Shown in pieces: positions 1 through 26,677 of a stretch of 26,677 nucleotides of DNA (position 1 is its first letter; every line of letters begins with the position of its first letter). The position numbers and the translations under genes are program-made. The notes below the pieces were generated by a model that made no database searches, was not told where the DNA came from, and worked only from the letters and a program-made list of their open reading frames with translations. Source of the stretch: a virus; IMG/VR virus record IMGVR_UViG_3300037502_002650, positions 1 to 26,677 of that record. The stretch is one strand, 5' to 3'.

Positions 1-1231
1 TCAGGGTGATGCCGTAGCCGCCTGTCTTCGGTTGGCCCACGAAGAATCGCAGCGGGTTCTGCGGGTCTTGGAAACGCTGGATGGTGGCCTGCCGCTCGTC
101 CTGCGGCGTTTCGCCGTAGTAGGTTGCGGCCGATTCGGGCCCGAAGCGCTTGCGCAGGGCCTCGGTGATCCGAAGGAGATCCGCGGTCCACGTTGCCCAG
201 ATGATGGCCTTCCCGTCGATTTCCTCGATGACGTCGAGCAGTTCCGACAGGCGGTTGCTTGGCAGTTGGTGCATGGTGCCGTTGTCGTCTGTCAGGAATC
301 CGCAACAGATTTGCTGGAGCCGCATGATCTGCGTGAGGACGCTGGCGGTAGTTGCGAGTTCGCCGCTGGCCAGTTGGGCGAGGGCGAGCTTCTTCATCTG
401 GAGGTACGCGCTGTCCTGTTCCGGTGTGAGCGCGACATCTCGTCGCATATATACCTTTTCGGGTATATCGAGGCAGTCCTCTTTGAGCACGCGAGACGAG
501 AACTTGGCCAGCTTCTTGGACAACTCGTCGAGGCGCTGGTAGCCGACGATCTCTTGGAACGACCTGTGCCCCATCGTCCGCCGGACGACATGGGCGTAGC
601 GGTTCTGGAAGGAGAAGTAGGATGAGAAGCCCAGAGCCTTGTCCTCCAAGAACATGCACTGGCTGTAGAGGTCCATAGGGTTCTTGGTGACGGGAGAGCC
701 TGTCAGAAGCCGCCGATAGCGGGCGAAGGCTCGGCCTACGCGGACCACGGCCTTGGTTCTCGCGGCGGTGCGGTTCTTGATGGTCGTGCTCTCGTCGACG
801 ACCATGATGTTGGCGGGGTTCCGGCGCAGGAAGAGTTCCGCAACCTTGGTTCCCTTGGCCGTGGACATCGCTTCGATGTTCATAACGAGGATCTTCAGAG
901 CCGCCATGTCTTCGTCGATCAGGGCGGTCAGTTCCTTGAGATAGGCCTTGCTCTCTTTGGGCTCCCAACGGACCACGCGCCGCGGAACGCTGTCCGGGAG
1001 GTGGGCGGGGATTTCGCCTTTTGCCCAGTTGTCGTACACGCCTTTCGGTGCCAAGATGAGTGCCGCCCTGACCTTGCCCGCGAAGAACAGAGCGGCCATG
1101 TTGTCGATGGCGACCTTCGTCTTGCCCGTGCCCATTTCCATGAACAGGCCCCAGTACTCTGCGTCCCACGATTTTTCGAGCACGTCCTTCTGGTGAGCGT
1201 ACGGGGTGGTCTTGTAGCTGTATCTGAGCAT
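1..1231 (-). CDS. SNF2-family DEAD/DEAH-like helicase, truncated at window edge
   Basis: The minus strand is open from ATG at 1231 to the left edge (410 codons, no stop seen). Visible SF2/SNF2 motifs are Walker A MGTGKT (residues 33-38), the motif II VVDEST (144-149), motif III LLTGSP (about 175), and near the edge TGGYGITL, which corresponds to the start of the second RecA lobe's motif V. Only the last part of lobe 2, including motif VI, is missing. A ribosome binding site AAGGGAGAA precedes the start. Proteins of this type are ATP-driven DNA translocases or helicases encoded in phage replication modules, acting in recombination or fork restart. It diverges from the replication operon that starts at 1330. 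Family assignment is firm; the exact role is inferred. Confidence 0.9.
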   Translation of the reverse strand, partial: MLRYSYKTTPYAHQKDVLEKSWDAEYWGLFMEMGTGKTKVAIDNMAALFFAGKVRAALILAPKGVYDNWAKGEIPAHLPDSVPRRVVRWEPKESKAYLKELTALIDEDMAALKILVMNIEAMSTAKGTKVAELFLRRNPANIMVVDESTTIKNRTAARTKAVVRVGRAFARYRRLLTGSPVTKNPMDLYSQCMFLEDKALGFSSYFSFQNRYAHVVRRTMGHRSFQEIVGYQRLDELSKKLAKFSSRVLKEDCLDIPEKVYMRRDVALTPEQDSAYLQMKKLALAQLASGELATTASVLTQIMRLQQICCGFLTDDNGTMHQLPSNRLSELLDVIEEIDGKAIIWATWTADLLRITEALRKRFGPESAATYYGETPQDERQATIQRFQDPQNPLRFFVGQPKTGGYGITL

Positions 1232-1243
1232 CGAAATTCTCCC

Positions 1244-1272
1244 TTGACACGGGAGAACGTATCGGATCTTAT
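1244..1272 (+). promoter_or_regulatory. Candidate promoter of the replication operon, overlapping a TATGCGA element
   Basis: TTGACA at 1244-1249 is followed after 17 bp by TCTTAT at 1267-1272 (4 of 6 matches to TATAAT). TATGCGA lies at 1270-1276 and is followed by TTGTCAA, so the region is flanked by TTGACA and TGTCAA in inverted orientation. It lies in the 98-bp divergent gap between the helicase and the first rightward gene. The promoter is a prediction from sequence alone. Confidence 0.5.
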
Positions 1273-1329
1273 GCGAACTTGTCAACCCCGACGGGCTGGC
1301 ACGACACACGAAGCACGAAAGGACGTCTG

Positions 1330-1917
1330 ATGAACAACGACATACTTGCCATGATGGAGGACGAAGCGCCCTCCGTCGCCGCGCAGAACCTCGGAGGGTC
1401 TGCCCTGTCCGCAGTCTCCATCCTTGCACGCAAGATGCGCGACATGGAACAGGAGATCGAAACGGCGGAGGCAGCGCTGAGTTCGCTCAAGAAGCAGTAC
1501 TTGAAGTTGACTGACGAAGAACTGCCCGCAGTTCTGGAGGAACTCGGCATCGCCGAGATGAAGCTCGACGACGGCAGCAAGATCAAGCTGACGCAGATCT
1601 ACGGCGCGTCCATCCCCGTCGACCGCCGGGAAGAGGCCTTCGCTTGGCTGCGCGAGAACGGCTATGACGACATCATCAAGAACACCGTCGCCTGTTCCTT
1701 CGGGCGCGGGGAGGATGATAAGGCCGCGAAATTCACTGACAGCATCCGTCGCATGGGTCTTGCGCCGGACACCAAGACCGAGGTCCACGCAATGACGCTC
1801 AAGGCGTTCGTCCGCGAGCGCGTGGAAACGGGCGACGAACTGCCCATGGACCTCTTCGGCGCCTTTGTTGGACAGCGCGCCGTCATCAAGAATGCAACCG
1901 TCAAGAAGGACAAGTGA
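1330..1917 (+). CDS. Conserved-looking phage early protein with coiled coil, function unknown
   Basis: A 195-residue protein. ATG at 1330 is chosen because GAAAGGA lies just upstream; an in-frame TTG at 1279 would fall inside the promoter region. Residues about 28-62 are heptad-like and charged (KMRDMEQEIETAEAAL), consistent with a coiled coil, followed by a mixed alpha/beta region. It is the first gene of the replication operon and ends one base before the SSB-like gene, so the two are probably co-translated. Its position next to an SSB-like gene recalls nuclease-inhibitor (Gam-like) or SSB-partner proteins, but no diagnostic motif supports either role. Confidence 0.8.
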   Translation: MNNDILAMMEDEAPSVAAQNLGGSALSAVSILARKMRDMEQEIETAEAALSSLKKQYLKLTDEELPAVLEELGIAEMKLDDGSKIKLTQIYGASIPVDRREEAFAWLRENGYDDIIKNTVACSFGRGEDDKAAKFTDSIRRMGLAPDTKTEVHAMTLKAFVRERVETGDELPMDLFGAFVGQRAVIKNATVKKDK

Positions 1918-1918
1918 A

Positions 1919-2701
1919 ATGGCAAAACCCAGCACAGCGGTGGCTACCGCGAACGAGACGGCCGTCGCCGCTTTCGATCCGTCGATGTTCGAAGCCGACG
2001 CAGGGCGCGGCATGGAGAACATGGGGCAGGAAGATCTCGCCCTCCCGTTCCTCAAGATCGTATCCGGCCTAGATACGATCCTCGACACCCGCGAAGACGT
2101 CCGCAAGGGCGACATTCTCAACACCGTGTCCGGTCAGGCGTACAAGGGCAAGGAAGGCATCCGCGTAATCCCCTGCGCCTACCAGCGCAGGTTCATCCAG
2201 TGGGCACCGCGCGGATCCGGAACTGGCGCCCCGCGCGCGATCTACGACCCCGACCAAGAGCGTCCGAAAACGCAGCGTAGCGCCGAGGACAATCGCGAGT
2301 ACGTCGTCGGCGGAAACGGCGATTATATCGACGAGACGCACCAGCACTTCGTCATCGTGCTCAACCCGGATGGCTCGGCGGAAACGGCGCTCATCGCCAT
2401 GAAGTCCACGCAACTCAAGAAGTCGCGGAAGTGGAACTCCATGATCCAGAGCCGTTCCATGGTCGGGAAGAACGGCCCCTTCACGCCGCCGCGCTTCTCA
2501 CACGTCTACCTGCTTAAATCCGTGGCCGAGGAGAACTCCAAAGGCTCGTGGCACGGATGGGAGGTCGCCCTCGAAGGCCCCGTAACCGACGCAAGCCTCT
2601 ACAAACGCGCCAGAGACTTCGCGAACTCCATCCTCGCTGGCGATGTCGTCGTCCGTCACGTTGACGAAGAAGACCGGAACGAAGCAGATATCCCGTTCTG
2701 A
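1919..2701 (+). CDS. Probable single-stranded DNA-binding protein with SSB-type acidic tail
   Basis: A 260-residue protein starting at ATG 1919, immediately after the TGA of the gene before. It is not a typical OB-fold SSB by eye, but its last residues, DEEDRNEADIPF, closely resemble the acidic tail ending DDDIPF by which bacterial SSB recruits repair and replication enzymes. The body has many basic and aromatic residues (for example KKSRKWNSMIQ). Its place directly before the primase fits a coating protein for replication, comparable in role to T7 gp2.5. What is seen is the tail and the context; ssDNA binding is inferred. It could instead be a recombination-associated protein. Confidence 0.6.
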   Translation: MAKPSTAVATANETAVAAFDPSMFEADAGRGMENMGQEDLALPFLKIVSGLDTILDTREDVRKGDILNTVSGQAYKGKEGIRVIPCAYQRRFIQWAPRGSGTGAPRAIYDPDQERPKTQRSAEDNREYVVGGNGDYIDETHQHFVIVLNPDGSAETALIAMKSTQLKKSRKWNSMIQSRSMVGKNGPFTPPRFSHVYLLKSVAEENSKGSWHGWEVALEGPVTDASLYKRARDFANSILAGDVVVRHVDEEDRNEADIPF

Positions 2702-2754
2702 TCGCGACAAGGGCGTCCCGCACAGGGGCGCCCTACACACCCCGCGAGGACACA

Positions 2755-4293
2755 ATGCTGACGCAGAAATTCATGGCCATCTTCGATGGCCTAGAAGAAG
2801 CCTATGGCTACTACAAAATCGAAAAACGAGAAGCCAACGGCAAGAACAAAGGCAAGGCAGGCATACTCCGCGAACCGCGGACCACGGCCCTGTGGGAAAA
2901 CCACCTGTCGGGCAAGGGCGCCTCCCTTGGCATCATCCCCATCAACGCGCAGAACATGTGCAAGTGGGGCTGCATCGACATCGACCAATATCCGCTGGAC
3001 CACGCGGCGCTGATGCAGAACATCCGGCGGCAAAAGCTGCCGCTCGTCGTCTGCCGTTCAAAGAGCGGCGGGGCGCACTGCTTCCTGTTCGCCACAGAGT
3101 GGATCGAAGCGCGAGACATGCAGAACTCCCTGCAATGCCTTGCCTCCACGCTTGGGTACAGCGACAGCGAAATCTTCCCCAAGCAGGTCAAACTCAACCT
3201 TGAGCGCGGGGACGTCGGCAACTTCCTGAACCTGCCGTACTATGACGCGGAGGACGGGCTGCGCTACGCCTTCCACGACGATGGCACTTCCGCCACGCTG
3301 GAAGAGTTCGTCGGGCTATACCAGCAGTATGTACAGACGCCGGAGCAGATCCTTCGTTTGCAGAATACCGACAGCATCAGCGACCCGATGATTGAGCACG
3401 CACCGCCGTGTTTGCAGGCGCTGATGAGGATCAAGGTCGGAGAGGGCGCGCGCAACAACGGCCTGTTCGACTTTGGAGTGTTTTTGCGCCAAGCGTACGT
3501 CGAAACGTGGGAGAGCGAGATCCTGCGTTACAACATGGAGTACATCGACCCGCCGTTGCCCTTGAATGAGGTCAACACAGTCGCCAAGCAACTGAACAAG
3601 AAAGACTACACCTACAAGTGCAGTGACGCGCCCATCAAGGCGTACTGCAACAAGGAACTCTGCCGCACGAAGAAGTTTGGCGTCAACTCTGCCGTGCAAG
3701 GGGCGACCATCGCCAACCTGAGAAAGTACAACTCGACGCCTCCGGTCTGGTTCCTCGACGTCAACGGAGAGCCGCTGGAGATCGACACGGAAGCGCTGAT
3801 GAACCAAGGGGCGTTTCAGAAGGCCTGCACCGAGCAACTCAACTTCATGCCGCGCACGGTCAACAAGTCGACGTGGGAGGGGCAGATCAGCCGCCTTCTG
3901 TCGGAGATGCGCGACAACGAAAGCGCCATCATCGAAGTGGCGCAGGATGCCAGCGTGTCCGGCCAGTTCTACGACTTCCTTGAAGAGTTCTGCCGACACC
4001 TGCAACAGGCGCAGGACAGGGAAGAAATCCTGCTTCGCCGCCCGTGGACAGACGAAGATCGCGGCCTGACCTACTTCCGACTCAAGGACTTGGAAGGCTT
4101 CCTCAAGAAGAACAAGTTCTTCGAATACAAGAGCCACAAGATTGCCCAGCGCCTGCGGGACATCAACGGCGAAAGTATCGTCCTCAAGATCAAAGGCCGC
4201 GCGGTTCGCGTCTGGCAGATTCCGGCCTTCGAAGTGGCCGACGTCGACATAGCTGCGCCCATGTTTGGAAACGGAAAGGAGATCCCGTTTTGA
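2755..4293 (+). CDS. Archaeo-eukaryotic-type (AEP) DNA primase, TOTE-primase-like
   Basis: A 512-residue protein from ATG 2755 (GAGGA upstream). The N-terminal half carries the primase catalytic signature: metal-binding CIDID (D75, D77), then SKSGGAHCFLF (residues 102-112, with His108), then EIFPKQ (139-144) followed by NFLNLPYY. This order matches the primase domain known from TOTE conflict systems and plasmid or phage AEPs. Cysteines at about 219, 289, 298 and 303 (C-x8-C-x4-C for the last three) suggest a metal or Fe-S-binding linker. The C-terminal about 170 residues are of unknown fold. The protein ends GNGKEIPF, an IPF tip shared with the SSB-like protein. It should synthesise primers for the phage family A polymerase. 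Confidence 0.85.
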   Translation: MLTQKFMAIFDGLEEAYGYYKIEKREANGKNKGKAGILREPRTTALWENHLSGKGASLGIIPINAQNMCKWGCIDIDQYPLDHAALMQNIRRQKLPLVVCRSKSGGAHCFLFATEWIEARDMQNSLQCLASTLGYSDSEIFPKQVKLNLERGDVGNFLNLPYYDAEDGLRYAFHDDGTSATLEEFVGLYQQYVQTPEQILRLQNTDSISDPMIEHAPPCLQALMRIKVGEGARNNGLFDFGVFLRQAYVETWESEILRYNMEYIDPPLPLNEVNTVAKQLNKKDYTYKCSDAPIKAYCNKELCRTKKFGVNSAVQGATIANLRKYNSTPPVWFLDVNGEPLEIDTEALMNQGAFQKACTEQLNFMPRTVNKSTWEGQISRLLSEMRDNESAIIEVAQDASVSGQFYDFLEEFCRHLQQAQDREEILLRRPWTDEDRGLTYFRLKDLEGFLKKNKFFEYKSHKIAQRLRDINGESIVLKIKGRAVRVWQIPAFEVADVDIAAPMFGNGKEIPF

Positions 4294-4769
4294 CGACAAT
4301 CCCGACTGAAATACCCGGCGTGAACCTCCGTTTCTTCGACTTCAGCGAGGAAACGCGGGACCGCATTTGGGAGATCTACCGCAGGAGGAAGGTCGACAAG
4401 ATGACGCTTCGTGCTATGGCCCCAATCTACGGAGTGAGCAAGGAGCGCATTCGGCAGCTTGTTGCCAAGGCGCACAGGGCCGAGACCAAGCGCAAGCAGT
4501 TGAAGCGGCGGATGGAGCGAGGGGACGTTCCTCTGAGGATGGAAAACATGCCCCTGTCCGCAACCTGCTACTACGCCTTGAAACGTCTGGAAGCCCTGCG
4601 AATGACGCCAGAGGAGTTCGTGACGACCTTCACCATCCTAGACGTCATCAAGGTCAAGGGCATGGGCAGGACACACTTTATGACGCTTTTCAAGGCGTTG
4701 GAGGAAATAGCCCCAGATGCTGCGAATCTTTGGACCGCCCGGGACAGGGAAAACAACAACGCTGCTTAA
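4290..4769 (+). CDS. Sigma region-4-like HTH joined to an RNAP alpha-CTD-like HhH domain
   Basis: 159 residues if started at TTG 4290, which overlaps the primase stop by four bases and has AAAGGAG nine bases upstream; GTG at 4320 is an alternative start. Residues 38-61 (MTLRAMAPIYGVSKERIRQL and the next few) match the helix-turn-helix of sigma-70 region 4, where the usual form is GVSRERVRQIE. Residues 88-138 (LSATCYYALKRLEAL, then KVKGMGRTHF) resemble the helix-hairpin-helix of the RNA polymerase alpha C-terminal domain. Both parts bind DNA or RNA polymerase in their parent proteins, so a phage transcription regulator is likely. The last 53 bases overlap the UvrD-like gene. Confidence 0.75.
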   Translation: MTTIPTEIPGVNLRFFDFSEETRDRIWEIYRRRKVDKMTLRAMAPIYGVSKERIRQLVAKAHRAETKRKQLKRRMERGDVPLRMENMPLSATCYYALKRLEALRMTPEEFVTTFTILDVIKVKGMGRTHFMTLFKALEEIAPDAANLWTARDRENNNAA

Positions 4770-6243
4770 CATGGTCGACGACGCCCTCTCATCGGGCGTC
4801 GCGCCGACACAGATCGCCTTCCTTGCCTATACCCGGAAGGCCGCGACCGAAGCGAAGGAACGCGCTTCGGCTCGTTTTGGTTTGGACCCGAAGAAGGACC
4901 TCGTCTACTTCCGGACCATCCACAGTCTCGCGCTGGCACTGTCTACAATCCGCGCCGACCAGATCATGCAGCAGGAACACTACAAGGAGATCGGCCACCA
5001 CTGCGGCGTATCACTCGGCGATACAGCCCTGCCTGATTTCGAAGAGGACCTGCCAACCATAGCCTCGTCCAAGGACCCCATCCTCGGCCTCATCAACCTA
5101 GCCCGGCTTCGCAAGGTTCCCCTGCGGGTGCAGTACAATGCGAGCAACGTCGACATACCTTGGAACGTCGTGGCCTACGTTGACCGCACCATCACAGCTT
5201 ACAAAAACCGCTTCGGGCTTTTTGACTTCACCGACATGCTCGAAACCTTCGTCAAGGAGGCCAGCACCTATTGCCCGCGCTTCCAACTCACCTTCGTCGA
5301 CGAAGCCCAAGACCTGAGCCCGCTCCAGTGGGACATTGCCCACATCCTAGACGACAACTCCTCGCGCATGTACGTCGCGGGCGATGACGACCAAGCGATC
5401 TACGCATGGGCGGGCGCCGACGTAGATCACTTCATCAACCTACCCGGCGGTAGCGAAACACTCCACCAATCCTTCCGCGTGCCGCGGGCCGTGCATCGCG
5501 TCGCGGAAAACGTGGCCTCTCGGATCTACCGCCGTTTCCCAAAACGCTACGACCCACGCCCAGAAGAGGGCAGCGTCTCTCGTATCCACGACGTCGAAAC
5601 GCTCCTGAAGCAGGGCCTGCTCGACAGCGGGAACTGGCTCGTCCTCGCGCAGTCCGGGTACATGCTGGCGCCCGTTGCCCTAGACCTGAAATCCAGCGGC
5701 TACCTGTTCAACTATCGCGGCCATCGGTCCATCTCCGAGCGCATCAGCGCTGCCGTCAACGGGTGGGAGCAGTTGCGTAAAGGGCGCACCATCACCGTCG
5801 ACACTGCCCGCACCATCTACAGCCTCATGTCGATGGACAGAATCAAACGTGGTTTCAAGAAGTTGCCGGGACTTGAGGATTCTGATACCGTCCATCTCGA
5901 AATGCTCATCGCGGACCACGGGCTTCTCGCCAACAAGGACATGATCTGGTCCGAAGCCCTCGACCGCATCCCACAAGCAGACCGAGCCTACATCACCGCA
6001 CTCCTCCGCAGAGGCGAGAAATTCAATGCCGCGCCCCGCATCACGATCTCCACGATCCACGGATCAAAGGGCGGAGAAGCCGACAACGTCGTGCTGTTCA
6101 CGGACCTCAGCCCCGCGGCCTCGTCCGAAATGCAGAACAGGCCCGACGACATGCACCGCGTTTTCTATGTCGGCGTGACGCGGGCCAAGCAAAATCTTTA
6201 CATCGTTGAGGCAGAAGACAGGACAAGGGGATACGACCTATGA
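4717..6243 (+). CDS. UvrD/Rep-like superfamily 1A DNA helicase
   Basis: A 508-residue protein. All SF1A motifs are in order: GPPGTGKTTT (motif I, residues 6-15), AYTRKAATEA (Ia), FVDEAQDLSPLQ (II), GDDDQAIYAWAG (III), QSFRVP (IV), TISTIHGSKGGEADNVVL (V) and VFYVGVTRAKQNLYIV (VI). It is shorter than UvrD (about 720 residues), mainly through reduced 1B/2B insertions, as in other phage versions. It should unwind DNA 3' to 5' using ATP and may serve as the replication or recombination helicase, as no DnaB-type helicase is seen here. ATG 4717 has GGAGGAAA upstream; the start overlaps the previous gene and the stop overlaps the next by four bases. Confidence 0.93.
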   Translation: MLRIFGPPGTGKTTTLLNMVDDALSSGVAPTQIAFLAYTRKAATEAKERASARFGLDPKKDLVYFRTIHSLALALSTIRADQIMQQEHYKEIGHHCGVSLGDTALPDFEEDLPTIASSKDPILGLINLARLRKVPLRVQYNASNVDIPWNVVAYVDRTITAYKNRFGLFDFTDMLETFVKEASTYCPRFQLTFVDEAQDLSPLQWDIAHILDDNSSRMYVAGDDDQAIYAWAGADVDHFINLPGGSETLHQSFRVPRAVHRVAENVASRIYRRFPKRYDPRPEEGSVSRIHDVETLLKQGLLDSGNWLVLAQSGYMLAPVALDLKSSGYLFNYRGHRSISERISAAVNGWEQLRKGRTITVDTARTIYSLMSMDRIKRGFKKLPGLEDSDTVHLEMLIADHGLLANKDMIWSEALDRIPQADRAYITALLRRGEKFNAAPRITISTIHGSKGGEADNVVLFTDLSPAASSEMQNRPDDMHRVFYVGVTRAKQNLYIVEAEDRTRGYDL

Positions 6244-6533
6244 AGCGAGATGACGTGCTCGAAACAGCCAAGGCCCTCATCAACGGAGACCGGGCACGCG
6301 ACTACGGCGACGCCTTGGAAATGCACACGCGCATTGCCGACGGGTGGAATATCATCGTCGCCAGTGCCCTACGGACGCACGGCAGCATCACCGCCTCGCA
6401 CGTCGCGCTGATGATGGACTGGCTGAAGACATCCCGCCTGCTCGTCACGCTCAACCATGCCGATAGCTGGGTGGACAAAACGGCGTACTCGGCCCTCGGT
6501 GCAGAGTTCCAGCATAGCGGGGCAAAGGAATGA
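6240..6533 (+). CDS. DUF6378-like small phage protein
   Basis: A 97-residue protein starting ATGA over the helicase stop. The pattern TAKALINGDRARDYGDALE near the start and HADSWVDKTAYSALGAE near the end matches, from memory, the small phage family DUF6378, which has no established biochemical role. It is often encoded within phage nucleotide-metabolism or replication modules. Here it lies between the helicase and the polymerase with four-base overlaps on both sides, so it is almost certainly translated with them. Confidence 0.75.
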   Translation: MKRDDVLETAKALINGDRARDYGDALEMHTRIADGWNIIVASALRTHGSITASHVALMMDWLKTSRLLVTLNHADSWVDKTAYSALGAEFQHSGAKE

Positions 6534-8422
6534 GCCTGCAACTGGCCATGTTCGCCCCAAAGAGCGAGTGGGTTCCCCCGCTGGAGCTTCCGGACATCAC
6601 TTCCGCGTCCAAGATCGCGGTCGACGTCGAAACCTGCGATCCCAACCTCAAGGAACTCGGCCCCGGGTGGGCGCGCGGGGACGGATTCGTTGTCGGCTAC
6701 GCCATCGCGACGGACGGCTGGTCCGGTTACATCCCCGTCCGGCACAAGGGCGGCGGCAATCTGGACGAGCGCATCGTCAACCGCTGGCTCAAAAAGGTCT
6801 TCGAGTGCCCCGCCGACAAAATCATGCACAACGCCCAGTACGACATGGGCTGGATTCGGCGCATGGGCTTCACCATCAACGGCCGCGTCATCGACACTAT
6901 GGTCATCGCGTCCCTGCTCGACGAAAACCGCTTCTCCTACAGCCTGAACTCCATCGCCTACGACTACCTCAACAAGACCAAGTCCGAAAAGGAACTGATC
7001 GAAGCGGCTCGGTCCTTCGGCATCGACCCCAAGGCCGAAATGTGGAAGATGCCCGCCATGTACGTCGGGCCCTATGCCGAAGCCGACGCTGTCCTCACCC
7101 TCGAACTCTGGCAGCACTTCGCAGCCAAAATCGAAACGGAAGGCCTGCAACAGATCACGGCCCTCGAACTCGACCTCCTGCCCTGCCTCGTTGACATGAC
7201 GTGGCGCGGCGTCCGCGTTGACATGGACCGCGTCGAGCGCACGCGCGATGCCCTGCTCAAGCGCGAGAAGGCCGTCCTCGCCGAACTGCGACGCAAGATC
7301 GGGTGGGACGTCGAGATCTGGGCAGCGCAGTCGCTCGCCAAAGCCTTCGAAGAACTCGGCATCGCCTTTCCGAAAACGGAAAAAGGCGCCCCGTCCTTCA
7401 CCAAGAACTTTCTCGCCAACAACGACGATCCCGTTGCAAAATTGATCGTCGAAGCGCGGAACCTCAACAAGACCTCCGGCACCTTCATCAATACGATAAA
7501 CCGGCACTGCGGCTCAGACGGCCGCATTCATGCCCATATCAATCAGATCCGATCCGACGACGGCGGCACAGTCTCTGGTCGCATCTCCATGTCCAACCCA
7601 AACCTCCAACAGATCCCGGCCCGCGACCCAGAACTCGGGCCCATGATCCGTTCGCTCTTCCTGCCAGAAGAAGGGCAACAGTGGGCCGCAATCGACTTCT
7701 CGCAGCAAGAACCGCGGATCTTGGTCCACTACGCCTACGTCTACGGCAAGTCGCGCGGGTCAGACCTCCTCGGCGCGCCGGAGTTCGTCGAGCGCTACCG
7801 CAGCGACCCGTCGACAGACTTCCACACCATGGTCGCCGAGATGGCATCCATCCCCCGCAAGCAGGCCAAGACGATCAACCTCGGCGTGATGTACGGCATG
7901 GGCGTCGAGAAGCTGGCCGACCAACTCGACATCGGCAAAGAGGAAGCCAAGGCCCTGCTCGCCCAGTATGACGAGCGCGTCCCTTTCGTCAAAGGCCTGA
8001 CCAAGGGCGTGATGAACCGTCTCAACGAGACCTCGTCGCGCGGCACACTGCGCTCGCTGCTCGGTCGCCAACTGCGCTTCGATCTCTGGGAGCCCGACAC
8101 CTTCGGCATGAACAAGGCCATGTCCTACAAGGAAGCCGTCGATACATACGGGCCAACCACCAGACTGCGCCGAGCCTACACCTACAAGGCGCTCAACCGC
8201 CTGATCCAAGCCTCTGCCGCAGACATGACAAAGCAGGCCATGGTCAACATCTACAAGACAGGCCGCGTGCCGCTCATCCAGATCCACGACGAAATCGCCA
8301 TATCCGTGGCCGACGCCGACGAAGCGCGGACCGTGGCCCAGATCATGGAAACCGCCGTGCCGCTCGAAGTGCCGAGCAAGTGTGACGTCGAAATAGGGCC
8401 GTCTTGGGGCGAAGCGGAATAA
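6530..8422 (+). CDS. polA: Family A DNA polymerase with 3'-5' proofreading exonuclease
   Basis: A 630-residue protein. The exonuclease domain shows VDVET (D32, E34), HNAQYD (N101, D105) and YAEAD (Y182, D186), so all catalytic residues are present and proofreading should be active. The polymerase domain shows motif A AAIDFSQQEPRIL (about 388), motif B RKQAKTINLGVMYG (about 442) and motif C IQIHDEIA (about 583). It lacks the 5'-3' exonuclease domain of bacterial Pol I, as is usual for phage replicases. It is the last gene of the operon that begins at 1330 and should copy the phage genome from primers made by the AEP primase. Confidence 0.96.
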   Translation: MSLQLAMFAPKSEWVPPLELPDITSASKIAVDVETCDPNLKELGPGWARGDGFVVGYAIATDGWSGYIPVRHKGGGNLDERIVNRWLKKVFECPADKIMHNAQYDMGWIRRMGFTINGRVIDTMVIASLLDENRFSYSLNSIAYDYLNKTKSEKELIEAARSFGIDPKAEMWKMPAMYVGPYAEADAVLTLELWQHFAAKIETEGLQQITALELDLLPCLVDMTWRGVRVDMDRVERTRDALLKREKAVLAELRRKIGWDVEIWAAQSLAKAFEELGIAFPKTEKGAPSFTKNFLANNDDPVAKLIVEARNLNKTSGTFINTINRHCGSDGRIHAHINQIRSDDGGTVSGRISMSNPNLQQIPARDPELGPMIRSLFLPEEGQQWAAIDFSQQEPRILVHYAYVYGKSRGSDLLGAPEFVERYRSDPSTDFHTMVAEMASIPRKQAKTINLGVMYGMGVEKLADQLDIGKEEAKALLAQYDERVPFVKGLTKGVMNRLNETSSRGTLRSLLGRQLRFDLWEPDTFGMNKAMSYKEAVDTYGPTTRLRRAYTYKALNRLIQASAADMTKQAMVNIYKTGRVPLIQIHDEIAISVADADEARTVAQIMETAVPLEVPSKCDVEIGPSWGEAE

Positions 8423-8434
8423 AAACAAAGCCTG

Positions 8435-8491
8435 CTGCGACAATCTAGATAAAGTGCTTGCATCTATAAGCGGCACCATATATTGTCGCAG
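8435..8491 (+). promoter_or_regulatory. Promoter with a flanking 10-bp inverted repeat (operator candidate)
   Basis: CTGCGACAAT at 8435-8444 and ATTGTCGCAG at 8482-8491 are exact reverse complements. Between them TTGCAT (8458-8463) and TATTGT (8481-8486), 17 bp apart, form a plausible promoter, and the right arm overlaps the -10 element. A bound repressor would block this promoter. The downstream RHH-like gene at 8518 may control itself here, which is inference. Confidence 0.55.
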
Positions 8492-8517
8492 ACAGCGCGC
8501 AACAGAGCAGGCAAGAC

Positions 8518-8715
8518 ATGGACCTCACACGCTGGAAATCCATCCTCGTGCCACGAGAGATGTACCTCGAAGTCAAGGAAATGGCCTCCAAAAACGGAAG
8601 GACCATCTCCGGGCAACTGCGCGTCATGCACGATGCCTACAAAGCCAAAACCAAGTGGCGCGCAACGGCTTCGACATCCAAGGCCAGCGAAGATTCTTCG
8701 TCAGATATGCGCTGA
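8518..8715 (+). CDS. Small ribbon-helix-helix-like protein
   Basis: A 65-residue protein starting with MDLTRWKSILVPREMYLEVK. A short beta-like segment (SILVPREMY) followed by two predicted helices (EVKEMASKNG, then TISGQLRVMHDAYKA) fits the Arc/CopG ribbon-helix-helix layout, in which dimers bind DNA through the beta strand. The C-terminal 20 residues are Ser/Thr-rich and probably disordered. It follows a promoter bordered by an inverted repeat, as expected for a self-regulating repressor. The fold is inferred by eye; no function is proven. Confidence 0.6.
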   Translation: MDLTRWKSILVPREMYLEVKEMASKNGRTISGQLRVMHDAYKAKTKWRATASTSKASEDSSSDMR

Positions 8716-8721
8716 AGCGCA

Positions 8722-8750
8722 TTGACAACGGCCCGCGGGCCTGCTACATC
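8722..8750 (+). promoter_or_regulatory. Strong alphaproteobacterial-type sigma-70 promoter candidate
   Basis: TTGACAA (8722-8728) is separated by 14 bp from GCTACATC (8743-8750), which matches the published alphaproteobacterial consensus TTGACGS-N10-14-GCTANAWC at every position of the -10 half. In E. coli terms it is TTGACA, 17 bp, TACATC. No protein start follows on this strand before 9173; a structured transcript does. Confidence 0.65.
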
Positions 8751-8756
8751 AGCGTC

Positions 8757-8830
8757 GTGTCTTGGTAGGGCACTCCAGTCAGCCCCGGGCGAAAGTCCGG
8801 GGCTGATACGTTCCAAGCCCTGCCCGAAGC
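8757..8830 (+). ncRNA. Candidate structured small RNA
   Basis: Downstream of the promoter at 8722, GGTAGGGC (8764-8771) can pair with GCCCTGCC (8817-8824; one G-U pair), enclosing a perfect 9-bp stem CAGCCCCGG (8780-8788) with CCGGGGCTG (8797-8805) and an 8-base loop. There is no open frame with a start here. No T-rich terminator is visible, so the 3' end is uncertain; the transcript could continue into antisense RNA for the minus-strand gene 8832-9104. Segments such as TTGGTAGGGCAC recall a tRNA D-arm, but no cloverleaf forms. Confidence 0.4.
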
Positions 8831-8831
8831 C

Positions 8832-9104
8832 TCAATGCAGCCGGTTCGAATCCCGAGCACGCTTCGAGTCCAAAAAATCCTCCGCATTGTTCAAGCACGA
8901 AGCTATCAACTCACGGCCCGCGGCCCGCGACACGCTCCGACCCAGAACCTGCATCGCCATGTACGTCAAACCCGCCGTCAAAACGGCGCCCATGTTCAAC
9001 TTGTTCATCTCACACCAGCCAACCAACCCCTCCAAAAGCTCCACACACTCGTCAGCATCCCGGCGCATCCGATCCACCGAACGAGATTTCATCTTTTTCC
9101 CCAT
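8832..9104 (-). CDS. Small helical protein of unknown function, only complete minus-strand gene
   Basis: A 90-residue protein from ATG at 9104 (minus), with CAAGAGGT upstream as ribosome binding site. It begins with a basic stretch (MGKKMKSRSVDRMRRD) followed by mostly helical sequence with three cysteines. Two TATGCGA elements 22 bp apart lie 20-48 bases upstream in the same orientation. A short basic protein transcribed against the rest from a region of control elements may be a regulator, but no known DNA-binding motif is clear. Its 3' end faces the candidate RNA at 8757-8830. Confidence 0.65.
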   Translation of the reverse strand: MGKKMKSRSVDRMRRDADECVELLEGLVGWCEMNKLNMGAVLTAGLTYMAMQVLGRSVSRAAGRELIASCLNNAEDFLDSKRARDSNRLH

Positions 9105-9122
9105 CGTGACCTCTTGACAATA

Positions 9123-9151
9123 TCGCATACTTGGACCAGTCTGTTCGCATA
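9123..9151 (-). promoter_or_regulatory. Tandem pair of TATGCGA elements
   Basis: On the minus strand TATGCGA occurs at 9151-9145 and 9129-9123, 22 bp apart (about two helical turns), upstream of the minus gene starting at 9104 and opposite the plus gene at 9173. On the plus strand TTGACA at 9114-9119 abuts the pair. The element recurs in other intergenic regions of the window. Confidence 0.5.
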
Positions 9152-9172
9152 ACGTATCACGGATCACGGGCC

Positions 9173-9352
9173 ATGTCAGACAAGATTATTACCTGCCCAG
9201 AGTGCAACGGGCGCGGCGAAGTCGAGTACGAAGTCGCCGTCCCCATGGGGTTCTCTAACCCATACGGATACCTGACAACGAAGTGGGACACCTGCGATCA
9301 GTGCAACGGACGCGGGGAAATCGAGGTGGATGATGACGCAGACGACGAGTGA
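9173..9352 (+). CDS. Small DnaJ-type zinc-finger protein
   Basis: A 59-residue protein with two CxxCxGxG knuckles, CPECNGRG (about residues 8-15) and CDQCNGRG (about 43-50), and an acidic C-terminus (EVDDDADDE). Two such motifs together bind one zinc ion in the DnaJ cysteine-rich domain. Small phage proteins with this layout are common and usually uncharacterised. The ATG at 9173 is chosen, though its ribosome binding site is weak (CGGG); in-frame TTG at 9131 lies within the control elements. It is the first gene of the small-gene array. Confidence 0.75.
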   Translation: MSDKIITCPECNGRGEVEYEVAVPMGFSNPYGYLTTKWDTCDQCNGRGEIEVDDDADDE

Positions 9353-9509
9353 GCTTTCGTGGTTGCGGACGAAGGTTACCAAACAGCGCAACGAGATCGC
9401 GCGCCTACAGCAAGTCGTAGCGCGACTAGCGACGGAGAAGGCAGAACTGCTTCTGGACGTGAAGATGTATAAAACAGAACTGGAGAAGCATGATGGCAAA
9501 GTGGGCTGA
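9333..9509 (+). CDS. 58-residue coiled-coil protein
   Basis: ATG at 9333 has GAGGTGG just upstream and the gene overlaps its left neighbour by 20 bases and its right neighbour by 20. The product (MTQTTSELSWLRTKVTKQRN onward) has a continuous heptad-like pattern from about residue 8 to 55, rich in Leu, Lys, Glu and Arg. No membrane segment is seen. Function unknown; it may be a partner or scaffold for another small phage protein. Confidence 0.6.
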   Translation: MTQTTSELSWLRTKVTKQRNEIARLQQVVARLATEKAELLLDVKMYKTELEKHDGKVG

Positions 9510-9684
9510 ACCGAACATCAAAGACCTGTTCGCCACGCTGAACCGCATCGAGCGGGTGGCTGAACTGATCGCCAACGACAGGACGGCGGGCGCATACTGG
9601 AATGTCGAGCGTGCCAACGAGATCAAAAGCCTCGCGCAAATCGCAGCGCGCATCGTGCAGGAGCCGTTGGACAATGGGAAGTAA
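9490..9684 (+). CDS. 64-residue hypothetical protein
   Basis: Starts at ATG 9490 or the adjacent ATG 9493, with GGAG upstream, overlapping the coiled-coil gene. The sequence (MAKWAEPNIKDLFATLNRIE, then ERANEIKSLAQIAARIV) is largely helical with no cysteine or membrane segment. It sits in an array of overlapping small genes and is followed by another overlapping gene. No family is recognised. Confidence 0.65.
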   Translation: MMAKWAEPNIKDLFATLNRIERVAELIANDRTAGAYWNVERANEIKSLAQIAARIVQEPLDNGK

Positions 9685-9844
9685 GTGGATGGCGACGTAT
9701 GAAGAGCCGCTGCCCAAGTGGCTGGAAGAGGAACTGCGGCAGCAGGGTGTTAGGCCGCTGCCTAACCAGTCGAAACCAGACAAACGAGACCCAAGCGAAG
9801 TGAGCAAGCCCGCGTATAGGAGGGGAGAGGAATGTCCGTTCTGA
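9674..9844 (+). CDS. 56-residue acidic/basic hypothetical protein
   Basis: ATG 9674 (AGGAG eleven bases upstream) is preferred; ATG 9689 is an alternative. The product contains YEEPLPKWLEEELRQQG, a short amphipathic helix, then a charged tail ending RRGEECPF. It overlaps the genes on both sides. The two in-frame starts and lack of homology by eye leave its function open. Confidence 0.55.
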   Translation: MGSKWMATYEEPLPKWLEEELRQQGVRPLPNQSKPDKRDPSEVSKPAYRRGEECPF

Positions 9845-10098
9845 GTGTGACGATCCTGACTGTCGGCCTATCCACAGGTTGGCAAGGCTATGTCGGCGTG
9901 TATGCCGAGATGGATCACTGCCGTGCGGTGCAGGCGATCATCGCCCATGAGGAGCCCGGCGCGGTGATTGTGTGCGAGACGCACAGGTTGCATGAGCCTG
10001 TGCCGATCCCGCCGCCGAGGCCACCGGGGCTGCGGGTGGTGCGTGAGCCGGTGCCGATCCCGCCGATGAGGCCGAGCGATCTGGGGGTGAGCCAATGA
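9832..10098 (+). CDS. 88-residue protein with proline-rich repeated tail
   Basis: ATG 9832 follows a strong site AGGAGGGGAGAGGA. The N-terminus (MSVLSVTILTVGLSTGW) is hydrophobic and could be a weak export or membrane segment. Residues about 54-85 contain two copies of an EPVPIPP-[PM]-RP motif. A closely similar motif (REPVPVPPPRP) recurs in the large repetitive protein at 20203 with different codons. Two cysteines (residues about 29 and 48) might form a disulphide if exported. Function unknown. Confidence 0.6.
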   Translation: MSVLSVTILTVGLSTGWQGYVGVYAEMDHCRAVQAIIAHEEPGAVIVCETHRLHEPVPIPPPRPPGLRVVREPVPIPPMRPSDLGVSQ

Positions 10099-10289
10099 AG
10101 GAAGGAACGATCCGCGTGGTCGAGTGGCTGCTCGACTACGACGCTGGGCCGCTGATTATGCCCAGCAACTTTCGGTATCGGTTTGATCAGTATCTCGGAG
10201 GTCAGTGGGTCGAGGTGCCTGTGCTGCATCTCGACCGGGATGGGAACCTGAAAGAGGGGCGGCTTTACCCGATGGAGGCGAGACAATGA
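10095..10289 (+). CDS. 64-residue hypothetical protein
   Basis: Starts ATGA over the stop of the gene before and ends four bases into the next. The product (MKEGTIRVVEWLLDYDAGPL, later YRFDQYLGGQWVEVPVLHLD) is predicted mainly beta, with aromatic residues and no cysteine. It reads as a compact soluble domain. No family recognised. Confidence 0.6.
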   Translation: MKEGTIRVVEWLLDYDAGPLIMPSNFRYRFDQYLGGQWVEVPVLHLDRDGNLKEGRLYPMEARQ

Positions 10290-10537
10290 CACCGGCACAC
10301 AAGCAAGAGATCGAGCGCGTGAAGGAGCAGGCTATGCGGGCCTTCGGCCATGTCGATGGAGTAAGCATGGAGGACGCGCTGGCAACGATGGTGCTGATGC
10401 TTGAGCATCATACTGCCGAGCGCAACGAGGCTCTCGATCTCAACACCAGACGAGCCAACCAGCTAGCGCAGGCTTGGCGCGCTGCTGACGACGCCGAGAA
10501 AAGAGCGATTGAACTTTTGCAGGGGATGAAGGGATGA
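10286..10537 (+). CDS. 83-residue helical hypothetical protein
   Basis: ATG at 10286 overlaps the preceding stop (ATGA) and is preceded by GGAGGCGAGA. The sequence is almost wholly helical and charged (HKQEIERVKEQAMRAFG, later RANQLAQAWRAADDAEKRAI), consistent with a coiled coil or helical bundle. It ends ATGA into the next tiny gene. Function unknown. Confidence 0.6.
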   Translation: MTPAHKQEIERVKEQAMRAFGHVDGVSMEDALATMVLMLEHHTAERNEALDLNTRRANQLAQAWRAADDAEKRAIELLQGMKG

Positions 10538-10614
10538 CCGAGGCGCAAGTAGAGCGGGCCGTGATCGAGGCGTTCAAGGTGGTCTTTCGGAAGATGAAGG
10601 AGGGAAAGCTGTGA
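10534..10614 (+). CDS. 26-residue mini-protein
   Basis: A very short frame, MTEAQVERAVIEAFKVVFRK plus MKEGKL, starting ATGA over the previous stop and ending GTGA into the next start, with GGGATG context at the start. It forms one amphipathic helix. The perfect overlap on both ends supports translation, but a frame this short could also be only a coupling device between neighbours. Confidence 0.45.
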   Translation: MTEAQVERAVIEAFKVVFRKMKEGKL

Positions 10615-10754
10615 GTAAAGATATTGAAGAGGCACAGCGTCTCGCCAAGTTGCTCGGGTTTCCGTCCGGGCCCGACGCTTACTTCTACATCAAGTTGTTC
10701 GAGATGCTGCTCGACATGAAGGCGCGGCTTGAGAAGCTGGAGGGGAAGCTGTGA
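10611..10754 (+). CDS. 47-residue hypothetical protein (GTG start)
   Basis: GTG at 10611 overlaps the previous stop, with GGAGGGAAA upstream. The product (SKDIEEAQRLAKLLGFPSGP, then YIKLFEMLLDMKARLEKLEGKL) is two amphipathic helices joined by a Gly-Pro turn. The end GGGGAAGCTGTGA repeats the same coupling arrangement seen at its start, so ribosome binding site and junction look duplicated from gene to gene. Function unknown. Confidence 0.55.
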   Translation: MSKDIEEAQRLAKLLGFPSGPDAYFYIKLFEMLLDMKARLEKLEGKL

Positions 10755-11089
10755 GAGACAAGCACGCACATATGAGAGAGATGGCGCGCGACCTGATCCG
10801 TGACAGCGCGATTGAGGACGCCATCGCGCAGAGGATCGCGCAGATCGTCGAGTTCATCCACGAAGACCGCATCAAGCCGCTGGAGGCCAAGCTGGCGAAG
10901 GCGGTGGAGGCTTTGGAAGGTGTCCTCGGGGCATGTGACGAAGGACGCATGATACCGCGCCCCGGACACGGTGCAGGTGGCATGACCATTGAGGCTAACG
11001 TCAAAGGCAGCATCTACACTGGCGTCCCGGCTTGGCCCATCGAAGAAGCCCGCACCGCCCTCGCAGAACTGAAGGGAGACAAGACATGA
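10751..11089 (+). CDS. 112-residue hypothetical protein (GTG start)
   Basis: GTG 10751 lies over the preceding stop after AGGGGAAG. The N-terminal 65 residues are helical (RDLIRDSAIEDAIAQRIAQ), and the C-terminal part is looser with Gly/Pro (RPGHGAGGMTIEANVKG). It ends ATGA into the next gene. No domain is recognised. Confidence 0.6.
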   Translation: MRDKHAHMREMARDLIRDSAIEDAIAQRIAQIVEFIHEDRIKPLEAKLAKAVEALEGVLGACDEGRMIPRPGHGAGGMTIEANVKGSIYTGVPAWPIEEARTALAELKGDKT

Positions 11090-11406
11090 CCGACGACCTC
11101 GAGCGCGAGATCCAAGAACTGCGGCAGCAAGCCACGTTCTGGCAGGAGCGCGCCGAATACTGGCGTGACCTGTGGAGCAGGGCCGCGAACCGGCTGCTGC
11201 AAGTGGACCCGGAGTTGTCCGGGCCGATGACGACCAAGGCTGAAGAGATCAGGAAGATCACGCAGGCGTTGAAGAACCAGCCCGCGACTCCCGCCCGGAG
11301 TCAAACCCTTGGAAGGATGTGTGATGGCCGAGGGCCACTACCTGACCGAGGACAGCGACCCACGCATCGTCATCACAATGGACCAGCATGTGTTCGACGC
11401 GGTTAA
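11086..11406 (+). CDS. Coiled-coil hypothetical protein with overlapping, low-quality C-terminus
   Basis: ATG 11086 overlaps the previous stop. Residues 2-65 look like a normal coiled-coil protein (DLEREIQELRQQATFWQERA). From about residue 72 the sequence becomes Arg/Pro/His-rich, and the last 83 bases overlap the start of the gene at 11324 in another frame, where the neighbour looks the more natural protein. A frameshift or an earlier true end near 11300 is possible. Function unknown. Confidence 0.5.
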   Translation: MTDDLEREIQELRQQATFWQERAEYWRDLWSRAANRLLQVDPELSGPMTTKAEEIRKITQALKNQPATPARSQTLGRMCDGRGPLPDRGQRPTHRHHNGPACVRRG

Positions 11407-11518
11407 CAGACACGCCCTCCTCGTCAACCAGACCTTCTCAAATGTAGCCCGTGAGCTACTGCGCTGCGCCGTCGAAGACGGCAAACTCGATGAATACTAT
11501 CCAAGGAGCAACCGATGA
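11324..11518 (+). CDS. Small ribbon-helix-helix-like protein
   Basis: A 64-residue protein from ATG 11324, preceded by GGAAGGA. The segment IVITMDQHVFDAVNRHALLV followed by FSNVARELLRCAVEDGKL fits a beta strand plus two helices of the Arc/CopG class of DNA-binding dimers. It ends with ATGA into the winged-helix gene, so two probable DNA-binding proteins are translated together. Fold inferred by eye. Confidence 0.6.
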   Translation: MAEGHYLTEDSDPRIVITMDQHVFDAVNRHALLVNQTFSNVARELLRCAVEDGKLDEYYPRSNR

Positions 11519-12126
11519 TCCTGATCCCCGCCTACAACCTCAACGCCAAACTCGCCACAAAATACGAAGCCCAAATCGCCGCCGCTATCCACAGACATAG
11601 AGCCGAAGAACTCGAAGCACTCAAAATAGACCACGGACCACGGACCTTGACCGCTAACCCGCAACGCCGACAAGCACCGCGGGACATAGACGACGCCGCC
11701 CCGCGCACCCCGTCAGCGCGCCTAGGAAGGCCGTGGGCAGGCAGGGAAGGGATTCAGGCACCAACCCAGCCGAATGCCGGGGATGGGCCCCAGCGGGGCG
11801 CAGAGGGCGGCGCAGGGATGGGGGCCGACCCGGGGCCAGACCTCATCATCAAAGCAGCCTACGCACGATACCAACCCGGAGGGACAAACCCCACAGACGA
11901 ACTCATCATGAAAATCCTGACAGCATACCCAACAGGACTCGCCATCGTCGATATCGCACACAAACTCTCCATCTCCAGACAAGCAACTAAAGGCGCACTC
12001 GATAGACTCACCCGAAAAGCCCTCGTCAAACCCATCCCAGTCAAGGAAATCCCATACTCACAACGACAGTCCTATGGCGCGTCACTCAAAGCAGTGTGGG
12101 TCGTCAGAAAGGATGGGGCGAGGTGA
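11515..12126 (+). CDS. Winged-helix DNA-binding protein with disordered middle
   Basis: A 203-residue protein from ATG 11515 (CCAAGGAGC upstream). Residues about 1-42 are helical, 43-105 are Pro/Gly/Ala/Arg-rich and probably disordered, and about 122-200 form a likely winged helix: TDELIMKILTAYPTGLAIVD, then ISRQATKGALDRLTRKALVK as recognition helix and wing. This resembles MarR- or IclR-type HTH units and suggests a transcription regulator. It ends the small-gene array, just before the AT-rich leader. The repressed target is unknown. Confidence 0.65.
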   Translation: MILIPAYNLNAKLATKYEAQIAAAIHRHRAEELEALKIDHGPRTLTANPQRRQAPRDIDDAAPRTPSARLGRPWAGREGIQAPTQPNAGDGPQRGAEGGAGMGADPGPDLIIKAAYARYQPGGTNPTDELIMKILTAYPTGLAIVDIAHKLSISRQATKGALDRLTRKALVKPIPVKEIPYSQRQSYGASLKAVWVVRKDGAR

Positions 12127-12500
12127 AAGGGGGGTGGGACGCGGTTCGCGGATCACGGCCTTGTATATATATGGAGCCAAACTCTAACGAGGTGAATGAA
12201 ATGAAAATGACCGTAACCGATGTTTTTCCGTTAACCACCCCTGTTTTTCCCTTTATATATATGGGGTTAGTAGTTTCACTAAGTAGCTAAGTGATGTTTT
12301 TGAAATATGTAACCGATGTATCCCCTCCCGAAGGGGGCCGGGAAGGCCGGGGAAGGCCGTCCAAGGGGGCCGCGGGGCAAAAATCGAAAAGTGCCTTAAG
12401 GGGGTTCAAAAAAATTTTCGAGCCTCTCGGATTTTCCAGCCATATATACATAGAGCCTTTTGGAACCTTCCAGCCGTATGCGATAAGCGGGGACAAGACC
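12127..12500. promoter_or_regulatory. AT-rich leader with repeats before the small terminase gene
   Basis: This 374-base gap holds direct repeats: TATATATATGG at 12164-12174 and 12254-12264, an inverted TATATATGG near 12440-12448, GTAACCGATGT at 12213-12223 and 12309-12319, TTCCAGCC twice (about 12434 and 12468), and TATGCGA at 12477-12483, 18 bases before the terS start. Its GC content swings from G-rich (12323-12380) to A/T-rich. It may be a control region or an origin of replication; neither is proven. It also holds one tiny frame at 12171-12290. Confidence 0.45.
12171..12290 (+). CDS. Possible 39-residue mini-protein (doubtful)
   Basis: A frame from ATG 12171, with a second start at ATG 12201 preceded by GAGGTG. 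It would encode EPNSNEVNEMKMTVTDVFPL and a hydrophobic tail ending YMGLVVSLSS, which could insert in the membrane. The tail is encoded by the repeated TATATATATGG element, so the frame may be accidental. Translation would have to be shown directly. Confidence 0.25.
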   Translation: MEPNSNEVNEMKMTVTDVFPLTTPVFPFIYMGLVVSLSS

Positions 12501-13136
12501 ATGAGCGATGAAGTCGAGAAGCAAGTGCAGCTTGCCTTGAAGATCCAGAAACGCGACTCAAGCGTTGCCTACCGGGCCAAAAGGCCCAAAGACATGCCAA
12601 TGGCCCCTGTGACGAAGGCCCTGACCAGAAAGCAGGAGCTTTTCGTCAAGGAGATTGTGTCGAAGGACGGGCAGATCACGGCCCGACAGGCCGCGATCAA
12701 CGCAGGCTTTGCCCCCGCCTCGGCGCACCAATCCGCCCACAGGATGATGAATCCTCGTCTGTATCCCAACATCGCCAAGAAGATTCGGGAATATCGGTCT
12801 GAGCTCGATGAGATGTATGGAATCACCTTCGAGCGGCACCTGCGCGACTTGCAGATCATCCGCGACGAGGCGTTGGCGAATGGAAAGTATTCTGCCGCCG
12901 TGCAGGCCGAGGTCCGGCGCGGCATGGCGCACGGGAACATCTACGTCAGCAAATCTGAAATCCGGCACGGCAGCATCGACTCGATGAGCAAGGAAGAAGT
13001 GCTGCGGGCCATCCAAGAACTGGGAGGATCGGTGATTGACGTCACGCCAAACGAAAACCCCGGAAAGCAAACTCTGGGCGTCCCTCCGGCAGGCACTATC
13101 GAAGATGCCGACGCAGTGGACGACGACGAGGATTGA
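12501..13136 (+). CDS. Small terminase subunit (terS-like)
   Basis: A 211-residue protein from ATG 12501. LTRKQELFVKEIV and TARQAAINAGFAPASAHQSA (residues about 37-70) match the N-terminal helix-turn-helix of Terminase_2-type small subunits, which recognise the packaging site. A central helical region (RHLRDLQIIRDEALANGKYS) fits the oligomerisation part, and the C-terminus is acidic (DADAVDDDED). An in-frame extension back to 12291 passes through repeats and TATGCGA and is rejected. It is separated from the large subunit by 4.7 kb and overlaps the next gene by 101 bases. Confidence 0.8.
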   Translation: MSDEVEKQVQLALKIQKRDSSVAYRAKRPKDMPMAPVTKALTRKQELFVKEIVSKDGQITARQAAINAGFAPASAHQSAHRMMNPRLYPNIAKKIREYRSELDEMYGITFERHLRDLQIIRDEALANGKYSAAVQAEVRRGMAHGNIYVSKSEIRHGSIDSMSKEEVLRAIQELGGSVIDVTPNENPGKQTLGVPPAGTIEDADAVDDDED

Positions 13137-13461
13137 GACTTGGGCCATGCCGGGCGTCCCGGACGTCCTGCTCTGTGACGAAGCGGGCGGGTTCCACTTT
13201 CTGGAACTCAAGACGACCGGCACGAGGGCAGTCGCGCTGAGTCCCCATCAGGTCGCATGGTTGACCCGGCACGGGCACGCGAGCGTTTGGGTTCTGGTCG
13301 AGAGGTCGGCGGGCAAGGATCGTCCGAGGTCGCTCTATCTTTTCCACGGCCGCGACGCGGTCGCCCTGCGGATGGACGGGGTCGAAGCGGTCGAGCCTGT
13401 CGGCCTCTGGCAGTGGCCGCCGCCGTGGGAGGATGTTTTGGCCTTGACCTGTCGCAGGTGA
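13036..13461 (+). CDS. VRR-NUC-type (PD-(D/E)XK) nuclease
   Basis: A 141-residue protein. The sequence TESKLW-like N-terminus (PESKLWASLRQAL), then MPGVPDVLLC, then FHFLELKTT, is the VRR-NUC catalytic pattern, with Glu (residue 9), Asp (about 43), Glu and Lys (about 56 and 58). Members cut branched or looped DNA, often in repair or Holliday-junction processing. The start is TTG 13036, with GGGAGG eight bases upstream, so it overlaps terS by 101 bases in another frame; starting later would lose the first catalytic Glu. It could trim packaged or replicating DNA. The catalytic role is inferred. Confidence 0.75.
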   Translation: MTSRQTKTPESKLWASLRQALSKMPTQWTTTRIETWAMPGVPDVLLCDEAGGFHFLELKTTGTRAVALSPHQVAWLTRHGHASVWVLVERSAGKDRPRSLYLFHGRDAVALRMDGVEAVEPVGLWQWPPPWEDVLALTCRR

Positions 13462-13514
13462 TCGCATACCTTCTGAGGGCCGCGATGGTGCGGTTGTGCT
13501 TTGGAGGACCTACC

Positions 13515-13709
13515 ATGAAATACTTTGTCACTTGGCAGTGTGACGACTGCGACACCGGGATGGCCTTTCTGACTGTCATCCCGTCCGATGACGAGCTGCC
13601 TTTAGATGCGATCATGCGCGAGGCGTTTAACGCCGAGGACGTCGCGCCGGGCACTTCCTTCACCGTGTTCAGCATCCTGCGCGCCGAAGCCGCGCAGGTG
13701 ATCGTTTGA
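13515..13709 (+). CDS. 64-residue hypothetical protein
   Basis: ATG 13515 is preceded by GGAGGACCTACC, a translation start also found before 16663 and 16899 in near-identical form. The product (MKYFVTWQCDDCDTGMAFLT onward) has a CDDC pair and alternating hydrophobic residues suggesting a small alpha/beta fold. A reversed TATGCGA lies at 13462-13468 upstream. Function unknown. Confidence 0.65.
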   Translation: MKYFVTWQCDDCDTGMAFLTVIPSDDELPLDAIMREAFNAEDVAPGTSFTVFSILRAEAAQVIV

Positions 13710-13723
13710 GGGGAGGGCTCGGC

Positions 13724-13945
13724 ATGGCGCAGCGATCTTGGACAATTCAGACTCTGGAGGCTTCCCTGCCTGAAGCTCTGTCGTGGTGCAGGTCCGACTT
13801 TGAACGGGCGAACGTCCGCGCTCTTCACGGGATAGAAATTCGGCGGTTGGCAGGGGAAGCCCGGAAAACAAGAAGGCTGTTACCAAGGGAGGCCGAGATC
13901 GCGGCCGCATATGGTTTCCGAGCCGAACAAGAGGACGCCGCCTGA
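13724..13945 (+). CDS. 73-residue hypothetical protein
   Basis: ATG 13724 follows GAGGGGAGGG. The sequence (MAQRSWTIQTLEASLPEALS onward) is helical and rich in Arg, Glu and Ala, with EIRRLAGEARKTRRLL in the middle. It ends TGATG into the next gene, so they are coupled. No family recognised. Confidence 0.6.
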   Translation: MAQRSWTIQTLEASLPEALSWCRSDFERANVRALHGIEIRRLAGEARKTRRLLPREAEIAAAYGFRAEQEDAA

Positions 13946-14070
13946 TGTTCTTCCTGATCGACTGGATAGGCCGCCTGCTATACGGCCGCGAAGTGTGGGA
14001 CGATGTGTCCCGACGCCCCATGCCAAAGGCGCGGCGGGGTGGTTTTCGGAACGGCAACCGGAGGAGGTAA
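13945..14070 (+). CDS. 41-residue small basic protein
   Basis: ATG 13945 overlaps the previous stop. The product starts with a hydrophobic stretch (MFFLIDWIGRLLYG) and ends Arg-rich (KARRGGFRNGNRRR). The end codes for CGGAGGAGGTAA, which is also the ribosome binding site of the next gene, so the frame may exist partly to couple translation. A membrane- or DNA-associated role is possible. Function unknown. Confidence 0.5.
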   Translation: MFFLIDWIGRLLYGREVWDDVSRRPMPKARRGGFRNGNRRR

Positions 14071-14072
14071 GA

Positions 14073-14369
14073 ATGAACCAGCAAAGCCCGATTTACTGCC
14101 CGCCCATGCTCGACGAGCCGATGCGCCCGATTGTCAACCTCAACGGGTCGGCGCGGGCGCACTTGATCGAGGACCGCATCAGCGCCTTGGACGCGCTGCA
14201 CCTCTTGCAGGAGCGTCTCGGAATCTTGGTCCCCAACGGGCGCGACTATCCCGGACAGCCAGACACCTACCGGCGTGATTGCGCGGTCCACTTCGCGCGA
14301 CTGCACGCGGTGCGGCAGATCGAGCAGGCGCTAGAGGCCGAGGCGTCCGTCGTCGAGGCGGGCCGATAA
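14073..14369 (+). CDS. 98-residue hypothetical protein
   Basis: ATG 14073 has GGAGGAGGTAAGA upstream. Residues about 28-98 are mainly helical (EDRISALDALHLLQERLG, later FARLHAVRQIEQALEAEA), and the start carries a CPP motif. It is the last gene before the first conserved leader. No family recognised. Confidence 0.6.
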   Translation: MNQQSPIYCPPMLDEPMRPIVNLNGSARAHLIEDRISALDALHLLQERLGILVPNGRDYPGQPDTYRRDCAVHFARLHAVRQIEQALEAEASVVEAGR

Positions 14370-14384
14370 TTTCCGAAAAAACCG

Positions 14385-14457
14385 CTTGCACACTGTGCGA
14401 GGTTATGCGACAGAGGGGGCGGGGCAATCCCGCCCCTTCACTTTTGGAGCAAGTGAC
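14385..14457 (+). promoter_or_regulatory. Conserved leader 1: CTTGC, TATGCGA and GC hairpin before the DUF932-like gene
   Basis: CTTGCA at 14385-14390, TATGCGA at 14404-14410, and a perfect hairpin with arms GGGGCGGG (14416-14423) and CCCGCCCC (14429-14436) and loop GCAAT, then TTTTGGAG as ribosome binding site. The order, spacing and hairpin recur in leaders 2 and 3. It reads as a promoter or operator followed by an RNA stem that could affect translation. Confidence 0.6.
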
Positions 14458-15651
14458 ATGACCTACCAGACCAACGCTTTCGCTCACGGGATCGGCAACG
14501 GCGCGGTTTCCGCGCAATGGTGGAGCCGCCCGGCCGACGAAAAATTCCTGTCGCTGGATGCGATGCTGACGCACAAGAAAGCCGACGCGCGCCGGTTGGA
14601 CAGCCGCATCGTTAACACGCACAAGATTAAGGTCGTCGGCGAAATCGACGAGGCCAATCCCACGACCGGCTCCGTCCTGATCGAATACACCGACGAGAAC
14701 CGCAGCGAGAACCTGACGGCCCCGACGCACTGGTCCTTTTCGCAGGTCGCGACGCTGGCCGGTGCTCCGGCGGGCTACCTGCGCGACCTTCCGGCCCCTC
14801 TGGCCGCCGACTGTCTGCAATGGGGCCTGCGCTATAACCGGGGCAAAGAACTGGTGAAACTGTATGACAGCGAGGCGGGGGCCGTGCCGGGTGAACTGCG
14901 CGCCGCTACCGGCCCCGATTATGGCCGCATTCACGACTGGGAAATAATCGAGCCGATCAAGCGGCTTGTCGATGCCAGCGAAGGCCGCTGGAAAGTCCCG
15001 GGGATGATGGTCGGCAGCCGCAACGGCTTGGCCGTGTATGATCCGGAAATCCCGGTGAGCATGGAAACGACAACGCTTTTTGCGAGCGACCGCGACGTCT
15101 TTGTCTTTCTGGTTGACGACCGCAACCCCATCGAGATCGGTAAACTTGCCAACGGCGAGCCGGACCTTGTTTTCCGGGGCTTCTACGCTTGGAACAGCGA
15201 AACGGGCAGCAAGACGGCCGGGATCGCGGCAATGTATCTGCGCGGGGTCTGCATGAACCGCAATTTGTGGGGCGTCGAAAATTTCCAAGAAATCAAAATC
15301 CGCCACACAAAATTTGCGCCGGACCGCTTCGCGGCGGAAGCGCGCCCGGCCCTGCAATCCTTCGCGCAGGGTGCGACCGCTAAATTCTTGGACGGGGTGC
15401 AGGCGGCGCGGGAGGCGATCATCGCCCGCGATGATGACGACCGGCTGGACTTTTTGACAAAGCGCGCCGGGCTTTCGCAGCGGATGGCGAAGGCCGCCGC
15501 CGCCCGGCACCTTGAAGAGGAAGGCCGCCCGGTCGAAAGCGTCTGGGACGTCGCGCAGGCGATTACCGCCGTTGCGCGGGACGTCCCGCATCAGGACGAC
15601 CGGGTGGAGCTGGAAAAGCGCGCCGGGGCGATGCTGGATAAGGTCGCATAA
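14458..15651 (+). CDS. DUF932-like phage/plasmid protein
   Basis: A 397-residue protein starting MTYQTNAFAHGIGNG, with TTTTGGAG upstream. The middle part (GFYAWNSETGSKTAGIAAMY, then RGVCMNRNLWG and IKIRHTKF) matches the conserved core of DUF932, a family common on plasmids and phages whose function is unknown; associations with DNA metabolism have been proposed. Earlier conserved turns (HWSFSQVATLAG, PAPLAADCLQWGLRYN) also fit. It begins a unit with conserved leader 1 and is followed by leader 2 and the clamp-like gene. A DNA-metabolism role here is inference. Confidence 0.7.
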   Translation: MTYQTNAFAHGIGNGAVSAQWWSRPADEKFLSLDAMLTHKKADARRLDSRIVNTHKIKVVGEIDEANPTTGSVLIEYTDENRSENLTAPTHWSFSQVATLAGAPAGYLRDLPAPLAADCLQWGLRYNRGKELVKLYDSEAGAVPGELRAATGPDYGRIHDWEIIEPIKRLVDASEGRWKVPGMMVGSRNGLAVYDPEIPVSMETTTLFASDRDVFVFLVDDRNPIEIGKLANGEPDLVFRGFYAWNSETGSKTAGIAAMYLRGVCMNRNLWGVENFQEIKIRHTKFAPDRFAAEARPALQSFAQGATAKFLDGVQAAREAIIARDDDDRLDFLTKRAGLSQRMAKAAAARHLEEEGRPVESVWDVAQAITAVARDVPHQDDRVELEKRAGAMLDKVA

Positions 15652-15660
15652 AATTACCGC

Positions 15661-15734
15661 TTGCCTTCGCGGCCGAGCGTATGCGATACACGGGGCGGGG
15701 CAATCCCGCCCCGCTTGCTTTAGGAGCCCTGCCA
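15661..15734 (+). promoter_or_regulatory. Conserved leader 2 before the clamp-like gene
   Basis: TTGCC at 15661 (preceded by CGC), TATGCGA at 15680-15686, and the same hairpin arms GGGGCGGG (15692-15699) and CCCGCCCC (15705-15712) with loop GCAAT as leader 1. A TTTAGGAG ribosome binding site follows. Identity of the hairpin between two leaders of different genes argues for function. Confidence 0.6.
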
Positions 15735-16355
15735 ATGTCCGACTTCGACGTTACTCTGCCCTGCGATATCCTGCGCGCCGTCGCGCTTGCCGTATCGACC
15801 GAAGAGACGCGCTACTACCTGCAAGGTGTTTCGGTCGAGCCTGACGGCGCGACCCTTCACCTTGTCGCAACTGACGGGCACCGCCTGATGGTCGCGCGCG
15901 TTCCCGAGATCGTCCCGGGCGAGAAATTTATCATCCCGGCCGAGATCATCGCCCGGGCTTTGAAGGGGCACAAGGCCCCCGGTATCGGTCTCGCCCGGCG
16001 CGGCGGTGCTTACACTCTTGGGGATATCCTCTTCCGCCCCGTCGATGGCAGCTTCCCCGACTGGTCCCGCGTCATGCCGGACATGGCCGAGCTTGGCACG
16101 CTGGCGCAATACGACCCCGCCTATCTTGAAGGCTTCCGCAAGGCGGCTGTCATGCTCGGCGATAAGCTCAGCAAGCCGCAGGTTCACCATTGCGGACACT
16201 CGCCCGCTCTCGTGACGTTTTACGGCCGGTCCGATGTTTTCGGGCTCTGTATGCCATACCGAAACGCGGACAAGCGCGACCCGGCCGAGCTTAAATCGAT
16301 GGTCGCGGATATGACGCGCAAGGCCCGCGCCGCCGCCCCAATGGCTGCCGAGTAG
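15735..16355 (+). CDS. Short DNA polymerase sliding-clamp-like protein (DnaN family)
   Basis: A 206-residue protein. Residues 24-55 (ETRYYLQGVSVE, then HLVATDGHRLMVAR) and 105-115 (GSFPDWSRVMP) match the second domain of the bacterial beta clamp; the rest ends VFGLCMPYR, similar to the clamp's last strand. The usual DnaN has about 370 residues in three domains; here only domains 2 and 3 seem present. A clamp of two-domain subunits could form a six-domain ring as a trimer, as PCNA or T4 gp45 do. It may tether the phage polymerase, or interfere with the host clamp. The ring form is inference. Confidence 0.7.
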   Translation: MSDFDVTLPCDILRAVALAVSTEETRYYLQGVSVEPDGATLHLVATDGHRLMVARVPEIVPGEKFIIPAEIIARALKGHKAPGIGLARRGGAYTLGDILFRPVDGSFPDWSRVMPDMAELGTLAQYDPAYLEGFRKAAVMLGDKLSKPQVHHCGHSPALVTFYGRSDVFGLCMPYRNADKRDPAELKSMVADMTRKARAAAPMAAE

Positions 16356-16386
16356 CGCGCCGAGCTCGAGCTTGCCGAGCGCCGCG

Positions 16387-16420
16387 CCCCGTCCGGTTCA
16401 TCCGGGCGGGGTTTTTCTTT
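16387..16420 (+). terminator. Rho-independent terminator after the clamp-like gene
   Basis: Stem CCCCGTCCGG (16387-16396) pairs with CCGGGCGGGG (16402-16411), including one U-G pair, with loop TTCAT, followed by TTTTTCTTT. It should end the DUF932-clamp transcripts. A very similar stem occurs at 17390 with a weaker tail. Confidence 0.85.
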
Positions 16421-16426
16421 GCCGCG

Positions 16427-16481
16427 CTCTTATTTATCGAGTGATAAACAACCTCCTCTTATTTATCGAGTGATAAACAAC
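16427..16481. repeat. Two 26-bp direct repeats, each an imperfect palindrome
   Basis: Units at 16427-16452 and 16456-16481 are identical and 29 bp apart. Each contains TTTATCGAGTGATAAA, a perfect inverted repeat with 6-bp arms around GAGT, extended to 9 bp with one mismatch. The spacing of nearly three helical turns fits two bound dimers of a repressor or replication protein. It lies just after a terminator and about 180 bp before the next gene. Confidence 0.75.
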
Positions 16482-16594
16482 GGCAACCTCCGCCTCTGCT
16501 TTGCTGAAACCGGCACCCGCGATCCGCGCCCCGAGGGCAGCGATCCGTGCCCCGTGAAACCCGCGCCCCGCGCCCCTTATTTTGCTGGAAATAT

Positions 16595-16662
16595 CGCTTG
16601 CCCTGCGCTGCGAAGATATGCGAGGGTGGGGGTGGGCAATCACGCCCTTTGGAGACCTACCA
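16595..16662 (+). promoter_or_regulatory. Conserved leader 3 before the 16663 gene
   Basis: CGCTTGCC at 16595-16602, TATGCGA at 16617-16623, and a related hairpin with arms GGGGGTG (16628-16634) and CACGCCC (16641-16647), loop GGCAAT, one mismatch. Then CTTTGGAGACCTACCA precedes the ATG. The stem sequence differs from leaders 1 and 2 but the loop and pairing are kept, as expected if the fold matters. Confidence 0.55.
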
Positions 16663-16875
16663 ATGACCGACCTTATCGCCGCCGTCCGTTCCCACGCCGA
16701 GGCCAACTGGGGCAAAGAGGGCTGGGATTTCCTCGTCGAGTGCTGGGATGATCAAGACATCGCCGAGGCCATCGGCGGTGCCAAGACGCCCCGCGCTGCC
16801 ATCGCCGCCTGCAAGCGGCAGGTCCGGATACTCCACGACCACCGCAGCGAAATGTGGGCGATGGCTAACTGGTAA
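16663..16875 (+). CDS. 70-residue hypothetical protein
   Basis: ATG 16663 with GGAGACCTACCA upstream. The sequence (MTDLIAAVRSHAEANWGKEG, then FLVECWDDQDIAEAIGG) is helical and rich in Trp and acidic residues. AIGGAKTPRAAIAACKRQVR in its second half resembles a short helix-turn-helix but is not diagnostic. It is the first gene of a three-gene unit. Function unknown. Confidence 0.65.
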   Translation: MTDLIAAVRSHAEANWGKEGWDFLVECWDDQDIAEAIGGAKTPRAAIAACKRQVRILHDHRSEMWAMANW

Positions 16876-16898
16876 ACAGTGAACAGGAGGACCTACCA

Positions 16899-17141
16899 AT
16901 GGCACACGCAACACACGTTTATCACGGCATCCGGATCCCCGGCCGACGCTCCCGCTTTTCCGCGTGGTGGTGCGGGGATCCCCGCGCCCCGGGCGGATCA
17001 CTCGCCTATATCGTCGACGGGGAACGGATCGACGCTAGCGGCCGGTCCTATCCGCTGCGCGCGGCCGAGATCGCGGCGCTCGAGCGCGGACCTTGGTCCG
17101 CGCGTCAGGCGGCGGCCTTCAACGTCGGGGGCGCGGCATGA
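16899..17141 (+). CDS. 80-residue hypothetical protein
   Basis: ATG 16899 is preceded by GGAGGACCTACCA, matching the start region of 16663 and 13515. The sequence (MAHATHVYHGIRIPGRRSRF onward) includes FSAWWCGDPRAPGGSLAYIV, probably beta-rich, and ends helical. It is coupled to the next gene by ATGA. GC content is very high. No family recognised. Confidence 0.6.
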   Translation: MAHATHVYHGIRIPGRRSRFSAWWCGDPRAPGGSLAYIVDGERIDASGRSYPLRAAEIAALERGPWSARQAAAFNVGGAA

Positions 17142-17362
17142 ACCGGCTTGGATATTGGTCCGCGCTCGACCTTGCGTGCGCCGCCGCCCGTCGCCGCCAT
17201 GCGGCCGCCGCCCGCAATCCGGCCGTGCGGCGCGCGGCCATCGCCGCCGCCCGTAGTTACCTCGAGCAGGCGCGCGCCGCCCGCCTGCTCGAGGCCGCGC
17301 CGGGCTGGCCGTTCGAGCTCGACTGGTGGGAGCTCGATCTCGAGGCCGCGCGCCCCGCCTGA
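17138..17362 (+). CDS. 74-residue Ala/Arg-rich helical protein
   Basis: ATG 17138 overlaps the stop of the previous gene. The sequence is dominated by Ala and Arg (LACAAARRRHAAAARNPAVR), then SYLEQARAARLLEAAPGWPF and an acidic aromatic end (ELDWWELDLEAA). It would be a basic helix that may bind nucleic acid. Strong GC bias may explain part of the composition. Function unknown. Confidence 0.5.
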   Translation: MNRLGYWSALDLACAAARRRHAAAARNPAVRRAAIAAARSYLEQARAARLLEAAPGWPFELDWWELDLEAARPA

Positions 17363-17389
17363 CGCGCCGCGCCCCGCCGCCCTGCCCTC

Positions 17390-17420
17390 GCCCCGTCCGG
17401 TCCGCCGGGCGGGGCTTTCG
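17390..17420 (+). terminator. Terminator-like hairpin
   Basis: GCCCCGTCCGG (17390-17400) pairs with CCGGGCGGGGC (17405-17415), one U-G pair, loop TCCG, followed by TTTCGCTT. The stem closely matches the terminator at 16387, but the T-tract is shorter, so termination may be partial. Confidence 0.65.
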
Positions 17421-17735
17421 CTTGCCCGGCCGGTGCCGAGATCGAGCGCGCCGCGCCCAACCGGCAGTTGTGCCAGGATCTCGACCTGGCGCAACCGGCA
17501 CGCGATCCGCGAGCCGCGATCCGCGCATCCCGGCACGCGCCCCGCCCCGCCCGGTGCACGGGGCCCCGGCCGCAATAGAGGCTACCGGCGCGCAGCCGGT
17601 GACGGCGCGATGCGAGCCGCGCAGCGCGGCCGGGCGGTCTGGCGATCGGGCGCTTGGGCCATGTTCGTTACAAACAATCACGTTCCAAAATAAAAATGGT
17701 ACCTAAATTCTACCAACGGTATGCGATCCGTCGTA

Positions 17736-17751
17736 TGTTTCACGTGAAACG
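17736..17751. other. parS-like ParB-binding site
   Basis: TGTTTCACGTGAAACG differs from the chromosomal parS form TGTTTCACGTGAAACA only at the last base and contains the complete 14-bp palindrome GTTTCACGTGAAAC. ParB proteins of alphaproteobacteria bind this sequence in origin segregation. It lies ten bases after a TATGCGA element and about 95 bases before the large terminase gene. Binding is inferred from sequence identity. Confidence 0.75.
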
Positions 17752-17797
17752 TGTACGAAGGGCTTCATGGGTCCCCTACCCCCCGGGTATTGTATTT

Positions 17798-17826
17798 TTG
17801 TAAGCCAGCGTTTAGTCGTATATCTT
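17798..17826 (+). promoter_or_regulatory. Candidate late promoter for the packaging and head genes
   Basis: TTGTAA (17798-17803) and TATCTT (17821-17826) are separated by 17 bp and match four of six positions each to the sigma-70 consensus. AGGAGGT follows at about 17835, close to the ATG at 17847. No other promoter candidate was seen until the end of the portal gene. Confidence 0.45.
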
Positions 17827-17846
17827 AGCATACAGGAGGTATCCCG

Positions 17847-19298
17847 ATGTCCGAGGGCCGTGACGAGAGGCTTCTGAAACTTCAACTGAGGCTTGCGCAG
17901 TTGGAGCGTAGGGAGCGTTCTCAGGGTGATTTTCTGTCGTTTGTGAGGTCTGTTTGGCCTGAGTTCATTGCTGGCGAGCATCATCGTTTGATTGCGGAGA
18001 AGTTGGAGCGTGTGGCGAGGGGTGAGTTGAAGCGTTTGATTGTGAACATGGCACCGCGGCACACGAAGAGTGAGTTTGCGAGTTACTTGTTTCCTGCTTG
18101 GATGATGGGTCGGAACCCGTCGATGAAGATCATTCAGGCGACGCACACGACGGAGTTGGCGGTAGGTTTTGGCCGGAAGGTCAAGAATTTGCTGGACCGG
18201 GATGATTACAAGGACGTGTTTGATGTGAGGTTGGCTGCGGACAGCAAGGCGAGTGGTCGGTGGGACACGGACCGTGGTGGGATGTATTATGCTGTTGGTG
18301 TTGGGTCGAACTTGGCGGGTCGTGGTGGTGACTTGGTGATTATTGACGACCCGCATTCGGAGCAGACTGCGATGAGCAGTTCTGGTTTTGAGGATGCTTG
18401 GGACTGGTACACGGGTGGTCCTCGGCAGCGTTTGCAGCCGGGTGGTTCGATTATTGTGGTGATGACGCGATGGAGTGAGAAGGATCTGACGGGTCAGTTA
18501 TTGAAGGCTCAGGCTCGTGATCCGCGGGCTGATGTTTGGGAGGTTTTGGAGTTACCTGCTATTTTGCCGAGTGGGCGGAGTTGCTGGCCTGAGTATTGGC
18601 CTGTTGGTGAGTTAGAGAAGGTTCGTGCGTCGATTCCGCCGAGCAAGTGGAATGCGCAGTATCAGCAGAATCCGACGGGTGAGGAGAATGCGATACTGAA
18701 GCGTGAGTGGTGGAAGATTTGGGAGGGATCGAAGGTCCCGGAGTTGCAGTATGTGATACAGAGTTATGACACGGCGTTTTCGAAGTCTGAGTTAGCGGAT
18801 TATTCTGCGATCACGACGTGGGGTGTATTTCAGGCGAACGAGGCTGGGATGCCGAGTTTGATGTTATTGGATGCGGAGAAGGGTCGGTGGGATTTCCCTG
18901 AGTTGAAGCGTGTGGCGTGGGAGAAGTACAAGTTTTGGGAGCCTGAGACGGTGATTGTGGAGGCGAAGGCGACGGGTACGCCGTTGACGCATGAGTTGAG
19001 GCAGATGGGGATACCTGTGGTGAATTTTACGCCGTCGCGTGGGAAGGACAAGATCAGCCGGGCGCACAGTATAGCGCCGTTGTTTGAGGCTGGGATGATT
19101 TGGGCTCCGGACGAGCAGTGGGCGCACGAGGTGATTGAGGAGTGTGCGGCGTTTCCGAACGGGGAGCATGACGACTATGTGGACAGTATGACGCAGGCGT
19201 TGATGCGGTATCGTCAGGGGAATTTTGTTCAGTTGCCGACGGACGACTGGGGTCGGGAGGATGCGGGGCCTTCGCAGCGTGTTGTGTATTATGGGTAG
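17847..19298 (+). CDS. Large terminase subunit (packaging ATPase and nuclease)
   Basis: A 483-residue protein with AGGAGGT upstream. It has a degenerate Walker A (MAPRHTKSEF, residues about 67), Walker B with catalytic Glu replaced by Asp-like LVIIDDPH (about 163), and the RNase H-like nuclease domain with SYDTAFSKSELADYSAI (about 305), VEAKATGTPL (about 373) and HDDYVDSM (about 440), whose acidic residues bind metal. It pumps DNA into the prohead through the portal and cuts it to length. Codon use shifts here towards T- and G-ending codons compared with the genes before it. The small subunit is not adjacent. Confidence 0.95.
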   Translation: MSEGRDERLLKLQLRLAQLERRERSQGDFLSFVRSVWPEFIAGEHHRLIAEKLERVARGELKRLIVNMAPRHTKSEFASYLFPAWMMGRNPSMKIIQATHTTELAVGFGRKVKNLLDRDDYKDVFDVRLAADSKASGRWDTDRGGMYYAVGVGSNLAGRGGDLVIIDDPHSEQTAMSSSGFEDAWDWYTGGPRQRLQPGGSIIVVMTRWSEKDLTGQLLKAQARDPRADVWEVLELPAILPSGRSCWPEYWPVGELEKVRASIPPSKWNAQYQQNPTGEENAILKREWWKIWEGSKVPELQYVIQSYDTAFSKSELADYSAITTWGVFQANEAGMPSLMLLDAEKGRWDFPELKRVAWEKYKFWEPETVIVEAKATGTPLTHELRQMGIPVVNFTPSRGKDKISRAHSIAPLFEAGMIWAPDEQWAHEVIEECAAFPNGEHDDYVDSMTQALMRYRQGNFVQLPTDDWGREDAGPSQRVVYYG

Positions 19299-19330
19299 GT
19301 TACTACGGCTAGAATGTGTGTCGGAAGTGG

Positions 19331-19343
19331 TGTAAGGTTTGTC
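19331..19343 (+). repeat. TGTAAGGTTTGTC element, copy 1
   Basis: TGT[AT]AGGTTTGTC occurs here, between the large terminase and the next gene, and at 22321-22333 just before the portal gene. The copies differ at one position. It may be a late control or RNA-processing element; only two copies were seen. Confidence 0.45.
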
Positions 19344-19369
19344 AGTCTTGCTGTTGGCGGGGGTAGTCG

Positions 19370-20203
19370 ATGATCGACCGTGGGCGTCTTGGTGCGGACT
19401 ATGGCGTTGTTCGTTTGAGGAACGGTGGGGCGGCGTCGAGTGCATCGTCCAACGCCTCCTCTAGCGCGCGCAATGTTGTTTCGAGTGCGGCGAACGCGGT
19501 GAAGGGCGTTGTTCAGGCTCTGACGGAGGTTCCGGGCAAGATTGTTCGGGACGTGAGCATGGGGTTTGGCGCTGGACTTTTGTCTTCGCGGGACACGCAG
19601 CGTGAGAATCTTGCGGAGCGAGGTTACTCGCAGGCGGAGATTGACGACTACTTTGCGCGGACGGACGCGACGATGGCGCGGATGGCTGCGGAGAATGCGG
19701 GTCGCGGCATTGACCGGAGCGAGGTTGTGGCACCGGCGGCTTCGCAGGCTTCGCAGGCTTTGTCCGCGGAGGAGTTGGCGCGTGCGTTTGCCGAGGGCAA
19801 GGACCTGACGGGTCAGACGCAGCAGTCGCTTCAGCCGATGATTATGGAGTACTTGCGGGGTCGTGGCGTTACGAACTTTGCCGAGTATCTGCCGAAGATT
19901 TTCGAGACGTTGCAGTTGCCTGCGGCTCCGCCTGTCATGCCTGTGATTGGCACTGTGGGTCAGCAGCCTGTTCAGCCGCCTACGCCAGAGCCGCCTGTTC
20001 AGCCGCCGATCACGCAGTATCCTGCGTTCACGCCGATCCAGCCGGTTGGTGCGGCGGGTGCGTTCATGCCTTCGCCGATGCCGAGTGCCCCGCAGTTTGG
20101 GATGGCTCAGGGTCAGCAAGGGGCGCTTCCGCCGCCGATGTTTGGGTTGCCCCCACTGGGGCAGCAGGATGATCCGTTTGGTCTTCGTCAGGGGTTTGTC
20201 TGA
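19370..20203 (+). CDS. Ser/Ala- and Pro-rich putative virion protein
   Basis: A 277-residue protein from ATG 19370. Residues 20-45 are Ser/Ala/Asn-rich; 45-165 are helical (AVKGVVQALTEVPGKIVRDV, later YSQAEIDDYFARTDATMARM); from about 175 to the end it is Pro/Gln/Gly-rich (QPVQPPTPEPPVQPP). It lies between the large terminase and a repetitive proline-rich protein, in a position often taken by head or scaffold genes, but no family is recognised. Its stop overlaps the next start (TGATG), so the two are translationally coupled. Confidence 0.7.
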   Translation: MIDRGRLGADYGVVRLRNGGAASSASSNASSSARNVVSSAANAVKGVVQALTEVPGKIVRDVSMGFGAGLLSSRDTQRENLAERGYSQAEIDDYFARTDATMARMAAENAGRGIDRSEVVAPAASQASQALSAEELARAFAEGKDLTGQTQQSLQPMIMEYLRGRGVTNFAEYLPKIFETLQLPAAPPVMPVIGTVGQQPVQPPTPEPPVQPPITQYPAFTPIQPVGAAGAFMPSPMPSAPQFGMAQGQQGALPPPMFGLPPLGQQDDPFGLRQGFV

Positions 20204-22296
20204 TGCCTCCAAGAGAAATAGCACGGGCTGGTGGTCAGGCTGGGCCGAAGTCCTCGTCTTCGGCTCCGGCAAAAGCTACGCCTGCAAAAGCTACTCCGGC
20301 AAAAGCTACGCCTGCAAAAGCTACTCCGGCACCATCTGGTGCTAGGGATGATCGGGCCCCGTCTTCGGCTCCCGCCAAGGCTACGCCTGCGAAGCCAGCC
20401 GCATCCACACCAGCCAAGGCCACACCAGCGCCATCTGGTGCTAGGGATGATCGGGCCCCGTCTACGCCAACCAAGGCTACGCCTGCAAAGCCTGCGGCAT
20501 CTACGCCCGCCAAGACCACTCCTGCAAAAACGACCACCCCTTCCGTGGCTCGGGATGACCGGGCCCCTGTCTCCGCGCCTGTATCCCCTGCCCGTCCGAC
20601 CGTTGTCACGCCACCAACGCGGCCTGTCGGCAGCATTCAGACAACGTCGCCATTTGCGGGACCCGCGGACGTCGGCCCGGGGCCCGGCGGTGGCCGGGTT
20701 TCTTTGAACCCGATTGGGACGGCGGAGGCGGCTGTTCCTGCGCTGGCGGTTGCGGCTCCTGTGATTATGAACGCTGCGCGGGCTGGGGTGACATCGCTTG
20801 CTCCGGGGGTTGCGGCGAACTTGTCGGCGGCACCGTCCGTGGTTGGCGGAGCGGGGTCCGCGCTTCTTAATCTTTTGGGCGCTGGCGTTTTGGCGGGTCC
20901 GACTCTGTCGCCGACTCAAACGGCGCTCTCGGGCAATCCGATTCTCAACGCTTCTATCAGGGCATCGAACGCTGTGACGAGGGCCTTGGACCGTTTCAAG
21001 ACGTCGACGTCTACGGATGCGGGCCCTGCTCCGAGTCTTGGGGATCTTGAGGCGGGCATTGGGTCGTTTACGCAGGCTCCGTCTGTGTCGTCGCCTGTTT
21101 CTGCGGGAAGGTTCGACGTTCCTGTGGGATCTCTTCCTGCGGCTCCCCCGGTCATCGACCTTGGAACGATCACTGTTCCTGCGCCGACGTTAACTACCAC
21201 GCCCAAGCCCTCGACGATCAAGAACGTACAGGTTCCTTCGCCTGTCGTTGCTGGTAGGCCCGAGGTTCCGGTAGGCAGTCTTCCTGCGGCTTCTCCTTCG
21301 CCTGTAGTTGCTGGTAGGCCCGAGGTTCCGGTGGGTACCCTTCCCGCGGCGCCACGCCCGGGTACTATCGTCGTTACCCCGCCCATTTATGAGCCCGGAG
21401 CGCTGCCCGCGGCGCCTGTTCGTCAGCCTGTCCCTGTACCGCCGCCGCGTCCGACGCCGGTAAGGGAGCCTGTTCCAGTTCCTCCCCCTCGTCCGACGCC
21501 GGTAAGGGACCCTGTTCGTCAGCCTGTCCCCGTCCCTCCCCCTCGTCCGACGCCTACTCCGACGCCGGAGGTTATTCCTGTTCCTCCTCCTCGTCCGACG
21601 CCTGCGCCGACGCCGGAGGTTATTCCTGTTCCACCGCCGCGCCCGGTACCTGTGCCGACGCCGGAGGTTATTCCTGTTCCTCCTCCTCGTCCGACGCCTA
21701 CTCCGACGCCGGAGGTTATTCCTGTTCCTCCTCCTCGTCCGACGCCTACTCCGACGCCGGAGGTTATTCCTGTTCCTCCTCCTCGTCCGACGCCTACTCC
21801 GACGCCCGTTCCGACGCCGGAGGTTATTCCGACGCCGGAGGTTATTCCGACGCCCGTTCCGACGCCCGTTCCGACGCCTACTCCGACGCCTACTCCGACG
21901 CCGGTCGGTCCCACTCCGGTCGGTCCCACTCCGGTTGGTCCGACGCCGGTCGGTCCCACTCCGGTCGGTCCCACTCCGGTTGGTCCCACTCCGGTCGGTC
22001 CCACTCCGGTTGGTCCGACGCCGGTCGGTCCCACTCCGGTTGGTCCTACTCCGGTCGGGCCCGGCACTGCACCTCCGCCTGTTGCCTATGCCCCTGAGAT
22101 GTATAACCCGTTCATGGCTCCGACCGCAGGGATGCTTGGACTTCCGGAACTCTACAACATCGCGGCTCGCGGTTCGCAGTTCGCGCGCGGTGTTGGGTTC
22201 ATGCCGACGCCTGTAATGGTGCCTCGTGTTCCGTATTTCTCGGAGGGCGGCGTTGCGTCTTTGTCGTCAATCGCGAGGGACATGTTCCGGCGGTGA
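20203..22296 (+). CDS. Large proline-rich repeat protein, probable structural or surface protein
   Basis: A 697-residue protein in four parts. Residues about 24-43 are four KATPA repeats followed by duplicated PSGARDDRAPS units; 150-340 are Gly/Ala-rich; 340-445 hold PVVAGRPEVPVGSLPA-like duplications and PVPPPRPTP units; 446-620 hold at least five EVIPVPPPRP units and eleven PVGPT units. The last 75 residues are non-repetitive (FMAPTAGMLGLPELYN onward) and may be the anchoring domain. An extended polyproline-like rod is likely. Its place between terminase and portal is unusual. A fibre, decoration or tape-like role is possible; none is shown. Confidence 0.75.
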   Translation: MPPREIARAGGQAGPKSSSSAPAKATPAKATPAKATPAKATPAPSGARDDRAPSSAPAKATPAKPAASTPAKATPAPSGARDDRAPSTPTKATPAKPAASTPAKTTPAKTTTPSVARDDRAPVSAPVSPARPTVVTPPTRPVGSIQTTSPFAGPADVGPGPGGGRVSLNPIGTAEAAVPALAVAAPVIMNAARAGVTSLAPGVAANLSAAPSVVGGAGSALLNLLGAGVLAGPTLSPTQTALSGNPILNASIRASNAVTRALDRFKTSTSTDAGPAPSLGDLEAGIGSFTQAPSVSSPVSAGRFDVPVGSLPAAPPVIDLGTITVPAPTLTTTPKPSTIKNVQVPSPVVAGRPEVPVGSLPAASPSPVVAGRPEVPVGTLPAAPRPGTIVVTPPIYEPGALPAAPVRQPVPVPPPRPTPVREPVPVPPPRPTPVRDPVRQPVPVPPPRPTPTPTPEVIPVPPPRPTPAPTPEVIPVPPPRPVPVPTPEVIPVPPPRPTPTPTPEVIPVPPPRPTPTPTPEVIPVPPPRPTPTPTPVPTPEVIPTPEVIPTPVPTPVPTPTPTPTPTPVGPTPVGPTPVGPTPVGPTPVGPTPVGPTPVGPTPVGPTPVGPTPVGPTPVGPGTAPPPVAYAPEMYNPFMAPTAGMLGLPELYNIAARGSQFARGVGFMPTPVMVPRVPYFSEGGVASLSSIARDMFRR
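20272..20463 (+). repeat. 15-bp and 33-bp coding repeats
   Basis: Four 15-bp units encoding KATPA lie at 20272-20331. A 33-bp sequence encoding PSGARDDRAPS is identical at 20332-20364 and 20431-20463, 99 bp apart. Such exact DNA identity suggests recent duplication. Confidence 0.8.
21547..21860 (+). repeat. 48-bp coding repeats (EVIPVPPPRPTPTPTP)
   Basis: About five nearly identical 48-bp units encode a 16-residue EVIPVPPPRP-type sequence, followed by shortened EVIPTP units. Some copies differ at only a few bases, others (RPVPVPTP, RPTPAPTP) more. The array is part of the gene at 20203. Confidence 0.85.
21901..22065 (+). repeat. Eleven 15-bp tandem repeats (PVGPT)
   Basis: Eleven consecutive 15-base units with variants of CCGGTYGGTCCCACT, each encoding PVGPT (the last PVGPG). 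The units differ by two or three silent changes, so both the DNA and the protein are under repeat dynamics. Confidence 0.9.
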
Positions 22297-22320
22297 AGCC
22301 TAGCCAGTTGAGAGCCTGTG

Positions 22321-22333
22321 TGTTAGGTTTGTC
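22321..22333 (+). repeat. TGTTAGGTTTGTC element, copy 2
   Basis: The second copy of TGT[AT]AGGTTTGTC, located in the 58-base gap before the portal gene. Confidence 0.45.
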
Positions 22334-22354
22334 TGGCTTCTTGGAGAAGATCTG

Positions 22355-24874
22355 ATGGCCATACCTCCCCGCAATACGCCTGTTTCCTTTGTCGAGCGTT
22401 CTCGGAGCCCTGAGTCGGAAGAGATGCGCGCCGACATGATGGCGGATCTTGAGATTGAGATGCCCGGAACGGCGGTGGACCTTGAGCGTCCGTTGCCTCC
22501 GGGCATTGAGATTGAGATGGAGGACGACGGTAGCGTGACCGTCGAGTTTGACGCTGACGAACGCGATGACGCGGCGGGGGCGGAGTTTTCGGCCAACTTG
22601 GCTGAATTTATGACCGATTCCGACCTTGGGGTGCTTGCGAACGACCTGATGGCGCAATTTGACGCGGCAAAGGGCAGTCGTGGGGACTGGGAGGAGGAAT
22701 ATTCCAAGGGTTTGGAGCTTCTGGGCTTCAAATACGAGGAGCGGACGCAGCCTTTCCGTGGTGCGACGGGTGTGACGCACCCGCTTTTGGCCGAGGCTGC
22801 GACACAATTTCAGGCACAGGCCTTCAACGAGCTTCTTCCGGCGGAGGGGCCGGTTCGGACGCAGGTTTTGGGGGATCGGACGCGCGAAAAAGAGGCCCAA
22901 GGGCGGCGCGTCAAGGACTTTATGAACTACTACCTGATGAACGAGATGGAGGAGTACACTCCGGAGTTCGATCAGTTGCTCTTCCACTTGCCTCTTGCGG
23001 GTAGTTCCTTCAAAAAAGTCTACTTTGACGAGAGTTTGGGGCGTCCTGTCTCGCGGTTCGTGCCTGCTGAGAACTTGGTTGTGCCGTATGACGCCTCGGA
23101 TCTGGCCACGGCGCCGTTTGTGGCGCAGATGGCCCGTCTGCCGTGGAACGACGTCCGTAAAATGCAGGTTTCGGGCTTCTATTTGGACGTTCCTGTTCAG
23201 CCTGCGGCGGCTCGTGCGGACGACACGACTGAGATTGAGGACCTGATTAAGGGTCAGAGCCCGACGAACATCGACTATGACGTGACTTTGCTGGAATTTC
23301 ACGTCGATTTGGACCTTCCGGGGTTCGAGGACCGTGATGACGACGGCGAGGAGACTGGGATTCGGCTTCCGTACATTGTGACGGTGGTTGAGGATAGCGG
23401 GAAGGTTTTGGCGATACGTCGGAACTACCGCGAGGACGATCCGATGCGTCGGAAGATCCACTATTTCGTGCATTACAAGTTCCTGCCGGGCTTTGGTTTC
23501 TACGGTTTGGGCTTGATCCACACGATTGGTGGGTTGTCGCGGACGGCGACGGCGGCTTTGCGGCAGTTGATTGACGCTGGGACGCTGTCGAACCTTCCTG
23601 CGGGGTTCAAGATCCGCGGCCTACGGATCAGGGACGACGAGTCGCCGATCCAGCCGGGTGAATTTCGGGATGTAGACAGTCCGGGCGGGGCTATTCGGGA
23701 CGGATTGATGCCGTTGCCGTTCAAGGAGCCGTCTGCGACGCTGATGAACCTGTTGGGTTTTGTGGTTCAGGCGGGTCAGCGGTTTGCGACGATTACGGAC
23801 CTGAAGGTTGGCGACAGCAACGAGCAGGCGGCTGTTGGGACGACGATTGCGCTGTTGGAGCAGGGCACTCGGGTGATGAGTGCGATCCACAAGCGCCTGC
23901 ACTACGCGATGCGTCAGGAGTTCAAGATTCTGGCGCGTGTGATGGCGGAAACGCTGCCTCCTGTGTATCCGTATTCGATTGCGGGTGCGGATCAGACGGT
24001 TATGGCGGCGGATTTTGACGACCGTGTGGACATTGTTCCTGTTTCTGACCCGAACATCTTCAGTCAGTCGCAACGGATTGCCTTGGCGCAGGCTCAGTTG
24101 CAGATGGCGATGCAGGCTCCGGACCTGCACGACGTGTACGAGGCATTTTATCGGATGTACGACGCGCTTGGTGTGCGCGACGTCGACCGTTTGTTGAAGC
24201 CGAAGGACGAGGGTCAGCCGCAGCCGAAGGACCCTGCTCAGGAGAACATCGACGCGCTCAATCAGGTGCAGTTGATGGCGTTTGAGGGCCAGAACCACGA
24301 CGCGCACATTATGGCGCATCTTGTTTTCGGGTCGTCGTCGATTGTGGCGCAGTCCATTCCTGTTGCGGTGTCGTTGCAGAAGCACGTCATGGAGCACGCC
24401 AAGTTCAAGGCGCAGGAGCGTGCGATGGCGGAGGCGATGCAGATGCTTGGCCCGCAGATGATGGGTCCGCAGGGTGCTCCGCAACTTAGCCCTGACATGA
24501 TGGCGCAGATTGACGGGTTGGTTGCGCAATACATTGCCGAGGAGATGCAGAACCTGAAGGTTCTGACCGCCCAGATTGCTTCTACTGGGGAAGGCGAGGG
24601 CCCTGACCCGTTGGTTGCGCTCAAGCAGGAGGAGCTTGGCATTCGCCGGATGCAGGCCGAGGCGTCTATTCAGAAGGATCGCGCGGATCTGCAACTGGAG
24701 CGTCAGAAGCTGGACGAGCGGGCTCGCGAGTTCAACGCGCGGATGCGCCAAACCGAGGAATTGGCGCGTGAAAAGTTGCGTGCGGCCGCGGAACGTGAGA
24801 CAATGCGCGCACAGATGCAACTCCGTGTAGCGGCGCAGCGTCCGCCTGCACTACCGAATAGGAGGCCGGTATGA
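22355..24874 (+). CDS. Portal protein, P22-like
   Basis: An 839-residue protein with TTGGAGAAG upstream. The core from about 95 to 560 (WEEEYSKGLELLGFKYEERT, then GATGVTHPLLAEAATQFQAQ, then ELLPAEGPVR) matches, from memory, the large portal proteins of marine and P22-type phages, which form the twelve-subunit channel through which terminase pumps DNA. The first about 85 residues are acidic. Residues about 715-830 are a long charged helix (ELGIRRMQAEASIQKDRADL), likely a coiled coil or barrel. It is the first clearly identified head gene after the terminase. Type (P22-like) is inferred from length and pattern. Confidence 0.85.
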   Translation: MAIPPRNTPVSFVERSRSPESEEMRADMMADLEIEMPGTAVDLERPLPPGIEIEMEDDGSVTVEFDADERDDAAGAEFSANLAEFMTDSDLGVLANDLMAQFDAAKGSRGDWEEEYSKGLELLGFKYEERTQPFRGATGVTHPLLAEAATQFQAQAFNELLPAEGPVRTQVLGDRTREKEAQGRRVKDFMNYYLMNEMEEYTPEFDQLLFHLPLAGSSFKKVYFDESLGRPVSRFVPAENLVVPYDASDLATAPFVAQMARLPWNDVRKMQVSGFYLDVPVQPAAARADDTTEIEDLIKGQSPTNIDYDVTLLEFHVDLDLPGFEDRDDDGEETGIRLPYIVTVVEDSGKVLAIRRNYREDDPMRRKIHYFVHYKFLPGFGFYGLGLIHTIGGLSRTATAALRQLIDAGTLSNLPAGFKIRGLRIRDDESPIQPGEFRDVDSPGGAIRDGLMPLPFKEPSATLMNLLGFVVQAGQRFATITDLKVGDSNEQAAVGTTIALLEQGTRVMSAIHKRLHYAMRQEFKILARVMAETLPPVYPYSIAGADQTVMAADFDDRVDIVPVSDPNIFSQSQRIALAQAQLQMAMQAPDLHDVYEAFYRMYDALGVRDVDRLLKPKDEGQPQPKDPAQENIDALNQVQLMAFEGQNHDAHIMAHLVFGSSSIVAQSIPVAVSLQKHVMEHAKFKAQERAMAEAMQMLGPQMMGPQGAPQLSPDMMAQIDGLVAQYIAEEMQNLKVLTAQIASTGEGEGPDPLVALKQEELGIRRMQAEASIQKDRADLQLERQKLDERAREFNARMRQTEELAREKLRAAAERETMRAQMQLRVAAQRPPALPNRRPV

Positions 24875-25071
24875 AGGTCAAGTTTCAGGGCGCTCCGGCT
24901 GGTCCGGCGCCGAAGCCGAGCAAGGTTGCGGTGATTGAGCGGCAGGGGAGCATTCCCTATGCGTCGCTTGAGGACATGGCGACGCCGAACACGAGCCGCG
25001 GTTCGCGGACCGTGGGCAAGAAGCGTGGCATGGGTGCTGCCGAGCGCGGTGGCCGGTATGTGAGTGTGTGA
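24871..25071 (+). CDS. 66-residue basic hypothetical protein
   Basis: ATG 24871 overlaps the portal stop. The product (MKVKFQGAPAGPAPKPSKVA onward) is Lys/Arg/Gly-rich with a GSRTVGKKRGMGAAERGGRY tail and no hydrophobic segment. It is probably flexible and basic, and could bind DNA or a head component. No family recognised. Confidence 0.6.
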   Translation: MKVKFQGAPAGPAPKPSKVAVIERQGSIPYASLEDMATPNTSRGSRTVGKKRGMGAAERGGRYVSV

Positions 25072-25073
25072 CC

Positions 25074-25244
25074 ATGGCGAAGAAAAAGGACAAGGTCGCC
25101 AAGGTCATGGGCGAGTTCAAGCGCGGGACGTTGCACGCGGGCCGCGATCCGAAGGGTCCGAAGAAGGCTCCTGTTGTGAAGAGTCGGGATCAGGCGATTG
25201 CGATTGCGCTGTCTCAGGCCGGAAAGTCGAGGCGTCGGGGCTGA
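25074..25244 (+). CDS. 56-residue DUF6496-like basic protein
   Basis: ATG 25074 follows the previous stop by two bases. The pattern VAKVMGEFKRGTLHAGRD and KSRDQAIAIALSQAGKSRRR matches, from memory, DUF6496, a short family of basic proteins often found in phages and bacteria, of unknown function. The many Lys and Arg residues fit DNA or RNA contact. Confidence 0.7.
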   Translation: MAKKKDKVAKVMGEFKRGTLHAGRDPKGPKKAPVVKSRDQAIAIALSQAGKSRRRG

Positions 25245-25246
25245 GA

Positions 25247-25471
25247 ATGGACGTTCTGAACGCGATCATGCAGTGGGTTGTTGCGCCGATAGCTGGCTTT
25301 GTCTGGCTTTTGCACAGCCGCGTTCAGCAGCAGAGCACGGAAATTGCGGTTTTGAAGGCTGTTGTCGAGACGACGAAGCAGGCGCATGACCGCGAGTTCA
25401 AGGAGATTCGGGAGGGTTTCAAGGCCGTGTTTGCGAAGCTCGACAGCATAGAGCAGGCATTGAGGAAATGA
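25247..25471 (+). CDS. Small membrane protein with coiled coil (holin- or XhlA-like layout)
   Basis: A 74-residue protein with one membrane segment at about residues 8-22 (MQWVVAPIAGFVWLL) followed by a coiled coil (KAVVETTKQAHDREFKEIRE). Small phage membrane proteins with this layout include lysis-related proteins and XhlA-type proteins, but the order of segments is reversed relative to XhlA. It starts a run of four small membrane proteins. Lysis is a plausible role, not shown. Confidence 0.65.
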   Translation: MDVLNAIMQWVVAPIAGFVWLLHSRVQQQSTEIAVLKAVVETTKQAHDREFKEIREGFKAVFAKLDSIEQALRK

Positions 25472-25475
25472 TGCC

Positions 25476-25952
25476 ATGCTCGACCCAATCAGCGCGATAG
25501 CTCTTGCGAGCAGCGCCTACAATGCCCTCAAGAAAGGCATTGAGATTGGGCGGGAACTTCAGGACATGGGTGGCCAGCTTTCGCAGTGGGCCAGCGCGAT
25601 TTCCGATCTGGAGTTTCACGAAAAGAAGGCTTCTGACCCTCCTTGGTACAAGGCGTTTGGGGGTAATGCGCAGGCGGAGGCCATGGAGGTCTTCGCGGCG
25701 AAGAAGCGGATTGAAGCGCAGCGCAATGAGTTGCGCACCTACATCCAGTACAGCTACGGGCAAAGCGGCTGGAACGAGTTCTTGAAGATGGAAGCGGACA
25801 TCCGCAAGCGTCGTCAGGCTCACGAGCACCGTCAGGCCGAAGTTAAGGAGATGTTGGTAAGTGTACTTTTGATTTTCTTGATGGTATCTTCGATTGCTGG
25901 CATGATTGGCCTGATCGTCTTCCTGTACTATGCCAACAATGAGGGGTACTGA
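25476..25952 (+). CDS. 158-residue protein with C-terminal membrane segment
   Basis: Residues 1-45 (MLDPISAIALASSAYNALKK onward) form an amphipathic helix, 50-115 a charged helical domain with aromatic turns (YIQYSYGQSGWNEF), and about 128-152 a membrane helix (LVSVLLIFLMVSSIAGMIGL). It is likely anchored in the inner membrane with its N-terminus in the cytoplasm. Its stop overlaps the next start. The family is not recognised; a virion or lysis role is possible. Confidence 0.65.
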   Translation: MLDPISAIALASSAYNALKKGIEIGRELQDMGGQLSQWASAISDLEFHEKKASDPPWYKAFGGNAQAEAMEVFAAKKRIEAQRNELRTYIQYSYGQSGWNEFLKMEADIRKRRQAHEHRQAEVKEMLVSVLLIFLMVSSIAGMIGLIVFLYYANNEGY

Positions 25953-26191
25953 TGAGACGCATGATCCGCGCCGCTTGGGGCCTAATCACCTATGGTCCGT
26001 TCGTTGCCTTGGCGTTTGCCGTATCTGTGTTCAGCTACATGGTCTATGTGGCTGGGGACGGATTCTACCGCTATCAGTGCCAAGATCCGGAGATGTGGTC
26101 GGATCCTCAGTGTATGCCTCCCGTGTGTGAGGCGTCTGGAACCTGTACTGATTACCTCATTGAGAGGGGAGGAGTGACAAATGAAGGTTGA
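25952..26191 (+). CDS. 79-residue membrane protein with cysteine-rich tail
   Basis: One membrane helix at about residues 12-34 (ITYGPFVALAFAVSVFSYMV) follows a basic start (MRRMIRAAWG). The tail has four cysteines (YQCQDPEMWSDPQCMPPVCE, later GTCTDY) that could form two disulphides if outside the cytoplasm. The stop overlaps the next gene by 11 bases. Spanin-like or lysis-accessory function is possible but unsupported by homology. Confidence 0.6.
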   Translation: MRRMIRAAWGLITYGPFVALAFAVSVFSYMVYVAGDGFYRYQCQDPEMWSDPQCMPPVCEASGTCTDYLIERGGVTNEG

Positions 26192-26459
26192 CGACTACGC
26201 CGATGCCTTGGAGGCCAAACTGCGCTTCTTTGTCGGCATCTGCCTTGCGCTGACGCTGACCGGCACGATCTTCGCTGTTCTCTACAGCCTGATCTTCGTG
26301 ACCCAGCCGATGAATGGTAGCGCTCCGAACGACGAGAAGTTCTTCGAACTGATCCAGCCCATCGCCACGTTTTTGACCGGCACGCTGTCGGGCATCATGC
26401 TCGCCACACGTCGCGGGCAGGAAAAGGCGCCTGAACCCCCGGCTGGCGGCTCCGAATGA
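26181..26459 (+). CDS. 92-residue membrane protein with two predicted helices
   Basis: Residues about 14-39 (RFFVGICLALTLTGTIFAVL) and about 58-77 (FFELIQPIATFLTGTLSGIM) are hydrophobic, with an acidic loop between them and a charged tail. Two-helix small proteins with charged ends are one of the holin classes, so a pore-forming lysis role is plausible. The stop overlaps the next gene (ATGA). Confidence 0.6.
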   Translation: MKVDDYADALEAKLRFFVGICLALTLTGTIFAVLYSLIFVTQPMNGSAPNDEKFFELIQPIATFLTGTLSGIMLATRRGQEKAPEPPAGGSE

Positions 26460-26677
26460 TGGCCCACTGGATACCCCACTGGATGGCGGTCATCGCCATC
26501 TTGACCAAGTCGTTGATACTCATCTTCCTCGGCTTTAGCGCGTCTGCTGAACCGTACAAGGTCAACCGCATCATAGACGGCGACACGATAGAGATCGCAG
26601 TGGGGTTCTTGCCAGCCCCACTGCCGCCCAAGCTGTCCATTCGTGTATTGGGGGTGGACACCCCAGAGAAGGCACCG
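26456..26677 (+). CDS. Secreted staphylococcal-nuclease-like protein, truncated at window edge
   Basis: 74 codons are visible from ATG 26456 to the edge. A signal peptide is likely (hydrophobic residues about 11-27, then SASAEP with cleavage near residue 31). The mature part starts VNRIIDGDTIEIAV, the SNase fold's signature, and then SIRVLGVDTPEKAP, with the Arg and Asp of the active site. Related enzymes cut DNA or RNA with calcium. Export to the periplasm would place it with the membrane proteins encoded just before; it may help degrade host or extracellular DNA. Confidence 0.8.
   Translation, partial: MMAHWIPHWMAVIAILTKSLILIFLGFSASAEPYKVNRIIDGDTIEIAVGFLPAPLPPKLSIRVLGVDTPEKAP

Follow-up and report, generated by a model that had tools for sequence, protein, structure and literature searches.

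In cluster A mycobacteriophages such as L5, stoperators form a set of many 13-bp asymmetric sites with a known repressor, and T4-type phages carry mobile intergenic promoter/stem-loop cassettes that are copied between genes. In bacterial mRNAs, stabilising hairpins of the ompA type are found right at the 5′ end or close to it, upstream of the ribosome site. The closest known system to the locus described here is SAS/ESAS of the cluster K mycobacteriophages. In these phages, SAS and ESAS stand before individual genes, and ESAS hold SigA-like promoters with an inverted repeat; a regulator has been proposed to repress them, and their function is putative (PMC3203893, PMC11373665). In PICMI satellites, a small AlpA protein drives excision while satellite gene expression is unaltered (PMC10803314).

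We analysed a 26.7-kb virus record (IMGVR_UViG_3300037502_002650), all 26,677 nt of which constitute the window referred to throughout. The window encodes a DNA polymerase A, a UvrD helicase, a TOTE-type primase, a terminase and an SU10-type portal, and is a fragment of a phage whose family is large and mostly environmental, that is, common but mostly uncultured. Three of its genes are preceded by a repeated leader, with the following features:

14458–15651, + strand: gene 1, DUF932 protein of 397 aa (Pfam E 6e-6; phrog_1362 E 2e-49)
15735–16355, + strand: gene 2, sliding-clamp-like protein of 206 aa (DNA_pol3_beta_2 E 3e-11; phrog_947 processivity factor E 3e-19; phrog_3007 E 4e-28)
16663–16875, + strand: gene 3, 70-aa protein of unknown function
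14383–14389, + strand: CGCTTGC of leader 1, read as a putative sigma70 −35 region (TTGCAC), with the same spacing in relatives
14394–14410, + strand: operator of leader 1, TGTGCGA (14394–14400) and TATGCGA (14404–14410), 10 bp apart and overlapping a predicted extended −10 (TGC-GACAGA)
14413–14439, + strand: hairpin of leader 1, GAGGGGGCGGG-GCAAT-CCCGCCCCTTC (folding z −3.9; compensatory changes in relatives)
14444–14449, + strand: ribosome site TTGGAG of the DUF932 gene
15658–15664, + strand: CGCTTGC of leader 2, putative −35 region (from the pattern search)
15680–15686, + strand: TATGCGA operator half-site of leader 2
15691–15713, + strand: hairpin of leader 2, CGGGGCGGG-GCAAT-CCCGCCCCG (folding z −1.8; core as in leader 1)
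15722–15726, + strand: ribosome site AGGAG of gene 2
16595–16601, + strand: CGCTTGC of leader 3, putative −35 region (from the pattern search)
16607–16623, + strand: operator of leader 3, GCTGCGA (16607–16613) and TATGCGA (16617–16623), 10 bp apart
16628–16647, + strand: imperfect hairpin of leader 3, GGGGGTGG-GCAA-TCACGCCC, with one G-G mismatch (folding z −0.9; perfect counterpart in relative L004)

The preliminary description had placed a repeated leader before 14458, 15735 and 16663. Indeed, the pattern CGCTTGC-N{12,24}-TATGCGA has exactly three matches in the window, all on the + strand and all at these leaders (14383–14410, 15658–15686 and 16595–16623; N = 14 or 15), with a GC hairpin and then a ribosome site downstream of each, compared with a mean of 0.01 matches in dinucleotide shuffles. 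TATGCGA alone occurs 11 times in the window against 2.2 expected by chance, a five-fold excess, whereas CGCTTGC alone is not enriched there (10 against 7.6). The TTGGAG-like ribosome sites were found as claimed, and so was the identical hairpin of two leaders, with leaders 1 and 2 having the common core GGGGCGGG-GCAAT-CCCGCCCC. A second half-site 10 bp upstream of TATGCGA, at 14394 and 16607, had been overlooked in two of the three leaders. The −10 hexamers are weak in these GC-rich leaders (GACAGA, GATACA and GAGGGT). Each of the three genes has its own predicted promoter, and the idea of the three as one unit does not hold, as they appear to be members of a larger phage-wide set. For the product of gene 3, Pfam and phrog searches returned no family match.

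Viral contigs hold 265 relatives of the DUF932 protein, 80 of which were fetched for comparison of their upstream leaders. In nearly all of these 80, the leader precedes the DUF932 gene, in the order AT-rich upstream element, (G)CTTGCA, 14–15 nt, TATGCGA, GC hairpin, T-rich stretch, ACGGAG and start codon, and the 14–15 nt spacer often holds a second half-site. The TTGC, TGCGA and GGAG columns of these leaders are nearly invariant and the hairpin arms variable; one lineage (L072, L074 and L078) has a leader of different form. Variants of the leader precede many other genes in the relatives, and a scan for starts with both a ribosome site and an operator returned 283 distinct leaders, some of which are due to chance. 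Many genes that lie between the replication genes and the terminase have TATGCGA or its complement at their promoters, and in seven contigs TATGCGA was intergenic with respect to predicted genes in 47 of 86 cases, at a non-coding share of 5–11%, while scrambled 7-mers were intergenic 0–2 times per contig each in the same seven contigs. In the window, further sites, overlooked in the preliminary description, are likewise placed in promoter-like regions, as follows:

1270–1276, + strand: TATGCGA within a face-to-face overlapping promoter-like pair (TTGACA...TGTCAA)
9123–9151, − strand: two TATGCGA half-sites 22 bp apart (9123 and 9145), in a promoter-like region that separates leftward from rightward genes
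12477–12483, + strand: TATGCGA directly upstream of the small terminase gene
13462–13468, − strand: further putative operator (TCGCATA on the + strand), between the −35 (TTGACC) and the −10 (TACCTT) of a gene whose start is at 13515

In the annotated phage collection, the nearest phages are Microcystis phage Mae-JY30, Synechococcus phage S-ESS1 and Erythrobacter phage ZS04, with a DUF932 protein only 39–48% identical. Bacterial DUF932 homologues (50–53% identity) are common on alphaproteobacterial plasmids and on other contigs or ICE, and the leader element is absent from those plasmid and ICE leaders that were inspected. L103, a contig assigned to a Rhodospirillales MAG and 79% identical, has the complete leader along with other operator promoters and a parS-like site, and hence looks like a phage of the same family. 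The relatives of the window phage point to Gram-negative hosts. Judging from this distribution, the repeated leader is genuine and conserved, a regulatory cassette that the phage family uses gene by gene.

Most leaders of the relatives contain sigma70-type −35 and −10 hexamers 16–18 bp apart (TTTACT/TTGAC...TATAAT), and the putative operator consists of TATG(C/G)GA half-sites in direct repeat that overlap the −10. Of 73 distinct same-strand pairs of half-sites within 45 bp of each other, 68 were spaced at 10 bp, four at 20 bp and one at 22 bp; four scrambled control words gave one same-strand pair in total, and opposite-strand pairs of the half-site numbered 13 in total. The typical repeat form is TTTACTTTTTATAAAGTTA-TCGCATA-TAA-TCGCATA, in which the −10 TATAAT sits between the repeats. 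For single reverse sites, the best −35/−10 pair sets the −10 at operator position +5, with a spacer of 17–18 bp, in 75 of 136 cases. The operator is reversed in DUF932 promoters, where TATGC makes an extended −10 with GATATT. The C/G variant of the operator tracks only weakly within genomes (p = 0.007, uncorrected for kinship).

Direct repeats at 10 bp would set bound proteins on one face of the helix. Since the element is found at many promoters of the same genomes, with half-sites 10 bp apart that overlap the −10, the data support co-regulation by a putative DNA-binding protein, one half of the earlier proposal of "one protein or an RNA switch". We envisage that a phage-encoded protein would bind the half-sites cooperatively on one helix face, thereby setting the timing of gene expression. 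Of blocking and recruiting RNA polymerase, the bound regulator would most simply do the former.

The repeats might instead be bound by a host regulator, or be nothing other than a strong extended −10 favoured by the host RNA polymerase, with no phage regulator involved. The TATGC-GATATT of DUF932 promoters does form an extended −10 (TGn), which places the element inside the core promoter, and among the window's genes none was recognised as a classical repressor. However, a core-promoter preference leaves unexplained both the occurrence of the element in two orientations and the 10-bp repeats flanking a good TATAAT, and intergenic TATGCGA is far commoner than the scrambled controls; a host regulator would be compatible with both points. 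We regard these host-based readings as unlikely, though they deserve consideration. A phage single-subunit RNA polymerase was not found by PF00940 in 11 contigs, a search whose positive control was likewise silent, nor by visual inspection of the ORFs listed for the 55.8-kb contig G002.

Two phage HTH proteins, one sigma-region-4-like and the other of HTH_17/AlpA type, are candidate regulators. The former is represented in the window by the following gene:

4290–4769, + strand: protein of 159 aa with an HTH resembling sigma region 4, candidate regulator (Sigma70_r4 E 7e-5, narrowly below the cut-off; E 3e-6 to positions 2461–2613 of L091)

This protein occupies the place of a 50-aa HTH protein in relatives; the latter is sigma-region-4-like, lies between primase and helicase in seven contigs and is 33% identical to the domain in the window protein. 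A sigma-4-like HTH is present in 8 of 11 contigs. By eye, the second half of the window protein was suspected to be alpha-CTD-like, which was rejected, as its predicted structure was poor (pLDDT 53) with no PDB match. The second candidate, which is HTH_17/AlpA-like and has a hydrophobic segment at its C terminus, is encoded in 7 of the 11 contigs; of the 11 HTH_17-like genes listed, 8 have operator-like repeats directly upstream, in their own promoter, which fits the expectation for an autoregulated gene. In the same profile search of 11 contigs, HTH_17 stayed below threshold in the window contig, G005, G007 and G009, which weakens the case for it as the universal regulator. Operators are present in G005, in which neither candidate HTH was found.

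To assess the hairpin, pairing was judged by arm-swap and shuffle tests, because a MAFFT alignment of the hairpins misplaced many arms. In 27 DUF932 leaders, the leader's own arms were paired at 97% of positions compared with 56% after arms were swapped between leaders, and in 38 other leaders at 90% compared with 51%, although choosing the arms as the best hairpin gives the unswapped pairing an advantage. In a control that allowed shuffles an equal choice of best hairpin, at least 59 of 60 shuffles were beaten by 33 of 38 DUF932 leaders and by only 37 of 96 other leaders, the latter because several hairpin-less leader types were included. These comparisons show that the predicted GC hairpin is maintained by compensatory changes. 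The preliminary description had named missing pairing in homologues as evidence against itself; pairing is conserved there. Its statement that the third hairpin differs in its arms with pairing kept is right about the arms and only partly so about the pairing, given the G-G mismatch in leader 3 and the fact that this stretch, folded alone, has a minimum-energy fold (z −0.9) different from the noted hairpin. In L004, 98% identical in DUF932, the counterpart is perfect (GGGCGGG-CAAT-CCCGCCC). The modest z of the leader 2 hairpin reflects its GC-rich region.

The likeness of the leaders could also stem from plain duplication, in which a promoter-terminator cassette recombined between genes so recently that copies still resemble each other. 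The hairpin cores of leaders 1 and 2 are identical, and L059 has almost the same leader before DUF932 and before the clamp gene. Across the relatives, however, the stems have diverged widely, yet pairing, operator phase and distance are kept, so that selection is needed; moreover, copying and shared regulation are compatible, neither precluding the other. As a full account, duplication is quite improbable.

The loops are mostly GCAA, GGCAA, GAAA or GGGCAA, that is, GNRA-like or GGGCAA, which raises the possibility that the hairpin is an RNA signal for a protein or for RNA polymerase, such as a boxB/put-like antitermination signal or a translational operator, with the conserved loop being recognised. 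Consistent with this, a GGGCAA or GNRA loop recurs before unrelated genes with differing stems, and several relatives have, in their long early leader, a comparable hairpin immediately 5′ of an rrn-like boxA (CGCTCTTTRACAATTT). Yet the boxA (CTCTTTRACAA) is confined to the early leader of some relatives, with none in the three window leaders; loops such as ATGT, TGT, TAT, ACCCC and AATAAA occur as well; GNRA loops are common simply through stability; and the conserved unit is one hairpin only, with no Rfam match. An antitermination role is possible in the boxA-bearing early leader of some relatives, and as a general explanation of the hairpin an RNA signal seems improbable to us.

A riboswitch or other metabolite-sensing RNA, the other half of the earlier proposal, has in its favour a leader before the start codon and a conserved hairpin. 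Rfam searches gave no match in the window and only a tRNA in the relatives, and a tRNA/tmRNA scan gave no match. The leader is short, with a single hairpin of variable, generic stem and GNRA-like loop, and has no conserved junction or core and no family-wide alternative fold. With its conserved core absent, the riboswitch was rejected, and we give it almost no credence.

The position of the hairpin suggests what a selected stem might do under the regulator that we favour. Where leaders other than those of DUF932 have a TATAAT-like −10, the stem begins 5–8 nt after it in 33 of 38 cases, which is the predicted first nucleotide of the mRNA. A strong 5′-terminal stem protects bacterial mRNA from 5′-end-dependent decay, and in most genes a hairpin at the start of the transcript would protect the mRNA 5′ end in this way. 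In DUF932 leaders, the stem mostly begins 4–7 nt (about six) after TATGCGA; taking the GATATT-type −10 as right, this precedes the predicted +1 by about 3–6 nt, so that the hairpin would be incomplete in the mRNA of the gene itself. On the same assumption, that RNA retains between about one half and three quarters of the folding energy.

A T-run follows the hairpin in 31 of 37 DUF932 leaders compared with 15 of 64 others, while an upstream terminator was detected in none of the 37 DUF932 leaders within the 170 nt searched and in 41 of the 64 others (T-run versus upstream terminator, Fisher p 1.6e-5, uncorrected for kinship). In relatives, the gene preceding DUF932 often ends right at the AT-rich element, and the hairpin lies downstream of the DUF932 promoter. 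Because a T-run is usual and no other terminator was found upstream, the DUF932 hairpin probably doubles as the terminator of the preceding gene's transcript, although the T-runs are weak in all three window leaders, making this reading less certain for the window itself. By ending the upstream transcript, the hairpin would insulate the DUF932 gene from read-through, and the strong ribosome site would come last, after the hairpin.

As a bolder extension, which we put forward tentatively, the DUF932 leader would act as a self-exempting insulator, an intrinsic terminator with a 5′ arm that starts before the gene's own +1: transcripts reading in from upstream would form the full hairpin and stop, whereas the gene's own transcripts, without part of the 5′ arm, would pass; similar hairpins elsewhere would protect mRNA 5′ ends, and a single phage regulator, acting through direct repeats at 10-bp spacing, would control them all. 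If the leader does pass its own transcripts and stop read-through, it would be a compact insulator design.

Overall, we consider it reasonably likely that the leader combines a sigma70-like promoter bearing a 10-bp-phased operator for a phage regulator, a selected hairpin for 5′ protection that serves as a terminator before DUF932, and a strong ribosome site. The family-wide evidence goes beyond the preliminary description, pointing to a phage regulon in which the operators keep phase and the RNA hairpin is under selection; how each part would work we infer from sequence. The cassette would then amount to a phage-wide regulatory code, acting on single genes with a common operator phase and a structured 5′ end. 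The set of leaders predicts which genes are co-expressed, and candidate regulators can be named. The DUF932 gene is itself poorly understood, and the region around it is under strong regulatory selection.

Each known system shares some of these traits. Like the L5 stoperators, the sites are short, asymmetric, numerous, phage-wide and tied to transcription control; unlike here, stoperators are not known to be linked to a leader hairpin. The combination of promoter and stem-loop in intergenic units recalls the T4-type cassettes, as these are generally described. As in the ompA type, the hairpin is near the predicted mRNA start and 5′ of the ribosome site, but here it is coupled to a putative phage operator and, before DUF932, usually to a terminator-like T-run. 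With PICMI, the family shares a small HTH_17/AlpA protein as candidate regulator of a phage-related element; unlike the PICMI AlpA, HTH_17 here would act on promoters. The resemblance to SAS/ESAS goes further, comprising short repeated leaders before a scattered subset of non-structural genes, a sigma70-like promoter (17–18 bp spacing), an overlapping repeat and a conserved ribosome-site region. The 13-bp SAS GGGATAGGAGCCC is absent at the start codon, where the window leaders read TTTTGGAGCAAGTGAC, TTTAGGAGCCCTGCC and TTTGGAGACCTACC and the relatives ACTACGGAG. Similarly, in place of the 15–17 bp imperfect inverted repeat of SAS/ESAS, which in its 17-bp form over a SigA-like promoter was not found, there are 7-bp half-sites in direct repeat, 10 bp apart in those 68 of 73 same-strand pairs. 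Unlike ESAS, an RNA hairpin with compensatory changes is placed between promoter and ribosome site, and the relatives indicate Gram-negative hosts. Since sequence, repeat type and RNA hairpin all differ, the leader described here is not an ESAS, but would work like one.

The window carries a parS-like site near its large terminase gene, and such sites recur in relatives (L-numbers denote fetched loci around DUF932 homologues, followed by the position in the locus):

Window 17727-17745: parS-like site TGTTTCACGTGAAACA, near-perfect chromosomal type, upstream of the large terminase gene.
L034 6591, L066 6788, L103 4238 and others: parS-like site.

The window site was assigned to the chromosomal parS type by its likeness to the consensus. 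Across the 604 kb of fetched loci, GTTTCACGTGAAAC occurs 42 times and its variant GTTCCACGTGGAAC 22 times. In all, more than 120 viral-contig stretches contain the parS-like 16-mer. Despite these many sites, a search of 11 contigs found no ParB_N gene, suggesting that the phages carrying them may recruit the ParB of their host.

Some promoters or promoter-like sequences overlap another element:

Window 1228-1276: face-to-face overlapping promoter-like pair (TTGACA...TGTCAA).
50-100 nt upstream of L013 3156, L017 2191, L066 2942 and others: terminator-like hairpin with a promoter -35 in its loop.

The window pair has a single common spacer, inside which TATGCGA lies, and the two overlapping promoter-like sequences should exclude each other. 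Before the DUF7227-type gene, the promoter's -35 (TTGACT/TTGACC) falls within the loop of the hairpin (GCCCGC-TTGACT-GCGGGCTTTTTT), so that terminator and promoter have bases in common.

The candidate regulator with a helix-turn-helix (window 4290-4769) is 159 aa long, compared with ~50 aa in relatives, and has an extra second part that is predicted to be helical.

DUF932 homologues of alphaproteobacterial plasmids and ICEs have a different, conserved-looking leader hairpin, for which no Rfam match was found:

Inspected loci among L105-L161, ~100 nt upstream of DUF932: leader hairpin of GGGTTGAGG-CTGGGAGAGAGGCTCCCGGCGCCCGTC type.

Several relatives of the phage also possess a long early leader:

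L013 1099, L015 429, L028 134, L034 1008, L055 199, L075 277: operator promoter, stem-loops, GGGCGGGCAAGCCC-type hairpin and rrn-like boxA CGCTCTTTRACAATTT.

Judged from sequence, this combination of hairpin and rrn-like boxA makes antitermination of the NusB/NusE type possible in these phages.
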